Shown here one piece after another: positions 1 to 64,000 of a DNA stretch of 64,000 nt (within the stretch, counting starts at the first letter, position 1; every line of letters begins with the position of its first letter). The translations under genes were made by a program, and so were the position numbers. This DNA is from Natrialba sp. SSL1 (GTDB taxonomy: Archaea; Halobacteriota; Halobacteria; Halobacteriales; Natrialbaceae), in contig NZ_MASN01000060.1 in assembly GCF_001861355.1 (NCBI RefSeq), positions 310,001-374,000 of the forward strand, in the 5' to 3' direction. Under the pieces are notes generated by a model. The model ran no database searches. It was not told the DNA's origin and saw only the letters and a program-made list of their open reading frames with translations.

Positions 1-342
1 GATATGCCGCCGCGCTCTCTCGAGGGCATCGAACAGGGGCTCCCCAACTCCGTCTACGGCGTAATCGTCGTCCACGAACCAACCGGCGAAACGATTGGCA
101 TGGGTCGCATCGTCGGCGACGGCGGCACCGTCTACCAGATTTCGGATATGGTTGTCCACCCCGACCATCAGCGCCAGGGACTCGGCACGCAAATTATGAC
201 CCAACTCGAGTCCTACCTCGAGACGGAAGCGCCGCCGTCGGCGTACGTCAACCTCATGGCCGACATCGACGGCTTCTACGAGTCGTTCGGGTACGAGGAG
301 ACGCGGCCGGCGTCGAAGGGGATGTATCGGCGGACGGAGTGA
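1..342 (+). CDS. GNAT-family N-acetyltransferase, 5'-truncated by window edge
   Basis: This is the C-terminal part of a GNAT acetyltransferase, which moves an acetyl group from acetyl-CoA to an amine; the substrate is unknown. The frame is open to base 1, so the real start is probably outside the window and the first internal ATG at 4 is not trusted. A central segment (GMGRIVGDGG, then VVHPDHQRQGLGTQI) is the GNAT motif A acetyl-CoA pyrophosphate loop (Q/R-x-x-G-x-G). The tail GFYESFGYEE...SKGMYRR is typical of small GNAT enzymes. The next gene follows on the same strand after about 60 nt. Confidence 0.85.
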   Translation, partial: DMPPRSLEGIEQGLPNSVYGVIVVHEPTGETIGMGRIVGDGGTVYQISDMVVHPDHQRQGLGTQIMTQLESYLETEAPPSAYVNLMADIDGFYESFGYEETRPASKGMYRRTE

Positions 343-403
343 CACCAAATTCGGCGGGTCCGCCTTCGCAGCTTTTTCGACGGATGCCACCGTTCTAGTG
401 GGT

Positions 404-1147
404 ATGAGTGACTTCGATAAGGAGGCCGAGCGCGAGAAGCTTCGGGAGAAGTACGAGCGCGACAAGGAAGAGCGACAGGCCACTCAGCGCATGAGCGACC
501 TGCTGCTCAAGGGAGCGACGATGACGAACTCCCACTGTGGCACCTGCGGCGACCCGCTGTTTCAGGAGGGTGGTACGACGTTCTGTCCAAGCTGTCACGG
601 GAATCCGGATGCCGTGCAGGGGACCGGACTCGAGGCAGACGCGGCCGAAGCGGATGCAGCCGATGATGCTGCAACCGAAGAGGGTGCACCCGAGGCCGGG
701 GGCGGGACCGGGGCTGGAACCGAGACGGATGAACGAAACGCCGCCGCGGACTCGTCCGTGACGACTGACCGCGCCAACACTGACGCGACGACCGACCCCA
801 AAACGACCTCTCAGCGATCGAGTGAGACTGGTTCGAACCGCGAGGAGAGTGGCCAGTCACAGCCAGCGCCGCGGTCGCAGCCTCAGCCACAGTCCCAGCC
901 CCAGCCTCGGACCCAGTCCCACCCACAGTCACCACCCCGCCGCGAGGAACAGCCGACACCGTCCGGCAGTGTCGACACGAACGCCACCGACGACAGCGCC
1001 GGCGACCTCGCCGCTGCCCGCGACTCGCTGACGCGTGCACTCGAGAAGTTCGCCGCCGAGGCAGCCGCCACTGACGACCCGCGATATGCGAAGGAGTGTC
1101 TCGAGGCGGCCCGTGAAGCGAGCGAGGCGCTGGAGTCGCTTCGCTGA
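404..1147 (+). CDS. Sjogren's/scleroderma autoantigen 1-type zinc-ribbon protein
   Basis: A 247-aa protein. The N-terminus is a charged helix (DKEAEREKLREKYERDKEER), followed by a zinc ribbon with CGTCG and CPSCH pairs near residues 45-65, as in the archaeal/eukaryal Sjogren's autoantigen p27 family. The middle is low complexity, rich in Asp/Thr/Glu and then in Gln/Pro/Ser repeats. The last 50 residues form an Ala/Glu-rich helix. An in-frame GTG lies two codons upstream at 398, but ATG 404 gives the conserved N-terminus and has a T-rich CTTTTTCG about 29 nt before it. The molecular role of the family is unknown to me. Confidence 0.75.
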   Translation: MSDFDKEAEREKLREKYERDKEERQATQRMSDLLLKGATMTNSHCGTCGDPLFQEGGTTFCPSCHGNPDAVQGTGLEADAAEADAADDAATEEGAPEAGGGTGAGTETDERNAAADSSVTTDRANTDATTDPKTTSQRSSETGSNREESGQSQPAPRSQPQPQSQPQPRTQSHPQSPPRREEQPTPSGSVDTNATDDSAGDLAAARDSLTRALEKFAAEAAATDDPRYAKECLEAAREASEALESLR

Positions 1148-1249
1148 GTTCGTCCGTCGTCCCCTCGGTTCGCGGTTCGCGGCTCGTAGCTGTCGCGGCT
1201 CTGGCTGCCGCGACTCGTAACTCGCGACACCACCGTCGACAGACCGCGA

Positions 1250-3379
1250 TCAGGAGAACCGGAGGAACTGCCGATCGTCCGTTTGCTCTGTCACCGCCGG
1301 ATACAGTATCACGAAGTTCCCCTCGGTGAGCTGTGCGATTCGCGCCGGCAGTGTCTGTAGCTCCGGATGCCATCCCGTGTCCGTCCGGCGAGAGCTCAAA
1401 CAGACGATCAGGTCGCCCGCTTCTCCCGCGCTGCGAAGCGGTTCGGTCAGCTCATCCCAGCCCGCAACCGTGTCGAACTCGACTGGCTGTTCCGGTGCGA
1501 CGCCGTCCATCACCCGTTCGAACTGCGCCGACTCTTCGCCAACTACAACGCCGTGGATCGGCGCTCCCGTCTGCTCGGCGACGAGCGCCACCGTGTGCAA
1601 CGCTTCGGCGATGCCGTCGTTGCGAGCCACGTTCGGGGGGAGCACGAGCACGATCCGCTGAGTTGTGGTGAGTCGTTCGCGAATCCGCGCGACGAGCGCG
1701 AGCTGCGTCGTTCGCCGGAGCACCTGGTCGATCACGTGGCCGAACACCCGCTGTGTCCGCGCACGAGCGCCGTCCCAGCCGATTACCAGTGTCGTGATGC
1801 GATTGTCGACCGCCGAGCCGACGATGCCCGAGGCGATATTGTGGTTTACTCGAGTGTGCGTCTCGAGTGGTACCGCTGCAGCCGTGGTCTCGTCGGCTAG
1901 CGTCTCGAGTCGTGTCTCCGCGTCACCGACTGCAGCGGCGGTCTGCGTGACGGTCCCGGGGCGGACGACGGTGACCGCGTGAATCGGCTCGTCGGCTCGC
2001 TCGTCGCGGATCGTCATCGCGAGTTCGAGCAGCGAGTGGGGGTCTCTCGAGTCGTGTGCTACTGGGACGAGAATTCGCTGTGGGGCCGTCGCTGGATCGT
2101 ACGGTTCGCGCTCGCGCGCACGAGCGATTTCTGTGCCGAATCGTTGGACGAGCGCGGGGCTAAACAGGCTGACGACGAGAATCATCACCACGACGCCGTT
2201 GATCATGTGCTGGTCGAACCCGCCGACGCCGGCGTCGAATCCGATCTGGACGATCGCGAGCGCAGCTGCGGCCTGGCCGACGGAGAGGCCGAACATGCTG
2301 TAGACCTCGTTGCGGTCGTAGTCGTACAGCCGGCCGGTCACCCACGCGGCGAGGTACTTCGTGATGACGACCATGACGAGCAGTGAACCGGCGATGAGGA
2401 GTGTTTCAGCTCCGTCGAAGAAGACCCGTGCATCGACGAGCATCCCGACCGATAACAGGAAAAACGGGATGAACAGCGCGTTGCCGACGAACTCGATGCG
2501 GTTCATCAGCGGCCCGGTTTCGGGAATCAGGCGATTGAGCGCCAGCCCGGCGAGGAACGCGCCGATGATGTGCTCGACGCCGACGAGTTCGGCGAGGATC
2601 GCACAGCCGAAGAGGACGGCGAGGACGAACAGGTACTCGAAGTAGCTCTCCTCGCTGTGAATGCGAAAGAACCAGCGCCCGAGCCGCGGCACGACGAGCC
2701 AGACGCCGACGAAGAACACGGCGAGTCCGGCGGTCAACTGCACCCAGAACGCGGCGTCCAGATCACCGCCGACTGCAGCGATCACGACCGCGAGCACGAG
2801 CAGCGCCAGCGTATCGGTCAGGATTGTGCCGCCGATCGTCGCGGTAATGGCCTCGTTTTTCGCGATTCCGAGCTCGGTGACCACTGGATATGCGAGCAGC
2901 GTATGTGAGGAGAAGATCGCCGCGAACAGCGAGGCCGCAGCAACGGACAGGTCAAGCACTGCGACGCCAACCACGGTACCCACAGCCTGCGGAATTGCAA
3001 ATGAGAGCAGCCCGAAGACGATGCTTCGATCTCTGTACGCGACGAACTGCGTGAGGTTGATCTCGAGGCCAGCGATGAACAGCAGGTAGATCAGGCCGAC
3101 CTCACCGAGTACCTGAATCGTCTCGCCGCGCTCGAGGAGGTGCAGTCCGTTCGGGCCGATTACCGCGCCGACGAGGATGATGCCGACGATGCCTGGCAGC
3201 CGATACCGTTTGAGGACGAGCGGTGCGATCAGAAAAATCGCCACTGCGAGCCCGAAGATTGCAACGGGGTCGTCGAACGGGAGTGTCAACGCTACGGACC
3301 CCTCGAGTAACCTCGTCAGCGGTGACTCCACGACGAGCGGCGACGCTACCGACAAGCTGTCTGATCCGGCGAGTGACAC
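1250..3379 (-). CDS. CPA2-family cation:proton antiporter with C-terminal universal-stress modules
   Basis: A 709-aa membrane protein. Residues about 35-410 contain a dozen hydrophobic segments of the Na+/H+ exchanger (Kef/NapA-like) fold, including [13 protein letters not shown] and the [13 protein letters not shown] segment. Residues about 425-705 are soluble and contain two UspA-like regions ([20 protein letters not shown] and RIVLVLPP). It probably exchanges Na+ or K+ for protons across the cytoplasmic membrane, and the UspA-like tail may sense nucleotides or energy state; the ion is not decidable from sequence. The gene faces the zinc-ribbon gene tail to tail, about 100 nt apart. Confidence 0.85.
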
Positions 3380-3515
3380 TGGCTGGTGCTATCGTCTACG
3401 GCAATGACCGTAACCGGTTCGCGTGTATATGCCCGCCGACCGTTCGGCATGGCCGGTCATCTTCTCGTCCAAATCACTGGCATTCGCCTGAGACAGCCAC
3501 CGCTTTACACGCTCG

Positions 3516-6023
3516 CTAGCCAGGTCCAGTATAGTCGCTGCCGATGACCTCTCGCATTCGTTCAGCAGTCACCTGTCCGACGCCGTCGGCCGCCTGCAAC
3601 TCGTCTTCGGTCGCGATCATCACTGCTTCTACGGTGCCGAACTCCTCGAGTAGCGAGCGCGCCGTCACCGGCCCAATTTCGGCAATCGAGGAGACGACGT
3701 ACTCCTGTTGCTCGGCCAGCGTCTTCGACTGCTTCTCGCCGTGGACCGAGACCTCACGGTCTGAAAGCTCCTGTTCCCGGCCTGCGATCACCGCGAACAA
3801 CTCCATCGTCTCCGTTTCCCCTTCGGTTCGGAGCACGCTCGCGCCGAAGTCGACGGCCAGACTCGAGAGCGCCCCGCGAATCGCGTTCGGGTGGATGTCC
3901 CGCTGTTCGTACAGGCCGTCACCCTCGACGACGACGATGGGGCGGGCGTAGTGGCGGGCCATCGCGCCGACCTGCTCGAAGACGGAGCGGTCGCCGCCGA
4001 CCAGCGAGTCGACGAAGTCGGCGACGGACTTGCGCTCGACGACGACGCGATCCGAGAGCACGTAGTCGCCCACGTCGAGCGTCTCGAGTCGGATCTCGAT
4101 CTCTTCGCGTCGGGAAAGGTCGCGGGCGATATTGGCGTCCATCTCGCGCTGGTCGGCGACGATTTCGATTGCGTCGCCCTCGGCCGACGGTTCGTGCGTT
4201 TCCACGTTGTCGGGCTCGCTGTCCGAGTCGCCGTCCGCCGTTTCGTCGTCATCGCTATCCGCATCGAACTCCCGCAGCCCTGGCTGTGGCGAACCCCCTC
4301 CGCTTCCACTGGAAGAGTCGGAGACGGCGTCGGGGTTAGTGGTGTTTTCGTCTACTTTCACTTCGCTGTCTTTCTGGCCGCCGGCATCGGTGTCGGTGCT
4401 GGCGTTTGCCCCGTCGGTACTCGAGTCCTCGCCGAAATCGGCGAGCGACTGCTGGGACTCGTCGAGTTCCTCGGCGAGGTCGTCGGCCATTCCCTTTAGC
4501 TCGCGCAGTTCGGATTCCATCTCCTTCTCGCGGCGGCGGGAGATCCAGAAGTAGGCCTCGTCGCGGGTGTCTTCGGCCATGAGGACGACGACGCGACCCT
4601 CGGACTGGCGGCCGGTCCGGCCCTTGCGCTGAATGGACCGAATCGCCGTGGGGACCGGTTCGTAGAAGAGCACGAGGTCGACTTCGGGCACGTCGAGGCC
4701 CTCTTCGGCGACCGATGTCGAGACGAGCACCTCGAACTCGGCCGCGCGGAACTCGTCCAGAACCTCCTGTTGTTGCTTCTGGGTCATGCCGTCGGATCCC
4801 TCGCGGTCGCCTTGCCCGACGAAGCGCTTCGCGTCGAAGCTATCCGAGAGGAACGCCGTCAGCGCCTCCGCCGTGTCTCGGGACTCGGTGAAGACGATCA
4901 CGCGCTCGCCGCCCTCGAGTCCGAGCGTCTCCGCGAGGAGCATCCGCGTCTTGCGATACTTGGGGTGTAACTCGTCGAAGCTTTCGGCTTTCCGCATGGC
5001 CTCGCGAACGCGCGGGTCCGAAACCATTCGCTGGCTGGCCTTCGACGCTCCAGAGGAGCGGGCCTGGTTGCGCTGGCGGTCGAAGTACCGCCGCAGGGCC
5101 TCGACGCTCTGGGTTTCGACGAGCGTGACCGCCTGGCGGAGCTTCATCACCTCCGCGTGGACTGACATTCCCTTGAACCCCTCCGACTGATCGTTGTTGA
5201 TCAACTGCTGTAACTCGGCGCGCATCCGATTCAGGTCCTTCTGAGACTGGTCGGGCTGACTGGATTTCGCGACGCCCAGCTCTTTGAGTTTCTCGAGTCG
5301 GTCCGTGATCACCTCGTTCAGTGCGTCGCGGATCTCGAGGACCTCCTCGGGCAGGTCGATCCGCTCCCACTCGACCTCGGTGTCGTGGGTGAACTCGTCG
5401 ACATCGGCGTCCTCCTCGGTCATCACCTCGACTTCCTGCAGGCCGAGGTTCTCACAGACCTCGAGGATGGCTTCCTCGTCGCCGCCGGGCGAGGCCGACA
5501 TTCCCGTCACGAGCGGGTCCGTCGCGTCCGCGTGGTAGCGCTCGGCGATGTAGTTGTACGCGTAGTCGCCGGTCGCGCGGTGACACTCGTCGAACGTCAG
5601 GTGAGTCACGTCGGCGAGCGAGATGCGGCTCCCGACGAGGTCGTTTTCGATCACCTGCGGGGTGGCCATCACGATCGTCGCCTCCTCCCACAGTTCGGCG
5701 CGGTCGTCCGGGCTCACGTCGCCGGTGAAGACGACGATTTCCTCGTCGGGTATCTGGAGCGCCTCGCGGTAGAAATCGGCGTGTTGCTGGACGAGCGGCT
5801 TCGTGGGGGCGAGCATCAGCGACGTGCCGCCCACCTCGTCGAGTCGCCGCGCCGTCACGAGCAGGCTCACGGTCGTCTTGCCGAGGCCCGTCGGGAGACA
5901 GACGAGCGTGTGGCCGTTCGCGGCGGTCCCGGCGAGTTTCAGCTGGTAGAGGCGGCGCTCGAGAAAGTCGGACTCGAGTAGCGGGTGATCGATCGAGGGC
6001 GGCTCCTCGTCCTGGGCTGCCAT
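3516..6023 (-). CDS. hef: Hef helicase-nuclease (XPF/FANCM-like)
   Basis: An 835-aa fork-processing enzyme that unwinds and cleaves stalled or branched DNA. SF2 helicase core: Walker A PTGLGKTT at residues 44-51, DECH box at 145-148, and a C-terminal helicase lobe with the QRKGRTGR motif. A roughly 110-residue acidic Ser/Asp linker follows. The ERCC4 nuclease has the GDYVLSD...VERKSVADF signature (ERK-xxx-D) near residue 660, then tandem helix-hairpin-helix segments at the C-terminus. Both activities look intact. The frame stays open upstream to 6260, but ATG 6023 gives the conserved N-terminus and leaves a 118-nt divergent promoter region before the flavin reductase gene. Confidence 0.93.
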   Translation of the reverse strand: MAAQDEEPPSIDHPLLESDFLERRLYQLKLAGTAANGHTLVCLPTGLGKTTVSLLVTARRLDEVGGTSLMLAPTKPLVQQHADFYREALQIPDEEIVVFTGDVSPDDRAELWEEATIVMATPQVIENDLVGSRISLADVTHLTFDECHRATGDYAYNYIAERYHADATDPLVTGMSASPGGDEEAILEVCENLGLQEVEVMTEEDADVDEFTHDTEVEWERIDLPEEVLEIRDALNEVITDRLEKLKELGVAKSSQPDQSQKDLNRMRAELQQLINNDQSEGFKGMSVHAEVMKLRQAVTLVETQSVEALRRYFDRQRNQARSSGASKASQRMVSDPRVREAMRKAESFDELHPKYRKTRMLLAETLGLEGGERVIVFTESRDTAEALTAFLSDSFDAKRFVGQGDREGSDGMTQKQQQEVLDEFRAAEFEVLVSTSVAEEGLDVPEVDLVLFYEPVPTAIRSIQRKGRTGRQSEGRVVVLMAEDTRDEAYFWISRRREKEMESELRELKGMADDLAEELDESQQSLADFGEDSSTDGANASTDTDAGGQKDSEVKVDENTTNPDAVSDSSSGSGGGSPQPGLREFDADSDDDETADGDSDSEPDNVETHEPSAEGDAIEIVADQREMDANIARDLSRREEIEIRLETLDVGDYVLSDRVVVERKSVADFVDSLVGGDRSVFEQVGAMARHYARPIVVVEGDGLYEQRDIHPNAIRGALSSLAVDFGASVLRTEGETETMELFAVIAGREQELSDREVSVHGEKQSKTLAEQQEYVVSSIAEIGPVTARSLLEEFGTVEAVMIATEDELQAADGVGQVTAERMREVIGSDYTGPG

Positions 6024-6141
6024 TGGCGGCGGCTTCGACGCGGGTCCGGTTAAGGATTGAGAAAGCATGGTGAAAGTGAACTGTGCTGGTCGCGTTGCCC
6101 CAGTGCGAACAGCTACCACGACCGGGACGAATGGACCGGAC

Positions 6142-6735
6142 ATGCCGGAACACGACATCGAGTCGCTGACGTCCCGCGAGCGCGCCCGAATCATCAAATC
6201 TGCCGTCGTACCGCGGCCTATCGCCTGGATCAGCACGACGAGTGTCGATGGCGTCGACAATCTCGCACCGTTCAGCAGCTACAACTACATCTCCTCCGCG
6301 GAGCCTGTCGTCCTCTTCAACACGCCCGATGCGGAGGGCGACGACCAGAAGGACACGCCACGAAACGCACTCGAGACGGAGGCGTTCGCGGTCAACGTTG
6401 TTCCCGAGGCGCTGGCCGAGCAGATGGACACGACCTCCGCCAACCTCGAGGCCGACGAGAGCGAGTTCGAGTTCGCCGGCGTCGAGCGGGCCGACTGCGA
6501 GCGCATCGATGCGCCGCGAGTCGCAGACGCGACGGTCACGATGGAGTGTACGCTGTACGACTCGCTGCGCGTCCGCGACCGACTCGTGATTCTGGGTGAC
6601 GTGGAGTACGTCCACGTCGACGAGTCGGTGCTGACTGATGGCAAAATCGACGCCGCGAAGATCGATACGGTGGCTCGCCTCGGCGGGCCCTACTACACTG
6701 ACAGCGAGCCGATCGAACTCGAGCGCCAGTTCTGA
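6142..6735 (+). CDS. flavin reductase-like FMN-binding protein
   Basis: A 197-aa protein of the flavin reductase-like (DIM6/NTAB) family. The N-terminal VVPRPIAWISTTSVDGVDNLAPFSSYN and the later NAL...AFAVNVV segments are the FMN-binding split-barrel signature. Family members bind FMN and reduce flavin with NAD(P)H or serve as partners of oxygenases; the actual partner here is unknown. ATG 6142 begins a good family N-terminus, whereas an upstream in-frame ATG at 6067 would add a basic, unconserved stretch. It is divergent from hef and convergent with the MFS gene (27 nt apart). Confidence 0.85.
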   Translation: MPEHDIESLTSRERARIIKSAVVPRPIAWISTTSVDGVDNLAPFSSYNYISSAEPVVLFNTPDAEGDDQKDTPRNALETEAFAVNVVPEALAEQMDTTSANLEADESEFEFAGVERADCERIDAPRVADATVTMECTLYDSLRVRDRLVILGDVEYVHVDESVLTDGKIDAAKIDTVARLGGPYYTDSEPIELERQF

Positions 6736-6762
6736 TTTCACCGCTCCTTTTGATTTGACGCG

Positions 6763-7974
6763 CTACCCCTCCGGCAACCAGTAGACGAGCACCATCGCAC
6801 CGACCGCGAGGACGGCCAGCAGGATGTACCCCTCGTTGAAGAAGCCGCGGTCGGCGAGCGCGCCGAACAAAACCGGACTCGCCGCGCCGATGGTCATGTA
6901 GAACGTCCGCAGGAAGCCGAGCCCCGTTCCCTTCATATCCGCCGGAAACGCCGCCGTCATGTACGTCAGCGTCATCGTCCCGTAGCCGAGGATACTGCTG
7001 AGGAGGATGGTGCCACCCACGATGGGCCAGAATCCCTCCAGAAACGGCAGCGCGGCGAGTGCGAACGCGATGACGCCGAGCACGGCCGGCAGCGAGCGGC
7101 GGATGCCAAATCGGTCGTACAGATTCCCCGTCACCGGCTGGACGACGATGCCAAGGGCGAAGAAGGCGCTGAACAGTCCCGTCGCGACCGCCGGCGAGAA
7201 ATCCTTGATCTCGATCAGATACGTCGGGTAGAAGCCCGTAAACGCCTGCCAGATGCAGTAGGTGAGGATCTGGATCGCCGTGACGACGATAATCGCTCGC
7301 CGGCGCAACTGGACGGCGACGTAGCGGGCCGTCTCGAGTGACATGCTGTCGACCGCGCTCGACTCGCCGGAGGTTCGATTCGGGACGACGAGCCAGAGGA
7401 ACACGGCAGCGAGCCCGAAGACGGGGACGGCGAGGCCGAAGCCGAACTGCCAGGCGACCGTCGCCGCAATCGCGCCGGCAACGAGTGGGAGAACGGCATT
7501 GCCGACCTCGCCCGCGGCCATCGTGACGCCGATTGCGGTGCCGTCGTTGTCGGGGAAGACATCGGAGAGGATGGTGAACCGGGCAACGCCGTAGAGCGCC
7601 GTTCCGAAGCCGAAACAGGCTGTCGCGACGAAGACGACCGGTGCTGAACTGGCGACGGCCACGAGTCCGAGCGTCGCTGCTGAGATGACCGTACTGGCGA
7701 CGAGGACGTTCCCCTCGCCAAGCCGATCCGCGAGGATGCCACCCGGAAGCTGTCCGAGCGCGTACGCGAGCCAGAGCACAGTCAGCAGGAAGCCGGCCGT
7801 GGTTAGATCGAGGCCGTAGGCGTCCTGGAGGTACGGCAGTAAGACGGGATAGGCGAGGCGAACACCGATCGAGAGGAACCAGCCAGCCGCGACGGCGGCG
7901 AGGATTTTGCCACGCCTGCCGGTCAGAAACGTTCTCGCACTCGATAACGATTCGGACCGAAACAGGTGTGCCAC
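6763..7974 (-). CDS. MFS transporter
   Basis: About 403 aa with roughly twelve hydrophobic segments and the MFS signature between TM2 and TM3 (GGILADRLGEGNVL). A charged cytoplasmic loop (VPNRTSGESSAVDS) separates the two halves. The likely start is GTG 7974, because the open frame beyond it (to 8211) encodes a basic, non-membrane sequence and runs over the neighbouring small gene. The substrate is unknown. A second MFS carrier at 50873 has a similar TM2-TM3 region, so the two are probably paralogues of a haloarchaeal group. Confidence 0.85.
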   Translation of the reverse strand: MAHLFRSESLSSARTFLTGRRGKILAAVAAGWFLSIGVRLAYPVLLPYLQDAYGLDLTTAGFLLTVLWLAYALGQLPGGILADRLGEGNVLVASTVISAATLGLVAVASSAPVVFVATACFGFGTALYGVARFTILSDVFPDNDGTAIGVTMAAGEVGNAVLPLVAGAIAATVAWQFGFGLAVPVFGLAAVFLWLVVPNRTSGESSAVDSMSLETARYVAVQLRRRAIIVVTAIQILTYCIWQAFTGFYPTYLIEIKDFSPAVATGLFSAFFALGIVVQPVTGNLYDRFGIRRSLPAVLGVIAFALAALPFLEGFWPIVGGTILLSSILGYGTMTLTYMTAAFPADMKGTGLGFLRTFYMTIGAASPVLFGALADRGFFNEGYILLAVLAVGAMVLVYWLPEG

Positions 7975-8156
7975 AGTCTGGCTCAGCCGTTGGCTTTCGT
8001 TGCCTATGATAGCATCTTTCCGGTACGATGTTGCCGATATCGATACTCGAACTCGCTGGAGCTCCACTCGATGCAGTTCTACTACCAGCCCACTTCTTCG
8101 GTACTGCACGCCACCGACCAATGCTTTTGTTGCTCCCTCTCGTATGTCGTGATACC

Positions 8157-8291
8157 ATGTGCCACTGCTTCGACGCAGTCGACGACCTGTCCGAGACGGA
8201 ACGCGAGACAATCCGCGCCGAACATAGTATCGACGAGCTCCGTGCGGAGTACTCCGCCGACGAACTCGAGAAGCTCGGCGTCAGTGCCTGA
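8157..8291 (+). CDS. small conserved haloarchaeal protein, 44 aa
   Basis: The 44-aa product begins MCHCFDAV and continues with short Glu/Asp-rich helical repeats (LSETERETIRAEHS, LRAEYSADELEKLGV). I recognise it as a Haloarchaea-only small protein without known function; the N-terminal CHC could bind a metal. The start at 8157 is chosen because a TATA-like GCTTTTGT lies about 29 nt upstream. It sits between two minus-strand genes and is probably monocistronic. Confidence 0.65.
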   Translation: MCHCFDAVDDLSETERETIRAEHSIDELRAEYSADELEKLGVSA

Positions 8292-8341
8292 ATCGATTCG
8301 CGACTGCACCGGCAATCGCTCGCCACTGATTCTGTCGCGGC

Positions 8342-9868
8342 TCAGCTATGCTCCTCAGCGATTGCTGTTACGAGTTCGTCAACCCGTGGTGACGCACCGT
8401 TGGCCCGCTCGCCCGTTAGATTCGCCGCGAGCACCGCGAAACTCGTCGCCGGTTCGCCGTCGTCCTCGATAACGCCCGCGAGACACGTGACGCCGCGAAG
8501 CGAGCCGGTTTTGGCTCGAATCGTCGCGTCGACGTCCCCGAGTCGGTTTCGAAGCGTGCCGTCCTCGCCGGCGACCGCCATCGTCCCGCGGAACTCCTCG
8601 CCCCAGTCGGCGTCGAGTCCCCACTCGATCATCGAGACCACGTCGCGCGCCGAGGCCAGGTCGTGTCTGGACAGTCCGGAGCCGTCGCGGATCTGCGGTG
8701 TCTCTGCGCCGGCTGCCACGAGTGTCTCGTCGAGATACGCCTCCCAGACAGACCAGGAGCCGTTTCCAGTTCCCTCGCGTTCGTAGGCAACTGTCCTGGC
8801 GATGTTCTCCGCAACCATGTTGTACGACCAGTGGTTGAGCCCCTCCGCGATATCTGACAGCGGTGCCGACTCGTGAGTTGCCACCTCCTCCGTGAGTTCG
8901 AGTGGCTCGTCGATGATCTCGATTTCGGGCTCCGGACCGCCGCCACCCGGCGTGATCTCGACACCCTCGTCCGCAAGCGCCCGCGCGAAGACGCTCGCAG
9001 CGTGCTCGTTCGGCGTGGCAACCGGAACCGACGCCGTCGCCTCGTCGTCCGGCACCATCCGCCCGTTCACCTCGGCGGTATTCGTCCAGTGGTTAGGCGT
9101 CGTTATCGTCACGAACCGGTCGCTGTCGACGCACTCGAGTTCGATCTCGACATCAACGAGCCCCGAATCGGGTTCGACCGTGTGCTCGAACTCGCAGTCG
9201 TCGCCCTGTCGAGAGACCGTTACCTCGGCCTCGTTGTGGTTGACGACGAACGCCGAACTCTTCGAGCCGTACGTGTTTACCGCGTCGCCGAGCGTCCACC
9301 CCGGCGGATACTCGCCGTCGTCGAACGCGGAGACGTCGACGATAAGCCGATCAGTGACGCGCTCGATGCCGGCGTCGGCGACGGCCGCCGCGAGTTCTTC
9401 GAGATCCGACGCCGTGAGATCCGGATCGCCGCTGGCGACGACGCCGAGCGATTCGACGACGCGCTGATTTCGGCGGTCGCCAACGACGCCGACGGTCGTC
9501 TCGTACCGATAGTCGGGGCCGAGTTCGTCGAACGCGGCCGCAGTGGTCAACAGCTTCGTCGTCGATGCTGGCTGGACGGGCCGTTCTGATCCGCTGTCGA
9601 CGATTACGTCGCCAGTCTCGAGATCACGCGCGAAGGCGCTAATTGCTGCTTGGTCGAGGTGGTCGAACACGTCGCCGGCGTCGACCGGTGGCCCCTGGTG
9701 GGCTTGCTGGTCCTGCTCGTCTTGCTGTTCTTGCTCACTCTCCTGTGTCTGTTCTTCCTCCGTCTCATCCGCGGCGCTGGCCTGACTCCCCGCCACCAGC
9801 CCCGTAACCGCTGTGAGTCCCGTTGCCTGTACGAATCGCCGTCTATCGAGCGTGAACGCGCTGAACAT
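8342..9868 (-). CDS. dacB: Tat-exported D-Ala-D-Ala carboxypeptidase/endopeptidase homologue (peptidase S13)
   Basis: A 508-aa penicillin-binding-protein-4 homologue. A twin-arginine signal (DRRRFVQATG, then a hydrophobic stretch to about residue 32) is followed by a Glu/Gln-rich spacer (33-60) suited to the outside of a halophile. All three active-site motifs are present: S102-x-x-K105 (PASTTKLL), SYN in NHWSYNMVAEN, and KTG in RAKTGSLRG. In bacteria S13 enzymes trim peptidoglycan, which haloarchaea lack, so the natural substrate is unknown; a surface peptide or amide is possible. The catalytic residues suggest it is active. Confidence 0.85.
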   Translation of the reverse strand: MFSAFTLDRRRFVQATGLTAVTGLVAGSQASAADETEEEQTQESEQEQQDEQDQQAHQGPPVDAGDVFDHLDQAAISAFARDLETGDVIVDSGSERPVQPASTTKLLTTAAAFDELGPDYRYETTVGVVGDRRNQRVVESLGVVASGDPDLTASDLEELAAAVADAGIERVTDRLIVDVSAFDDGEYPPGWTLGDAVNTYGSKSSAFVVNHNEAEVTVSRQGDDCEFEHTVEPDSGLVDVEIELECVDSDRFVTITTPNHWTNTAEVNGRMVPDDEATASVPVATPNEHAASVFARALADEGVEITPGGGGPEPEIEIIDEPLELTEEVATHESAPLSDIAEGLNHWSYNMVAENIARTVAYEREGTGNGSWSVWEAYLDETLVAAGAETPQIRDGSGLSRHDLASARDVVSMIEWGLDADWGEEFRGTMAVAGEDGTLRNRLGDVDATIRAKTGSLRGVTCLAGVIEDDGEPATSFAVLAANLTGERANGASPRVDELVTAIAEEHS

Positions 9869-10071
9869 AGCCCGGCCTCGAATGGGCGATGCTAATTACT
9901 AACCACCATCCCTAGCATGCTAGTTGGTAACGAATACAGTCACGAAACGTAACTGCTCGTCCTCGAAACACGCGTAGAGCAGAACAACGAAACACCAACT
10001 AGCTCAGACCGAATCAACCCGCTTCAAATCGGAACGGCCCCAATTCAGACCGAGCTGAATCCGAACCCGAT

Positions 10072-10662
10072 TCAGACCGGGACGAACTCGAGTACCACCC
10101 ACGCGAGCACGCCGGCGTAGATCGGAATCGTCAGGTTGTCGTCGACGATGAAATCGCCGATCTGGACCTTCACGCCGTCGGCGATGGTCGCGCCGAGGGC
10201 GGCCGCGAGGACGGCAAGCGGCGTCTCGTAGAGGAACGGTGCGGCGATAATCCCGCTGACGACGAACATCGTGACGAGTACCTTCGTGCTCTTGACCCGT
10301 CGCAGCGTGTTATCCGACACGGCACCACTGATCGGATCGCCGATCGCGAGCATCAACATCGCCGGCAGCGCGATTTCGGGCTGGAAGAGCAAGACCACGA
10401 TGGTCATACTCACCATGTAGTAGCCGTAGCCCGCGAACTGGTCCTGTTCGTAGTCGCGGGTCAACTTCTCGTAAATCCAGAGGTCGAGTCCGACGTTCAG
10501 TCGGACGAACTCGAGTGCAATCGTGCCGACGGCGAGGACCGTCATCAGGACGCCAAAGCGTTCCCAGGTGAGGCCGAGGTCGAGGTAGGCTGCGAGCAGG
10601 TAGAGGGCGACCAGGCCGGCCCCACTCGAGTGGACGAGCCGTCGTTTGAGTTCGTCGGCCAT
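10072..10662 (-). CDS. dolichol kinase/CTP-transferase-like membrane protein
   Basis: A 196-aa integral membrane protein with about six hydrophobic segments. It resembles archaeal members of the dolichol kinase/phosphatidate cytidylyltransferase group: N-terminal ELKRRLVHSSGAG, the acidic motif AIGDPISGAVSDN between TM segments, and a second GATIADGVK motif. Such enzymes use CTP at the membrane on polyprenol or lipid substrates; here it could serve dolichyl-phosphate recycling for N-glycosylation or lipid synthesis. The start is ATG 10662; the open frame upstream is basic and looks non-coding. Confidence 0.65.
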   Translation of the reverse strand: MADELKRRLVHSSGAGLVALYLLAAYLDLGLTWERFGVLMTVLAVGTIALEFVRLNVGLDLWIYEKLTRDYEQDQFAGYGYYMVSMTIVVLLFQPEIALPAMLMLAIGDPISGAVSDNTLRRVKSTKVLVTMFVVSGIIAAPFLYETPLAVLAAALGATIADGVKVQIGDFIVDDNLTIPIYAGVLAWVVLEFVPV

Positions 10663-11039
10663 CGTTTCGTCTCTGTTTCTCCCGTCGGAGGTGGTGACCT
10701 TCAGTGCGTCGGTTACGTCCAACCGTTTGCGCTGCGTTCGGTCGCGAAGCGACCGCGCTCGGCAAACTGGTGATGAAAAGCACTCTTGCTCTTCCCTCCG
10801 TTTCGGCTCGTATGGGACTCCACATCGGTCGTCGGTCCGCTCGCTTGGCCTCCGGCCTCGCTTCCGGACCGTCACCTTGTCCCCTCGTTCTCGTTGAACT
10901 CGAGTTTGGCCCCGTTCTGCGGCGGGAAGACCAATACCGAGGGGGTAGCTTTTGGCTTGAGTGTGAGATGTCCTCGTCTTCTACCGATTACCTGCCAAAA
11001 TAGGTGTTGTTTTATTGCCAGCTATAGAATAGTTGCAAA
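10663..11039. other. 377-nt intergenic region with a short hairpin
   Basis: No convincing gene is seen. At 10739-10755 the sequence CGGTCGC-GAA-GCGACCG forms a perfect 7-bp stem with a three-base loop. The right end carries the TATA box of the gene at 11040. The frame running through on the minus strand from 10875 is basic, Arg/Ser-rich and lacks haloarchaeal acidic character, so I treat it as non-coding. Confidence 0.5.
11010..11017 (+). promoter_or_regulatory. TATA-like box for the gene at 11040
   Basis: TTTTATTG is centred about 27 nt before ATG 11040. This is the spacing of a haloarchaeal leaderless promoter and supports that start. Confidence 0.5.
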
Positions 11040-11471
11040 ATGAATTCGACCGTGTTACGTGCGGTCTTTCCGGATCGCCCGCCGACGAAAACCGATGTTG
11101 TCGCGGGCGGTCTCGCTGGTGGCCTCGCACTCCTTCACGGAACCTGGCCCGCTCCGGGTAACGGGTTACGCTGGGAGTGGATTGCGCTCGGGTTCGTCCT
11201 CGGTGCAATCGTACTGGGACCGGTCGCACAATCGCCGGTCGGGAAGCGGATCGGGACGATGGCTCGCGATCTCAGCATTGCCGCCCGTCTCGTCGTGATA
11301 GCGATCGTCATCACAGTGACGCTCGTACTCGCTACTGTCGTTTTTCCAGACGTGGTCTTTCGCAACGTCTCCATCGGTATCCTCGCAGTGATCCCGTTCT
11401 ACGTCGTCGGACACGTTGCCGTCGCCAGAGAACTCGGCGGCTGGAAGCCAGCGTCGGAGTCAGACTCGTAG
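11040..11471 (+). CDS. small membrane protein, unknown function
   Basis: A 143-aa protein with about four hydrophobic segments: residues 20-35, 46-63, 80-103 and 108-127. Short charged loops (SPVGKRIGTMARD) separate them. I do not recognise a named family. It stands alone between a minus-strand dolichol kinase-like gene and glyS, which runs toward it, and appears to be leaderless. Confidence 0.7.
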   Translation: MNSTVLRAVFPDRPPTKTDVVAGGLAGGLALLHGTWPAPGNGLRWEWIALGFVLGAIVLGPVAQSPVGKRIGTMARDLSIAARLVVIAIVITVTLVLATVVFPDVVFRNVSIGILAVIPFYVVGHVAVARELGGWKPASESDS

Positions 11472-11559
11472 GCCCCTGTTCTCCGATCGCTGTCTCCGTT
11501 CCTCCTGTCGTTCCTGTTCTCCCGTTCCGCTATGCCGCTACCGACTCCCGCTGTTTCCG

Positions 11560-13395
11560 TTAGAGTTCGTCGAACTCGAGTTCTCCAGCCCGAAGCTCCG
11601 CCATGATTTCGGGGAGCTTTGACACCGGCAGTCGCTTCTGAGCCGTCGTATCGCGTTCGCGGACGGTGACCGTCGTCTCCTCGTTCTCGAGCGTCTCATA
11701 GTCAACCGTCACGCAGAACGGCGTACCGACCTCGTCCTGGCGGCGGTAGCGCCGACCGATGTTACCCGAGTCGTCGTACGTAACTGAGAGGCCCACGTCC
11801 CGGAGGTTTGCGACGATTTCGTCGGCGGTGGCCTCGAGTTCGTCGTCGTTCTGCAGCGGGAAAACGCCGACGAAGGTGGGCGCGACTTCGGGGTCGAGCG
11901 CGAGGTAAGTGCGCTCCTCGCCGTCGACCTCGTCTTCCGCATAGGCGTGGTGAAGGACGGTGTAGACGAGTCGGTCCACACCGAAGGAGGGTTCGACGAC
12001 GTGCGGAACGATGTGCTCGCCGGCCTCGGTCTGCTCCTCGACTGCGAAGCCGGTCTTCTCGACGGGAATTTCGTGGCGCTCGCCGTCGAGTTCGACCTCG
12101 ACGCTGTCGTCCTCGAACGCATCACGGTCTCGGCCGGCGAGGGACTCGAGTTCGGCCACGACGGCCTGGGCGTCGCCGCCGAACTCGGGGCCCAGATAAC
12201 TCATGTCGGGGTCGACGGTCGCGCGCTCGACGGTCTTCGGCTCGTCGTACTGTCGGAAGACGGTAAAGCGATCCTCGGAGTACTCGGCGTGCTTCGAGAG
12301 GTCGTAGTCGCTACGGTAGGCGAAGCCGGCCATCTCGATCCAGTTACCGTCAATTTCGCTCTCGGCGTCCCAACAATCCGCTGCGTAGTGGGCGCGCTCA
12401 CCGGAGAGATGCTGGCGGAACCGGAATCGGTCCATGTCGACGCCGACGGCGTCGTACCACGGCTTCGCGACGCCGAGGAAGTACGCGACCCATTCGTCGC
12501 CGATGATGCCCTCGTCGACCGCCTCGCCGATGGTCGTCTCGATCTCCGATCCATCGTCGTCATTCTGCTCGGTCGCCGGATAGAGCGTCACCTCGACGTC
12601 TGCGACGTCCGCGAGGTCCGGTTCGTCCTCCTCGGGATCGACGAAGTACTCGAGTTCGGCCTGCGTGAACTCCCGCGTCCGAATGATGGATCGGCGGGGG
12701 CTGATCTCGTTGCGGTAGGCGCGGCCGATCTGGGTGACGCCGAAGGGAAGTTGATTCCGGGCGTACTCCTTGAGTCGCGGGAACTCGACGAAGATACCCT
12801 GTGCGGTCTCGGGGCGGAGGTAGCCGGGCTGGGAGTCGCCGGGGCCGATGTTCGTTGCGAACATGAGGTTGAAGGTCTCGACGGCCTGGTCCGCGAGGCC
12901 GGCACCGCAGGAGGGACAGACGAGTTCGTACTCGGCGATGACTTCCTCAACCTCGGGGATGGGGAGGCTCTCGGCGTCCTCGTACTCCGTATTATCCTCG
13001 ACGACGTGGTCCGCGCGGTGGCTCTCGCCACACTCCGGACACTCCACGAGCATGTCGTCGAAGCCGTCGAGGTGGCCCGAGGCCTCGAAGACGGGTTCGG
13101 GCATGATCGTCGGCGCGTCGATTTCCATGTTGCCCTCGGCGACGGCGAACCGGTCGCGCCAGGCGTCCTCGACGTTGCCTTTCAGGGCTGCGCCCTGCGG
13201 ACCGAAGGTGTAGAAGCCGCCGACGCCGCCGTACGCGCCCGAGGACTGGAAGAAGTAGCCCCGGCGCTTGGCGAGTTCGACGAGTTTCTCGCTGGTCTGT
13301 TCGTCTGGCGCGGCTGGTTCTGTATCTGCGTCCGTCTCTGCGGCTGCCGCTGTCTCTACTTCTGCATCCGCCGCGTCCTGCTGTTGCTCACTCAT
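11560..13395 (-). CDS. glyS: glycyl-tRNA synthetase, archaeal alpha2 type
   Basis: A 611-aa class II synthetase that charges tRNA-Gly. Features seen: the N-terminal KLVELAKRRGYFFQSSGAYGGVGGFYTFGPQG block, two CxxC pairs (CPECGES, CPSCGAG) in the insertion, motif 2 (GRAYRNEISPRRSIIRTREFTQAELEYF), and a motif 3 region (VEPSFGVDRLVYTVL), followed by the anticodon-binding domain. An Ala/Asp/Glu-rich extension of about 35 residues precedes the core. ATG 13395 overlaps the stop of the upstream CBS gene in the octamer ATGAGTGA, so the two are probably translationally coupled. Confidence 0.95.
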   Translation of the reverse strand: MSEQQQDAADAEVETAAAAETDADTEPAAPDEQTSEKLVELAKRRGYFFQSSGAYGGVGGFYTFGPQGAALKGNVEDAWRDRFAVAEGNMEIDAPTIMPEPVFEASGHLDGFDDMLVECPECGESHRADHVVEDNTEYEDAESLPIPEVEEVIAEYELVCPSCGAGLADQAVETFNLMFATNIGPGDSQPGYLRPETAQGIFVEFPRLKEYARNQLPFGVTQIGRAYRNEISPRRSIIRTREFTQAELEYFVDPEEDEPDLADVADVEVTLYPATEQNDDDGSEIETTIGEAVDEGIIGDEWVAYFLGVAKPWYDAVGVDMDRFRFRQHLSGERAHYAADCWDAESEIDGNWIEMAGFAYRSDYDLSKHAEYSEDRFTVFRQYDEPKTVERATVDPDMSYLGPEFGGDAQAVVAELESLAGRDRDAFEDDSVEVELDGERHEIPVEKTGFAVEEQTEAGEHIVPHVVEPSFGVDRLVYTVLHHAYAEDEVDGEERTYLALDPEVAPTFVGVFPLQNDDELEATADEIVANLRDVGLSVTYDDSGNIGRRYRRQDEVGTPFCVTVDYETLENEETTVTVRERDTTAQKRLPVSKLPEIMAELRAGELEFDEL

Positions 13396-14239
13396 AGAGC
13401 GCCTCCAGAATATCGACGTCACAGACGATGCCGACGAGCTGCTCGCCGGTCACCATCGGAATCTGTTCGATGTCGTTGCTGATCATCTGTTGTGCGGCCT
13501 CCTGAATCGTCTTCTCGGTCGAGACCGTCACCACGTCCTCGCTCATGAACTCCCGTACGGGACCGTTTGGAATCTCGATGTCTCGCGTCGGGAGGTAGCG
13601 ACTGCCGACGCCCTTGATCCCCTCCCAGGACCACTCCGAGTCCTGATCCGGGAAGTTGTTCCCCGTCTCTTCCTCGCCCTCGACGATGCGGGCGACCTCG
13701 ATGATGTCGACCTCGGTGAGGACACCGCTCACCCCACCCTCGTCGTCCAGTGCGACCGTGTAGGGAACGTTCGCGTACGACAGTTCGCGCTCGGCGACCG
13801 GCAGCGGCGCGCCCTCGTAGGTCGTGTTCACGTCCTCGCTCGCGTAGCCGCCGACGGTGTCGTCGGTCTCCTGATCGCCCGTCGCGATCGCGTGAATCAC
13901 GTCCGTCACCGTGATGATCCCCTCGAACTCGCCGTCGACGACCGGGACGCGGCGCGCGCCCTCCTCGACCATCGTCCGGGCGACCTCCTCGAGTGCCGTC
14001 TCGCGCGTCGTCGTCGGCACGTCGTCCATCAGCATCACCAGCTGGTCTTCGTCGGGCTGCTCGATCAGCGTATCTCGAGAGACCAGTCCGCGGTACTCGG
14101 GGCCGTTGTCCGTCGGTTTCACGACCGGCACTGACGAGAACGACCGTTCCTGGAGGTACTCGAGTACGTCCGAGCGGGTGCCTGGCAGGTCGACGGTCAC
14201 CACGTCCTCGCGGGGTGTCATCGCGTCGGCTACGTTCAT
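13388..14239 (-). CDS. CBS-domain protein (four CBS repeats)
   Basis: A 283-aa soluble protein made of four CBS repeats: residues about 1-60, 70-120, 130-190 and 220-283, with repeated motifs such as SSVPVV, RRVPVVDGEFEGIITVTDVI and EQIPMVTGEQLVGIV. CBS pairs bind adenine nucleotides (AMP/ATP/SAM) and act as energy sensors. It has no attached catalytic domain. The start is ATG 14239, 28 nt after a TATA box. Its last 8 nt overlap glyS, which suggests a link to translation or energy status. Confidence 0.85.
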   Translation of the reverse strand: MNVADAMTPREDVVTVDLPGTRSDVLEYLQERSFSSVPVVKPTDNGPEYRGLVSRDTLIEQPDEDQLVMLMDDVPTTTRETALEEVARTMVEEGARRVPVVDGEFEGIITVTDVIHAIATGDQETDDTVGGYASEDVNTTYEGAPLPVAERELSYANVPYTVALDDEGGVSGVLTEVDIIEVARIVEGEEETGNNFPDQDSEWSWEGIKGVGSRYLPTRDIEIPNGPVREFMSEDVVTVSTEKTIQEAAQQMISNDIEQIPMVTGEQLVGIVCDVDILEALYE

Positions 14240-14263
14240 GTCCCCACAGTAGGACAAAAATGA

Positions 14264-14271
14264 GTATAAAC
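14264..14271 (-). promoter_or_regulatory. TATA box for the CBS-glyS operon
   Basis: On the minus strand GTTTATAC is centred about 28 nt upstream of ATG 14239, matching a leaderless promoter. Confidence 0.6.
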
Positions 14272-14344
14272 CCAGTGTTTCGTGCGCCCGCGTTCGCCGA
14301 TCGTGTCAGTCTATTTGTGTCTTCTGACGGGTTGATTCGACGCG

Positions 14345-14352
14345 CTTATATG
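14345..14352 (+). promoter_or_regulatory. TATA box for the small gene at 14375
   Basis: CTTATATG is centred 26 nt before ATG 14375. It forms a divergent pair with the CBS-glyS promoter. Confidence 0.6.
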
Positions 14353-14374
14353 TCTTGGATTGTCACACTCTACC

Positions 14375-14536
14375 ATGGTGTCGAAACCCCACACCACAGC
14401 GGCAGACGAGACGGTCGTCGGCTCGATCGATTCGACGGATTCGAGCGACGAGTACGTCATTGCGGATATCTCGGCCGACGACGCATGGCTCTCCATGCGA
14501 GCGGACGAGGCAATGACACTTCCGGCGTGGCGATAG
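14375..14536 (+). CDS. small conserved haloarchaeal protein, 53 aa
   Basis: The 53-aa product starts MVSKPHTTAADETVVGSID and ends TLPAWR. It has a TDSSDEYVIADIS core and the segment DDAWLSMRADEA. I recognise this as a short protein conserved across haloarchaea (a DUF without function). It has a well-placed TATA box, a normal acidic composition, and no competing gene on the other strand. It is divergent from the CBS gene. Confidence 0.75.
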   Translation: MVSKPHTTAADETVVGSIDSTDSSDEYVIADISADDAWLSMRADEAMTLPAWR

Positions 14537-14765
14537 GGGGGTTTCACTGTTCGACACGGTGGGGGCCTGTCGGGCTGCAGTGGCGTACGAGCGGGTGCTT
14601 CGCTCGCGTCCATTACTTCTTCGCTATCGTAAGAACGCTCTTTGAGCTTGCTTTGTTTCGCCCCATCAAGATGCTCGCCGAGAATCTCTTTAGCGTTGCC
14701 AGGTCGTGATGGACTTTTTCGTAGGGTTGAGTACGAAAGCCCGAGTTTGCGGAGAAACGTGCTAT

Positions 14766-15818
14766 CTAGTAGATCTCCTCTCGGAGACATGGCACTGGAA
14801 CGACCGACGTGTCATTTCGATCCGGGAATGTTACCGTGACTTCGGCAGATTGGGGCGTCGATTCGACAACTGTTTCGAAGTCCACTTGGGGTCCCCAATT
14901 CTCACCCGATCCATATTCGATTTCACCTTCGTTCGAATACATTGTTGTATGACGGACGACAGGGGCGACCGCGCCCTCGCTCTCTAATTCCGACGAGTCA
15001 ACGGCTTCTATGTGTTCGAGGAACTCGTCTGTGACCCCATCCGGTTCAACGTCGATCGCGGTTTCACTCTTTTCGGCTCCATCTACCGTCGCTTTCACGA
15101 CACCTTCTTCTTCAAGGAGTGTTTGGATGTGATCCATAGCGGCGTTCGTTGCCTGTCTTGTGCCCCATTCGTCAAACGCCATCTCCTCCGTCTCTCCTGT
15201 TTCGGTCTCGATGGAGACACGATTGTCGCCCTCAGAATGTTCGTACTCTTGGTCGGGAGCCGCTTCAATCGAAACGGGGGGTGCTTCACCGAGAGCCAAC
15301 GCACGTTCGGTGGTCCCAGCATCTTCGCCGTCAACCTCCACACTCACTGTCTCGGGGATTCCGGCCACCTCATCGGTGATACGGAGGACTAATCCATGAT
15401 AGGCCAAATCGTGGTCTCCTGCGTCTGGAGAGACGGTCTCTACGACTGCATGGATACCGGACTCCGTGCGATCCATCGCCGCCAGTTCTAACCGATGCGG
15501 ACTTGACCATAATCCTGCCAAGATGGCCACGAGATATGATTCGTTGAAATCCGTCTCGTTGATAAACGCATCCACATCCTCGTGCTGTTCTAGCCGAGCT
15601 TCGGCTGCCGCTCTATCGGCAAGAACCGTCTGGTAGGATGACGGTGTGCTTGATAGACCGCTTGCCAGTTCGGTATCCGCAAGGGGAGAGGCCCGGTAGA
15701 GAGACTCAACGGACATCCCAACAGGGTTCTCTAATTCAGTTTCTTCTCCTCTCCCCAGGCAACCTAGTACCCCGAACGAAAGGATCGATGATGTTATGAG
15801 GTATTTTCGCCGCTCCAT
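14766..15818 (-). CDS. putative lipoprotein, unknown function
   Basis: A 350-aa secreted protein. A short signal with lipobox (LSFGVLGC, Cys20) predicts lipid anchoring on the outer face. The rest is acidic, with no domain I recognise; it may consist of two related beta-rich halves. The start is taken at ATG 15818 rather than 15845 because it gives a compact signal peptide (MERRKYLITSS). GC content in sampled 60-nt lines is about 50-55%, lower than most neighbours, and codon choice is less GC-biased, which suggests acquisition by transfer. Confidence 0.7.
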   Translation of the reverse strand: MERRKYLITSSILSFGVLGCLGRGEETELENPVGMSVESLYRASPLADTELASGLSSTPSSYQTVLADRAAAEARLEQHEDVDAFINETDFNESYLVAILAGLWSSPHRLELAAMDRTESGIHAVVETVSPDAGDHDLAYHGLVLRITDEVAGIPETVSVEVDGEDAGTTERALALGEAPPVSIEAAPDQEYEHSEGDNRVSIETETGETEEMAFDEWGTRQATNAAMDHIQTLLEEEGVVKATVDGAEKSETAIDVEPDGVTDEFLEHIEAVDSSELESEGAVAPVVRHTTMYSNEGEIEYGSGENWGPQVDFETVVESTPQSAEVTVTFPDRNDTSVVPVPCLREEIY

Positions 15819-16035
15819 TATGATAAAGTAATACTTCTCAACCAAAACATCTTTCTCACGCTCAAATACCGATTGCAGTTATCGTCAGACACGCGGGTAC
15901 GACCAGAACGGCTCAATCAGAATCCCCGTTGAAAAGACAGTTTCCAAGTCCAGAAACAAGTGAAACGATTTACACGCTGATCGCATGGTCACTGTGCGAT
16001 TGGGTGTCCAGTAATTCCCAGTGGCGACTACAACA

Positions 16036-16042
16036 TTTAGTA
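16036..16042 (+). promoter_or_regulatory. TATA-like box for the gene at 16066
   Basis: TTTAGTA lies 26 nt before ATG 16066 and decides between several possible starts (16021, 16054, 16066). Confidence 0.45.
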
Positions 16043-16065
16043 CACCGTCGTTGATGTCGCAGTTG

Positions 16066-16659
16066 ATGGTCGATCATCACCGCACAGCGAGCCGACGTGA
16101 CGGCGGTCGAACCGGCGGGAACCGACCGCGTCGGTCTGGCGTCGGCTCCGGTTCCGGTTCCGGTCCCGGCCCCAGACACAGAACCAACTCTGGAACCGGA
16201 CTCGAGTCCACGTCCGATTCTCGGTACTCGATCGCGTCCTTGCTCTCGTCGCTCGTCCCCAGACCGCTCGCTCGGCGGGCGATTTCGGTGTCGGTGACGA
16301 GCGACCGCGACGTCTACGCGCAGGACGAAGCCGTCTCGTTCACCGTCGCGTTCCGAAACCGGCTCCCGGTTTCGGTTGCCGTGCCGACGCCGCGCCGCCG
16401 GCGCTGGGGCTGGTCCGTCAACGGTGAACTCGAGGCGAGTGACGAGCGCCGGTATCTCCAGTCCGCCCCCTCCACGTTTCGATTTAGCGCGGGCGAGCGA
16501 AAAGAGATCCGCGTGACCTGGAACGGCCGCTTCGAGCGGACTACGGGCCGACACGAGTACGTCGTCCCCGATCCGGGCGAGTACGAGATTCGGGCGTTCG
16601 TCGCGACCGACGACGGGCGGTATCAGCCGAGCGATTCGACTACTGTTCGAATTCGGTGA
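16066..16659 (+). CDS. haloarchaeal beta-sandwich protein, unknown function
   Basis: A 197-aa protein. The first 70 residues are low complexity (Arg/Gly/Ser/Pro-rich). Residues about 80-197 look like an immunoglobulin-like domain: SVTSDRDVYAQDEAVSFTVAFRN, then SAGERKEIRVTWNG and YVVPDPGEYEIRAFVATDD. This resembles the BsuPI-like/intracellular protease-inhibitor sandwich found in other haloarchaeal proteins. No signal peptide or membrane segment is evident. The function is unknown. Start choice follows the TATA spacing. Confidence 0.65.
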   Translation: MVDHHRTASRRDGGRTGGNRPRRSGVGSGSGSGPGPRHRTNSGTGLESTSDSRYSIASLLSSLVPRPLARRAISVSVTSDRDVYAQDEAVSFTVAFRNRLPVSVAVPTPRRRRWGWSVNGELEASDERRYLQSAPSTFRFSAGERKEIRVTWNGRFERTTGRHEYVVPDPGEYEIRAFVATDDGRYQPSDSTTVRIR

Positions 16660-17272
16660 CCGATTCGTGGAGGCGGGTGCACTCGAGTACAGTAGTACAG
16701 TGTGTCGAGCGTGAAGTGTACAGAACGAAGCGTGTGGGAGTGTCGACGCCGACCGCATCCCACGATCAGTTGCTATGGGAGACGAACCGTGAGTGGCGGG
16801 TGTGAGAGCGCAGCGAACGGAGCGAGGGTGGAGACCGACCGGAGGGGAACCGAACGCCAGCGGTTCAGCCGTCTCTCTCGAATTTTGGCGTTTTATCCCG
16901 TCAGGAAGCCGCCCGGCGGAATGCGCGTCGATGGGCGACCGTCCTCGTCGGCGTTGGTATCGTCACCGAACTCCGGGGAGTGTCGGACTGTTCGTCGAGC
17001 CTTTGCGACCGTGCGGTTACAGGCGGCAACCGTAGCGAGGATCTTACTCATACATGAGTTAATAGCGACGGCGACCACATAAGTATTTATGAGATGGAAG
17101 ATCATGTGTTTCTCACACGTGTATTTCTTCTATCTGTGAAAGAATACGGGCGTTTGTGGCGTAGATGGTGGCCAATACCGGGCTCCTACAATTACTACTT
17201 GTGGAGTAAACGTTCTATCTAACTATGTATGAATTGTGAGTGGTACTCGCCACGCTGCCAGATCTACCCACC
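16660..17272. other. 613-nt region without a confident gene
   Basis: Only one doubtful short frame (16893-17051, listed separately) is visible here. The left third is GC-rich; the right third is AT-richer and holds the palindromic TATA-like CATAAGTATTTATG (about 17077-17090). No repeat array, RNA gene or mobile-element remnant was recognised. Confidence 0.5.
16893..17051 (-). CDS. doubtful small ORF, 52 aa
   Basis: The frame MSKILATVAACNRTVAKARR... ends in PPGGFLTG. Support is only positional: an AT-rich TATA-like element lies about 30 nt upstream of ATG 17051, as for a leaderless gene. The product is basic rather than acidic, has no recognised family, and could be fortuitous. Confidence 0.25.
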   Translation of the reverse strand: MSKILATVAACNRTVAKARRTVRHSPEFGDDTNADEDGRPSTRIPPGGFLTG

Positions 17273-18718
17273 TCACCGATGTAAATGACAGGCAGTGAAA
17301 TGCGATTCGGTGCCGTACTCCGGCTCGATCTCGTAGGCCGGTCGCTCTCGCGCACAGATACTCTGCTCGGCGAAGGACTCGAGTAGCAACGTCGTCGCAG
17401 CCTGCCAGGCGACCGCTCGTGATTGGCCACCACCGGCAGTCGCCCGTCCGCCGTCGGTGGCCGCCTCACCCTGTTGTCCCGTCTGCGTCACCTCGGCGGC
17501 CGACTCGTGATCCGTCGCGACGAGTTCGATAGCCTCCTCGACGATCCGGCCGGGTTCGCCCTGTGGGAGCGTTCCGTCGAAGAACTCTGCGCGCAATTCG
17601 GCGCCTGTCATCGGCTCGAACGTCCGGCGCTTGACCGCCCGCATGAACGCCCGCGTCTGGGCCCACTCCTCGTCAGTCCAGTCGTAGGTCTCGGGCGCGA
17701 TCAGCCGCGGACACCGGGTTCGGAACCGACACCCCGAGGGTGGATCGATCGGACTCGGCACCTCGCCCTCGAGTACCCCCCGCGCGCCAGTCTCCCTCGG
17801 ATCGGGAACCGGGATGGACTCGAGTAACGCCTCCGTGTAGGGATGCTGCGGATTCTCGAAGAGTTCTTCTTTGTCGGCGAGTTCGACGATGTTCCCGAGG
17901 TACATCACCGCGACCCGGTCGGAGATGTGGCGGATGACAGAGAGGTCGTGGGCGATGAAGAGATAGGTGAGGCCGAACTCCGTTTGCAGGCGCTCCATCG
18001 TGTTCAGCACCTGCGCCTGAATCGAGACGTCGAGCGCGGAGACGGGTTCGTCACAGACGATGAAGTCCGGGTTGACCGACAGCGCGCGGGCGAGGTTGAC
18101 TCGCTGGCGCTGCCCGCCGGAGAAGGCGTGGGGGTACCGGTTGTAGTGGTGCGGGTCGAGGCCAACGCGTTCGAGGAGGTCCTTCGCTCTGGCCTCGCGC
18201 CCCTCGTCGTCGAGCATCCCGTGGGCGCGCATCGGCTCCTCGATGATCTGGCCGATCGTCAGCCGTGGATCCAGCGAGGCCTGCGGATCCTGGAAGATCA
18301 TCTGGATCTCCGAGCGTTTTGTCCGCAGATTCTCGCCGCTGAGCGTCGCGAGATCCTCTCCCTTGAACGAGATTCGCCCCGCAGTCGGCTCGAGCAGACG
18401 CAGAATCGTTCGGCCGAGCGTGCTCTTCCCACAGCCCGACTCGCCGACGAGGCCGAGCGTCTCGCCGCGGCGAATGTCGAAGGTTACGTCGTCGACAGCC
18501 TTGACCCGCTCCTCGCCGATGGTGATCGGCGGGAACTGGCTCGTATCGAAGGAGACACTCGAGAACAGCCCGGAGCTCTGGTTGAAGTGCTTCTTTAGGC
18601 CCTCAATCTCGACGAGCGGGTCGCCGTAGGGGACGGTCTCGCCGGACATCTCCGAGCCGAACTGGCCGTGCGCGTCGTCGGCCGTGGTGGTATCCGACTC
18701 CGACGTCCGCTCACTCAT
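17273..18718 (-). CDS. dppF: dipeptide/oligopeptide ABC transporter ATP-binding protein (DppF/OppF type)
   Basis: A 481-aa ABC ATPase. Walker [11 protein letters not shown]-loop [10 protein letters not shown], signature [15 protein letters not shown], Walker [13 protein letters not shown] and H-loop FIAHD are all present. The oligo_HPY motif ([10 protein letters not shown]) that marks peptide importers follows. Unusually, the protein continues about 150 residues further with a charged, low-complexity C-terminal domain. ATG 18718 overlaps the stop of dppD in ATGAGTGA, so translation is coupled; it is the last gene of the operon. Confidence 0.93.
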
Positions 18719-19895
18719 CGTGTTCACCTCCGTCAGTTCGTTCGCTTTCGCCGCTGGTGCTGGTACTGGTACTGGTGCTGGTGCTGTCGACCGCGCTCGC
18801 GGGTAGCTGCTGGTCGGCTCCCGCACCGTTCTCGAGTGGGGCGCTCTCCTCGTAGTCCGACCCGAAGACGTCGTGTTTGATGCAGGCGGCGCGGTGTGGG
18901 TAGCCCTCGGCGCGTGCGACCTCCCTGTTCTCGGGGTGGATGCGCTTGCACGCTTCCCGTGCGTCGGGACAGCGCGGATGGAACCGACAGCCAGACGGCG
19001 GACTGATCGCCTCCGGCATCACGCCTGTGATCGGGTCGAGTTCCTCGACGGTTCGGTCGGGCCGTGGCATCGAATCCAGCAGCGCGTCGGTGTAGGGGTG
19101 TTTGGTGTCGTAGAACAGTTCGTCCACCGGCGCTTGCTCGACGATTTCGCCGAGGTACATCACGTTCACGCGGTCACAGATTTCGGCGACGACGCCCATG
19201 TCGTGGGTGACCCAGATGAAGCTCGTATCGTACTTCTGCTGGAGTTCGTCGACCAGATCGATGATCTGCCCCTCCACCGTCACGTCGAGCGCCGTCGTCG
19301 GCTCGTCGGCGATGATGAGACTCGGTTCGCAGGCGAGTGCCATCGCGATGAGCACCCGCTGGCGCATTCCGCCGGAGAACTGGTGGGGATACTCCTCGTA
19401 GCGCTCTTCGGGGTCGGGGATACCGACCTCGCGAAGCATGTCGATCGCCTCCTGTCGTGCCGCACCGTTTGACAGATCGCGGTTGAGTTCGATGAACTCT
19501 CGGAGCTGACTGCCGACGGTGAAGACGGGGTTGAGCGACTCCATCGGATCCTGGAAGATGACGGCGATCTCGTTGCCCCGGATACGCGTGCGGACCTCCT
19601 CGTTCGTGAGCATGTCCTCGCGCTCACGGAGTTCGCCGTCGGGGCCCTCCTCGAGTCCAAAGATCGTTTCGCCCTTGTAGGTGATCTCGCCGCCGACGAT
19701 CTCTCCTGGCGACTCGATGAGCCGAAGGAGACTCATCGAGGCGACGCTCTTGCCGGCCCCGCTCTCGCCGACGAGGCCGACGATTTCGCCCTCGTAGACC
19801 TCGAAGGAGATGCCGTCGACTGCCCGTACGGTTCCTGCGTCCGTGAAGAACTGCGTCTTGAGGTCCTCGACGCGAAGGAGTGGTTCTGCGCTCAT
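18711..19895 (-). CDS. dppD: dipeptide/oligopeptide ABC transporter ATP-binding protein (DppD/OppD type)
   Basis: A 394-aa ABC ATPase. Walker [10 protein letters not shown], signature [15 protein letters not shown], Walker [13 protein letters not shown] and H-loop VTHDMGV are seen, followed by the oligo_HPY motif ([10 protein letters not shown]). The C-terminus ends in a Ser-Thr repeat tail ([13 protein letters not shown]), encoded by near-perfect six-base repeats that could slip. It pairs with DppF to power the DppB-DppC channel and overlaps dppF by 8 nt. Confidence 0.93.
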
Positions 19896-19974
19896 TGGTG
19901 GGGTGGTGGTGTCATCGTCGGTGTCGTGATCGTGCGGTGTTGTGGGGGTGTCGTTCGATGTCGGGGTCGTGATC

Positions 19975-20018
19975 GGTTCAGTCGCGGTTCAGTCGTGGTT
20001 CAGTCGTGGTTCAGTCGT
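19975..20018. repeat. four tandem copies of an 11-bp unit
   Basis: GGTTCAGTCGY is repeated four times head to tail (19975, 19986, 19997, 20008), then decays into GGTCAGTTCGG. The array lies in the 185-nt gap between dppC and dppD inside one operon. Confidence 0.85.
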
Positions 20019-20080
20019 CGGTCAGTTCGGTTCCGTTGTTTCGGTGGTCTCAATGATCTCGGTGGTCTCGATACTCACTG

Positions 20081-21082
20081 TTAGTCGTCGATTCGCGGGT
20101 CGAGTGCGTCCTGGAGGCCGTCGCCGAACAGGTTGAAGCCCATAATCGTGATCAAGATGGCCAGACCGGGCCAGATCGAGAGCCAGACGTTCGAGTGCAT
20201 GTAGCCGTGTGAGACGTTGAGCATCTGTCCCCAGTCCGGCGTCGGCGGCTGTGCGCCGTAGCCGAGGAACGAGAGGCCGGCGACGATGAGAATCGTGACG
20301 CCGATCTGGAGGGTTGCATAGACCAGCACAGGCGCGAAGCTGTTCGGAATCACGTGTCTGAGGATGATGTTACGGTTCTTCACACCCGACGCCTTCGCGG
20401 CCTCGATGTAGTCCATCTCGCGCACCGAGAGGACCTCGCTTCGGATAATCCGCGCGAAGACGGGGATGAACGTGATTCCGACGCCGATGATCGCGTAGGT
20501 GATATCCGGTGTCCCGCCGCTGACGAACACCGTGAAGACGATGATGAGGATCAGCGGGGGGATCGCGTAGACGGTTTCGACCATCCGCATGAGCACGTCG
20601 TCGACCCGGCCGCCGTAGTATCCGGAGACCGCACCGATGAGTGTTCCGCCGACGAAGCCGATCAGCGTCGAGGCGATGCCGACGCTGACGGAAACCTGTG
20701 CGCCGTAGACGATTCTGGTGAAGTAATCACGGCCGCTCGGATCGGTGCCGAGCGGATTACTCAGCGAGCCGTCGGCGTGAAACGCCGGCGGAACGTTCTC
20801 TTCGCCCTGTCCCGGTGGCGGAATCCGCTCCGGATGCTCGAAGATTGGCAGCGTCTCGGCGAACGTGAAATCTGATAGTGCGCCGAACGTAATTCGCGAG
20901 AGGTTGCTGTCGACGACCGTGTACGCCGAGATCAACAGGACGACGGTGATGACGTACAGTCCCCACCGTGCGGTCGTATCTTGCATCACCTTCGCAAACG
21001 TGTAGCGCCAGCCGAACTTGGCTTCGACGTCCTCCTGCGGGCCGCCGGCGTCAGCGTCCATCTGCCCTTCGCCAATTGCCAC
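20081..21082 (-). CDS. dppC: dipeptide/oligopeptide ABC transporter permease (DppC type)
   Basis: A 333-aa inner-membrane permease. After a charged N-terminus and a first TM (WGLYVITVVLLISAYTVV) comes a periplasmic-type loop with NPLGTDPSGRDYFTRIVYGAQVS, the hallmark of DppC/OppC. Five further TM segments and the EAA loop (EAAKASGVKNRNIILRHVIPN) that contacts the ATPases follow. It forms the channel with DppB. It starts 100 nt after dppB and is separated from dppD by 185 nt. Confidence 0.93.
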   Translation of the reverse strand: MAIGEGQMDADAGGPQEDVEAKFGWRYTFAKVMQDTTARWGLYVITVVLLISAYTVVDSNLSRITFGALSDFTFAETLPIFEHPERIPPPGQGEENVPPAFHADGSLSNPLGTDPSGRDYFTRIVYGAQVSVSVGIASTLIGFVGGTLIGAVSGYYGGRVDDVLMRMVETVYAIPPLILIIVFTVFVSGGTPDITYAIIGVGITFIPVFARIIRSEVLSVREMDYIEAAKASGVKNRNIILRHVIPNSFAPVLVYATLQIGVTILIVAGLSFLGYGAQPPTPDWGQMLNVSHGYMHSNVWLSIWPGLAILITIMGFNLFGDGLQDALDPRIDD

Positions 21083-21182
21083 GATCAGACACCTCCTGGT
21101 CCGGTGGCGCTTTCTCGGGCGCTATTCGAGGCGTTTTCTGGACCGCTCCCATCGCCGGCCGTGATACGTGTTCCTCGCATGG

Positions 21183-22181
21183 TCAGTCACGGTCTCCGTA
21201 GGTCACTCGGGGGTCGATGTAGGCGTAGGAAATATCCGTGATGATCACGCCGATGACGAACATCGTGCCGATCACGATCGTGATCCCCATGATCAGTTGG
21301 TAATCGAGACTCTGGATCGCCTCCAAGAACAGCCGCCCGATCCCGTTGATGTTGAACACGTACTCGATGAGCACGGCACCGCCGAGCGCCGTCGAGAGGT
21401 TGAGTCCAACGATCGTGATGATCGGCAACTGAGCGACCTGGAAGGCGTGTTTTCGCAGAATCGTCCGCTCCGGCACGCCGTACGCCCGCGCGAGTTTGAC
21501 GTACTCTCCCTGCAACGACTCGATCATCTGCGTGCGCTCGACGCGCATCAGCGTCGCCATCTGTAACGTCCCTAGCGCGACCATCGGCAACAACAGATGG
21601 CGTATCGTCTGGAACGCCAACTCGAGATAGCCGCTGTAGCCGTAGTGTTCCGGACTGCGCCACGGATAGACGAGCCCACTCGAAGGCAGCCATCCGAGCT
21701 GGATCGCGAAGATCAGGATGAGCATGATGCCGATCCAGAACGAGGGGGTGCTCACGCCGATGAGCGCGACGATGCGCGAGACGTGATCGGTCGGCTCGTT
21801 TCGCCGAGTTGCGGCGATGATACCCAGCGGGATCGCGGTGACGAGCGCGAACGCGTACGCGGAGATGACGAGCAAGAGTGTCGGTCCGGCCCGCTGAATG
21901 AGCAGGTCGGTGACGGGCCGATCCCGGTGAATGCTGTGTCCGAGGTCGCCCTGCAGGAGGTTGACCATGTAGGTGACGTACCGTTCGTGGAGCGGGCGAT
22001 CGAGGCCGTACTGGCGCTCGACGCGCTCGATCACCTCCTGATCGACCTCTTGGCCCTGCAGCATGAGCCGAACGGGGTCGCCGGGGGCGAGATTCGCGAG
22101 GATAAACGTGATGACGGTGATCCCAATCAGGACGGGGATCGCCTGCACCACGCGAAATGCCGTGTATCGTAGGAGTCCCAT
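21183..22181 (-). CDS. dppB: dipeptide/oligopeptide ABC transporter permease (DppB type)
   Basis: A 332-aa permease. It opens with the family N-terminus RYTAFRVVQAIPVLIGITVITF and the LAPGDPVRLM loop. Six TM segments are visible, with the EAA motif YVKLARAYGVPERTILRKHAF. It pairs with DppC to form the translocation path. It lies 218 nt downstream of the substrate-binding protein gene on the same strand. Confidence 0.93.
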   Translation of the reverse strand: MGLLRYTAFRVVQAIPVLIGITVITFILANLAPGDPVRLMLQGQEVDQEVIERVERQYGLDRPLHERYVTYMVNLLQGDLGHSIHRDRPVTDLLIQRAGPTLLLVISAYAFALVTAIPLGIIAATRRNEPTDHVSRIVALIGVSTPSFWIGIMLILIFAIQLGWLPSSGLVYPWRSPEHYGYSGYLELAFQTIRHLLLPMVALGTLQMATLMRVERTQMIESLQGEYVKLARAYGVPERTILRKHAFQVAQLPIITIVGLNLSTALGGAVLIEYVFNINGIGRLFLEAIQSLDYQLIMGITIVIGTMFVIGVIITDISYAYIDPRVTYGDRD

Positions 22182-22399
22182 GTGAGTGCGGTAGCGATGT
22201 CAGCGTTGGTGTCGGTCGGAGTCGAGTTCCCGTGTCTTCGCGTCTCAGGTCGACGCCAGCATCGTCTCCGGTCTCAGCTGCGGCGGGCCCGGACGTGTGC
22301 TGTTCCGGCGTCGCTCTCTTTGTCCAGCGGGCGTCGGCAGTGGTAGCCAGGGCCGGTTCGAACCAGCCCTGACGCGGTTCACGAGCGAGACGCTCCCGG

Positions 22400-24085
22400 T
22401 TAGTCGTCAATCCAGACGTTGCCGTACTCGGAGACGGGACGCGGGTTCTGCTGGACCATCGGATGGGCGTGTAGGTCCCGGACGTGTTCGCCCGACGCCA
22501 TCGTGTTGTGGAACGAGTACGCCGGGAGCGACGGCAGCTCTTCTAAGATTTCGAGCATGACACCCTCGTAGAGGTCGTACCGTTCGTCCTGATTCGCCAG
22601 CTCGCGAGCCTCCGCGATATCGTCGTGGAAGCTGTCACTTCCCTCGTAGAAGTGCGCCTGATTAATGCCGACTTGACTCTCGTGGTAGAGGTTGTACATG
22701 TAGGCATCCGGATCCGGCCCACCGGTCCAGCCGAGGAGATACGCCTGGAAGTCGTCCGGACTCGGATCCTCGTTGTACACCGTCTGGTCGAGCAGCGTCC
22801 CGAAGTCGAGCGTCTCGGCCTGGGCTCCCTCGTAGCCGATCTCGTGAAGGCGGGTCACGATCCGCTCTGCCAGATCTCCGCGGTGGTCGCCCGGTGCGGC
22901 GATCGTCGGACTCCAGTCGTCGTCGACCGCGCCGTCGAGCAACTCCTCGGCCTGGTCTGGATCGTACTCCGGATAGTGCTCGTCGTGCCACTCGTCGAGC
23001 GGGAAGTTCCACTGTTCATTCGTGATCGGCGGAATCGGTGCCGATAGCGGCTGTGCAACGTTTCCGAGACGCGACTCGACGAAGTCGGTCATCGAGAACG
23101 CATGACAGATCCCTCGACGTACGTCGGGATCGCCCGTCGGCGCGTCGTCCCGACAGTTGAACGTCAGGTGCATGTACGACGGGCTCTCGCTGATGTGGAC
23201 CCGCACGTCGTCGTCACCCTCGAGTTCACTCCAGTCGTCGTTGGGGACGTCGGCGATCGCATCCGTGTCACCGGCGCGGATCTCACCGACTCGGCTCGCC
23301 TCGTCGACGTTGTCGACGAAGGTGATCTCCTGGAGATACGGCTCCGGCTCGTCCCAGTAGTCGTCGTTGCGCTCGAGTGTCACGTACTCGTTGAACTCGA
23401 AGTCGCTCCAGACGAACGGGCCGGAGCCGACCGGGTTCGTGTTGAACTCCTCGCGGTCGTCCTCGCTCTCGCGTTCACTCTCGGGAACGATGGAAATCGC
23501 CATCGTCTGGAGTTCCCACGGCCCGTAGGGATGCTCGAGGTCGACCTGCACCTGGTAGTCGTCGATCGCCTCGGCGTCCTCGATCATGTCGTACTGGGCT
23601 TCGTTGACGCTGTCCTCCTCCTGGTAGGCCATGAAGGTGTGGGCCACGTCGCTCGCGGTGAGTTCCTCGCCGTTGTGGAACTCGACCCCTTCGTGAATCT
23701 CGTAGAGGTATCGTGTGCCGTCGCGCTCTACGTCGGGCATGTCGACGGCGACCTTCGGCTCTAGATCGAGGCCGGCGTCCCACTCGTAGAGGCCGTCGAA
23801 CACGAGGTTGTACACCTGTGCGCTGTAGGCGTCGTTGGAGTGGATCGGGTCGAAGTCCTCGTCCCGTTCTAGCTCCTGGGTGTACTCCATCGTGCTCTCG
23901 CGAGCAGCGTCCTCGTCGTCGGGTTCCTCCCGATCGTAGTCGTAGTCTGTGGGATCAATGATGTCTTCCTCACCGTTTTCCTCCTCACCGTTCCCACCGA
24001 TGCACCCTGCGATGGCCGTCGCCGACACTGCCGTTCCGGTCGCAAGAACGTATCGCCGGCTGACGTCTGGTAACTTCCGTACCAT
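22400..24085 (-). CDS. dppA: ABC transporter substrate-binding lipoprotein (family 5, peptide type)
   Basis: A 561-aa SBP_bac_5 protein. The signal has twin arginines (SRRYVLATG) and a lipobox ending at Cys28 (AIAGC), so it is probably a Tat-exported lipoprotein. A Glu/Asp-rich spacer of about 50 residues follows. The family signature is clear: VFDGLYEWDAGLDLEPKVA, GVEFHNGEELTASDVAHTF and NPVGSGPFVW. It captures peptides, or possibly nickel or other ligands, for DppBCDF. ATG 24085 is preferred; ATG 24106 is an alternative seven codons upstream. Confidence 0.92.
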   Translation of the reverse strand: MVRKLPDVSRRYVLATGTAVSATAIAGCIGGNGEEENGEEDIIDPTDYDYDREEPDDEDAARESTMEYTQELERDEDFDPIHSNDAYSAQVYNLVFDGLYEWDAGLDLEPKVAVDMPDVERDGTRYLYEIHEGVEFHNGEELTASDVAHTFMAYQEEDSVNEAQYDMIEDAEAIDDYQVQVDLEHPYGPWELQTMAISIVPESERESEDDREEFNTNPVGSGPFVWSDFEFNEYVTLERNDDYWDEPEPYLQEITFVDNVDEASRVGEIRAGDTDAIADVPNDDWSELEGDDDVRVHISESPSYMHLTFNCRDDAPTGDPDVRRGICHAFSMTDFVESRLGNVAQPLSAPIPPITNEQWNFPLDEWHDEHYPEYDPDQAEELLDGAVDDDWSPTIAAPGDHRGDLAERIVTRLHEIGYEGAQAETLDFGTLLDQTVYNEDPSPDDFQAYLLGWTGGPDPDAYMYNLYHESQVGINQAHFYEGSDSFHDDIAEARELANQDERYDLYEGVMLEILEELPSLPAYSFHNTMASGEHVRDLHAHPMVQQNPRPVSEYGNVWIDD

Positions 24086-24444
24086 CCCGTCGATATAGAC
24101 AGTCATCGACTCTTTGTTATCCTCTCCCAAACAGGAGGAATAACGGGGATACTGACCGAGGCCCCAACGTAATGCGATTTTACACGATTTTTGCTGTCCT
24201 TTGGTCACCACTGCTGTGTACTATCGGACAGATGTGGTGTCTCGGAACGTTCTTCTCCGGATCTCTCGACGCGCATCACTCAGCCGACTCGCCGAGCAGA
24301 CACTCACAGCCGGTGATCTGTTGTGTGGGACTACCGCCCTGTCGTGGCCTCCAATGGTGTCACAGTTGCACTCCGACACCACCACATCGTCCGCGACTGA
24401 CGGGAACAGTGACCTTTTTCCACCGGCACATACAGTATCGCTGT
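24086..24444. other. 359-nt divergent intergenic region
   Basis: This is the shared upstream region of dppA (minus) and the PPC/DUF296-polC pair (plus). Its GC is lower near dppA. A T-rich CTTTTTCC about 30 nt before ATG 24445 may be the TATA element for the plus-strand pair. No gene or repeat is seen. Confidence 0.5.
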
Positions 24445-24864
24445 ATGAACCACCGAGCCGTCGACACCGACGCGGAGTACGTCGCCCGCCTCGACACCGG
24501 CGCGGACTGGCGCGCCGAAATCGAGTCGCTCGCCGACGAGGTCGCGGCCGACGCCGCCTGGTTTAGCGCCCTCGGTGCCGTCCAGGACGCCGAACTCTGG
24601 TTCTACGACCAGGACGAGTGTGAGTACTACCCCATCGAGTTCGACGAGCCACTCGAGGTCGCAAGCTGTGTTGGCAACGTCTCGCTACTCGAGGGTGAGC
24701 GCTTCGCCCACACCCACGCCGTCCTCTCTGACCCAGACGGCACCACCTACGCCGGCCACCTGAACGAGGCCACCGTCTGGGCCGGTGAGGTCCACATGCG
24801 CGTCTTCGAGGAGGGCCTCGAGCGCGAGTACGACGAAACGACCGAGCTCGACCTCTGGCTCTGA
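24445..24864 (+). CDS. PPC/DUF296-domain DNA-binding-like protein
   Basis: A 139-aa protein consisting of a single PPC (DUF296) domain. The metal-site signature FAHTHAVLSDPDGTTYAGHL and the start LDTGADWRAEIESLADEV fit the family, which includes archaeal trimeric proteins and plant AT-hook proteins. It may bind DNA or a small ligand. The stop codon is one base before the ATG of polC, so both genes are almost certainly co-transcribed and perhaps translationally coupled. That link to the replicative polymerase is interesting. Confidence 0.85.
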   Translation: MNHRAVDTDAEYVARLDTGADWRAEIESLADEVAADAAWFSALGAVQDAELWFYDQDECEYYPIEFDEPLEVASCVGNVSLLEGERFAHTHAVLSDPDGTTYAGHLNEATVWAGEVHMRVFEEGLEREYDETTELDLWL

Positions 24865-24865
24865 G

Positions 24866-27800
24866 ATGCGCGCGGAAGACGAACGATACTTCGAGCAACT
24901 CGAGTCCCAGCTCGAGGAGGCGTTCGACGTCGCCGAGGAAGCCAAAGAACGCGGCAGCGATCCCGAACCCGACGTCGAGATTCCGACCGCACGGGACATG
25001 GCCGACCGCGTCGAGAACATTCTGGGAATCGACGGCGTCGCCGAGCGCGTCAGGGAACTCGAGGGCGAGATGTCTCGCGAGGAAGCAGCCCTCGAACTCG
25101 CGGAGGACTTCGCAGAGGGGCGCGTCGGTGACTACGAGACGAAAGCCGGCAAGGTCGAGGGCGCGGTTCGAACGGCGGTCGCCCTGCTCACGGAGGGTGT
25201 CGTCGCAGCACCGATCGAGGGAATCGACCGGGTCGAAATTCTGACGAACGACGACGGGACGGAGTTCGTCAACGTCTACTACGCCGGGCCGATCCGGTCT
25301 GCGGGCGGGACAGCACAGGCGCTCTCCGTGCTGGTCGCAGACTACACACGCGCACTCGTCGGCATCGAGCAGTACGACGCGAGACAGGAGGAGATCGAGC
25401 GCTACGCCGAGGAGATCGCCCTCTACGACAAGGAGACGGGCCTGCAGTACTGCCCGAAGGACAAGGAGGCGAAGTTCATCGCCAAGCACCTCCCGATCAT
25501 GCTGGACGGGGAGGCGACCGGCGACGAGGAGGTCTCCGGCTTTCGCGACCTGGAGCGGGTCGACACCAACAGCGCCCGGGGTGGGATGTGTCTCGTGCTC
25601 GGTGAGGGGATCGCGCTCAAGGCCCCCAAGATCCAGCGCTACACCCGTAATCTCGACGAGATCGACTGGCCGTGGCTGCAGGATCTGATCGACGGCAATT
25701 ACGCGGCCGATTCGGAGGACGACGAAGACGCCGACGACGCGGCTGCCGAAGACGAGAACGGCGAGGGAGACGGCGACGAAGAGAGCGAAACAGACGCCGA
25801 GGGAACGGCCGAGACGGACGAGGCTGACCCCGACACAGCCGACGGCGACACTTCGGACGAAGACAGCGACGGCGAGGGACCACCCCGCGTCGGTAAATCC
25901 GAAAAATTCCTCCGGGACCTGATCGCCGGCCGGCCGGTCTTCTCCCATCCGTGTGCCACGGGCGGCTTCCGCCTGCGCTACGGCCGCGCGAGAAACCACG
26001 GCTTTGCGACCGCCGGTGTCCACCCCGCCGCGATGCACCTGGTCGACGACTTCCTCGCGACTGGCACCCAGATCAAGACCGAACGACCCGGCAAGGCCGC
26101 CGGCGTCGTCCCCGTCGACTCCATCGAGGGGCCGACCGTCAAACTCGCCAACGGCGACGTTCGACAGGTCGACGACCCCGCCGAAGCCAAGGAGATCCGA
26201 AACGGCGTCGAGGCGATCCTCGACCTCGGCGAATACCTCGTCAACTACGGCGAGTTCGTCGAGAACAACCATCCGCTCGCGCCCGCCTCCTACACTCCTG
26301 AGTGGTGGATTCAAGACGTGGAGGCTGCCGGTGTCGACATCCAGGCCCTGCAGGACGATCCGCGCATCGACCTCGAACACCCCGATCCCGACGAGGCGAT
26401 CGAGTGGGCACTCGAGTACGACGCGCCGCTGCACCCCATGTACACCTACCTCTGGCACGACTTGCCCGTCGAGGAGTTCTGTGCGTTGGCGGACGCAGTG
26501 GCTGCTGGACGGGTTGAGCAGACCGGGGACGGGACTGGCGGCGACGGCGCGGACACCCTCGTCCTCGAGTACACCGAACCCACACGCGAGGCACTCGAGA
26601 CTATCGTCATCGAACACCGCCAGCGCGAGGGCAGCGGCGAGGCCAACGGCCGAATCGAAATCGACGACTGGCGGCCGCTCGCGCGGTCACTTGGCTGTGA
26701 GATCCGCCGGACGGCGACCGACGGCTCCTCGCGCTCTCCTGGTGCGAACGTCTCGCCCGACGGACCCGACGCGAACACCTCGTCAGCAACGATCGAACTC
26801 GAGCGCGCCTGGGCCGACGACGACCTCTCGACGCGCGCTCGCACCTGGGGCCACGAGGATCAGCCGGACGGCTCGAACGCCGTCAAAGCCGCCAACGAGG
26901 TCGCACCGTTCGAAATCCGGGAACGCTCGCCGACTCGCGTCGGCAACAGAATGGGCCGTCCGGAGAAATCCGAGCGCCGCGACCTCAGTCCGCCGGTCCA
27001 CACCCTCTTCCCGATCGGCGAAGCCGGCGGCGCACAGCGCAACGTCGCCGACGCAGCCAAACACGCCGAAACAATGTCGGACACGCCCGGCGTCGTCGAA
27101 ATCCAGATCGGCCGCCACCAGTGTCCAAGCTGTGACACGGAGACGTTCAAGAACCGTTGTCCCGACTGCGAGACCCGAACCGAACCCGACTACCGCTGTC
27201 CCGACTGCGAGCAGTCACTCGAGCCTGATGACTCCGGTCGCGTCGAGTGTGGCCGCTGTGAGATCGAGGGCACCTGTGTCGAGACCCGCGAGGTCGACAT
27301 CAACGACGAATTTCGGAGTGCACTCGAGTCCGTCGGCGAGCGGGAGAACGCCTTCGAGATCCTGAAGGGGGTCAAGGGGCTGACCTCGTCGAACAAGGTT
27401 CCAGAACCCATCGAGAAGGGGATCTTGCGCGCCAAACACGACGTGTCGGCGTTCAAAGACGGCACGGTCCGCTACGACATGACGGACCTGCCGGTGACAT
27501 CCGTCCGCGCGAGCGAACTCGATATCGACGTGGGGCAGCTTCAGGCACTCGGCTACGAGGAGGACATCCACGGCGAGCCACTGGTCCACGAGGATCAGTT
27601 GGTCGAACTCAACGTACAGGACATCGTCCTCTCGGACGGTGCGGCCGAGCACATGATGCAGACGGCCGACTTCATCGACGACCTGCTGGAACAGTACTAC
27701 GGCCTCGAGCCGTTCTACGAACTCGAGGACCGCCAGGATCTGGTCGGCGAACTCGTCTTCGGCATGGCTCCCCACACGAGTGCCGCAACTGTCGGAAGAG

Positions 27801-28615
27801 TGATTGGTTTCACGAGCGCAGCGGTCGGATACGCTCATCCGTACTTTCACGCCGCAAAACGAAGGAATTGTGACGGGGACGAAGACTGTGTGATGCTTCT
27901 CATGGACGGTCTTCTCAACTTTAGTAGAAGTTTTCTCCCCGACAAACGAGGCGGGCGCATGGACGCACCTTTGGTCATGTCCTCTCGCATCGATCCTTCC
28001 GAAATCGACGACGAGGCCCACAACATGGACATCGTCTCGCAGTACCCCCGCGAGTTCTATCTCGCAACCTTAGAGCAGGCCGATCCGGAGGATGTGGACA
28101 TCCAGATCGGCGAGGACACGCTCGGCACCGACGGCGAGTACACCGGCTTTGAGCACACCCACGACGTGACAGACATCGCAATGGGGCCGGATCTCTCCGC
28201 GTACAAGACCCTGGGCTCGATGATGGACAAGATGGACGCCCAGCTCGAACTCTCGCGGAAACTCGCCGCCGTCGACGAAACAGACGTCGCAGAACGGGTT
28301 ATCGAGTACCACTTCCTACCAGACCTGATCGGGAACCTGCGTGCGTTCTCCCGACAGGAAACCCGGTGTCTCGACTGCGGCGAGAAGTTCCGCCGGATGC
28401 CACTGACCGGCGACTGTCGGGAGTGTGGCGGCCGCGTCAACCTCACCGTCCACCAGGGATCGGTGAACAAGTACATGCAGACGGCAATCGAGGTCGCCGA
28501 GGAGTACGACTGCCGAGACTACACCAAACAGCGACTGGAAGTACTCGAGAAGTCACTCGAGAGTATTTTCGAGAACGACAAGAACAAACAGTCTGGTATT
28601 GAAGACTTCATGTAG
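24866..28615 (+). CDS. polC: DNA polymerase D large (catalytic) subunit DP2
   Basis: A 1249-aa catalytic subunit of the archaeal replicative polymerase PolD. The catalytic motif N1001-x-D1003-G-D1005 (RRNCDGDEDC) is intact. Zinc-binding clusters lie near 752-800 (CPSC, CPDC, CPDC, CGRC) and near 1168-1190 (CLDC, CREC). The C-terminus NKQSGIEDFM resembles a PCNA-interacting PIP box. A roughly 58-residue acidic insert sits at about 281-338. No intein is present, although this catalytic site is a known intein target. A patch of about 200 bp around it has distinctly lower GC (about 50%) and unusual codons. ATG 24866 is chosen; the frame open before it overlaps the PPC gene. Confidence 0.96.
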   Translation: MRAEDERYFEQLESQLEEAFDVAEEAKERGSDPEPDVEIPTARDMADRVENILGIDGVAERVRELEGEMSREEAALELAEDFAEGRVGDYETKAGKVEGAVRTAVALLTEGVVAAPIEGIDRVEILTNDDGTEFVNVYYAGPIRSAGGTAQALSVLVADYTRALVGIEQYDARQEEIERYAEEIALYDKETGLQYCPKDKEAKFIAKHLPIMLDGEATGDEEVSGFRDLERVDTNSARGGMCLVLGEGIALKAPKIQRYTRNLDEIDWPWLQDLIDGNYAADSEDDEDADDAAAEDENGEGDGDEESETDAEGTAETDEADPDTADGDTSDEDSDGEGPPRVGKSEKFLRDLIAGRPVFSHPCATGGFRLRYGRARNHGFATAGVHPAAMHLVDDFLATGTQIKTERPGKAAGVVPVDSIEGPTVKLANGDVRQVDDPAEAKEIRNGVEAILDLGEYLVNYGEFVENNHPLAPASYTPEWWIQDVEAAGVDIQALQDDPRIDLEHPDPDEAIEWALEYDAPLHPMYTYLWHDLPVEEFCALADAVAAGRVEQTGDGTGGDGADTLVLEYTEPTREALETIVIEHRQREGSGEANGRIEIDDWRPLARSLGCEIRRTATDGSSRSPGANVSPDGPDANTSSATIELERAWADDDLSTRARTWGHEDQPDGSNAVKAANEVAPFEIRERSPTRVGNRMGRPEKSERRDLSPPVHTLFPIGEAGGAQRNVADAAKHAETMSDTPGVVEIQIGRHQCPSCDTETFKNRCPDCETRTEPDYRCPDCEQSLEPDDSGRVECGRCEIEGTCVETREVDINDEFRSALESVGERENAFEILKGVKGLTSSNKVPEPIEKGILRAKHDVSAFKDGTVRYDMTDLPVTSVRASELDIDVGQLQALGYEEDIHGEPLVHEDQLVELNVQDIVLSDGAAEHMMQTADFIDDLLEQYYGLEPFYELEDRQDLVGELVFGMAPHTSAATVGRVIGFTSAAVGYAHPYFHAAKRRNCDGDEDCVMLLMDGLLNFSRSFLPDKRGGRMDAPLVMSSRIDPSEIDDEAHNMDIVSQYPREFYLATLEQADPEDVDIQIGEDTLGTDGEYTGFEHTHDVTDIAMGPDLSAYKTLGSMMDKMDAQLELSRKLAAVDETDVAERVIEYHFLPDLIGNLRAFSRQETRCLDCGEKFRRMPLTGDCRECGGRVNLTVHQGSVNKYMQTAIEVAEEYDCRDYTKQRLEVLEKSLESIFENDKNKQSGIEDFM

Positions 28616-28688
28616 CCGCTACCGGCTGTTCTGTCCTGATTTGGGCTTCACGAGGTCGCTTTCGGCGGCCGTTCTGTGGCCGCAGGTA

Positions 28689-28712
28689 GTGTGTGTGTGT
28701 GTGTGTGTGTGT
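28689..28712. repeat. (GT)12 dinucleotide microsatellite
   Basis: Twelve uninterrupted GT units, followed by GTCTGTCTGG. It lies in the 293-nt gap between polC and the BASS transporter gene, about 200 nt upstream of the latter. Such long GT tracts are rare in archaea and can adopt Z-DNA or change length by slippage. Confidence 0.95.
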
Positions 28713-28873
28713 CTGTCTGGCTGTCGTCCCCTGCAGTCTGTGTGGAGTTCTCGTGGTGTGTTCTGTCGTTCCAGCCACCATTCTGATGACTCTTGTTCCC
28801 TAATATTGTCCTCTTTAGTACCTGGTTCTATGTTACCGAGGACAGCTCCAACCAACTACAACCTCGTCCGGTA

Positions 28874-28882
28874 CTTATTTAG
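28874..28882 (+). promoter_or_regulatory. TATA box for the BASS gene
   Basis: CTTATTTAG is centred about 30 nt before ATG 28909, consistent with a leaderless transcript. Confidence 0.55.
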
Positions 28883-28908
28883 ATGTTTGATTATGTTATA
28901 CTCACACA

Positions 28909-29895
28909 ATGACGACAATGGATGGCGTGAAGAAGGGCAGCCAACTCGTGACGAAGTTCTTCGTTCTCTGGGTGGTCATCGCGGCGGTGTTAGCATTTGC
29001 ACAGCCGGAGAGCTTCGCCTGGCTCGGTGACTACATTTCCTACCTGTTAGCAGTCGTGATGCTGGGAATGGGAATGACGCTTACCATCGAAGACTTCAGA
29101 CGGATTCTCGAGCGACCACGGGATGTTGTTCTCGGAGCGGTCGCCCAATGGGTTATTATGCCGCTTTCTGCGTACGCGCTGGTCGTTCTCCTCTCGCTTC
29201 CGGCAGAGATTGGCATAGGGCTCATTCTCCTCGGTGCAGCACCGGGTGGGACGGCATCGAACGTCTACACCTATCTCGGCAAGGGTGACGTGGCGCTCTC
29301 GGTGACGGTGACATCAGTGACGACGCTTGCGGCACCGATTGTGATGCCTGCCTGGATTATCCTCTTTGTCGGCGAGCAGATCGACGTCACTTTTGCTGAG
29401 ATGTTTCAGGAGATCGTTCTCATCGTCGTGATTCCGGTCATTCTCGGACTCACGCTTCGCCGTGTTCTCGACCAACGCGCACCGCGGGCCGCGGAAGCGG
29501 GTTTGACGGTGTTCCCAGCGATCAGCGTGCTTGCAATCGTGACGATCGTTGCCGCCGTCATCGGTGGCACCGTCGACAATCTCCTCACAGCGAGCGGTGT
29601 TGTGATACTTGCCGTCCTGATCCACCACGCGATCGGTCTCGGGTCGGGGTACGGCACTGGCTATCTCACGAATATGTCTGATGCGCGCTCGCGTGCACTC
29701 TCGTTCGAGGTTGGGATGCAAAACAGCGCGCTGGCAGTCGCGATTGCCGCTGCGTTCTTCTCGCCGCTCGCGTCACTGGTTCCCGCTGTCGCGGTCGTGC
29801 TCCACCAGATTGCAGGCCCTGCAGTGGCGTCCTATTACGCCAGCCAAGACGACGAAACGCTCTACGAAGCGACGACGGACGCTATCGGCGACTGA
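28909..29895 (+). CDS. bile acid:sodium symporter (BASS) family transporter
   Basis: A 328-aa protein with nine to ten hydrophobic segments. The N-terminal half has the family signature LLAVVMLGMGMTLTIEDFRRIL and the crossover APGGTASNVYTYL, and the second half has SFEVGMQNSALAVAIA. These are the Na+-binding crossover regions of the ASBT/BASS fold. In microbes such carriers take up organic acids such as pyruvate or pantoate with sodium, so the bile acid label is only historical. A TATA box precedes ATG 28909; ATG 28918 is a possible alternative. Confidence 0.85.
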   Translation: MTTMDGVKKGSQLVTKFFVLWVVIAAVLAFAQPESFAWLGDYISYLLAVVMLGMGMTLTIEDFRRILERPRDVVLGAVAQWVIMPLSAYALVVLLSLPAEIGIGLILLGAAPGGTASNVYTYLGKGDVALSVTVTSVTTLAAPIVMPAWIILFVGEQIDVTFAEMFQEIVLIVVIPVILGLTLRRVLDQRAPRAAEAGLTVFPAISVLAIVTIVAAVIGGTVDNLLTASGVVILAVLIHHAIGLGSGYGTGYLTNMSDARSRALSFEVGMQNSALAVAIAAAFFSPLASLVPAVAVVLHQIAGPAVASYYASQDDETLYEATTDAIGD

Positions 29896-29970
29896 CGGTC
29901 AACTTCTGTTTCACCACTGGATAGTCCAACTCTAGTGTCACGCCGTTTCTCAAATTGTCCGCATCACCAC

Positions 29971-29979
29971 GTTTAATGG
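29971..29979 (+). promoter_or_regulatory. TATA-like box for the FAD-oxidase gene
   Basis: GTTTAATGG is centred 26 nt before ATG 30001. Confidence 0.5.
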
Positions 29980-30000
29980 TGTATATTCGAATTATTATGC

Positions 30001-31401
30001 ATGTCAGAAAGTTTGGACCAGATCTGTGACGAACTGGATTCCGACCAGTATTCGTTCACTGATGCGGATCGATTCGAACGGTCCCACGACTGGGGGACCG
30101 ACGAGGAAGACGGCGTCTATCCGGACGTCGTCATCTGGCCGGAAAGCACTGCGGACGTTTCGGCCGTTCTCGCAGCAGCAAACGACGCCGGAATTCCAGT
30201 TACGCCGTACGCGGCCGGGACGAGCCTCGAAGGAAACGCCGTTCCGATGCACGGCGGTATTAGCCTCGACCTGACGCGGATGGACGCGGTTCACGACATT
30301 CGGCCGGATGCGCTGCAGATCGATGTCGGTCCGGGTATCTACGGCGACGAGATCAACGCTGCACTCGAAAGTCACGGGCTACTTCTCCCGTCGCTTCCGT
30401 CCTCTGGGAAGATATCTACGATCGGTGGCATGATCGCAAACGATGCCTCCGGCATGAAGACGGTGAAGTACGGCGAAGTCGCAGATTGGCTGCTCGAAGC
30501 AGAGGCCGTACTCCCCTCTGGCGAGGTAATCACCGTCGGGAGCAAGGCAGCAAAGACCTCCTCGGGGTACAACGTTCTCGATCTCCTCGTCGGGAGCGAG
30601 GGGACCCTCGCGGTCGTCACGCGCCTCACGCTTCGCTTGACTGGCCGACCCGAACAGATCTGGGCTGGTCGCGCAACGTTTTCGAACCTGGACGACGCCG
30701 CTGACGCCGTGTTCGACGCGGTCCGCTCGGGTGTCGACGTGGCCAAGATCGAACTGATCGACTCACTCAGCGCAGAGATTGCAAACGCGCGACTCGATAC
30801 CGATCTGCCCAACTCGCCGATGGTCTTCCTCGAGTTCCACGCGAATCAGCACATCGAAGCCGAGGTCGACTTCTGCCGGACAGTGTTCGACGCACACGAT
30901 ATCGACTCGTTCGAAATCGCCGAACAGGACGAGGAGATGGCGTCGCTCTGGGAAGCACGCCGCGAACTGGCCGACGCGGTCGAGCCGTACGACCCCACCC
31001 TCTCGCCGCTCACTCCCGGCGATGTCACCGTTCCGATCGACCGGTTGCCCGATATCGTCGACTACATCAAAACGCTGGGCGAGAAACAGGACATCATGAT
31101 TCCCTGCTTCGGGCACGCGGGCGACGGTAACATCCACTATTTCGTGATGGTAGACCCAGACGATCCTGCGATGGTCTCGACTGGACAGGACGTGTCCAAG
31201 CAGATCGTGGCGCGCGCAGTCGAAATGGGGGGAACTGCGACCGGGGAACACGGCATCGGTATCGGAAAACGGGAGTACGTCCCGGCCGAACACGACGAGG
31301 CGCTGGTCGCCACGATGCGATCGATCAAGTCGACGTTTGATCCAAACGGGATTCTGAATCCGGGGAAGATTTTCCCCGATGAGTCGGACTCTCAGCCATA
31401 G
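30001..31401 (+). CDS. FAD-linked oxidase (glycolate/D-lactate dehydrogenase GlcD type)
   Basis: A 466-aa flavoprotein. The PCMH-type FAD-binding fold spans about residues 35-215: VIWPESTADVSAVLAAAND, the phosphate loop PYAAGTSLEGNAV, and STIGGMIANDASGMKTVKYG. The C-terminal FAD-oxidase domain ends with CFGHAGDGNIHYFVMV and GTATGEHGIGIGKR. It probably oxidises a 2-hydroxy acid such as D-lactate or glycolate and passes electrons to an unidentified acceptor; no iron-sulfur GlcF-like subunit is adjacent. Being next to a BASS carrier, it may use an imported organic acid, which is inference. Confidence 0.9.
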   Translation: MSESLDQICDELDSDQYSFTDADRFERSHDWGTDEEDGVYPDVVIWPESTADVSAVLAAANDAGIPVTPYAAGTSLEGNAVPMHGGISLDLTRMDAVHDIRPDALQIDVGPGIYGDEINAALESHGLLLPSLPSSGKISTIGGMIANDASGMKTVKYGEVADWLLEAEAVLPSGEVITVGSKAAKTSSGYNVLDLLVGSEGTLAVVTRLTLRLTGRPEQIWAGRATFSNLDDAADAVFDAVRSGVDVAKIELIDSLSAEIANARLDTDLPNSPMVFLEFHANQHIEAEVDFCRTVFDAHDIDSFEIAEQDEEMASLWEARRELADAVEPYDPTLSPLTPGDVTVPIDRLPDIVDYIKTLGEKQDIMIPCFGHAGDGNIHYFVMVDPDDPAMVSTGQDVSKQIVARAVEMGGTATGEHGIGIGKREYVPAEHDEALVATMRSIKSTFDPNGILNPGKIFPDESDSQP

Positions 31402-31725
31402 CTGTTGACGCCACTGTTGCCGCTATTGAGCTCCACACACGAACACCGCTCGTCATCTCTGGTTCGTTCTGGCTTCTCTGTCTGCGTTCGGTGGCCTGAT
31501 ACGACTCGTTATCTCTGCCGCTTGATTCGGCTTCCTGTTGCCCCACCATGCCTCGCAGGACCTGTCGGTTGACCGTCCCGCTATCGTCTCCTGCACTAAT
31601 TCGATATACCAGAATACAGTTCATTGACTGTATGGCCGCCTGTCTCAAAACGCCGCTACCGAACCGTTCACACTGTCTAGAGCTTCGTCTCGCCTTTATG
31701 CCGCTTCGAGGCGTGCCTTTGCTCT
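31402..31725. other. 324-nt intergenic region
   Basis: No gene or repeat recognised. The right end carries the TATA-like element of the gene at 31726. Frames crossing it are basic or Ser/Thr-rich and look non-coding. Confidence 0.5.
31695..31700 (+). promoter_or_regulatory. TATA-like box for the gene at 31726
   Basis: TTTATG is centred about 28 nt before ATG 31726. Confidence 0.5.
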
Positions 31726-32019
31726 ATGACGCCAGATCGACCCGACCTGGGTTTTGGAAGTGCGGTCTACACGAAAGACGGTGAAAAAGTGGGCCACATC
31801 CGCGGCTTCGACGAGGACGGCTTCTACGTGACGATTCGCGATGGGATGGAGGGGCTAAGCATCGAACACGTTCGGTCCGGCCACGAGTTCGGCGAGGCAC
31901 ACCTGATGTGGCGCTGTCTCGAGTGCGGTGAGATGGGCGACCTCGAGCAGGACCTGCCAGCGGCGTGTCCGTCCTGTGGGACGGAGCGAGAGAACCTCTA
32001 TTATTGGACCGAAGACTAG
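31726..32019 (+). CDS. small protein with rubredoxin-like zinc ribbon
   Basis: A 97-aa haloarchaeal protein. Residues 1-55 look like a PRC-barrel-like beta domain (GSAVYTKDGEKVGHIRGFDEDGFYVTI). Residues 64-84 hold two CxxC pairs, C64-C67 (CLECG) and C81-C84 (CPSCG), as in a rubredoxin-like zinc ribbon. The family is widespread in haloarchaea without assigned function. The next gene begins 35 nt downstream but has its own TATA-like box. Confidence 0.75.
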   Translation: MTPDRPDLGFGSAVYTKDGEKVGHIRGFDEDGFYVTIRDGMEGLSIEHVRSGHEFGEAHLMWRCLECGEMGDLEQDLPAACPSCGTERENLYYWTED

Positions 32020-32022
32020 CAG

Positions 32023-32029
32023 CTTTATC
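32023..32029 (+). promoter_or_regulatory. TATA-like box for the reductase gene
   Basis: CTTTATC is centred 29 nt before ATG 32055, supporting a leaderless start there. Confidence 0.5.
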
Positions 32030-32054
32030 GCGCTGGCGTCCCGCCCTTCATACG

Positions 32055-32987
32055 ATGGAGGTCGTGGTCTTCGGAGCCGGTAGTCTCGGCAGTCTCGTCG
32101 GCGGCGTACTCGCTCGAGTCGATGCGCACACGGTCACACTCGTCGCCCGCGAGCCACACGCGAGCGCGATCCGCGAATCCGGACTCCAGCTCGGTGGCGT
32201 GTTCGACGAGACGGTCACCCCCGACGCGACGACAGATGGCAGCAATCTCGCAGCCGACCTCGCGATCGTGACCGTCAAATCGTTCGACACCCCTGCTGCA
32301 GCCGACACGCTCGCAACCGGCGCGTTCGACGCTGTCCTCTCGCTGCAAAACGGGATGGGAAACGAGGAGACGCTCGCCGCTGCGATTGACGCGCCGGTTC
32401 TGGCGGGAACGGCGACCTATGGAGCACTTCTCGACGAGCCGGGTGTCGTCGACTGCACCGGACTCGGTGAAATCGTGCTCGGCTCGCTCGATGAGCGGGT
32501 AACCGGGAGTAGTGCCAACTCGAGTACTCAGGCGGCACACATCAGGGATGCCTTCGACCGAGCGGGTCTCGAGACGGTTATCGCGGAGGACATGCCACGA
32601 CGGCTATGGACGAAACTCGCGATTAACGCGGGCATCAATCCGGTAACGGCGCTTACGGGAACGACGAACGAGGCTGTTGTGTCCGGTCCTGCAGCCGAAC
32701 TGGCGAGGGACGCAGCCCGTGAGACGGCACGGGTTGCAGAGGCTGCGGGGATTTCGCTTCGAGAGCGGGATGCGGTTGCGGCGATGGACCGCGTCGCGAC
32801 GGGAACGGCTGCGAACACGTCGTCGATGGCCCAGGACGTCGCTGCCGGTCGACGGACTGAGGTCGATTCGATAAACGGGTATGTGGTGGCGCGGGCGACA
32901 GCACTCGAGGTCGACGTCCCGACGAATCAGATGCTTACGGCCCTGATTCGGACGTGGGAACGAGGTTGTGGTGTGCGCACAACGTAA
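32055..32987 (+). CDS. panE: ketopantoate reductase family (ApbA/PanE) oxidoreductase
   Basis: A 310-aa NADPH-dependent reductase. The N-terminal Rossmann motif VVVFGAGSLGSLVGGVLAR binds NADP. VTVKSFDT, LSLQNGMGNEE and the C-terminal LWTKLAINAGINPVTALTG are classic ApbA/PanE signatures with the catalytic Lys. It would reduce 2-dehydropantoate to pantoate in CoA biosynthesis; archaea make CoA from pantoate through their own kinase and synthetase. The exact substrate is less certain because the family also contains other 2-ketoacid reductases. Confidence 0.88.
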   Translation: MEVVVFGAGSLGSLVGGVLARVDAHTVTLVAREPHASAIRESGLQLGGVFDETVTPDATTDGSNLAADLAIVTVKSFDTPAAADTLATGAFDAVLSLQNGMGNEETLAAAIDAPVLAGTATYGALLDEPGVVDCTGLGEIVLGSLDERVTGSSANSSTQAAHIRDAFDRAGLETVIAEDMPRRLWTKLAINAGINPVTALTGTTNEAVVSGPAAELARDAARETARVAEAAGISLRERDAVAAMDRVATGTAANTSSMAQDVAAGRRTEVDSINGYVVARATALEVDVPTNQMLTALIRTWERGCGVRTT

Positions 32988-33187
32988 CGGTTGTTGGCGG
33001 TAGTGGTATGGTAGTGATAGTGGTGGTTGGTGAGAAGCCATCACTTCGACTGCGTGGATAGCTGTAGAACAGTGTTCGTATCGTTTCCACCCGTCGCCAG
33101 CGGGCTGCACTTTCTGTCCGTCACGATCGGTAACTCGTTGCCCGTCTCGAATCGAACGGGCGAACTCACACCGAGGCCGACGGTGCG

Positions 33188-33550
33188 TTAGAACGGTGCT
33201 TCCGGTCCTTCGTCGGCTTCGCCGCCGTCGTCATCGACGGTCTCGCCGGGGAAGGAGGGGCTCGCGCCACCGCCCATGTCGCCACCGCCGTCCATGCCGG
33301 TGTGGGCGTTGACCTTCTCGATTTCGGGAATCTCCTTGACCATGCGGCTCTTGATCGCCTGAATCGTCATCGGGGAGATCCCACAGCCACTGCAGGCGCC
33401 ACCGAGTGCAATGGTGACCTCACCGGTCTCGCGGTCGAGATCCTGAATCGCCGCGCTGCCGCCGTGCATCTGGATCTGCGGGAAGTTCCGTCGCAGGAAG
33501 TTTGCGACGCGGTCCTCGAGATCGTCTCCGCCCTGGGTTTCGGTACTCAT
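33188..33550 (-). CDS. NifU C-terminal-like iron-sulfur scaffold protein
   Basis: A 120-aa protein. Residues about 10-80 are the NifU C-terminal domain, with the cluster-binding motif C53-x-x-C56 (GGACSGCGISPMT). A Gly/Asp-rich tail (about 85-120) is haloarchaeal in style. It probably holds and delivers Fe-S clusters in the cytoplasm, possibly for Fe-S proteins such as the ferredoxin or Fe-S helicase encoded elsewhere in the window. A TATA box (33575-33581) is 28 nt upstream. Confidence 0.88.
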   Translation of the reverse strand: MSTETQGGDDLEDRVANFLRRNFPQIQMHGGSAAIQDLDRETGEVTIALGGACSGCGISPMTIQAIKSRMVKEIPEIEKVNAHTGMDGGGDMGGGASPSFPGETVDDDGGEADEGPEAPF

Positions 33551-33574
33551 ATCTCGGCGTTAGGGACGAACCTC

Positions 33575-33581
33575 CCTAAAC
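33575..33581 (-). promoter_or_regulatory. TATA box for the NifU-like gene
   Basis: On the minus strand GTTTAGG lies about 28 nt upstream of ATG 33550. Confidence 0.5.
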
Positions 33582-33650
33582 CTTCCGTCGTTTCCCGCTG
33601 GCGGGCACTGCTGTTCGGTGCTCTGCTCTTGTTCGGGCCGGTTTGGTGAC

Positions 33651-33995
33651 TTAGGCCAGTCCGAACACGCGCTCGAGTTCAGTCTCGATCTCTCCGATGT
33701 GGATCTCGAGAACCTCCTCGAATCGGTCCCGGTCGACGACCACGCCGGTAAGCCGATCGTATGGGTTCTCGGGGAGTTCGATGCGGAACTCGCCGTCCGC
33801 GTCGTCCTCATCACCGACGTAGAATGGCTCGCTCTCGTTCAGTACCTGCTGGTCGATTGCGTGGACCAGTTCGGAGTCGTACTGGTCGTTCATCCGGTTG
33901 AACGCGTTCTTGTAGGCCTGCTGGAGTTCGGGGAAGTAGTTGGCGTACTTGTCCTCGAACGCCTCGGGATCGAACTCGGTATTCGTGTGTGCCAT
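33651..33995 (-). CDS. conserved haloarchaeal protein (DUF5783-like)
   Basis: A 114-aa acidic protein starting MAHTNTEFDPEAFEDKY. The LQQAYKNAFNRMND and ELVHAIDQQVLNESEPFY helices and the C-terminal RFEEVLEIHIGEIETEL are typical of a Haloarchaea-only family that I associate with DUF5783. No catalytic motif is visible. The start is at 33995, with a TATA-like CTTTTGTC (34018-34025) 26 nt upstream. It lies 100 nt upstream of the NifU-like gene on the same strand. Confidence 0.75.
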   Translation of the reverse strand: MAHTNTEFDPEAFEDKYANYFPELQQAYKNAFNRMNDQYDSELVHAIDQQVLNESEPFYVGDEDDADGEFRIELPENPYDRLTGVVVDRDRFEEVLEIHIGEIETELERVFGLA

Positions 33996-34201
33996 ACTGG
34001 TGCTACGGACGAGCGCAGACAAAAGTCGGACGATCAGTCCCGCCACGCTGGATTCGGTGCCAGACGGTCACACAGAACGTCACTGATAGATCGTCACGCG
34101 AACTGGTGTTGCCTGCTCCTGCTGAAAGTAGGGGGACCCTACAGAGTAGGGTGCGCTTGCAAGCCGAACCGACACCTCTCCGAGTGGCGCTATCGACAAC
34201 T

Positions 34202-34591
34202 ATGCCCCCCGATCACCATCCCATTCCGTGGGAGCAACTCCCCCCGGAATGGGGACCCACTGAGCACGATGACGGCTGTTTCGCCTACCGACATCGCCGA
34301 TCGCCAACCGTTCTCGTCGCCGATCGAACCCCCGCCGCAAACTCTCACCCCGGATTCGGTCTCTGTTGTTACTGGGAACTGCGTTGTCGCTACTCGCTCG
34401 GTGACCGTTCGCTCTCGGAAGCGATCGCTCGCGTCTCCACGCGCAGCGCCGCCGTCGAAGGACTACTCGAGTGCATGCATCGCGTTCACGACTCAGTCGA
34501 GCAGCCGGCGGACCCGATCGAGGTGGTGAACGTCCTTCGTGAGGTGTCCATGTCGGATATCGTCCCGGAGAGTCGGTCACGATCGAAGTAA
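34202..34591 (+). CDS. conserved haloarchaeal protein, unknown function
   Basis: A 129-aa protein beginning MPPDHHPIPWEQLPPEWGP. The HDDGCFAYRHRR, PGFGLCCYWELRCRYSLGDRS and AAVEGLLECMHRVHD segments recur in haloarchaeal homologues as I remember them. No enzyme motif is visible; the Cys/His content allows metal binding. It is divergent from the DUF5783-like gene. The frame stays open upstream, but that part is basic and lies in the promoter region. Confidence 0.65.
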   Translation: MPPDHHPIPWEQLPPEWGPTEHDDGCFAYRHRRSPTVLVADRTPAANSHPGFGLCCYWELRCRYSLGDRSLSEAIARVSTRSAAVEGLLECMHRVHDSVEQPADPIEVVNVLREVSMSDIVPESRSRSK

Positions 34592-35420
34592 GAGAGAAGC
34601 GTTGTCGTTCCTCGTTCGCTGACGAAGGTAAATTCTGTATAGCGCATACGGGTGTATCACTGCCGTGTGCGTGCACCTGCTCACTGTTCAGAACTGGTCT
34701 TTCAGCCAGAAACCTGTGTGTGATAACGGTGCTGTCCTCAAACAATGCGTAGTGCTGGACTTGAGCTGGGTGAGATACGTCGCCGCGCACTATTTGCGGA
34801 ACAGGTGGTTCGACTGTACTGTACTCGCGTTCCCCACCATTCCTGCGTCCGAATTGGTCCTCCTCTCGCAAACAGATCAGTTTCGCGTTCGAAGCACACC
34901 GATTCGAGCGGTCTCGGTCGTCGTCACCACCTTCGCGGTATCGAGTGGTGTATGAAGTATTCTTCGCGCCTGAATCACGGGTAACTCCGCTGTGGTTGTG
35001 TGTCACTGCTAGTCAATCTTTCAGATCAGTTGTGGTTGAAACGCAAACTGACCAAAAACGGAGACTCCACTGCATACGACTTCGCCGCCACCCTCTCCCG
35101 GTCGAGTTCCTCAATTGTACAGACACGATTTCTTTCTCTGCCTGTTCCTGACTACACCGGTTCCAGACGTCATCCGTGCCGTTTCTGATCCAGCGTCGTG
35201 TGTGGGACTTGGGTCTTCTCCCTCGCCTCCGCTGCTACTCGAGTACCGTCGAACACAGCTGTCGGGTGATCCGTAGGGGCTGCTGACCGCTGTCTGTCGC
35301 TGCAGCGTCTACAGTCGACAGCACGGTGCCGTAGCGACCTGTTTTCTGTTCTCGTTCATCCACCACAGTCGCAGTCAATAAATCATATATTGCGATACGG
35401 AATTGGTCTTATCGCCTACC
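34592..35420. other. 829-nt gene-poor region
   Basis: This is the longest stretch without a supported gene. Its GC is lower than the genes around it and frames crossing it lack acidic bias. Near 35295-35322 a CTGTCG/CGACAG inverted repeat flanks a CTGCAG-containing core. The right end holds the TATA element of the PHP gene. A small RNA or an unrecognised short gene cannot be excluded. Confidence 0.5.
35384..35392 (+). promoter_or_regulatory. TATA box for the PHP gene at 35421
   Basis: CATATATTG lies about 33 nt before ATG 35421 and favours this start over ATG 35484. Confidence 0.5.
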
Positions 35421-36242
35421 ATGTACCAGCAGAGTGCTTATGCTGTTCTCGACGGTACAGGGGGTAGCTCCCGCTGGATCCCTATGACACCGCTCCCCTT
35501 TGCGATCGACTTTCACGTCCACTCGGAGGACTCCTACGACGGCCACGAACCGATCGAACTGATTCTCGAACACGCGGCGGATATCGACCTCGACGGCGTC
35601 GTCATTACGGATCACGACGAGATCGACGAATCGCTCCGTGCGGCGGAGTTAGCACCGGAGTACGGACTCATCGGCATTCCGGGTGTCGAGATATCGACGC
35701 GTCACGGCCACCTTCTCGCGGTTGGTGTTGAAGAGCGACCAGATCCCGGACAGCCGTTCATGGACACCGTTGAGACGGTTCGCGAACTCGGTGGAATCAC
35801 GATCGTCCCGCATCCGTTCCAGCGTAGCCGTCACGGCGTTCGTAAGCGCCACATCGAGGATGCGGACGCAATCGAGACGTACAACTCGATGCTCTTTACC
35901 GGCTATCGCAATCGCCGGGCGCGGACGTTCGCCCGCCGTCGCGAGTATCCAGAGATCGGTGCGAGCGACGCACACTACCTCCCGAACGTCGGCAAGGCGT
36001 ACACTGAGGTTCTCGTTACGCCGAAACCGGCCGACAGCACGCCTTCGAAGGCAGAGATCAGCGGCGACGACCTTGTCGACGCGATACTCGAGGGCCGAAC
36101 ACAGATCCGCGGGAAACGAACGCCGGTCCACAAGAGTACGGTTCAGTACGCCAAGGGTGCGGTCCGCAAGTCGGCCTACATGCTGACCTCGCGTGCGCCG
36201 CTCGTGCCGACGATGCCGGCGTCGATGAACCGGTCACGATAG
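35421..36242 (+). CDS. PHP-domain metal-dependent phosphoesterase
   Basis: A 273-aa PHP-family hydrolase. Metal-binding motifs are visible in order: DFHVHSEDSYDG, VITDHDEID, GVEIST, IVPHPFQ and GASDAHY. The C-terminal 60 residues are basic and Ser/Ala-rich. Family members hydrolyse phosphoesters (nucleotides, histidinol phosphate or RNA ends); the substrate here is unknown. ATG 35421 is chosen by TATA spacing, but ATG 35484, just before the PHP core, is a real alternative. Confidence 0.82.
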   Translation: MYQQSAYAVLDGTGGSSRWIPMTPLPFAIDFHVHSEDSYDGHEPIELILEHAADIDLDGVVITDHDEIDESLRAAELAPEYGLIGIPGVEISTRHGHLLAVGVEERPDPGQPFMDTVETVRELGGITIVPHPFQRSRHGVRKRHIEDADAIETYNSMLFTGYRNRRARTFARRREYPEIGASDAHYLPNVGKAYTEVLVTPKPADSTPSKAEISGDDLVDAILEGRTQIRGKRTPVHKSTVQYAKGAVRKSAYMLTSRAPLVPTMPASMNRSR

Positions 36243-36300
36243 CTGTTCGTCGACGATCACGAAAGCTGTTCCCGCTACTCGCGGTAGCTGTCGCCACCGT

Positions 36301-37848
36301 TCACGATAATTGCTCGCCGACGAGTTCGTCCGCGTGCTCGATAAAGTCCGCCTCGTTCCCTTTCGGGACGGTCGCACCGGCTGCAACGTCGTGTCCGCCG
36401 CCGTCGCCGCCGACGGCGCGTGAGGCCTGTCCCATCACGGTAGAGAGGTCAAGCCCGTTCCGAACCAGACTGTGCGTACCGCGAGCGGAGACTTTGACCT
36501 CCTGTTTTTGGTCGTCCGTCGGCTCCGGCTCCGGCTCCGCGCCCGCTCCTGCGTCATCGTCCGATTTGTTCGCGAACGCGATGATCGGCTTCGAGCGGCT
36601 GATTCCTTCGTTACCCATCGCCATGCCGGCCACGATGCCGACGATCGTCTCGCGGATGCGGTCTTCCGCGTGGAACCACTGGAGGTTGTCCGTGTGTGTT
36701 ACGCCCTCTTCGGTCACGAGATCGATGCCGTTCGAGAGGTTGCGCCGGTGGTTCCGCAACAGGGTTCGGGCCTGCTCAAGTGCCGCTCCACGATCACCGA
36801 GACAGACCGCCAGGCCAACGTCGGCGCGCTCGTAGCGCGCGGTCGCGTTGAGCAGCGTCGAGAACTCGCTGGCGTCGCGCAGTTCGGTGCCGACAGGTTC
36901 GTCGCTCAGGACGTAGGCAGTGCCGACGAGTCGGTCTATCTTCCCCGCCGGTACCCCGCGGGAGACGGCCCGCTTGACGAGCGCGCTGGCGACGGTCTGT
37001 TTCTCATCGGCGGTTAGTTCCGCCCAGCGACGCCACTCGCCGGTGTCGTCGCCGTTGCCGTCGCCACCCCCGTCCGCCGGCCGGCGCAACTCGAGTGGCA
37101 ACTCATCCAGAAACGAGAGCACCCCGCGTTCGCTGCCGGAGATGCCCGGGATACGCACGTCGGTGGCGTACTCGAGTAGCTTCGGGAGCGGGCGGGTCTG
37201 CTTGCCGTAGAGGGCGAGGTCGGTGCTGGGTTCGACGACGCCGGCGTCGACGCCCTCGGCGACGATTTGTTCGTTCGCGCCGTGGAGTTCGCCGTCGGAG
37301 TCTTGCATGTCGCCGACGGCACCGACGATGGCGAGGGCGGCGAGGTCGCGGTTGTCGGCGCGGGCTGCGGTTTCGCTGCCACCGTCGGAAATGACTGTCT
37401 CGTCCGAAACCTCGGCGAGCGCCCGAGCGAGAACGTAACTCGCACCAGCACCCGAAAGTTCGGACGCGCCGTTGATGCCGAACAGGAGCGGGTTGAGGTG
37501 GTAGGGCGTCTCCGCGTCGGCGGGCTGGTGGTGGTCCGCGATGACCGGCGTAAACGCGCCGTCCGCTTCGTGGACGCTGATCTCGTCGAGCTGGCCGCTC
37601 CCGAAGTCAGTAAAGAGGACGGTGTCGTACTCGGTCGCCGCAATAGCCTCGATAGCCGCCGCGTCGAGCTGTTTTTCGAAAACGGTCTCGAACGGAATCC
37701 CCGCGCGTTCGAGCGCCTGGCTCGCGATGGCGGCGCTCGTCAGTCCGTCGGCGTCGATGTGAGAGGCGAGCAATACGCGCTCTGCCTCACAGAGTTTTCG
37801 TGCGCACTCGAGTGCGCGGTCCTCGAGTTCGGGGATTGGGCCAGCCAT
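36301..37848 (-). CDS. DHH-family phosphoesterase (RecJ-like)
   Basis: A 515-aa DHH/DHHA1 protein. The N-terminal motif LLASHIDADGLTSAAI, the LFTDFGSGQL segment and D105-H-H (VIADHHQP) form the metal site; the C-terminal DHHA1 domain ends with the Gly-rich AVGGDGGGHDVAAGA. Archaeal relatives include RecJ-like 5'-3' exonucleases and the GINS-associated GAN nuclease, so a DNA or RNA exonuclease is likely, but oligoribonuclease activity is also possible. A short Gly/Asn/Asp insert and an acidic Glu-Pro repeat sit in loops. ATG 37848 is chosen over 37896. Confidence 0.85.
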   Translation of the reverse strand: MAGPIPELEDRALECARKLCEAERVLLASHIDADGLTSAAIASQALERAGIPFETVFEKQLDAAAIEAIAATEYDTVLFTDFGSGQLDEISVHEADGAFTPVIADHHQPADAETPYHLNPLLFGINGASELSGAGASYVLARALAEVSDETVISDGGSETAARADNRDLAALAIVGAVGDMQDSDGELHGANEQIVAEGVDAGVVEPSTDLALYGKQTRPLPKLLEYATDVRIPGISGSERGVLSFLDELPLELRRPADGGGDGNGDDTGEWRRWAELTADEKQTVASALVKRAVSRGVPAGKIDRLVGTAYVLSDEPVGTELRDASEFSTLLNATARYERADVGLAVCLGDRGAALEQARTLLRNHRRNLSNGIDLVTEEGVTHTDNLQWFHAEDRIRETIVGIVAGMAMGNEGISRSKPIIAFANKSDDDAGAGAEPEPEPTDDQKQEVKVSARGTHSLVRNGLDLSTVMGQASRAVGGDGGGHDVAAGATVPKGNEADFIEHADELVGEQLS

Positions 37849-38087
37849 CGCGGTATCGTTGGATCGGCTTCCCGAATAAAGGTGCGGATCAGGCACAGGT
37901 GGTGAGTGACGGAGGCTGGTCGGGCGTTCGTACCGATGTGTGCCTCTCGTCGATGATGTAGAATTCCTCCCGAGACGCGTGCGATCTACGGACTCCGACG
38001 TTAGAGAGGGGGAGGAGCGTCCCGTATCTCAGGGTGTGTTGTCTGATAGGAACGGCACCCTATTACCACGACACCGGATCCCCATAA

Positions 38088-38261
38088 TCAGTCGAGGCTA
38101 ATATAGCCGAGAAGTGTCGCGATTGTTATAACAATTCCAGCGATAATCATCCCGAACGAAAATGCTGGCGGTTCTATACCGCTCAGATGCGAGTCGATCA
38201 TCAATAAGCCACCGACCAGTGATATGTGCATTCCAACAACGCTGATGTGTGTTTTCCCCAT
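38088..38261 (-). CDS. small two-TM membrane protein, 57 aa
   Basis: The 57-aa product begins MGKTHISVVGMHIS and has two hydrophobic segments (HISLVGGLLMI and GMIIAGIVITIATLLGYI). A TATA-like GTTTTAGG (38284-38291, minus strand) is about 27 nt upstream. AT content is higher than in flanking genes. It is probably a small integral membrane protein of unknown role. Confidence 0.55.
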   Translation of the reverse strand: MGKTHISVVGMHISLVGGLLMIDSHLSGIEPPAFSFGMIIAGIVITIATLLGYISLD

Positions 38262-38298
38262 GGGAGATACCAATTAAAAACAACCTAAAACTTTGCCA

Positions 38299-38412
38299 TT
38301 AGCCGTTGATGATACGGCTTCGGTATTCAAACTGAGGTGTCACACTCACGGCGAGTACGAAAACAATTCCTGCAGCGATCATCAGAACTGCTCCCAACGG
38401 GTCGCTGATCAC
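38299..38412 (-). CDS. possible single-TM microprotein, 37 aa
   Basis: A GTG-started frame encodes one clear hydrophobic segment (PLGAVLMIAAGIVFVLAVSV) followed by a short polar tail (TPQFEYRSRIING). It lies directly downstream of hemD on the same strand and resembles the neighbouring 57-aa protein in style. No TATA box or recognised family supports it. Confidence 0.3.
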   Translation of the reverse strand: MISDPLGAVLMIAAGIVFVLAVSVTPQFEYRSRIING

Positions 38413-38435
38413 AGATACTGTGTGGCTCGCAACCG

Positions 38436-39164
38436 TTAGGAGAGTACGTCGACTGTCTCTCGGGCCAGCGCGTCGAACGTCGCTTCGCTCGCGACGAGGT
38501 CGACGTCGATGCCGAACTCGGCGGCGGTTTCCCGGGTCGGCTCGCCGATGACGCCGACAGTCGCGTCTTCGAGTCCCGCCAGCGCGTCCGCCCGAACGTC
38601 GCGCTCGGCGGCGGCTTCGAGGAAGTGTTCGACGGTTAGCGACGAGGTGAAGCAGGCCGCGTCGAGGTCGCCTGCGGCGGCGCGCTCGGCTGACTCGCCG
38701 CTCCCCTCGGGTCTGACGAGTCGGTAGAGCACCGTCTCGTGGACGTACGCGCCGGCAGCCTCGAATCCGTCGAGCAGGACGGGACTGCCGTGGTCGCTGC
38801 GGGCGACTTCGACCCGCGCGCTGTCGAGGTCCGACTCGAGTTCGGCGACGAGGCCGCTCGAGGTGTACTCGTCGGGCACGATGTCGACCTCGTAGCCCGC
38901 GGCACGGATCGCGTCGGCGGTTTTCGGGCCGATGGCGCAGACGGTCGCCTCGCCGGGCTCCCAGTCCGTCTCCGCGACGAGTTCGACGCCCGTCTTGCTC
39001 GTGAGGACGACGTAGTCCGCGTCCGTGCGCGGGATGGCGTCCGTTGGATCGACGGCCAGCATCGGATCCGGAACTGCCGTTGCACCAAGCGAGTCGAGCA
39101 GTTCGACCGCGTCCGCGAGGCGTTCGTCGTCGGGGCGGAAGACGGCGACGGAGAGGTCGCGCAT
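38436..39164 (-). CDS. hemD: uroporphyrinogen-III synthase
   Basis: A 242-aa HemD. It closes hydroxymethylbilane into uroporphyrinogen III with inversion of ring D. The two-lobed architecture is recognisable: AVFRPDDERLADAVELLDSLGA, VLTSKTGVELVAE, VCAIGPKTADAIRAAGYEVD and the C-terminal FTSSLTVEHFLEAA and VGVIGEPTRETA. Identity is reinforced by position: it is the third gene of hemC-cobA-hemD, three bases after the cobA stop. Confidence 0.93.
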   Translation of the reverse strand: MRDLSVAVFRPDDERLADAVELLDSLGATAVPDPMLAVDPTDAIPRTDADYVVLTSKTGVELVAETDWEPGEATVCAIGPKTADAIRAAGYEVDIVPDEYTSSGLVAELESDLDSARVEVARSDHGSPVLLDGFEAAGAYVHETVLYRLVRPEGSGESAERAAAGDLDAACFTSSLTVEHFLEAAAERDVRADALAGLEDATVGVIGEPTRETAAEFGIDVDLVASEATFDALARETVDVLS

Positions 39165-39167
39165 GGG

Positions 39168-39974
39168 TTAGATCTCCTCCTCGCGCTCTTTGGTCGCTTC
39201 GTTTGCTTCGTTTGTTTCGTTCGCCAGGAACTCGAGTACCCCCTCGCGCGTCCCGGCAACGTCACCGATCACGGTGACCGCGGGCGGCGAAATGTCGTGC
39301 TCGTCGCGCACGTCGACGATGGACTCGAGTGTCCCCGTCGCGACTTTCTGGCCGGGCCAGGTGCCGCGCTCGATGAGCGCGACCGGCGTTTCGGGGTTCA
39401 TCCCGGCCTCACGCAGGGCTTGCGTGTAGTCCGGGAGTCGTCCGACGCCCATCAGGACGACGATGGTGCCGCCGGTGGCGGCGAGGGCGTCCCAGTTGAC
39501 AGCGGATTCGTCCTTCGTCGGGTCCTCGTGCCCGGTGACGAACGAGACAGAGGAGGCGTGGTCTCGGTGGGTGACCGGAATCCCGGCTACCGCGGGGGCG
39601 GCGATGGCGGAGGTGACGGCGGGGACGACCTCGAACGGGACCTCGTGATCCGCCAGATACTCTGCCTCCTCGCCGCCACGGCCGAAGACGAACGAGTCGC
39701 CGCCCTTCAGTCGGACGACGCTCTTGCCCTCGCGGGCGAGTTCGACCAGCCGCTCGTTAATTGCCGACTGGGGCGTGCGCTCGCCGCCGGCGCGCTTGCC
39801 GACGTCCTCGCGTCGGTCCTCGGGCAACTGGTCGATGATCTCCGGCCCCGGCAGCTTGTCGTGGAGCACAACGTCGGCGGACTCGAGTAGCCGCGTCGCT
39901 TTGACGGTGAGCAGGTCGGGGTCGCCGGGACCGCTGCCGACGAGGTAAACGGTGCCCGGCTCGGGAGCGCTCAT
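39168..39974 (-). CDS. cobA: uroporphyrinogen-III C-methyltransferase
   Basis: A 268-aa SAM-dependent SUMT that methylates uroporphyrinogen III at C2 and C7 to precorrin-2, the branch toward siroheme, cobalamin and the archaeal siroheme-dependent haem route. The motifs VYLVGSGPGDPDLLTVKA, VRLKGGDSFVFGRGGEEAEYL and GIPVTHRDHASSVSFVTGH are canonical. The C-terminus has a charged tail rich in Asn-Glu-Ala-Thr. The ATG follows the hemC stop directly (TAG then ATG). Confidence 0.95.
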   Translation of the reverse strand: MSAPEPGTVYLVGSGPGDPDLLTVKATRLLESADVVLHDKLPGPEIIDQLPEDRREDVGKRAGGERTPQSAINERLVELAREGKSVVRLKGGDSFVFGRGGEEAEYLADHEVPFEVVPAVTSAIAAPAVAGIPVTHRDHASSVSFVTGHEDPTKDESAVNWDALAATGGTIVVLMGVGRLPDYTQALREAGMNPETPVALIERGTWPGQKVATGTLESIVDVRDEHDISPPAVTVIGDVAGTREGVLEFLANETNEANEATKEREEEI

Positions 39975-41111
39975 CTATTTCCCCTCCGGCTGGTCCTCCT
40001 GGCTCGGCTCGGACTCGCTTTCGGTTTCCTTGCGCGCGTTTTCGATCAGTTCCGCAGCGCCGCGGTCGGCGAGGTCCTGTGCGAACTCGCGGGCGGCTGT
40101 CGCGTGGTTCTCGACCGGAAGGTCCCGCGTCGCCGTGATCGACTCCTCGCCGTCGCGGTCGAAGACGCTGACCGCCGTGTGGACGTACTCGCCCTGGATG
40201 ATAGCGTAGATGCCGATTGGGGCGATACAGCCGCCGCCGAGTTCGGCCAGTACGGTGCGCTCGACGGTGGTCTCGACGCGACTACGCGGGTGGTCGATCG
40301 CGGACTGGATCTCCGTGGCGGTCTCGCCGTCCGTTGCGGTGACGGCGAGCGCGCCCTGTCCCGGTGCGGGGACGAACGTTCCGGTGGGGAGTTCCTGCGC
40401 GTCGACGTAGTGCTCGAGGCCGCTGCGCTCCAGTCCGGCCTGTGCGAGGACGATGGCGTCGTACTCCGTTTCGACCTCGCGGCCGAGCGCCTGCTTTTCG
40501 AGTTCCGAGAGGCCGTCGAACCACTCGTCGACGGTCTGGTCGAATTCGGGCTCGAAGTCCTCATTTCCGGTTTCCCCCTTCCGTTCCTTATCTGCCTCGC
40601 TGCGCTCCTCGTGTTCGACCTGCAGCGACGGCGCGAGGAGCTTCTCGAGTCGGGTGTCGACGTTCCCGCGCAGCGGCTCGACGGTGAGGTCGGGTCGCTC
40701 GGAGAGGAGCTGTGCACGCCGGCGGAGACTCGAGGTGCCGACGGTCGCTTCCTGTGGAAGCTCCTCCAGCGTCGCGCCGTCGGGCGTGATCAGGTAGTCA
40801 CCGGGGCGGCCACGTTCCGGTACGGCCGCGGTGACGAGGTCGTCGGGCTGTTCGGTCGGCATGTCCTTCATCGAGTGAATTGCGCCGTCGAGGTCGCCCT
40901 CGAGTACGCGTTCGTCGAGTTCCCGGACGAAGGCACCTGTCTTGCCGAGCCGATGGATGAGTTCGTCTCGGATCTGGTCGCCTGTGGTCTCGACGGTGAC
41001 GAGTTCGACCTCGTACCGGTGGTTCTCCAGGGCCTCCTTGACGAGTGTGGCCTGCCGCCGGGCGAGAGTGGATCCCCGTGTCGCCAGTCGCAACGTCCCA
41101 CGCGTTCTCAT
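39975..41111 (-). CDS. hemC: hydroxymethylbilane synthase (porphobilinogen deaminase)
   Basis: A 378-aa HemC that polymerises four porphobilinogens. LATRGSTLARRQA, GKTGAFVRELDERVLEGDLDGAIHSMKDMPT and VGTSSLRRRAQL are the family motifs; Cys295 (LGGGC) carries the dipyrromethane cofactor. Residues about 161-216 are an acidic insertion (rich in Glu, Asp and Lys) absent from bacterial enzymes, which are about 300-320 aa. First gene of hemC-cobA-hemD, with a TATA-like CTTTTCATAC (41133-41142) 27 nt upstream. Confidence 0.95.
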   Translation of the reverse strand: MRTRGTLRLATRGSTLARRQATLVKEALENHRYEVELVTVETTGDQIRDELIHRLGKTGAFVRELDERVLEGDLDGAIHSMKDMPTEQPDDLVTAAVPERGRPGDYLITPDGATLEELPQEATVGTSSLRRRAQLLSERPDLTVEPLRGNVDTRLEKLLAPSLQVEHEERSEADKERKGETGNEDFEPEFDQTVDEWFDGLSELEKQALGREVETEYDAIVLAQAGLERSGLEHYVDAQELPTGTFVPAPGQGALAVTATDGETATEIQSAIDHPRSRVETTVERTVLAELGGGCIAPIGIYAIIQGEYVHTAVSVFDRDGEESITATRDLPVENHATAAREFAQDLADRGAAELIENARKETESESEPSQEDQPEGK

Positions 41112-41132
41112 AGAAGGTAGTCCTCGCCTGAG

Positions 41133-41142
41133 GTATGAAAAG
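41133..41142 (-). promoter_or_regulatory. TATA box for hemC-cobA-hemD
   Basis: CTTTTCATAC on the minus strand is centred about 27 nt before ATG 41111. Confidence 0.55.
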
Positions 41143-41307
41143 CGCACGCTTGTCGCCCGACTCGCTTGGTACTCGAGTTCGATTCGATCGGTGGGCCCAT
41201 TCAGCCTGCCCACCGACGGTACGGACAGTTGGATCACCCACCACTGTGAACGGGTGCGTGTATGAGGCATTTTGACACACTTTTCGACCAACATATTCGG
41301 GATGTGG

Positions 41308-41314
41308 TTTATTC
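41308..41314 (+). promoter_or_regulatory. TATA box for the globin gene
   Basis: TTTATTC is centred 28 nt before ATG 41339. Divergent from the hemC promoter about 170 nt away. Confidence 0.55.
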
Positions 41315-41316
41315 GT

Positions 41317-41336
41317 TGTACGTGAGAAGCCGTACA
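41317..41336. promoter_or_regulatory. inverted repeat at the globin transcription start (possible operator)
   Basis: TGTACG and CGTACA are arms of a 6-bp inverted repeat with an 8-nt spacer, lying between the TATA box and ATG 41339. A repressor bound here would cover the start site. Its role is inferred only from position. Confidence 0.35.
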
Positions 41337-41338
41337 CG

Positions 41339-41704
41339 ATGACAGACACCCTGTACGACCGACTCGGCGGCGAGGACGCGATCGGTGCCGTCGTCGACGA
41401 GTTCTACGACCGCGTCGTGGCCGACGAGCAGGTCGCACACTTCTTCGAGGACGTGGATATGCAGAAACAGCGCGCCCACCAGACCCAGTTCATCAGTTCG
41501 GTCGCGGGCGGGCCAGTTGACTACACGGGCGGCGAGATGGAAGCCGTTCACGACGGGATGGGGATCGACCACGACGAGTTCGACGCGATCGCGACCCACC
41601 TCAACGACGCGCTACTCGAGTTCGATGTCGGTGACGACGACCGCGAGGCGGTTCTCGAGGCGATCGAGTGCTATCGGGAGCCGATCGTCGTCGCGGCGGA
41701 TTGA
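41339..41704 (+). CDS. group 1 truncated haemoglobin
   Basis: A 121-aa globin of the 2-over-2 class. The sequence follows the trHbN pattern: LYDRLGGEDAIGAVVDEFYDRVVAD, HFFEDVDM, the VAGGPVDYTGG motif and the proximal His71 in EAVHDGMGI. It binds haem and probably O2 or NO. It is adjacent to and divergent from hemC, and haem genes hemL and hemB are within 7 kb, so local haem supply and use are clustered. Confidence 0.92.
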   Translation: MTDTLYDRLGGEDAIGAVVDEFYDRVVADEQVAHFFEDVDMQKQRAHQTQFISSVAGGPVDYTGGEMEAVHDGMGIDHDEFDAIATHLNDALLEFDVGDDDREAVLEAIECYREPIVVAAD

Positions 41705-41734
41705 TCCTGCAATCGTCGTTCGGTTTCCGCCGGC

Positions 41735-42415
41735 TCACTCGCCGTCAAGACCGATCTCTCGTCGTCGTTTTCGCAAGTAGTACCCCGCGACGAGTGGCTG
41801 TAACGGCGCGACCGAGAGGCTCAGGAACGCAAGTCCCAGATAGATGCCGGGATTCGGTCGCCACGAGTTCGATTCGGTACAGACGTAGGCTGCATCCTGA
41901 TGGATCGCCACCGGAAACGCACCGACGGCGATCGCACCTGCGAGCCCGATCGCACCGGCGACGACGCCCGGAATCGCGAGCAGGAACGCCACGATCGCGG
42001 CGACGAGGCCACCAACTGTTGTCGCCAGCGTGGCCGCGATCACGAGCCACCACCCCGACCAGCCCGCTGGCGTCCCAAAGCGCCTGTGTCGCCGGGCGAG
42101 GTAGACGACGCCCGCCACCGGTGCCCAGAGGAGTGCAAAGAGCCCGTTGAGCCACGGGTGTGGCCGCCAGTTGCCACTCGCCTTCGGCTGCTCGCGAACC
42201 CGTTTCGCGTCCAACACGAGCGCCATCGCGAGTGCCAGTGTCAACACCGTATAGCCGAACGTCCCGACGAGGAAGAGTCCGAAGTCGAGTCCCGGGACGG
42301 GGTACTCGAGTTCCTGGAGCACGCCGACGATCCCGACACCGATGATCGGTGGAAAGAGATAGAGGAGGCGCTCGACGACCCGTGCCCAGTCGAGTCCGTC
42401 TACGATCGGCGACAC
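41735..42415 (-). CDS. multi-pass membrane protein, unknown function
   Basis: A 226-aa protein with about six hydrophobic segments, including LLYLFPPIIGVGIVGVL, TVLTLALAMALVL, LVIAATLATTVGGLVAAIVAFLLAIPGVVAGAIGLAG and the last YLGLAFLSLSVAPLQPLVAGYYL. A basic C-terminus (RKRRREIGL) suggests it lies inside the cell. I do not recognise a characterised family. Its tail is 30 nt from the globin gene (convergent). Confidence 0.75.
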   Translation of the reverse strand: MSPIVDGLDWARVVERLLYLFPPIIGVGIVGVLQELEYPVPGLDFGLFLVGTFGYTVLTLALAMALVLDAKRVREQPKASGNWRPHPWLNGLFALLWAPVAGVVYLARRHRRFGTPAGWSGWWLVIAATLATTVGGLVAAIVAFLLAIPGVVAGAIGLAGAIAVGAFPVAIHQDAAYVCTESNSWRPNPGIYLGLAFLSLSVAPLQPLVAGYYLRKRRREIGLDGE

Positions 42416-42486
42416 CTGCGAGAGCGAACGATGTCCGGCCTCATAACAGTTCGTCGTCGCGGCTGATTTTGTGGGGGTTGGACAGC

Positions 42487-43761
42487 TTACAGCGCGTGCT
42501 TGTACGCCTCGAGCGTCTCTTCGACATCAGCCTCGGTGTGGCCGTAGCTGACGAACTGGCACTCGAACTGGTTCTGTGAGAGGAAGACCTCTTGTTCTTT
42601 CATCTGGCCCCAGAAGACACGCCGCCAGCGGTCGGTTTCGGCGTTCTTCACGTCGCCCGCGTTTTTGGGTGCCTCGCCGTCGCGCGTGAAGATCACCTTG
42701 AACATACTGTCGGTGCCGGCGACGGTGTACTCGGGGGCCTGCTCGGCGACGATGTCGGTGAGTCCCGACCGTAGCTGGTCGCCAAGCGCGTTGACGTGGT
42801 CGTAGACGTTGTTCGCCGCGGCGAACTGGAGCGTCTCGAGTCCGGCCGCCATCGTGACGGGGTGGCCGGAGAAGGTGCCGGCCTGGAAGACGGGGCCGGA
42901 GGGTGCCAGTTGCTCCATAATCTCTGCGCGACCGCCGAGTGCGCCGACGGGGAAGCCGCCGCCGATGATCTTGCCAAACGTTGTCAGGTCGGGCGTCACG
43001 CCGAACTCGCTCTGGGCGCAGCCGAGCCCGCCGACGCGGAAGCCGGTGATCACTTCGTCGAAGATGAGCAAGGAGCCGTGTTCGTCGGTGATCTCGCGCA
43101 GGAAGTCGTGGTAGCCGTCGTCGGGATCGACGATACCGTAGTTGGCGAGGATCGGTTCGGTCATGACGGCGGCGATGTCGTCGCCGTGTTTCTCGAACGC
43201 CTCGCGGACGGCGTCCTCGTCGTTGAACGGCACCGGAATCGTGTGCTCGGCGAACGACTGCGGGACGCCGGCGGAGGAAGGTGCGACGCTTTCGGCGTCG
43301 CCTTCGACCAGCGTTGACTCCTGGGCCCCGTGGTAGCCGCCCTGGTTGACGACGATTTTGTTTCGCCCGGTGTAGCCGCGCGCGAGTCGGACGGCCGAGG
43401 TCGTCGCCTCGGTGCCGGAGTTGACGAACCGGATCTTCTCGACGCTCGGGACGTGGCGCACGACGAATTCGGCGAGGTCGACCTCGATTTCGGTCGGCGT
43501 GCCGTACATCGGTCCCTCGCTCGCCTTCTGCTGGATGCCGGCCTGGACGGATTCGGGGAGGTTGTGCCCGAGCAGCAGCGGGCCCAGGCCCATCACCCAG
43601 TCGATGTAGCGGTTGCCGTCGGCGTCGATGACGTGGCCGCGGTCGCCCTTCTGGACGAAGAACGGGTAGGGCTCGATCGCGGCGCGGACGGCGGAGTTTA
43701 CGCCGCCGGGCATCACCGAGAGCGCTCGATCGTACAGCGCGCGCGAGTTGTCGTCGTTCAT
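42487..43761 (-). CDS. hemL: glutamate-1-semialdehyde 2,1-aminomutase
   Basis: A 424-aa PLP enzyme making 5-aminolevulinate from glutamate-1-semialdehyde, the C5 pathway step before HemB. The motifs [48 protein letters not shown] and the PLP Lys in [16 protein letters not shown] are clear. ATG 43761 has a TATA-like TACTTTGCC about 27 nt upstream. It requires HemA (glutamyl-tRNA reductase), which is not in this window. Confidence 0.95.
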
Positions 43762-43879
43762 GCGCGAGCCTAGGGAACGGGACGGCAAAGTAGTACCGAG
43801 GTTCGGCTGCGATCTGTCCGATGGGAGTCTGCGTCTGCCGAGCCCACCAGACCCGACACTGTCACCGTAAGTGGTTGCC

Positions 43880-44458
43880 TCAGCGCCCCTTCCGCTCGGA
43901 TTGGCGTCTCCGAACCGTCTGGGCCACCTGCTCGTAGTTCGGAACGCCCTGCAACTGCAGATCGCCACCCATGCCGAAACCGCTCGGCGTCACCGTGTGC
44001 GAAACCGTGATCGTGCCGTACCCACGACTGCGGCTGAACGACGTCGTTTTGGTCTGGAGTCCACTCACGTCTTCGACCCACGTTTCGTTCGTCGTTCTGG
44101 TCGTCATTCCGGTCACGACGATGATGCGCCGGTCGGTGACGAGATACCGCTGGTAGGTCCGCTGATACCAGACGTAGCCTGCGATCAGGACGCCCGGAAC
44201 GAGTGCCAGGAGCCCGACCGCGAGTTCGACGAAACTCAAAAGGAGTCCGAATCCGACAAACATGCCTGCAAGCGTGAGCGAGCCAGTCCATCCCCACCAC
44301 GTCGGCCGCGTGTCGACCAGCACTGTTTCGTCGTCGAGACAGAACGGCTCGTCACCCGAACTGGTGTCCGTCTTCGTCTGCGCTGCAGCGTCCGCTTCGC
44401 TTTCGTTCCCCTCCGTTTCGTCGTACTCCACCGTCGACCGGTTACCCCGCTGACTCAT
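43880..44458 (-). CDS. bacterial PH-like domain membrane protein
   Basis: A 192-aa protein. The acidic, low-complexity N-terminus (1-45) is followed by two TM segments (about 60-95, with a short loop) and a C-terminal bPH_2/DUF304-like domain: [44 protein letters not shown]. Such domains have a pleckstrin-homology fold on the cytoplasmic face; ligand and role are unknown. Single gene between hemL and the Amt-PII gene. Confidence 0.78.
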
Positions 44459-44589
44459 TCATCAGCTACCTTCGAGAGCGACGTGATAAATGTGGGTCAT
44501 CTCTGGAGACAATCAGTCTCTCTGATATACCGATTGAGACGGGGCCGTGGTGTCATCCGGGTGCGGGACCGCGGACGAGACCCTATCGA

Positions 44590-46353
44590 TTAGATCGCCT
44601 CAGTCCCCGTCTTTCCGGTGCGAACCTGGTATGCGTCTGCGACCGGGAGAACGAAAATCTTCCCGTCGCCCGGTTCGCCCGTGTTCGCGGCGTCGGCGAT
44701 CGCATCGACGACTTCGTCCGCTGGGATATCGGCGACGACGCACTCGATCTTGATCTTCTGGTGGAGGTCGACGGTGTACTCCTCGCCGCGCCACTGCCCC
44801 ATCTTTGCGGGCTGAGAGCCGCGCCCAGAGACGTTGGTGGCCGTCAGCGACGGCGCACCGACCTCGGCCAGCGCCTGCTTGACTGCACCGAGGCGGTCAG
44901 GACGGATGATCGCCGTGACCATCTCGATCTCACTCCCGTCGGTCGTTCCCCCATCGGAACGCAGGGGCTGCTCGCCACCATCCGTTCGAGCGACGGAACT
45001 CGAGTGCCCGCCGTCTGCAGCGATATCCGGCTGACCGAACTCTGGGTAGGTGTCGACGCCGTGTTCGGCGAGGTCGAGGCCGTCGCGTTCGTGATCGGGC
45101 GTGACGCGGGCCTGTCCGATTAGCTTGAACGCGCCCCAGACGGCTGCAGTCGCCACGACGGTCCAGATCGTGATGGTCGCGACGCCGACGAACTGCGGTG
45201 CGAACGCGCTGGCTTCGATCGAAAGGAGGCCGCCGGCAATGACGCCGCTGCCGATGGCCGTTCCCTCGACGGACCACAGCGGGTAGATGAGCAGCCCGAG
45301 CATGCCCGCAGTCCCGTGAACGGGGAAGACTGCACAGACGTCGTCGATCTTGAGTGTCTCGTCGACGAGTTTGAAGACGAGCGGGAGCTGTGCGCCGGCG
45401 AGGAAGCCGATCGCGATCGCCCCGACGGGCGTGATGAGGTCCGTCGGACCGGTGACGCCGACGAGGCCGGCGAGCATCCCGTTCGCGACGTACAGCGTGT
45501 CGACTTTTCCGTTCATCGCCAGGGAGACAGTCGACGCGCCGAGTGCGCCGAGTCCCATGCCGAGCGCGGTCACGATTGCGACTCGCCCGACGATGGCGAA
45601 GTCACCGAGGACGAACTCGCCCGTGTCGATGACCAGCGCAGCAGTCCCGACGTTGAAGCCGAACCAGCCGAAACAGAGAATCAGCGTCCCCAGCACGGCG
45701 AACGTCAGCGAGTGGCCGGGAATGATGTTGACGCTGCCGTCGTCGCCGTACTTGTCCATCCGTGCGCCGATGATCCAGGCCGCGGTCAGTCCCGCGACCC
45801 CACCGACACCGTGGACGACCATCCCGCCCGCGAAGTCGTCGAAGCCGAGGCTCTCGAGAAGTGGTGCCTCAGCACCGGGCGCGTACCAGACCATCGCCGC
45901 GACCACCGGGTAGATGACCGCCGCGAGCAGGAAGGTGTAGGCCACGTAGGCGCGGAGTTTTGCACGGCCTGCCACCGCACCGGACACGATCGTCGCGGCC
46001 GTCATCGCAAACACCGCGCTGAACAGTAACTCGGCCATCTCGACGCTCGGGTCGAGGCCAAACTGCGTCAGCGGACTCGAGCCGCTGCCGCCGCCGAGTA
46101 TCGTCCCGACGTTGTTCGCGATTCCCATCCCGACGGCGACGAACACGAGAATGCCGACCGCCCAGGTCAGCATGTTCTTCGTCAACTGGTTCGCGACGTT
46201 TTTCGAGCGGACCTGTCCCGCTTCGAGCATCGCGAACCCGGCGTGCATGAAGAAGATCAGGAAGGTGACCGTCAGCATCCACACCAGGTTCAACCCCGTC
46301 GCGAGCGACTCGAGATCGCCCATCTCTGCTTGTAACACGACCGATTCAACCAT
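44590..46353 (-). CDS. amt: ammonium transporter fused to a PII (GlnK-like) regulatory domain
   Basis: A 587-aa fusion. Residues 1-about 430 are an Amt/Rh channel with eleven hydrophobic segments and the twin pore histidines in MVVHGVGG and FPVHGTAG. A hydrophilic linker (about 430-477) leads to a complete PII protein at 478-587: [19 protein letters not shown]-loop with [17 protein letters not shown] (Tyr526) and the C-terminal [10 protein letters not shown]. GlnK normally is a separate protein that plugs Amt when nitrogen is plentiful. The frame is continuous, with no stop or frameshift between the parts. Confidence 0.93.
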
Positions 46354-46814
46354 TACGTACGCACCTCAGTTCCGTTCGAACGGATCACTCTAACCGGACA
46401 CTGTAGACAATCGTCCACTATTCCGCCATCTCCACTGCAGTTCGTGTTCCAAATCACGTTCGACTGGGATGTAACAGTGGAATATAAGGCTACGCGTTGT
46501 TGTTCGTCAAGTATCCTGCCCTATTAGGTTGGATCGTCAAACTCTAGAGTCAATATAATGTGTATTAGGTTTCCGACGTCCGCAGTTTGGCGCGGATTCG
46601 CGCTGCAACTGGGCGTTTAGGTACCACTTCGCATAGTGGCTGTGGCAAGTACTACCGGTCACCGCCCAGCAAACCGCCAATCAGTGTCGTGCGCGGCGTC
46701 TTTCGGTCAGTTTCAGTGATCGTCTCCCCTGTGACTGGACGTTCATCAACTCTCTTTCTGATTCCGGTCCGCCCCAGGTGCACACCACCGCAGAACACGC
46801 TCCGGCTGCGAGAC
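46354..46814. other. 461-nt upstream region of amt
   Basis: No gene is visible. A TATA-like GCCTTATATTCC on the minus strand lies near 46475-46487, about 130 nt before the Amt start, so amt may have a long leader or another promoter. A 14-bp perfect palindrome (46371-46384) is listed separately. Confidence 0.5.
46371..46384. promoter_or_regulatory. 14-bp perfect palindrome upstream of amt
   Basis: TCCGTTCGAACGGA is its own reverse complement and lies 18-31 nt before the amt start codon. Position and symmetry suggest an operator for a dimeric nitrogen regulator; this is inference. Confidence 0.45.
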
Positions 46815-47816
46815 TCAGCGCAGTCGTCCCGCAACGTCCTCGGCGAAGTAGGTCAGAATCAGATCCGCGCCCGCCCGCTTGATCGAGAGCAGGGACTCGA
46901 GTGCGACCTCCTCGAGATCGAGCCAGCCCTTCTCGGCGGCGGCGTGGAGCATGGCGTACTCGCCGGAGACGTTGTAGGCGGCGACGGGGTGGTCGAACTC
47001 CTGGCGGATGTCGCGGACGATGTCCAGGTAGGGAAGGGCGGGTTTGACCATGAGCACGTCTGCGCCGGCGTCGGCGTCGAGACGGACCTCACGCAGTGCC
47101 TCGCGGGAGTTCGCGGGGTCCATCTGGTAGTGACGACGGTTACCGAAGGCGGGTGCGCCGTCGGCGGCGTCCCGGAACGGGCCGTAGAAGGCGCTCTCGT
47201 ACTTTGCGGCGTAGCTCATGATCGGCACATCGTGGAATCCCTCGTCGTCCAACCCGTCGCGGATCGCGCCGACCATGCCGTCGGTCATGCTGCTCGGCGC
47301 GACCATGTCCGCGCCCACTGCAGCGTGGGAGACTGCCGTCCGCCGGAGCGAGGTGAGGGTGGCGTCGTTGTCGACGGTCAGCGAGGGGTCCGGCGTCTCG
47401 CACTCGCCGTCACGGAGTTCCGGTTCGAGTGTGCCGCAGTGGCCGTGTTCGGTGTACTCACAGAGACAGACGTCGGTAATCACGTAGGCGTCCGTTTCGG
47501 CGGTGATCCGCCGGGTTGCCTCCTGAATGACGCCGTCGTCGGCCCAGGCGCGCGTTCCCGTCGCGTCCTTGGATTCTGGGATGCCAAAGAGCATGACGGC
47601 TTCGACGCCGGTCTCGAGTACTTCCTCGACGCGCGCGACACTTTCTTCGATCGGCACGCGCTCGTGGCCGGGCATCGACTCAATTGGTTGGCGCGTCGTC
47701 GCCGTCGCGTCGATGAACACCGGCGCGATGAGATCCGCCGGCGTCAGGCTCGTTTCGCTGACGAGCCCGCGTATCCGGTCTTGCCGGAGCCGACGCGGAC
47801 GGTGTGTAAGATCCAT
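46815..47816 (-). CDS. hemB: porphobilinogen synthase (5-aminolevulinate dehydratase)
   Basis: A 333-aa HemB condensing two 5-aminolevulinates to porphobilinogen. It has the zinc-binding cysteine cluster TDVCLCEYTEHGHCG, both Schiff-base lysines (SYAAKYESAFYGPFRDA and VLMVKPALPYLD) and the C-terminal YNVSGEYAML. It is therefore a Zn-dependent form. ATG 47816 follows a TATA-like CTTTTGCATATG (47834-47845). Divergent from the Tat lipoprotein gene. Confidence 0.96.
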   Translation of the reverse strand: MDLTHRPRRLRQDRIRGLVSETSLTPADLIAPVFIDATATTRQPIESMPGHERVPIEESVARVEEVLETGVEAVMLFGIPESKDATGTRAWADDGVIQEATRRITAETDAYVITDVCLCEYTEHGHCGTLEPELRDGECETPDPSLTVDNDATLTSLRRTAVSHAAVGADMVAPSSMTDGMVGAIRDGLDDEGFHDVPIMSYAAKYESAFYGPFRDAADGAPAFGNRRHYQMDPANSREALREVRLDADAGADVLMVKPALPYLDIVRDIRQEFDHPVAAYNVSGEYAMLHAAAEKGWLDLEEVALESLLSIKRAGADLILTYFAEDVAGRLR

Positions 47817-47833
47817 ACTGGCGTTATTGACGG

Positions 47834-47845
47834 CATATGCAAAAG
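47834..47845 (-). promoter_or_regulatory. TATA-like element for hemB
   Basis: CTTTTGCATATG on the minus strand lies 18-30 nt before ATG 47816. Confidence 0.45.
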
Positions 47846-47901
47846 CGGTGCGTTCACGATCCGTCGCGTTCGGTGAAAGATCAGTTTGAGCTAGCGGCTC
47901 A

Positions 47902-47909
47902 CTTATACT
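47902..47909 (+). promoter_or_regulatory. TATA box for the lipoprotein gene at 47931
   Basis: CTTATACT is centred 25 nt before ATG 47931. Confidence 0.55.
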
Positions 47910-47930
47910 ATTTCTCCGACACGTCCCTGT

Positions 47931-49535
47931 ATGGACCGCCGCCGCTGTCATCGCTCTCGCCGCCGCTTCCTCCAGACCGCTGCTGGTGGACTGGCCCTTC
48001 TTGCAGGCTGTGCCGATCTCGGACAGACGGACGACGAGCCGGACCGTGATCCTGCACAGGTTGGTTCGAACCCGGATGTGAATGCGGACGCGGATGACGA
48101 CGTAACCATCGGGTGGCCAACTGCGGATGTGACCGTCGTCGACTTCGAAACGGCACCGCTGACCGCTGTCGTCACTGGCAGCGTTCGGACCGAAGACGGC
48201 CTCGGTGCGACACTCGATTTCGACGAGCCAGCGACCGCGTCGTCGCCGGCGACGCTTTCGGGCGTGGTCACCAACCACCACGACTACGAGCAGACGTTCG
48301 ATCCGACTCGGCTCGTCGTACTCGACGACCCGCCTGCGAGTCGGTCGTCCGGCGACGCCAACGATGCAGTCTATCTCGTCCCGACCGCGGAGCATCCACT
48401 CGCCGAGACGGTGCCGTCGTCCAGCCAAGACGACGGCCGCTGGCGAGTCGACACCGTCCACGGCGACTGGTACCCCGAGACGCTCACGCTCGAACCCGGG
48501 GAACGACTCGAGTGCGAGTATCACCTGCTCGGCCACCACGAGCGCGCCTCGCAGCCGATCGAGGCCGGTCGGTACGAGTTCAGCGCTCAGGAGAGCGGAT
48601 TCGCGGTCGCCGTCTGGCCGACCGACGCGCCGGGGCCCGACGGTGACTCGCAGTTTTCGGGGACGGACGTGCCGGCGCTTCCCGAGTCACTCGACGAGGA
48701 GGGGACCGAAGCCGCCGACCTCCACTGGTACCACGAGGCGACCCCGGAAACCCCGGTGTATCTCGAACCGGACCAGGAAGCGGTCACCGCACCGGCGCGG
48801 ATCGAGTTCGATCTCGTCAATCACAGCGACGAGTTCCTGTCGGGGAACCCCCACCGGTGGCGGCTGTCCAAACTCGTCGCCGGCGAGTGGCACCGGATCG
48901 CACCCGATGTTACCCCCGACCCGCTGTCGTGGGTCGCGCCGGGCACCGTCACGACATCGACGCTCGACCTCTACGACGGCCGGCCGATCGACCGTGATCG
49001 GTCCCGAACGGTCGGCTACCTGGGCGGCGGTCGCTACGCCTACTCGGTCGGCTACAGCGCCGACGACGAAACCCACGCCGCCCTGTTCGACCTCGACGCA
49101 TCACCCCTCGCGGTGGAGTTGGAATCTGATGCCATCGTTGACGACGCTGGAAACGGAACCGCGGCCGACCGCGTCGTCCGTCTACCGAACTACGAGGACG
49201 CCCGCCGCCCCGCGACGCTCACGGTTACTCGAGTCGGTTCCGGTTCGACCCCCGACGCCGATGCCAGTACCGATACTGAGCCCCAGACCGGCGACGCCAG
49301 CACCGACACCGACACCGACACCGACGCTCACCTCATCCCCGAACAACTCCCGCGCCGTCGATTCCGCAGTTTCCGAAACACACTCCCGCTCTTCGACGAC
49401 GACGGCATCGACCGCGTCGTCCTCGAAACGGATCGCGGAACGGCACTCCGCTGGTTCGGCTACGAGGAAGCCACGCGGACGGTTTCCTACAAGGGAACCG
49501 TGTTCGAGGTGACGGGTGCACTCGAGTCCGACTGA
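47931..49535 (+). CDS. Tat-dependent lipoprotein, unknown function
   Basis: A 534-aa secreted protein. The signal SRRRFLQTAAGGLALLAGC combines a twin-arginine motif and a lipobox with Cys27, so it is probably anchored to the outer membrane face by lipid. Two similar beta-rich halves may be present: residues about 85-230 (LSGVVTNHHDYEQTF ... GERLECEYHLLGHH) and 265-400 (EFDLVNHSDEFLSG ... GGGRYAYSVGYS). A Thr-Asp repeat near 445-465, coded by six-base repeats, links to a C-terminal domain. No enzymatic motif recognised. Confidence 0.75.
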   Translation: MDRRRCHRSRRRFLQTAAGGLALLAGCADLGQTDDEPDRDPAQVGSNPDVNADADDDVTIGWPTADVTVVDFETAPLTAVVTGSVRTEDGLGATLDFDEPATASSPATLSGVVTNHHDYEQTFDPTRLVVLDDPPASRSSGDANDAVYLVPTAEHPLAETVPSSSQDDGRWRVDTVHGDWYPETLTLEPGERLECEYHLLGHHERASQPIEAGRYEFSAQESGFAVAVWPTDAPGPDGDSQFSGTDVPALPESLDEEGTEAADLHWYHEATPETPVYLEPDQEAVTAPARIEFDLVNHSDEFLSGNPHRWRLSKLVAGEWHRIAPDVTPDPLSWVAPGTVTTSTLDLYDGRPIDRDRSRTVGYLGGGRYAYSVGYSADDETHAALFDLDASPLAVELESDAIVDDAGNGTAADRVVRLPNYEDARRPATLTVTRVGSGSTPDADASTDTEPQTGDASTDTDTDTDAHLIPEQLPRRRFRSFRNTLPLFDDDGIDRVVLETDRGTALRWFGYEEATRTVSYKGTVFEVTGALESD

Positions 49536-49575
49536 TGCCTCCCACTCCCTCCGCCTCTCACCCGCATCGGACCGC

Positions 49576-50655
49576 TCAGACTACCGACTCCACACCCTCG
49601 AACGCCGCAGCGACACGATCTTGGACCTCACCTTCGGCGTCGTCACCAGCCACCGACAACACCAGCGCCACCTTCAACCGCGCCTTCCACGCCGGCAGAT
49701 CGCCACCCGAAATCGCACCCGCCTCGCGGAGCGTCTGCCCACCACCCGGCCCGCCGTACAGCCCCGCCGTCGCACCCGCGTAACACCGCGAGGTCAGCAC
49801 CACCGGGAGGCCGTCGTCGATAGCCGTCTCGAGTACACTCCCCAACTCGCCGGTCGCGTTCCCGAGCCCGGTACCGGCGAGGACGACGGCGTCGGGAGCG
49901 GCGGTGGACTCGAGTGCCTGCGCGAGCTGTCGGCCGTCGGCACCCATCGCGTTCGTCACGATGTCGACGCGGATGTCGGGGTCGATTCGCGCGCCGTCGT
50001 CCGGGATCGCCGACGCGTCGGTGTAGCTGCGCGGTTCGCGAAACGTTCGGAGGCCGTTGGGGGTCAGTTCGGCCACCGGCCCCGCGCCGGGTGAGGCGAA
50101 CGTCTCGAGTTTGCTCGTGTGGGATTTGACGACCCAGCGGGCGGCGTGGACGGTGTCGTTGAACGCGAGGTAGCTACCGGTCTGGAACCGGTCGTCGACG
50201 GCGGCACGGACGGCGGTGAGCAGGTTCGAGGGGCCGTCGGTTCCTTCCTGGTCGAACGGGCGCTGTGCGCCGGTGAAGACGACCGGTACGTCGGCGGCGG
50301 AGACGAGGTCGAGGTAGTACGCCGATTCGGCCATCGTGTCGGTGCCGTGAGTGACGACGACGCCGGTGACGCCTTCCTCGGCCGCTCGCTCGGCGGCGTC
50401 GACGATGTCGGTCGCGTTCTCGACGGTCATCTGGAACCCCGAGCGCTGGCAGACCGTGTCGACGTTGAGGCTGGCGTACTCGGTGAGTTCCGGGACGGCG
50501 TCGACGAGGTCTTCGCCGGATACCGATGGGGTCTTGCCGCTGGTGTCGTCGTCATCGCCCGTGCTCGCGATGGTGCCGCCGGTGCTGACGACTCTGACGT
50601 GTGGCTGTGACGACGATGCGGACGCCGGCGACGGTGCCGAATTCGGTGGTGACAT
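49576..50655 (-). CDS. L-asparaginase
   Basis: A 359-aa asparaginase/glutaminase-family amidohydrolase. Both catalytic threonine motifs are seen: TGGTIAS with Thr28, and VTHGTDTMAESAYYL with Thr105-Asp106. A Ser/Pro/Ala-rich N-terminus precedes the core and no export signal is evident, so it probably acts in the cytoplasm, releasing ammonia and aspartate. ATG 50655 is chosen; the open frame upstream is Arg/Pro-rich and lies in the promoter region shared with the MFS gene. Confidence 0.92.
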   Translation of the reverse strand: MSPPNSAPSPASASSSQPHVRVVSTGGTIASTGDDDDTSGKTPSVSGEDLVDAVPELTEYASLNVDTVCQRSGFQMTVENATDIVDAAERAAEEGVTGVVVTHGTDTMAESAYYLDLVSAADVPVVFTGAQRPFDQEGTDGPSNLLTAVRAAVDDRFQTGSYLAFNDTVHAARWVVKSHTSKLETFASPGAGPVAELTPNGLRTFREPRSYTDASAIPDDGARIDPDIRVDIVTNAMGADGRQLAQALESTAAPDAVVLAGTGLGNATGELGSVLETAIDDGLPVVLTSRCYAGATAGLYGGPGGGQTLREAGAISGGDLPAWKARLKVALVLSVAGDDAEGEVQDRVAAAFEGVESVV

Positions 50656-50872
50656 ATCCGTGTGCTCGGCTTCCAAGGAGAAGGGTCTTCCCGCCGTCGG
50701 GGACGACAGCCGTCGTTGACGCGGATTCGGTCTGTCGCTGTTCGACTCCGGGCGACGGCTGCCGGGATCAATACCCTCATCTGTCAGCATCGGTGACGAA
50801 CGGATGAGCGATTAGAACGACGATGGCGAGGAATTCGATGGGACGGACAGGCAGACGGCTCGTTGGTGGCGA

Positions 50873-52048
50873 ATGAGACGGTGGCGATACAGCGAGACTG
50901 TGCTCGCGCTGTGTACACTCGCGTTCTTCGCGACGATGGTCGGCCGACTGGCGATCAGTCCGGTGTTGCCGCTGATCACCGAGGACTTCGGCGTCACGAA
51001 TTCGGTCGTCGGCGTCGCGATGACCGGCATGTGGATGGCCTACTTCCTCTCGCAGTACCCGAGCGGTATCTTCGCGGACCGCTACGGCGAGCGCCCGATC
51101 ATTTTGATCGCCGTCGGCGGAACGGCAGTAACGAGTCTCTTCCTCGCACTCTCGCCCGTCTTCGCGGTGTTCGTCTTTGGAACGGTTGCACTGGGTGCCG
51201 TCGCCGGCCTCCACTACAGCGTTGCGACGACGCTGTTGACCCGGACGTACGACGAGATCGGGGCTGCGATCGGGGTTCACAACAGCGGCGGTCCCGCTGC
51301 CGGTCTCGTCGCACCGCCGATCGCCGGCTGGGTCGGTGTTACCTACGGCTGGCGGGCGGCCGTCGCGATCGCCGTTCCTATTGCAATCCTCGTCTACGTG
51401 CTGTTCTCCTGGCTTATCGACCCGACGGAGCCTCGCCGACCGAACCAGCCGATGCAGGATCGATTCGATATCGGGGCGATCACGGACCTCCTCTCGCGGC
51501 CGAAGATCGCGTTCCCGATCTGTCTCGCCATCGCCGCGGCGTTCGTCTGGCAGGCGACCTCAACGTTCCTTCCTACGTTCCTCACCGAACACCGGGAGCA
51601 GTCGACCGAACTCGCGGCTGTCGTCTTCGCGAGTTACTTCGTCGTACAGGCGATCACGCAGGTCGGTGTGGGTGCTGTTTCGGACCGCGTCGGTCGCGAC
51701 TTCGCGACGGCCGGCTGTCTGTTCCTTGCGGGTGTCGGCTTCGTGATTTTCGTTACCGTTCCCGGATTCGAAGCCGTCGTCGTCGGAGTAGTACTGGTCG
51801 GGACCGGACTCGGCTGGGGAGCAGCGCTCTTACCACGGTTCATGGACGTTCTCTCGGATGCAGAACGCGGGGCCGGATTCGGTCTTATTCGCACGGTGTA
51901 CGGCTTTATTGGTGCACTCGGTTCGGTCGCAACCGGGCTGTTCGCCGACCTCTTCGGTTGGGGGGTTGCGTTTCTCGTGTTGGCCGGCCTCCTGGGGCTC
52001 GGTTTCTGTGCGATTCTCGTCAACTGGCTGTTCTCGCTCGGCTACTGA
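50873..52048 (+). CDS. MFS transporter
   Basis: A 391-aa carrier with about twelve hydrophobic segments. The TM2-TM3 signature GIFADRYGERPIILI and the RTYDEIGAAIGVHNSGGPAAG loop are typical of MFS. The start at 50873 lacks an N-terminal extension (MRRWRYSETVLALCTLAFF). Substrate unknown. Related in style to the other MFS gene in the window. Confidence 0.87.
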   Translation: MRRWRYSETVLALCTLAFFATMVGRLAISPVLPLITEDFGVTNSVVGVAMTGMWMAYFLSQYPSGIFADRYGERPIILIAVGGTAVTSLFLALSPVFAVFVFGTVALGAVAGLHYSVATTLLTRTYDEIGAAIGVHNSGGPAAGLVAPPIAGWVGVTYGWRAAVAIAVPIAILVYVLFSWLIDPTEPRRPNQPMQDRFDIGAITDLLSRPKIAFPICLAIAAAFVWQATSTFLPTFLTEHREQSTELAAVVFASYFVVQAITQVGVGAVSDRVGRDFATAGCLFLAGVGFVIFVTVPGFEAVVVGVVLVGTGLGWGAALLPRFMDVLSDAERGAGFGLIRTVYGFIGALGSVATGLFADLFGWGVAFLVLAGLLGLGFCAILVNWLFSLGY

Positions 52049-52189
52049 GGGATTGCGTCCTGTCCTGCCCGGCTCGTTCGCCTCGTTCCACACACCTCGT
52101 CTCGTGCGATGTTGTTACGACAGCAGTAACAGTCGTCATACTCCTCGGAAAGTAACAAGTACATTATGTGTTCTGACGAGAAAGGAGTG

Positions 52190-52345
52190 ATGATGACAGA
52201 CACGACGCGAAAACGAGCGGCAGCACGCTGTGAGGACTGCGGGCGGGCACTCGCCGTCTGGGTAACGCCGGATCAGAAAATCGCACCGATTGGCAGCGTC
52301 AGCGGTTGCCCCTGCGGCGAAACCTCGTTTCGATTGCTCAACTGA
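52190..52345 (+). CDS. small zinc-finger protein, 50-51 aa
   Basis: The product has two Cys pairs: RCEDCGRALAVW and SGCPCGETSF. It belongs in style to the haloarchaeal small CPxCG-related zinc-finger proteins, several of which are regulators in Haloferax. Two ATGs in tandem (52190, 52193) follow a GGAG Shine-Dalgarno-like element at 52184. It lies 62 nt before the TrmB-like gene on the same strand, so the two may be co-transcribed. Confidence 0.75.
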   Translation: MMTDTTRKRAAARCEDCGRALAVWVTPDQKIAPIGSVSGCPCGETSFRLLN

Positions 52346-52407
52346 TCATCTCGAAACCCGTCGGCTGAAAGCTTCGGACTTTACTCACTGTAGTCGGTTG
52401 TTACCGT

Positions 52408-53187
52408 GTGTCCGTCGACAATGCCGAGGAAGCGATTGCAACCCTCGTCGAACTCGGGCTGACGGAGTACGAAGCGCGCTGTTTCGTCGCGCTGACGCGC
52501 CTCCAGGACGGGACGGCAAAGGAAATAAGTCAGGTTTCCGATATCCCCCGGTCGCGCGTGTACGACACGATCGAACGGCTCGACGAGAGCGGGCTGGTCA
52601 ACGTCCAGCAGACCGATCCTCGTCGGTACAAGGCTACCTCCGTCGAGACGGCCTGTCGGCGGCTTCGAGAGGACTTCGACTCGCGAATTAACGCGGCCGA
52701 GAACGCCCTCAAACAGGTCGAGGAACCGGAGTCGGAGGCGGACGAAGGAATGTGGGCGATCTCTCAGCCCGACCACGTTACCGACCGCATCGTTACCTTC
52801 ATCGACTCGGCCGAGGAGTCGATCCATCTCGTCGTCGCCGAGACGACGGTCGTCGAACGTCGCATTCGCAAGTCGATCGCGACAGCCGTCGACCGTGGCG
52901 TCGAGGTGTACATCGAGGTCCCAACCGAGGAGGACAGAGACCTGTTTGCGGAGTCGGTTCCCGAGGACGACATCGTGACCGCACCTGATCTCGAGTCGGC
53001 CGACTCGGTGTACGACGAACGGCCGGGTCAACTCCTCGTCGTCGACCGGCGCGCGATCGTCGCAGCCGGGATCAGGGAGAGCGACTTACCGGGCGTGACC
53101 CAGGAGACTGCGGTCTGGACGCACGGACACGATCACGGATTCGCGGCCTGGGTTCGAACACTCCTCGACGAGCGGGTTGCCAAGTAG
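52408..53187 (+). CDS. TrmB-family transcriptional regulator
   Basis: A 259-aa regulator. Residues 1-75 are a winged helix: LVELGLTEYEARCFVALTRLQ, AKEISQVSDIPRSRVYDTIERLDESGLV. A short coiled segment (about 80-110) follows, then a C-terminal domain with a phospholipase-D-like fold (DRIVTFIDSAEESIHLVVAE). The TrmB sugar-binding motif is not obvious, so the effector may not be a sugar. The start is GTG 52408. Probably controls itself or a neighbour. Confidence 0.85.
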   Translation: MSVDNAEEAIATLVELGLTEYEARCFVALTRLQDGTAKEISQVSDIPRSRVYDTIERLDESGLVNVQQTDPRRYKATSVETACRRLREDFDSRINAAENALKQVEEPESEADEGMWAISQPDHVTDRIVTFIDSAEESIHLVVAETTVVERRIRKSIATAVDRGVEVYIEVPTEEDRDLFAESVPEDDIVTAPDLESADSVYDERPGQLLVVDRRAIVAAGIRESDLPGVTQETAVWTHGHDHGFAAWVRTLLDERVAK

Positions 53188-53286
53188 TCACCGACGACAA
53201 GCACGAGCACAACAACGACGAGTGACCGTCGATCAGTCGCTTCCCGACCGTCCGAGAACCGGTCGCACTGTCGTACACGAGTCCGT

Positions 53287-53648
<362 letters not shown>

Positions 53649-53699
53649 TTCTGCACTCTCTGTCTATTCGCGTGACGGATCGCGGTCGATTGTACGAGT

Positions 53700-53864
53700 C
53701 TACTCCGCGCGATCGACGTCGACTTTCTCTTTGAGGTTCTCGAGTCCGTCGGCTTCCGCGAGCTCCTGTAAGCGTTCGCGGAAGTGTTCCTCACAGAGAC
53801 CGACTTTGAGGCCGTCCGACTCCGCGGCGAAGGCGGCCTCGCGGTCACAGTAGTGACAGTTCAT
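53700..53864 (-). CDS. small zinc-finger-like protein (DUF6757-like), 54 aa
   Basis: MNCHYCDREAAFAAESDG..., then LCEEHFRERL, provides a C-x2-C ... C-x3-H possible metal site; the rest is an acidic helix. It matches a small haloarchaeal family that I associate with DUF6757. It lies 44 nt downstream of the PHP gene on the same strand and is likely co-transcribed. Function unknown. Confidence 0.8.
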   Translation of the reverse strand: MNCHYCDREAAFAAESDGLKVGLCEEHFRERLQELAEADGLENLKEKVDVDRAE

Positions 53865-53908
53865 ACACAGCCGTTGGTGCCACGAGGCATTGAACCCTCC
53901 GCTCCCGG

Positions 53909-54715
53909 CTAGTCCGTCTGACTTTCTGGGACCAGCCCCAACTGGTCGAACTCTTCCTTCGAGAGTCCTGCAACGCCGAGTTCCTCCTCGTGGGCGTCGG
54001 TGCCGCCGGTCGCGAGCAAGTCGTCTCGCTCGATTGCTCGCTCTACTGGTTCGAGATCGACCGTTCGGCCGTAGGGGTACGAGAGCTCGACTGCATCGAG
54101 ATCCGCTGCGTGCGACAGCGCGTGCTCCGGGTTCGGATACCGAAGCGGGTGAGCGAGCGACACGACCTGTGCAGCCTCGCCGAGAATCCGTCGACCCTTC
54201 TCGAACGACGGAATCTCACGCGCGACGAAACACGGGCCGTCGTTTCCGATGAGTTGGTCGAATGCGTCCTCGTAGTCGTACTCGGTCTCCGGATGTGCAT
54301 CGATCGCGCGGGCGACGTGCGGGCGGCCGAAGCCGTCCGTGACGGTGACGCCGAGGTCGATCCCCAGTTCGTCCTCGACGTTGTCGACGATCGCCTGTCC
54401 GCGTTCGATACGGTTCTCCTGAATCCCAGCCGTCAGGGACTCGAGTTCGGCCGTCGGCTCGATTCCATATCCCAGCAGATCGACGCGCTGACTCGGCGTG
54501 TCGCCGTCGCCCTGAATCTCGACGCGGAGTTCGATGCCGTTGACGAGAGTAATCCCATCGCGCTCACACACGGGGTCGTCGAACGGCTGGAGTCGGTCGT
54601 GGTCGGTGATCGCGACGACGCTGACGTCTGCACGGGCGGCCGCGTCGGGGACGGCCTCGAGTTCGAGGCTGCCGTCCGACCGCGTCGTGTGGACGTGAAG
54701 ATCGGCGTAGGGCAT
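53909..54715 (-). CDS. PHP-domain phosphoesterase (RNase AM/YciV-like)
   Basis: A 268-aa metal-dependent hydrolase. DLHVHTTRSDGSL, AITDHDRLQPF, GIELRVEI, SLAHPLRYP and GGTDAHEEELG are the metal ligands in order, with the insertion typical of the YciV group (GFGRPHVARAI). Related bacterial enzymes remove 3'-phosphate-5'-phosphate nucleotides or trim RNA 5' ends. It heads a two-gene unit with the small DUF6757-like gene. Confidence 0.88.
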   Translation of the reverse strand: MPYADLHVHTTRSDGSLELEAVPDAAARADVSVVAITDHDRLQPFDDPVCERDGITLVNGIELRVEIQGDGDTPSQRVDLLGYGIEPTAELESLTAGIQENRIERGQAIVDNVEDELGIDLGVTVTDGFGRPHVARAIDAHPETEYDYEDAFDQLIGNDGPCFVAREIPSFEKGRRILGEAAQVVSLAHPLRYPNPEHALSHAADLDAVELSYPYGRTVDLEPVERAIERDDLLATGGTDAHEEELGVAGLSKEEFDQLGLVPESQTD

Positions 54716-54868
54716 TAGTCTGACTCATCCGAGTTGTTCTGTCGATAAAGGCGTTTTCAGTGTCGATGATGGTATTACCGGCCGCTTCGGTGGTAACGCG
54801 CACGCCAGTCGAACCCATTCTAGCCATATTAGGTCTTGGGTGAGGCTAGTAATCCATTATGGACAATG

Positions 54869-54878
54869 TTTATAATTA
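54869..54878 (+). promoter_or_regulatory. TATA box for the gene at 54902
   Basis: TTTATAATTA is centred 28 nt before ATG 54902; one of the strongest promoters in the window by sequence. Confidence 0.65.
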
Positions 54879-54901
54879 TCGTTCACGCACGATGGGGTGT
54901 A

Positions 54902-55189
54902 ATGCTTCCAACTGGCACCGCCGAGGTCATCGACGACCACGAGTACCCCGCAACGACCGAGGAACTGATCGAGGACTGTGGCGACCGCACCCTCGAACTC
55001 CCGAACGGCTCCGAGACGGTCGGCGACGTACTCGCGCGTCTCGAGTCCGAAACGTTCGAATCGGCGGATGACGCACAGCTCGCCGTCTACTCCGCGGTGA
55101 GCAACAAGGCCGTTGGCCGCGTCGGCTACAGCGACCGCGATCCAACACCGGTCGGCAGTCCGTACTCACCGGACGCGGTTTCCTTCTGA
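54902..55189 (+). CDS. conserved haloarchaeal protein (DUF5789-like)
   Basis: A 95-aa protein. TGTAEVIDDHEYPATTEELIE, ELPNGSETVGDVLARL, ESADDAQLAVYSAVSNKAVGR and GYSDRDPTP are the recognisable DUF5789 pattern. No catalytic residues are obvious. The start at 54902 agrees with the TATA spacing. It is convergent with the DUF5784-like gene. Confidence 0.85.
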   Translation: MLPTGTAEVIDDHEYPATTEELIEDCGDRTLELPNGSETVGDVLARLESETFESADDAQLAVYSAVSNKAVGRVGYSDRDPTPVGSPYSPDAVSF

Positions 55190-55343
55190 GGTCGGCCTGT
55201 TCGATTCTCTTCTTGGCTGTTGTGCAACTACTTGTTCAACGGAGAGTCATCGACCGCGCGCAGAGCAGCTGTTCAGTCGCTCAGCCATTCAGTCGTTCGG
55301 CCCTTCAGCGCTTCAACCATTCAGTACTCCAGCCGCTCAGCAA

Positions 55344-56351
55344 TCAGCCCAGAAACTCGATCGCCTCGGCCAACTCGAGTGGCACCGATCCTTTCCGGTA
55401 GCCTTCGACCCGGCCGTTCGGGCGTGCGCGATAGACGACGGCGGGACGGTGTCGGACGTCGGGCCGTTCGCCGCGAACGGCAGCCCAGGCGTCGTCACGG
55501 AAACTCGAGCAGTCGACAAAGAGCACTGCCCCGCCGCCGTGTTCGGCGAGTTGGCCGTTCGTCTTCGTCTCCGCGGTATCGCGGACGGCTGCGACGGGGC
55601 CGTCTGCGGCCCGGTTCGTCGGCGGCTGCGGGCGAGTGACCTCGACGAGGACGTTCGTCTCGACATCTTCGGCGCGGAAGTCGAGCGAGTGTCCTGTCGT
55701 CACCTCGATTTCGGGTGTCACATCGTAGCCCGCGTCGGTGAGAATTTTCGCGGCGATGAATTCGCCGAGTGCGGCGCTCATGCGAACTCGGTCGACGTGG
55801 TTGCTGGTGCCGAGCTTGCCCGACATGTCGTGTCGGTACTCGTCGAGCGCGCCGGTTTTGAGAAAGTCCTCGAAGAAGCGCGTCGTCTCCCGTCGGCTCG
55901 CGTCGGGGAAGCCGGCGGCGTGCTGGCGGAAGAACGCGCGCGTCGATTCGCGACCGTCTTTCGACATGAAGACCGGCAGGAAGTACCACGAGAGGTGCGG
56001 ATAGTCGGCCAGCCACGGGTCCTCCTCGTGCAGCGTCGCGAGGAGTTCACGCTGGGTCCAGCGCGCGACGTGATACGGAACCTCGCGCCAGCCGTACTTG
56101 TCCGTCCGCCAGAGCGAGGACGGCGTTTCCGTGTTGCCCATCCAGTAGGCCTCGTCGTCAGTACGCGCAAAGAGGGCGATATCGCCGTTTTGCATCTCGA
56201 AGCGGTGTGTCTCCCAGTCTGCGCCGATGTCGAACTGCGGCGTCACTGCACGAGCACCGATATTCGACCGCAGCGGCTGGAGTATCTTCTGTCGAACTCG
56301 CTGCTCGCTCCAGGATGTGGGCGAATAGCGAAAGCGAAGCGGCCGTGCCAC
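55344..56351 (-). CDS. conserved haloarchaeal protein (DUF5784-like), possible nuclease fold
   Basis: A 335-aa protein that I associate with DUF5784, restricted to haloarchaea. The N-terminal RPLRFRYSPTSWSEQRVRQKILQPLRSN, WMGNTETPSSLWRTDKYGW and LLATLHEEDPWLADYPHLSWYFLPVF are the family blocks. The C-terminal region has EFIAAKILTDAGYDVTPEIEV, then HSLDF and VLVEVTRPQPP, which resembles the D...E-x-K core of PD-(D/E)xK nucleases, although Thr/Arg stand where Lys is expected. GTG 56351 is the chosen start because it begins the conserved sequence. Confidence 0.75.
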   Translation of the reverse strand: MARPLRFRYSPTSWSEQRVRQKILQPLRSNIGARAVTPQFDIGADWETHRFEMQNGDIALFARTDDEAYWMGNTETPSSLWRTDKYGWREVPYHVARWTQRELLATLHEEDPWLADYPHLSWYFLPVFMSKDGRESTRAFFRQHAAGFPDASRRETTRFFEDFLKTGALDEYRHDMSGKLGTSNHVDRVRMSAALGEFIAAKILTDAGYDVTPEIEVTTGHSLDFRAEDVETNVLVEVTRPQPPTNRAADGPVAAVRDTAETKTNGQLAEHGGGAVLFVDCSSFRDDAWAAVRGERPDVRHRPAVVYRARPNGRVEGYRKGSVPLELAEAIEFLG

Positions 56352-56476
56352 GGGCGCCCTACGGCCTGGTCGGCCATACGTGTTGCGAGATAACTCCTTA
56401 CTCACCGTGACTGCCTTCGAATATGAACGACCGTTACATTGATATGCGAATCGCACCTACTATGTGTATACTTGCC

Positions 56477-56650
56477 ATGTCAATGGGTGCCTATGACGAA
56501 GACGAACACGAACGCCGCGAAGAACAAGCCTCTCGAGTCGACGCCGATTTCGATGACGAGCGAACGATCTATCACGGTCGCGTAGAGTACGATTCGGGTG
56601 ACTCCGCGGAGGACCTCCTCGACCAGTTCGAGCAGATCAAGTCGGACTAG
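56477..56650 (+). CDS. small conserved haloarchaeal protein (DUF5786-like), 57 aa
   Basis: A very acidic protein: MSMGAYDEDEHERREEQ, then DADFDDERTIYHGRVEYDSGDSAEDLLDQF. I associate it with DUF5786, a Haloarchaea-only family. The start at 56477 begins the conserved part; upstream in-frame ATGs (56423, 56462) would add unconserved residues. It is divergent from the DUF5784-like gene. Confidence 0.8.
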   Translation: MSMGAYDEDEHERREEQASRVDADFDDERTIYHGRVEYDSGDSAEDLLDQFEQIKSD

Positions 56651-56781
56651 TGTCGACCCCCTCCCTTCTGCGGTCCATCAGGACGAGTCGTGAGCCGCTG
56701 CGCTCGCCTCGGTAGCGATCACCAGTTCATCCCGATCAGGGACGGAAGCCGTCGCTTGCACCGTGAGTGACCTGCGGTCGG

Positions 56782-57801
56782 TTACTCGAGTTCCCCTTCT
56801 TCCCAACCGGGCGTCTCGGGCGCGCCGTGGTCCTCCTCGACTGTAACTGCGAGATCGGGTGATGACACCGAATCATCATCGTCGCACGCTGCCGTGTCGT
56901 AGCGCTCGTGCCACTCGTCGATTGCGGGACCGACCCAGGACGCACTGTCGGGGGCGCTGTTTCCACTGTCTCCACCGCCTGCTGATGGCATCGCCTCCAT
57001 CGCCTGTGTTTTTCCCGTCTCGTAGTGGTGCTCCGAAATCGCGAGCGTGCCCGGACTCGAGGCGCTCGCGACGGCGATGCACTCGGCGCGATCCTCCGGC
57101 CGAAGGTGACCGGTTTCGAGGCGGTCGACGACGCCGGTGAGGTCGTCCGGCTGTGGATGACAGAAGAGTTTCTCGCCGATAGCCTGTGAGCCGAGCAGCG
57201 GTCCGTCGCCGAGTTCGTCGTCTGAAAGCCGGTCGTCGAGCAGCCGATCGCCTCCGAAGGCCGCCTCGACGCGCTCGCACTCGGTTTCGTGTCCGAGTTC
57301 GAGGTTGTGCGCCGGATAGGCACCGCACTCGGAAGGAAAGTGTTCGTCGCCGTGGATGCGACACTGCAGCGTCGTCGGATCGAGAAAGACACAGGTCGGC
57401 AACCAGTTCGGTTCGGCGCGGCCGAAGGGTGCGACCGGTTTCGGCGGTTTTCGGAGGCCGACGAAGAAGACCGGTCGGTCCGCGATGGCGGCGACCTGTT
57501 GGCCGTCGATTTCGACCGCCTCGTGCTCGTCGCGGGCGCGCCAGAACCGCGGCGTCATGGCAGCAGCCATTCCCCGGTCGAGGAAGGTCCGGACCTCGTC
57601 CCGGGTCAGCGGGACGAAGTTAGCGTCGTCGTCGAACGGTGGGCGGCGCTCGTTTTCGGTGTTGTCGCTAGTGCTGTCGCTATCGCTGTCGCTGGCGTCA
57701 GCGAATCGCCCGCGCTGGCGCGTTCGGTCCGCCTCGTAGTCGTCGAGCAACGCCGTCCAGTCCATACAGCAGCCGGCACAGCCAGCACAGTGCACCTCCA
57801 T
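56782..57801 (-). CDS. YkgJ-family cysteine-cluster protein
   Basis: A 339-aa protein. The N-terminal HCAGCAGCCMDW (Cys5, 8, 11, 12) and the later CVFLD...CRIHGDEHFPSECGAYP form the Cys cluster of the YkgJ/UPF0153 family, thought to bind zinc or an Fe-S cluster. Between them an acidic Asp-Ser repeat (ADASDSDSDSTSDNTENE) is a halophile insertion. The last 100 residues are acidic and unconserved. ATG 57801 directly starts the Cys cluster. Confidence 0.8.
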   Translation of the reverse strand: MEVHCAGCAGCCMDWTALLDDYEADRTRQRGRFADASDSDSDSTSDNTENERRPPFDDDANFVPLTRDEVRTFLDRGMAAAMTPRFWRARDEHEAVEIDGQQVAAIADRPVFFVGLRKPPKPVAPFGRAEPNWLPTCVFLDPTTLQCRIHGDEHFPSECGAYPAHNLELGHETECERVEAAFGGDRLLDDRLSDDELGDGPLLGSQAIGEKLFCHPQPDDLTGVVDRLETGHLRPEDRAECIAVASASSPGTLAISEHHYETGKTQAMEAMPSAGGGDSGNSAPDSASWVGPAIDEWHERYDTAACDDDDSVSSPDLAVTVEEDHGAPETPGWEEGELE

Positions 57802-57916
57802 ATCCGGCGCTACCACCGCGGTCGGTATAACTCGTTGGCCGACGGTGGAAGCTGACACCGGGTGTCGAAACTGAACCGGGGGAACGACTTTCACCACGCA
57901 GCACCCACTGCCAGCT

Positions 57917-58186
57917 ATGGCAACAGACGTCTGCGACGGCTGTGGTCGAGCGGTCAGCGTTGCCGGCGGCATCGCCAACCTCTGGACCTTCGGCGAGAAC
58001 GACGGCAGCGACGGCTCGGCGATCACGCTCGAACTCGCTGACGGCACGGAGCACCTGCTGTGTTACCCATGTCTCGAGGTCATCCCCGACGACCCGACCG
58101 CCGAGGACGTGGCGCGACTCGAGCAGGTCGATGCGGAAACGTCCCGCATTGCACCCGGTAGTACCCACTCCGAGGAGTCACTGTGA
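57917..58186 (+). CDS. small zinc-ribbon protein, 89 aa
   Basis: MATDVCDGCGRAVSVAGGIANLWTFG and HLLCYPCLEVIPDDP supply two CxxC pairs, a one-domain zinc ribbon known from other haloarchaea as an uncharacterised family. The tail is acidic. It is divergent from the YkgJ-type gene (115 nt gap). Confidence 0.75.
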   Translation: MATDVCDGCGRAVSVAGGIANLWTFGENDGSDGSAITLELADGTEHLLCYPCLEVIPDDPTAEDVARLEQVDAETSRIAPGSTHSEESL

Positions 58187-58390
58187 AGCGTCACCGGTAG
58201 CGAGTCACCAGCAGCCAGTCACCTGCAGTACTCGAGTTGGCTACTAGGTTGGGAGAAGACATGAGCCGTGGTCCGCGAACGGTCTGGCCGACGCGGACGG
58301 CGGACCACGGACGCAAGCCACTGTGTTGAACGGGGATGGGGGAGGGGTGGCAATGGCAACGGGAAGGGTCATGGAGACCGATCCCGTAAA

Positions 58391-58486
58391 CGGAAGGGGT
58401 GGGATTTGAACGCCACGAGGCATGTGCTGCCGTCGCGGGCCAGGGTCAGCTGGCACCGCGATGCTCTACCGCTGAGCGACCCTTCC
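58391..58486 (-). tRNA. tRNA-like gene, identity unresolved
   Basis: A 96-nt element on the minus strand with tRNA architecture: acceptor GGAAGGG / CCCTTCC (7 bp, extendable to 8), U8, D arm GCTC-AGCGGTA-GAGC, T loop TTCAAAT, and a GGCA-GCACA-TGCC hairpin where a long variable arm would be. Oddities: the anticodon arm is one extended hairpin (TCGCGG, bulged T, GCCAG, loop CTGACC, CTGGC, CCGCGA), with no standard 7-nt loop, and the T stem pairs fully only if one C is bulged. It may contain an intron, be degenerate, or be a tRNA-derived RNA. An AT-rich ACAAATAC lies about 30 nt upstream. Confidence 0.55.
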
Positions 58487-58694
58487 GCGACTAAAGCCAA
58501 GGTCGGTGTTCGTATTTGTAATCAGTCGGTTACCTGCGGGTAACTGCCACCTACCGGTGCCTATCAGCCGTTTTTGCGCTCCACATCCGCTCCGATTTGC
58601 TGCCAGTTGGTTTCGATTCCGTCCAGTCTCGTTCCCCACAGCCGAACAGTTCAGTGCGAGCAACGCTCCGTAGCCTTTAGGAGTCGGCCGGTCC

Positions 58695-60614
58695 GTGACT
58701 CAGACGGTGAACCCCGAGCGGATCTTCGACGCCTTTCCCGCGCCCAGCTACCGCGGGAACCAGGAGCAGGCCCTCCGCGACATTCGTGACGCCTTCGCGG
58801 CCGGCAACGACGTGGTGCTCGTGCGCGCGCCCACCGGGAGCGGCAAGTCCCTTCTCGCACGATCCGTCGCCGGCTGTGCCCGGACGATCGAGGAGGCAGA
58901 GCCGAGCGAGGCCGCCGGGGCCTACTACACGACCCCGCAGGTCTCACAGCTCGACGACGTCGCCTCGGACGATCTGCTCGCCGATTTGAACGTCATCCGC
59001 GGCAAGTCGAACTACACCTGTATCCTCCCCCAGGAGCGCAATACGCCGGTCAACCAGGCCCCCTGCGTGCGCGAACGGGGGTACGACTGCTCGGTCCAGC
59101 ATCGCTGTCCGTACTTTTCGGACCGCGCAATCGCCTCGAACCGATCGATCGCGGCGATGACGCTCGCGTACTTCATGCAGACCGCGGGTAGCGAGGTCTT
59201 TCGCAAGCGCGACGTCGTCGTCATCGACGAGGCACACGGCCTCGCCGAGTGGGCGGAGATGTACGCGACGATCCAGCTTGGCCCGCGAACCGTCCCGTTC
59301 TGGGACGACCTGCGCGTGCCACAAATCGACAGCATCGAACGGGCCGTCCGCTACGCCGAGAACCTCGAACAGACCTGTACCCGTCGCAAGGACGACCTGC
59401 TCGCACAGGAGACGCTCTCGCCCCGCGAGGTCCGCGAACGCGACCGGCTTCAGGAACTGATCGGCGAACTCGACTGGTTCGTCTCTGACTTTCGTGACCC
59501 GCAGAGTCCGACGACGTGGCTGGTCGACCAGTCCGAGCGGAACGCAGCCAATACGGACGATGAGACCGACGAGGAACTCGGCGGCCCCCTGACCATCAAG
59601 CCGATGAATCCCGAGAAGTACCTCGCCCACACTGTCTGGGACCGAGGCAACAAGTTCGCGCTCCTCTCGGCGACTATTCTCAACAAGGCGGCCTTCTGCC
59701 GACAGGTCGGGCTCAATCCTGACGACGTCGCGCTCGTCGACGTTGGCCACACCTTCCCCGTCGAGAACCGGCCGCTGTACGACGTCACCCAGGGGAAGAT
59801 GACCTACGAACACCGCGACGAGACGACGCCGGACATCGCCCGTACCATCGTCCGGCTCATGCAGCGCCATCCCGACGAAAAGGGGCTGATTCACGCCCAC
59901 TCCTACAACATTCAGGAGCGACTCGCCGACCTCCTGCGCGACTTCGGCGTCGGCGAGAGAATCCGCGTTCACGACCGCGACGGCCGCGACGCCGACTTAG
60001 AGGAGTGGAAAGCCAGCGACGACCCCGACGTGTTCATCTCCGTGAAGATGGAGGAGGCACTCGACCTCAAGGGCGACCTCTGTCGCTGGCAGGTGCTCTG
60101 TAAGGCTCCCTACCTCAACACCGGCGACTCGCGCGTCGCCCACCGACTCGAGGAGGGCCAGTGGGCGTGGTACTACCGGACCGCGCTGCGAACCATTATC
60201 CAGGCCTGCGGCCGCGTCATCCGCGCCCCCGACGACCACGGCGCGACGTATCTCGCCGACTCGAGTCTCCTCGACCTCTTCGAGCGCGCACGGACGGACA
60301 TGCCCGACTGGTTCGCAGCACAGGTCGACCGCATGTCGACGCCCGAGTTGCCGGCGTTCGATCCGCAAGCGGCGTGTGATTCGTCCGGACCGGGTGGCCG
60401 GCGCGGCTCTGGTCGCAGTGGTGGCTCGGGCAGGGACTCGAGTACGAGTGGGTCAAAATCCGAGTCAGCGGGTCAGTCTTCGACGGGGTCGGATTCGGGG
60501 ACTGCGTACACGCGCTCTCGCTCTCGTTCTCGCTCGCGTTCGCGCTCACAGTCGGGGTCGTCGAACGGTTCGTCGTCGAGTCCGCTCGCAGATGTTTGGG
60601 ATACCGACGGCTAA
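58695..60614 (+). CDS. XPD/DinG-like Fe-S DNA helicase
   Basis: A 639-aa SF2 helicase. Walker A APTGSGKS (45-52), DEAH at 178-181, and four cysteines between them (Cys109, 124, 132, 138) that mark the Fe-S domain of XPD/Rad3/DinG helicases. The C-terminal helicase lobe has QACGRVIRAPDDHG. The last about 70 residues are a Ser/Gly tail with an Arg-Ser repeat (TRSRSRSRSRSRSQSG). Likely a 5'-3' helicase in DNA repair or R-loop processing. The start is GTG 58695. Confidence 0.9.
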   Translation: MTQTVNPERIFDAFPAPSYRGNQEQALRDIRDAFAAGNDVVLVRAPTGSGKSLLARSVAGCARTIEEAEPSEAAGAYYTTPQVSQLDDVASDDLLADLNVIRGKSNYTCILPQERNTPVNQAPCVRERGYDCSVQHRCPYFSDRAIASNRSIAAMTLAYFMQTAGSEVFRKRDVVVIDEAHGLAEWAEMYATIQLGPRTVPFWDDLRVPQIDSIERAVRYAENLEQTCTRRKDDLLAQETLSPREVRERDRLQELIGELDWFVSDFRDPQSPTTWLVDQSERNAANTDDETDEELGGPLTIKPMNPEKYLAHTVWDRGNKFALLSATILNKAAFCRQVGLNPDDVALVDVGHTFPVENRPLYDVTQGKMTYEHRDETTPDIARTIVRLMQRHPDEKGLIHAHSYNIQERLADLLRDFGVGERIRVHDRDGRDADLEEWKASDDPDVFISVKMEEALDLKGDLCRWQVLCKAPYLNTGDSRVAHRLEEGQWAWYYRTALRTIIQACGRVIRAPDDHGATYLADSSLLDLFERARTDMPDWFAAQVDRMSTPELPAFDPQAACDSSGPGGRRGSGRSGGSGRDSSTSGSKSESAGQSSTGSDSGTAYTRSRSRSRSRSRSQSGSSNGSSSSPLADVWDTDG

Positions 60615-60693
60615 CGAGATTGACTGACGACCGACGACCGACGCGCGGAGTCTCATCGCAAAATCGAGTCGTATAGGCTGAGGTGATTCGGCC

Positions 60694-60780
60694 TCAGAAC
60701 GCGGCGAGTGCGCCCCACGCGATCATCGACGTGACCATGAGGAACGCGAAGCCGAGCGCGATGAACTGATTTTTGTCCAT
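60694..60780 (-). CDS. single-TM microprotein, 28 aa
   Basis: MDKNQFIALGFAFLMVTSMIA followed by WGALAAF is one membrane helix with a charged start. I recognise very similar 27-30 aa proteins in many haloarchaea, with the pattern polar N-terminus, then a hydrophobic segment with an Ala-Trp-Gly turn. Function unknown. It is easily missed because of its length. Confidence 0.6.
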   Translation of the reverse strand: MDKNQFIALGFAFLMVTSMIAWGALAAF

Positions 60781-60865
60781 ACATCTCTCGATTCACTCCG
60801 ATGGTATGAATGTCACGCCCGCGCTGGCGACGGCGGTTGATGGTAGTTGATCTGCGCGAGCGGTG

Positions 60866-61582
60866 TTATTCTTGCCTCGTTATCGATCCAAGGGCTATAA
60901 GTACGATTACCAGTGCGCCGAGTGCAGCGAGCGCCGTGAAGCCCGGTAGTCCGTTCTCCTCGCCGTTGCCGTCATCAGTGCTTCCCTCCTCGTTGTCGGC
61001 GCTAGTGTCGGTTCCGTTTTCACCAGCAGACTCACCGTCATCCCCCTCTGACATCTCGGTTATATCAATGTCGTCCTCGCCCTCTATTCGTTCTGCATCA
61101 CTACCGGTTACGTGTGAGTCGTCAACGAACTCGAGTTCTTGAAGACCATCCTCAACGGTAAACGTCACCATCGCGAGTTTAGGCTTGTCAAGGCTATTAT
61201 CTCCGGTAACCGACTCTGTCATCGCTACGTGTCCCTCCTCTGGCATTCCGACGTTCCCGATTCCGTCGAGATCCTCGAACTCGATATCGTTGTCAGTAAT
61301 CACTACGTCCGATCCGTCGTAGCTCAGGTTGGCATAGAAGCCGGCGGTGTCCTCGGCGAGTGAGGCGATTCCGACGGTGACGGACTCATCGTCTTCCTCG
61401 ATGAGTTCGAGCGTCATCGTATTGTCTGCGTTAGTCGCTATCAGTTCGCCCTCATCGGCTTCCTGGATAGTATCGGCTGTCGCGTGTACACTGGCAGCCA
61501 TTGCCGGCGCCGTGGCTGCGGTCATCAGAACGACTACCATTGTGAGGACGAGCAGTAGTTTCGTTGATTTCGTCTGTGTCAT
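60866..61582 (-). CDS. PGF-CTERM surface protein with cohesin-like domain
   Basis: A 238-aa exported protein. A Sec signal (LLLVLTMVVVLMTAATAPAMAA) is followed by a beta-sandwich region (about 50-165) resembling cohesin: TVGIASLAEDTAGFYANLSYD and LAMVTFTVEDG. Then comes an acidic Ser/Gly/Asn-rich spacer and a tripartite tail: LPGF motif, TM helix and TRQE. The tail is a PGF-CTERM sorting signal, read by archaeosortase A, which lipid-anchors proteins to the surface. A strong TATA box precedes it. Its neighbour is a protease with a dockerin. Confidence 0.78.
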   Translation of the reverse strand: MTQTKSTKLLLVLTMVVVLMTAATAPAMAASVHATADTIQEADEGELIATNADNTMTLELIEEDDESVTVGIASLAEDTAGFYANLSYDGSDVVITDNDIEFEDLDGIGNVGMPEEGHVAMTESVTGDNSLDKPKLAMVTFTVEDGLQELEFVDDSHVTGSDAERIEGEDDIDITEMSEGDDGESAGENGTDTSADNEEGSTDDGNGEENGLPGFTALAALGALVIVLIALGSITRQE

Positions 61583-61605
61583 TGTATTGTTTGTATGAAT
61601 GGAAA

Positions 61606-61614
61606 TTATTTATA
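61606..61614 (-). promoter_or_regulatory. TATA box for the PGF-CTERM gene
   Basis: TATAAATAA on the minus strand is centred about 28 nt before ATG 61582. Confidence 0.65.
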
Positions 61615-61698
61615 CCATTGTCGGTGTGTAATAACCGAGTACAAATAAAAACCGCAATGTAGCGGTTTAGTGGTGGTCGTTCGTTCTATACTCTTTAG

Positions 61699-64000
61699 TT
61701 AGCTTGTGAGTTCTTCCAGCATTATCGTGACATCACCAGGTCCAATTTCACCGTTCTGGTTCATGTCAGCGAATTCCTCGTGGAATGTATCGGTCGGTTC
61801 CTCTCCCATGAGGAACTGCTGGGTCAGCGTCACGTCCATGGTGTTGAACTCGCCGTCACCGTTTACGTCGCCAAGCCAACCAGTTTGGATCGTGTCATCA
61901 ATCGGTACGACATCTACTTCGCCGTATTCGTTGTTGAGGAAGGTGTTCTCCTCATCGAATGCCAGTTCACTACCGCTCTGGTCCGCTTCACCGACGATTT
62001 CGAACTCGAATTCGGCGAGTGACGGCGCTTCATCGTCGCTGGCCTGTGCCTGTGCCATTGAAACCGTACCGTTCTCGTTGTCGATGTTTGTCACGGGATC
62101 ATCGAAGTCGACACCCTCGATTCCTTCAACCTGAACGACATCGGGATCGAAGTGAACTTCAGTTTCGTAGCCTGCAACGTCTTCCGTCGTGTTGATCTCG
62201 ATGTCAATCGTCTCTTCGACAATACCGACGTGGTCGCCATCACCGAACGTTAGTTGGTTGTCCGGTAGTTCGTCGACTGTTACCTCGTGAGTGTCGGCGT
62301 CGTCGTCACTCTCGACGGTAACGTTGCCGTCGCCGGCGTCGCTGGATTCGGTTTCCCACGTCAGCGATACGTTCGAACTTTCGCTCTCGCCGAGACCGAC
62401 GTTGGTGCTGTCGACGACGTCGCCGTCGAAGTCAGCGAGCGTGACAGTCTGCGTGTCACCCTCTTCGCCAGCATTGCTCACCATCGCGTCGACAGTCAGC
62501 GTTTCACCTTCGGTTACTGGCTCGTTCGTGTCCGTGATTTCGACCTGGAAGTCGACACCGTCTTCGGCGTCGTCAGACAGGTATTCGACCGAGTTCGCCA
62601 GAATTGTATCGGCGTTCTCGGTGTAGTCGCCGTCAGTGACGAACGTCGAGTAGCCGAGGCTCGATGCGAGGATCGTCGAACTGTCGTCGTCGACGGCGAA
62701 GCCGTCTCCGGCTGGTACGCCGAATGCGACGGTGTCCGCGATCGAATCGAATTCGGTCCCGTCGAACCAGGTATGATCTCCGTAGATGGCGGCGTGAATA
62801 TCGACAATGTCGCCTTCCTCACCGACGCCGTCGAAGACCTCGTGGTCGGCAGTTAGCTCGTATTCGATCGGTGGTGCAACGAGGTCAGCTTCGCCCGTGG
62901 ATTCCGGTTCACCCGTCTCGTCGGAGTGAACTGGGATCGCATTGCTGTCGGAACCCCACTGATCGAGGTAGACAACACCGGTGTCGCCGCCCTCGGTCGC
63001 ATCGATGAAGTCGCCAGCGTTCGCACTGTCGAGGTTCTGCACAACGATTACGTCGTAGTCATCCATCGCGTCTTCAGACGACATCACGACGGGATCGTAC
63101 ATCTCATCGAGCGAGTCCTCGAGTGTGTCAGCGACACTGTCACCGAACCCACCGGCGTCGTCGACGACAGCAACGGGGATGAACTCATCGAAGACGGTCG
63201 TTGGACCGGTGCTTACCGTTTCTTCGTCGCCTACGCCGGCGACGGTGTGCTCGAGTGCGAGTTCGCCTGCGGTGTCTTCAGTCGTTTCGACGGTGACCGT
63301 CACGTCCTCCGAGACTCCACCGTCGACATCGACGGGTTCGCCGAAGGATGCGGCGTCGCCGTTGACGTACAGCGTTGCGTACTCCTCGTCGTAGTCGCTG
63401 ACGAGGTCGACGGTGACCGTGTCGGCGTTCGCGGTCGTGATCGTCGCGTCGACTTCGTCACCGCCTTCGACGCCGTCTGGCTGGTCGGCAGCCAGTTCGA
63501 CGCCGAGTGCGTCAGCCAGTTCGAAGTCCTGTTCCGTGGTTTCTTCTTCTTCAATCGTCACGTCGGTGCTTTCGGCCTCGAAGCCGAACGCATCAGCAGT
63601 GACGGTGTGCTCGCCAGGTGCGGCAAGCGTGCTGTAGTAGCCGTCTGCGTCCGTGTCAGTACTCCCACCGTCTTCGACATCAACGGTTGCGCCGTCGACT
63701 GGCGTCCCGTCCGTGTCCGTTACGGTCCCCTCGATTCCGCTATCGAGTGCGACCATGTCCGTTGCGGCGGCAGCGTCAATGATTCCCATCCCGTAGCGGG
63801 TGTCGTACTCGTTGTCCGGTTCGTCCCAGTCAGATGGCTTCCAGGCGGTCTCCTCCACGGCGTCAGTGAGGAGTTCGCGGTCAGCGTCACCACCGGAAGC
63901 GGAGACCATCAGTGCGAAGGTTCCGGCCTTGTGCGGTGCGGACATCGAGGTTCCGGTGTAGCTGTCGTCGTATTCGCCCTGGTCAACGGGAACAGCGCTC
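61699..64000 (-). CDS. secreted subtilisin-like protease with cohesin-like and dockerin-like modules, 5'-truncated
   Basis: The C-terminal about 767 residues of a larger protein; the N-terminus, signal and Asp/His catalytic residues lie beyond the window. The subtilase Ser motif GTSMSAPHKAG sits at the start; the catalytic Ser codon is 63946-63948. Residues below are numbered from the Met at 63945. Order: protease tail; carboxypeptidase-regulatory-like repeat (GIEGTVTDTDGTPVDGATV, about 70-140); ThuA/GATase-like region (about 255-470); CARDB-like domain (about 475-560); cohesin-like domain (563-691); dockerin-like module (692-748) with Ca2+ loops DVNGDGEFNTMD and DMNQNGEIGPGD. No membrane anchor at the C-terminus. 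Confidence 0.85.
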   Translation of the reverse strand, partial: SAVPVDQGEYDDSYTGTSMSAPHKAGTFALMVSASGGDADRELLTDAVEETAWKPSDWDEPDNEYDTRYGMGIIDAAAATDMVALDSGIEGTVTDTDGTPVDGATVDVEDGGSTDTDADGYYSTLAAPGEHTVTADAFGFEAESTDVTIEEEETTEQDFELADALGVELAADQPDGVEGGDEVDATITTANADTVTVDLVSDYDEEYATLYVNGDAASFGEPVDVDGGVSEDVTVTVETTEDTAGELALEHTVAGVGDEETVSTGPTTVFDEFIPVAVVDDAGGFGDSVADTLEDSLDEMYDPVVMSSEDAMDDYDVIVVQNLDSANAGDFIDATEGGDTGVVYLDQWGSDSNAIPVHSDETGEPESTGEADLVAPPIEYELTADHEVFDGVGEEGDIVDIHAAIYGDHTWFDGTEFDSIADTVAFGVPAGDGFAVDDDSSTILASSLGYSTFVTDGDYTENADTILANSVEYLSDDAEDGVDFQVEITDTNEPVTEGETLTVDAMVSNAGEEGDTQTVTLADFDGDVVDSTNVGLGESESSNVSLTWETESSDAGDGNVTVESDDDADTHEVTVDELPDNQLTFGDGDHVGIVEETIDIEINTTEDVAGYETEVHFDPDVVQVEGIEGVDFDDPVTNIDNENGTVSMAQAQASDDEAPSLAEFEFEIVGEADQSGSELAFDEENTFLNNEYGEVDVVPIDDTIQTGWLGDVNGDGEFNTMDVTLTQQFLMGEEPTDTFHEEFADMNQNGEIGPGDVTIMLEELTS

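Follow-up and report, generated by a model that had tools for sequence, protein, structure and literature searches.

Transfer RNAs that are used outside translation normally retain the anticodon, as do the non-proteogenic tRNA-Gly species of Staphylococcus aureus, and are not easily distinguished from tRNAs that decode. In the tRNA-like domain of tmRNA, the upper half of a tRNA is retained and the anticodon arm is replaced by other RNA, and the bacterial Y RNA YrlA is a tRNA-like molecule that is bound by Ro60/TROVE proteins. FemAB-type enzymes take amino acids from aminoacyl-tRNA (as stated in parts of PMC4052509 and PMC4810233), and the FemXAB enzymes of S. aureus are thought, according to passages of PMC4052509, to be supplied by tRNA-Gly species whose altered T-stem pairs weaken the binding to EF-Tu.

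The RNA gene described in the current study lies in a window of 64,000 nucleotides from Natrialba sp. SSL1 (the whole stretch of DNA that was analysed). It shares with the S. aureus system the idea of a dedicated tRNA, thought in that system to feed FemAB-type transferases while evading EF-Tu by an altered T stem (so presented in sections of PMC4052509). The S. aureus tRNA-Gly loses the GG at positions 18-19, whereas the present RNA keeps GG, has no anticodon loop and carries a bulge in the T stem, and its donation of an amino acid is only proposed. Like tmRNA, it consists of the upper half of a tRNA with the anticodon arm replaced, but it has neither an mRNA-like domain nor a tag frame, nor the G3-U70 pair for AlaRS, A3-U70 being found in all rows of the order-wide alignment. 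ARAGORN, a program that also detects tmRNA, found none in the window, and all of its calls in 20 related loci were tRNAs. The likeness to YrlA is that of a non-decoding RNA with a tRNA-like fold. With the haloarchaeal tRNA-Ser(UGA), the window RNA has the type II build of the variable arm, G73 and G1-C72 in common; it differs in the missing anticodon arm, another acceptor sequence, a 4-bp D stem and a bulged T stem.

The Rfam tRNA model RF00005 scored the window RNA above gathering (33.6 bits against 29, in a short search of a 501-base stretch; 44.1 bits for the relative L088), although the anticodon loop that defines this family is missing. Rfam 15 reported no family of its own for this RNA in the stretches searched, and no description of it was found among the open-licence papers of PubMed Central by title and start of abstract, which is weak evidence of absence. 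Judged by this literature and Rfam 15, the RNA family is apparently undescribed so far.

Structure of the RNA gene

The initial annotation had claimed a tRNA-like acceptor stem, U8, D arm and T loop, an 11-bp bulged hairpin instead of a normal anticodon loop, an extra hairpin in the variable-arm position and a bulged C in the T stem. Folding of the minus strand (read 58486->58391, RNAfold) bore out all of these. U8 and the tRNA-like arms were present, the long hairpin was formed from 6+5 bp with one bulged U and a tip loop of 6 nt, a 4-bp hairpin occupied the variable-arm position, and the C was bulged from a T stem whose bulge is fixed in nearly the whole family (table 1). The fold had a minimum free energy of -47.3 kcal/mol (z -4.4), and none of 200 shuffled sequences was as stable. 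An anticodon arm of 5 bp closing a 7-nt loop with U33 was absent from the window RNA. By its sequence, the RNA has a plain hairpin where the anticodon loop belongs, and it is thus unable to read codons.

Table 1. Coordinates of the RNA gene, its parts and its neighbours in the window, and of the type C copies
Feature	Position	Strand	Evidence
Anticodon-less tRNA-like RNA gene, whole element	58391..58486	(-)	RF00005 33.6 bits, fold, 33-row alignment, covariation
Discriminator G of the window RNA	58391	(-)	sequence
Acceptor stem, 5' strand GGAAGGG, pairing with 58392-58398 (CCCTTCC)	58480..58486	(-)	invariant in 33/33 rows and in 27/27 rows of the order-wide alignment
D arm GCTC-AGCGGTA-GAGC with GG	58463..58477	(-)	33-row alignment, covariation
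Hairpin in place of the anticodon arm: 6 bp, bulged U, 5 bp, 6-nt loop	58433..58461	(-)	fold; double-sided changes in 5/9 pairs
Variable-arm hairpin GGCA-gcaca-TGCC at the type II (serine-like) position, with the 2-nt linker TC after it	58419..58431	(-)	covariation; comparison with own tRNAs
T arm GTGG[C]G-TTCAAAT-CCCAC, bulged C at 58412	58399..58416	(-)	bulged T stem in 89/91 distinct copies
Promoter-like box GATTACAAATACGAAC, at about -37 to -22 relative to the 5' end of the RNA	58508..58523	(-)	A+T profile of copies
Divergent helicase gene (Helicase_C_2, DEAD_2), conserved neighbour in Natrialbaceae, outside the RNA	58695..60614	(+)	
DUF7531 / CxxCxxCC gene, downstream on the strand of the RNA, conserved neighbour (context)	56782..57801	(-)	
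Type C copies	L170 (G122:C1:3077147-3077231), L172 (G209:C1:1430168-1430255)		

The window RNA was not reported by a whole-window Rfam search at the gathering threshold, nor by ARAGORN on the window, and it was not among the hits of an RF00005 search of its own genome, which returned 47 other tRNAs. A sucA-like match close by (58266-58332) reached 15.5 of 40 bits, far under the cut-off, and was dropped as chance. Further along the window (61699-63945, minus strand), a large secreted-type protein with CarboxypepD_reg, CARDB and Dockerin_1 domains is encoded.

Throughout the family the upper half of the tRNA is almost unchanged in sequence, with a 7-bp acceptor stem, a D arm with GG and the T loop TTCRANT as consensus parts, and the lower half is a hairpin of variable length. 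The replacing hairpin spans from 14 nt (L086) to about 45 nt (some copies of type B, see below) and is reduced in some relatives to 4-5 bp with a 4-nt loop; the whole element measures 78-106 nt. A 5-bp arm with a 7-nt loop and U33 was found in one of 91 distinct copies (L089), as against all 47 tRNAs of the own genome in the same test. In 89 of the 91 copies, the T stem sets six bases against five (GTGGCG/CCCAC in 52, GCGTGG/CCCGC in 35 and GTGTGG/CCCAC in 2). An uninterrupted 5-bp T stem occurred in the remaining two, compared with 44 of the 44 own tRNAs that could be scored (3 of the 47 went unscored). Both are type C, a third anticodon-less kind with a GAAAGGG acceptor, a normal T stem and no 7-nt anticodon loop.

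Upstream of the RNA, the 63 unique copies of the GTGGCG type, the group of the window RNA, carry a box that reads GATTACAAATACGAA or near, with an A+T content of 92-100% at -35 to -33 and at -30 to -28. In the other 37 copies A+T peaks at -30/-29. This A+T-rich box at about -30 we take to be an archaeal TATA box with BRE.

ARAGORN labelled some of the copies L088, L085, L087, L089, L084 and L101 as tRNA-Arg, tRNA-Gly or '???', and such copies may stand in databases as decoding tRNAs.

Conservation and covariation

A DNA search (E<=1e-8) gave a match in 22 of 41 genomes, the own genome counted, and 21 of these were among the 25 genomes of the same family. The exact 24-base 5' part was present in 30 named records (Natrialba, Natrinema, Natronorubrum, Natronococcus, Halobiforma, Halopiger, Natrarchaeobius and others), a count that covers exact matches to this part only. 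With covariance model R1, 82 of 96 genomes of Natrialbaceae had a match of at least 84 bits (counted by hand).

In an alignment of 33 rows, the acceptor, D and T arms and the bulged C were invariant, and 95.1% of cells paired, falling to 40-54% in slid controls. Seven pairs were changed on both sides, compared with a mean of 3.0 in shuffled alignments, and none of 500 shuffles came as high. The inner pairs of the long hairpin covary as a helix among relatives (GCC/GGC with GUC/GAC). The comparison of relatives, which the initial annotation had proposed for the extra stems, showed changes on both sides in 5 of 9 pairs of this hairpin. The order-wide alignment behind model R2 (27 rows, several families) gave a similar picture, with 94.8% of cells paired and 8 doubly changed pairs, and its covariation score was reached by none of 500 shuffles. 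The match is not due to chance, since it recurs in 22 of 41 genomes and its covariation exceeds that of all 500 shuffles.

When model R2 was run over 155 genomes, members of the family scored at least 68 bits and ordinary type II tRNAs at most 60 bits; between or under these bounds were L171 (64.9 bits), a short copy in G086 (57.7) and the type C copy in G122 (60.1). In a search of 147 genomes of the phylum, matches outside Halobacteriales reached 64.9 bits at most. The only one of them inspected (L169) was, by eye, an ordinary tRNA-Ser with a UGA anticodon, and was rejected as a member. By these scores, members of the family were found only in Halobacteriales, at values above those of ordinary tRNAs. 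A copy was also found outside Natrialbaceae on a plasmid of Halorientalis sp. IM1011 (NZ_CP019069.1:58771-58860).

As judged from these comparisons, it is well supported that the RNA family is real, conserved and structured, and the covariation together with the conserved promoter-like box indicate a living gene rather than a remnant.

Type A and type B copies

Two main types could be told apart. When type was assigned by score and length, a type A copy was present in 55 of the 155 genomes, and 26 more had only a type B copy (read by hand). Type A copies are free-standing, and the primary copy of Natrialbaceae lies between the divergent helicase gene and the DUF7531 gene. Type B copies follow sdhA, on its strand, in 23 of 25 loci. 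An amidohydrolase (by eye of the MTA/SAH-deaminase type) was also seen between or beside sdhA and the type B RNA in L107, L108, L110, L106 and L117-L120.

For the discriminator count, type was assigned by presence at sdhA (plus L106 and L117). On this basis, G73 was found in 64 of the 65 distinct sequences binned as type A, and the exception (L171) is an unassigned, B-like copy that fell into this bin since its locus was too short for the sdhA test. The distinct type B sequences had A in 12 and G in 12, and their variable arm is irregular. The variable-arm stem of type A comprised at least 4 bp in 53 of 64 sequences and was shorter in 11; in a set of examples it had 3 bp or more and came with a linker of 2 nt.

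Among the tRNAs of its own genome, tRNA-Ser(UGA) was nearest to the window RNA (72.6, the next scoring 60.4), and the variable arms of the two are alike in construction. This comparison does not establish descent from tRNA-Ser, because for examples from family f17 and of type B other tRNAs scored as high as tRNA-Ser or higher.

FemAB-like genes near type A copies

A neighbour common to all type A copies was not found, and FemAB-like genes (Acetyltransf_6, PF13480) alone recurred across three families. Close to the second copies of genus g6, a FemAB-like gene was located about 0.3-0.4 kb away in 2 of 3 genomes. Within 10 kb of the RNA at these two loci, no neighbour but the FemAB gene (90% identical) was clearly shared; a further, loose cluster did not lie in matching positions. 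In family f7 the distance from type A was 4.4-5.2 kb in 3 of 4 genomes and 57 kb in the fourth (G091), and on the f4 plasmids it was 7.5-8.5 kb in both genomes. A FemAB-like gene lay 2.4-23.5 kb from type A in 23 of 25 f17 genomes, whose shared synteny is a single inherited arrangement and counts once; of the two exceptions, one genome is 62% complete and has no FemAB hit at all, and the other has the RNA at a contig end.

The type A copies of f7, f4 and f17 are situated in or beside gene clusters for surface polysaccharides. These contain glycosyltransferase 2 (Pfam) and, by reading of the translations, an epimerase, a nucleotide-sugar dehydrogenase, GlmS, a flippase and others; a deacetylase was found at 21.4 of 23.1 bits. 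Part of the gene calls of the present study were made with a simple scoring scheme of our own. In g6, f7 and f4, the FemAB-like proteins encoded near type A are homologous (27-37% identity). Those encoded close to the RNA matched TIGR03019 far under its cut-off, and no PDB match by sequence was found for the FemAB-like protein at E<=1. The Pfam family PF13480 also includes enzymes that use acyl-CoA.

No FemAB-like gene was found near the window copy, near any of the 8 primary copies of Natrialbaceae checked, or near the f16 copies, the f5 g97 copies and the second copy of G302.

Across the 155 genomes, FemAB-like genes (E<=1e-10) were present in 55 of 55 with type A, in 18 of 26 with type B only and in 35 of 74 with neither. 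By genus, the figures were 18 of 18 with type A and 20 of 34 without (from a table typed by hand), and in a separate, hand-picked set 14 of 14 and 13 of 22. Fisher's test of the co-occurrence gave 6e-12 by genome and 8e-4 by genus, and the combined proximity, with four null contexts entered at p=1, gave 7e-4; all of these values are post hoc and uncorrected for relatedness. FemAB-like genes were also found in 53 of the 100 genomes without type A, and therefore they do not require the RNA. By location, the link of type A to FemAB-like genes applies to the second copies of g6 and to f7, f4 and f17, and to neither the window copy nor the primary locus of Natrialbaceae; co-occurrence points to such a link too.

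Proposed function and alternative explanations

The window RNA is probably a working, conserved RNA that does something other than codon reading. It would be transcribed from its own promoter and would fold into a tRNA elbow made up of acceptor, D and T arms, as sequence and covariation suggest, and the plain hairpin bars codon reading. The RNA retains the parts that would serve tRNA-processing enzymes, CCA addition and a synthetase indifferent to the anticodon. SerRS is an enzyme that does not need the anticodon, and since both G73 and the variable arm of type II are present, serine is the most likely amino acid with which type A RNAs, the window copy included, would be charged. The SerRS elements G73 and a long variable arm are both present in type A. 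As reported in parts of PMC9976931, the elements of archaeal SerRS also include a weaker G30-C40 pair, and the tRNA-Ser of H. volcanii rejects LeuRS. The weaker pair was not found: the rows of the 33-row alignment have C30-G40 (by eye). One fixed serine identity would misfit type B, because its discriminators are 12 A and 12 G.

The bulged T stem may weaken the binding of elongation factor 1A and thus act as an anti-determinant. The amino acid would then be passed to FemAB-like transferases that modify a surface polysaccharide or protein, and the FemAB partner of the window copy would have to act in trans. We tentatively favour this reading, at somewhat less than even confidence: a non-decoding tRNA that gives an amino acid, probably serine, to surface-modifying FemAB-like transferases. 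A dedicated seryl-tRNA-like donor of this kind fits the anatomy and the context of type A. The membership of the window RNA among the non-proteogenic tRNAs is not established, and its way of working is only proposed. A wider version, which we regard as possible but doubtful, is that the RNAs form an order-wide archaeal family of tRNA genes without anticodon that serve as dedicated aminoacyl carriers (type A seryl and FemAB-like), with the sister type B at the succinate dehydrogenase locus possibly linking respiration to tRNA metabolism.

Three options had been offered in the initial annotation, an intron-containing tRNA, a decayed tRNA and a tRNA-derived regulatory RNA; of these, the last took the right direction in being a tRNA-derived, non-decoding RNA, and the genomic context of the type A relatives points to an amino acid donor rather than a regulatory role. 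That the gene is a decoding tRNA with an unusual intron is highly improbable. By eye, excision of hairpin bases from the window copy could leave a 7-nt loop with U33 (GUGCCAC), but the arm forms a continuous helix that contains a single bulge, and in the folds, read by eye, a bulge-helix-bulge was not seen at the exon-intron borders. The arm shrinks or grows in relatives, in most of which the intron would be too short or absent, and the inner pairs, which hold the would-be anticodon bases, covary as a helix. Copies with a tip loop of 4 or 5 nt refute an intron, and the own genome already has its 47 other tRNA hits. A decayed tRNA was rejected because of the conservation at the same place in Natrialbaceae, the invariant acceptor, D and T arms, the compensatory changes and the promoter-like box. 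The missing anticodon and the plasmid-borne state of some copies would suit a tRNA pseudogene or an integration scar, which is nevertheless scarcely credible given order-wide conservation, the same compensatory changes and the promoter-like box; the covariation refutes it. As to a phage or viral origin, no match was found in phage records or viral contigs (IMG/VR patterns).

Considerably more weight must be given to the possibility, itself a tentative one, that the RNA is never charged and mimics a tRNA in order to regulate or to sequester. With its invariant upper half it would bind proteins that handle tRNA, such as RNase P, tRNase Z, modification enzymes, EF1A or one of the synthetases, and the hairpin would be a free extension. 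The upper half is far more conserved than the remainder, and a lower half that ranges from 14 nt to about 45 nt would agree with such an extension. The mixed A/G discriminators of type B speak in the same direction, as does its place behind sdhA, which suggests a link to metabolism over surface chemistry. A mere mimic, however, would have no use for the G73 and the serine-like variable arm that type A retains, and type A is repeatedly placed beside FemAB-like genes. The discriminator of type B, which is mixed, and its location at sdhA do not point to a single role, and when all copies are considered together, an uncharged mimic or regulator has nearly the same likelihood as the amino acid donor. 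By analogy with tRNA punctuation, the tRNA-like fold could also mark the 3' end of the sdh transcript for cutting by RNase P or tRNase Z. This would account for the position of type B on the same strand just behind sdhA at most type B loci, but it is improbable, as type A is free-standing and divergent from the helicase gene in Natrialbaceae, and both groups have the A+T-rich box at about -30, as would be expected for a separate promoter.

If the amino acid donor reading is true, the family would offer a clear example from nature of a tRNA that is released from the genetic code and keeps the parts touched by synthetases and transferases, and a first lead to a tRNA-dependent modification of archaeal surface polymers. 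It would also account for puzzling assignments of haloarchaeal tRNAs as 'Arg', 'Gly' or undetermined.

Other unusual tRNA genes of the genome

A Ro60/Y RNA system was considered for the family and rejected: TROVE genes were found in 5 of 41 genomes and the RNA in 22 of the same 41, and the two did not track each other. On another contig of the own genome, outside the window (C56:544-4912; L152, L155), five odd extra tRNA genes (Pro, Ser, Glu, Met and Glu by ARAGORN) were observed just before a TROVE (Ro60-like) gene. Two adjoining, divergent and unusual tRNA genes, Gln-TTG and Asp-GTC, were also found on a 6.4-kb contig of this genome (C59:5662-5813; L164).

Follow-up and report, generated by a model that had tools for sequence, protein, structure and literature searches.

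A predicted minimal cohesin-dockerin surface protease pair in Natrialba and its expanded forms in other Halobacteria

How could a secreted protease without an anchor of its own be kept at the cell that exports it? The question is raised by two adjoining genes at one end of the 64-kb stretch of DNA analysed here (the window, G000:C60:310001-374000, contig 60 of a 4.58-Mb Natrialba genome). One codes for an S8 protease that ends in a cohesin and a dockerin, and the other, directly downstream on the same (-) strand after a gap of 116 bp, for a small protein with one cohesin and a hydrophobic C-terminal tail (Table 1). An earlier note on the window had described them as adjoining and on the same strand, and both are there. 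We think that these two genes most likely represent, in its minimal form, a haloarchaeal surface protease system built on cohesin and dockerin, in which the two products would bind each other.

The protease and its small neighbour

The window end cuts the protease gene, which occupies G000:C60:371699-375244 and codes for 1181 aa; the ATG at 63945 is internal to this ORF and not its start. The full translation begins with a hydrophobic signal-like segment, has a complete D/H/S triad (DTG, HGTH and GTSMSAP) and scores 120.2 bits with Peptidase_S8, over the Pfam cut-off. Downstream of the catalytic domain there is a CARDB domain that is missing from the orthologous proteases of other Natrialba, preceded by a conserved YLDQWG region that is also common to dockerin-less homologous proteases. 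No C-terminal anchor was found in the protease. The earlier note had proposed a secreted, anchorless enzyme with a cohesin and dockerin end, and this stands, but its extent had to be corrected, the residues numbered there 563-748 being 996-1181 of the full protein. The protease-borne (cis) cohesin reached 32.5 bits with PF00963 in the genome profile search, over the cut-off, in discrepancy with the hmmscan of the protease, in which PF00963 was not listed. The dockerin, called dockerin-like in the note, scores 31.9 bits with Dockerin_1 (PF00404), also over the Pfam cut-off, and the genome-wide profile search with PF00404 detected no other. It contains two Ca-binding loop-helix repeats, with loop residues that are invariant or nearly so across relatives. 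With a model of the protease tail Foldseek retrieved the dockerin 6kge_B (TM 0.89 on target) and also cohesins; the model of the cis cohesin with the dockerin has a pLDDT of 70, which is weak for judging binding in cis.

Table 1. Features of the locus, in window coordinates; residue numbers refer to the full proteins.
Feature	Position	Strand	Basis
Secreted S8 protease, C-terminal part (residues 416-1181); full gene runs past window end	61699..64000	-	
Peptidase_S8, C-terminal part (domain = residues 208-487; catalytic Ser in GTSMSAPH)	63784..63966	-	Pfam
CarboxypepD_reg domain (residues 504-576)	63517..63735	-	Pfam
Conserved region of unnamed family (YLDQWG...SN motif, about residues 690-895)	62560..63177	-	sequence comparison
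CARDB domain (residues 898-987)	62284..62553	-	Pfam
Protease-borne (cis) cohesin module (residues 987-1119)	61888..62286	-	PF00963; own HMM; Foldseek
Type I dockerin (residues 1124-1175), Ca-binding loops DVNGDGEFNTMD and DMNQNGEIGPGD	61720..61875	-	PF00404; Foldseek
Hairpin then T-rich stretch, terminator-like (weak; -9.8 kcal/mol, z -1.6)	61649..61668	-	gap sequence
TATA-like box TATAAATAA, about 24-32 nt before small-gene ATG	61606..61614	-	read from sequence
Small receptor cohesin protein, 238 aa, predicted anchored	60866..61582	-	ORF and homologue search
Small protein, hydrophobic N-terminal signal-like segment (residues 1-30)	61493..61582	-	sequence
Small protein, cohesin module (residues 45-174)	61061..61450	-	HMMs, PDB profile, structure model
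Small protein, C-terminal LPGF and hydrophobic tail, PGF-type anchor	60869..60949	-	sequence

The small protein consists of a signal-like segment, a single module, an acidic linker and a tail in which, by eye, LPGF is followed by about 20 hydrophobic residues and RQE. Searched by itself it has no family match to Pfam Cohesin or in NCBIfam, a blank that, taken alone, would have refuted the reading of the earlier note. This was overturned by other comparisons. The orthologue in N. asiatica, 55% identical along 146 aa (E 4e-38), scores 25.4 bits with PF00963 and the orthologue of genome G016 29.4 bits, the cut-off being 24.1, and an HMM for which the 14 repeats of a scaffold from a species of another genus were the sole input finds the small protein at E 1.6e-11. 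When a family profile made of the small proteins and some of the protease cohesins was searched against PDB, 16/16 matches were cellulosomal scaffoldin or anchoring cohesins. Furthermore, the first 31 Foldseek matches in PDB of the AlphaFold2 model (pLDDT 85, pTM 0.81) were all cohesins, with the Archaeoglobus fulgidus cohesin 2xdh among the matches. Since profile scores of orthologues, independent HMM, PDB search and fold agree, the small protein is a diverged cohesin, as the note had suspected. The PGF-CTERM lipid anchor also claimed there was borne out in part: the LPGF tail is present, archaeosortase A is encoded in the genome (TIGR04125, 324 bits, at C41:143131) and an anchor is kept in relatives, but the PGF-CTERM model (PF18204) does not match the window copy, which as an archaeosortase A substrate is only partly supported.

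To judge from the gap sequence, the small gene likely has its own promoter. With a putative terminator and promoter in the gap, the protease and the small gene are therefore probably not one transcript, and a polycistronic operon of the two is held unlikely.

Two more small secreted PGF-tailed cohesin-like proteins are encoded elsewhere in this genome, C29 and C30 (L005:2786-3535, L006:2665-3585), and one of their genes adjoins a 5'-nucleotidase-like gene. They are not likely partners of the protease, because most genomes of the family have proteins of about this size that match Pfam Cohesin, and in many of these genomes no dockerin was detected.

Distribution of the pair among haloarchaea

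The pair was found in Natrialba, Halobiforma, Natronorubrum and Haloarchaeobius, on a plasmid of Halomicrococcus gelatinilyticus (where the NCBI label of the small gene is 'cohesin domain-containing protein'), in a Halobacteriales MAG and in genomes of additional families of Halobacteria. The adjacency predicted for related genomes is thus seen in several genera and families. The search gave no small-protein homologue for three other genomes of Natrialba. The genomes that do have a homologue of the small protein (P0002) all have dockerin matches, bar one weak hit. A C-terminal hydrophobic anchor is retained by nearly all relatives of the small protein, either PGF-type or a plain TM segment; the plain tails replace PGF in Haloarchaeobius, Halomicrococcus and the MAG, and therefore anchoring seems to be retained while its chemistry changes.

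We scored 64 homologous proteases for two traits, a dockerin at the C-terminus and a directly downstream gene on the same strand that has a cohesin but no dockerin. Such a gene follows 27/29 of the dockerin-bearing homologues and 0/35 of the dockerin-less ones (27 proteases have both traits, 2 the dockerin alone, none the cohesin gene alone and 35 have neither). A stricter subset gave 23/2/0/19 (23/25 vs 0/19, Fisher p 1.5e-10, with rows that share ancestry). A tree built from the part of the protease outside the dockerin and cohesin modules has at least 4 switches of the dockerin in an initial, smaller set and 6 in the larger one. Only five independent pairs were available for a comparison corrected for phylogeny, and in all of them the neighbour trait went in the same direction or did not differ (median sign-test p 0.0625); the adjacency statistics are thus weakened by relatedness of the rows, to a p of about 0.06. 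One of the two exceptions is genome G031, with multi-cohesin genes elsewhere in the same locus. The second exception comes from Haloarchaeobius iranensis, which has two copies, the first of them with the pair. In the stricter subset a C-terminal TM segment or anchor was present in 0/25 dockerin proteases vs 4/19 dockerin-less ones, and many other dockerin-less proteases lie before a gene for a different PGF-tailed protein.

Two neighbouring arrangements deserve mention. At L206 (G260:C34:394000-409000) a single anchored cohesin gene lies between two same-strand homologues of the dockerin protease, an arrangement that is intermediate between pair and cluster. In addition, dockerin-less large S8 proteases (L147, L148, L157, L158, L085, L138, L172 and L174) are followed by a different PGF-tailed family with the motif FYG.VYVDGEPAP.GTEIVA..DGE; together they are perhaps a second protease anchoring pair.

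Scaffold form in relatives and two groups of cohesins

An expanded form was found in three genomes (G030, G031 and G032) of one genus of the same family, presumably Halovivax. In two genomes the cluster sits in the same chromosomal slot, between helicase and methyltransferase/NMD3-like genes, and the smaller cluster of G031 has flanks similar to that slot. The largest protein, in G032, is a secreted and anchored protein of 2087 aa with 14 cohesins (Pfam E 1.4e-83), accompanied by a 623-aa protein with 3 cohesins, two anchored proteins with one cohesin each and ten proteins with a dockerin, mostly S8 proteases; three of these proteases lack a cis cohesin; the whole genome has 14 dockerin matches. 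G030 has an anchored protein of 1258 aa with 8 cohesins, three single-cohesin proteins and 7 dockerin matches genome-wide. In these genomes with the 14- and 8-cohesin proteins the dockerin matches are mostly at the scaffold locus. G031 has proteins with 2 and 4 cohesins, and 3 dockerins in the genome. The two remaining genomes of the genus (n=5) have no Cohesin or Dockerin matches, and a dockerin-less homologue is there followed by the other PGF-tailed protein. Far from the G032 scaffold locus, L150 and L151 (G032:C1:545000-580000) contain secreted proteins of 2046-2573 aa in which PQQ-like propellers and CARDB are combined with a dockerin at the C-terminus, the dockerin being of the type seen in the cluster proteases.

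In a tree of 113 cohesin modules the anchored and scaffold cohesins make up one group (63 rows, SH-aLRT 92), to which the small protein of the window belongs. Protease-borne cohesins fall outside it, the single crossing row being a protease truncated by the edge of its locus. This division is far from random (4 changes vs 51 in shuffles), although single forks are weak because the alignment is short. The receptor type and not the enzyme-borne type was multiplied, as is predicted for a system of sockets (cohesins) and plugs (dockerins).

Proposed mechanism, alternatives and known systems

The small protein would be exported and retained at the cell surface by its C-terminal PGF/hydrophobic tail, where it would present its single receptor cohesin. 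The anchorless protease, once secreted, would be held by Ca-dependent docking of its C-terminal dockerin to this cohesin, so that proteolytic activity and released peptides would stay at the cell; the likely task is the digestion of external protein in a cell-bound manner. The cis cohesin of the protease may take a further dockerin, chaining proteases, or brace its own dockerin. In the relatives, tandem multiplication of the receptor cohesin would have produced scaffoldins of 2 to 14 cohesins that carry several dockerin proteases. For Halobacteria as a whole we regard as probable a proteolytic machine of cellulosome style, ranging from the one-plug pair up to scaffoldins of 8-14 cohesins with up to ten dockerin proteins per locus, where the enzyme-borne cohesins would have evolved separately and may chain proteases.

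With its own cohesin the protease might also bind in cis or to other protease molecules. The dockerin might then mainly bind the cohesins of other proteases, giving head-to-tail polymers, or its own cohesin in a closed, latent form, with the small protein capping or nucleating. The position of the cohesin, directly before the dockerin in nearly all dockerin proteases, would suit such an arrangement, but the three proteases of the G032 cluster without a cis cohesin and the grouping of cis cohesins apart from anchored and scaffold ones argue against it, and it leaves unexplained why the anchored gene is gained and lost along with the dockerin. We consider it doubtful, though worth keeping in mind. 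In a second alternative the small protein is not an anchor; it would inhibit the protease or help it to fold, covering the dockerin or the enzyme up to the moment of release. An adjoining single-domain partner would fit this role, and cellulosomes are known to include protease inhibitors (PMC12484212), but a hydrophobic anchor is kept in nearly all relatives, and the same cohesin type is multiplied in scaffolds, for which an inhibitor would have no use. We regard this alternative as quite improbable. Finally, that the genes are coincidental neighbours with common Ig-like surface modules that do not bind each other is hardly credible: small PGF-tailed cohesin-like proteins unrelated to dockerins do exist in haloarchaea (C29 and C30 here), but the adjacency of 27/29 vs 0/35, its recurrence in several families and on the Halomicrococcus plasmid, and scaffold expansion in the same chromosomal slot all stand against it.

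A surface protease docked on an anchored cohesin invites comparison with cellulosomes, which are bacterial and fungal machines for plant polysaccharides. The earlier note had read the locus as cellulosome-like, and this is supported, but it had overlooked the scaffold form in relatives, the spread across the class and the distinct group of cis cohesins. Cohesins, type I dockerins, enzymes with a C-terminal dockerin and anchored cohesin proteins are shared with the bacterial cellulosomes of Clostridium, Acetivibrio and Ruminococcus, and multi-cohesin scaffoldins as well, in the expanded relatives only. The differences are the archaeal host, enzymes that are S8 proteases with their own cohesin, the PGF-type or TM anchors and, in the window form, the presence of just one cohesin in the anchor and one enzyme. 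The genome profile search found only single-cohesin proteins and no multi-cohesin scaffoldin in the window genome, and the cluster proteins searched contained neither a glycoside hydrolase nor a carbohydrate-binding module. The only detected dockerin of the genome sits on a protease and not on a polysaccharide-degrading enzyme as in a cellulosome; the haloarchaeal system resembles a cellulosome in its predicted way of working without being one.

Glycoside hydrolase/lyase clusters (GH5, GH10, RGL11) with a divergent C-terminal dockerin were observed at L143 and L144 (G066:C3:138000-176000), and also at L145 and L146. Proteins of 664-811 aa with 2-3 cohesin-like modules are encoded in the clusters, and in G066 a cohesin-like module (E 2.7e-5) was also seen in a protein of 237 aa that has a hydrophobic segment. 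Together these are possibly a haloarchaeal counterpart of the cellulosome.

The closest bacterial parallel is an S8 protease of C. thermocellum whose double dockerin, dDoc_0689, is reported to prefer the cohesin of the cell-bound ScaD (review PMC12484212). In both cases a subtilisin-type protease would sit on an anchored cohesin by way of its dockerin, but there it is an accessory of a cellulase complex and here protease and anchor are a dedicated pair. Among archaea, cohesin and dockerin modules are shared with A. fulgidus (2xdh) and with ANME proteins; binding between cohesins and dockerins of archaea has been demonstrated, and archaea with these modules have been reported without large scaffoldins, the ANME proteins having up to 5 cohesins (PMC9012536). 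In ANME the common proteins with a dockerin are the substrate-binding components of ABC transporters, and no pairing with a protease is described there (PMC9012536). The catalytic domain is shared with other extracellular S8 proteases of haloarchaea, the halolysins and the large PGF-tailed homologues (the large ones also have the YLDQWG region), but these have no dockerin, and some have a C-terminal anchor of their own or precede a different PGF-tailed protein. A haloarchaeal protease-scaffoldin system was not found in the literature searched, with subscription papers mostly outside its coverage, in agreement with the earlier view that such a pairing was undescribed. Within that literature the modules are known singly and the haloarchaeal system of protease and anchored cohesin is new as a combination. 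If true, it would provide a long-asked function for archaeal cohesins and salt-stable parts for designed enzyme complexes, and the single Natrialba pair makes the idea testable with two proteins. The plug-and-socket principle of the cellulosome would then be used for another task, in another domain of life and at high salt.
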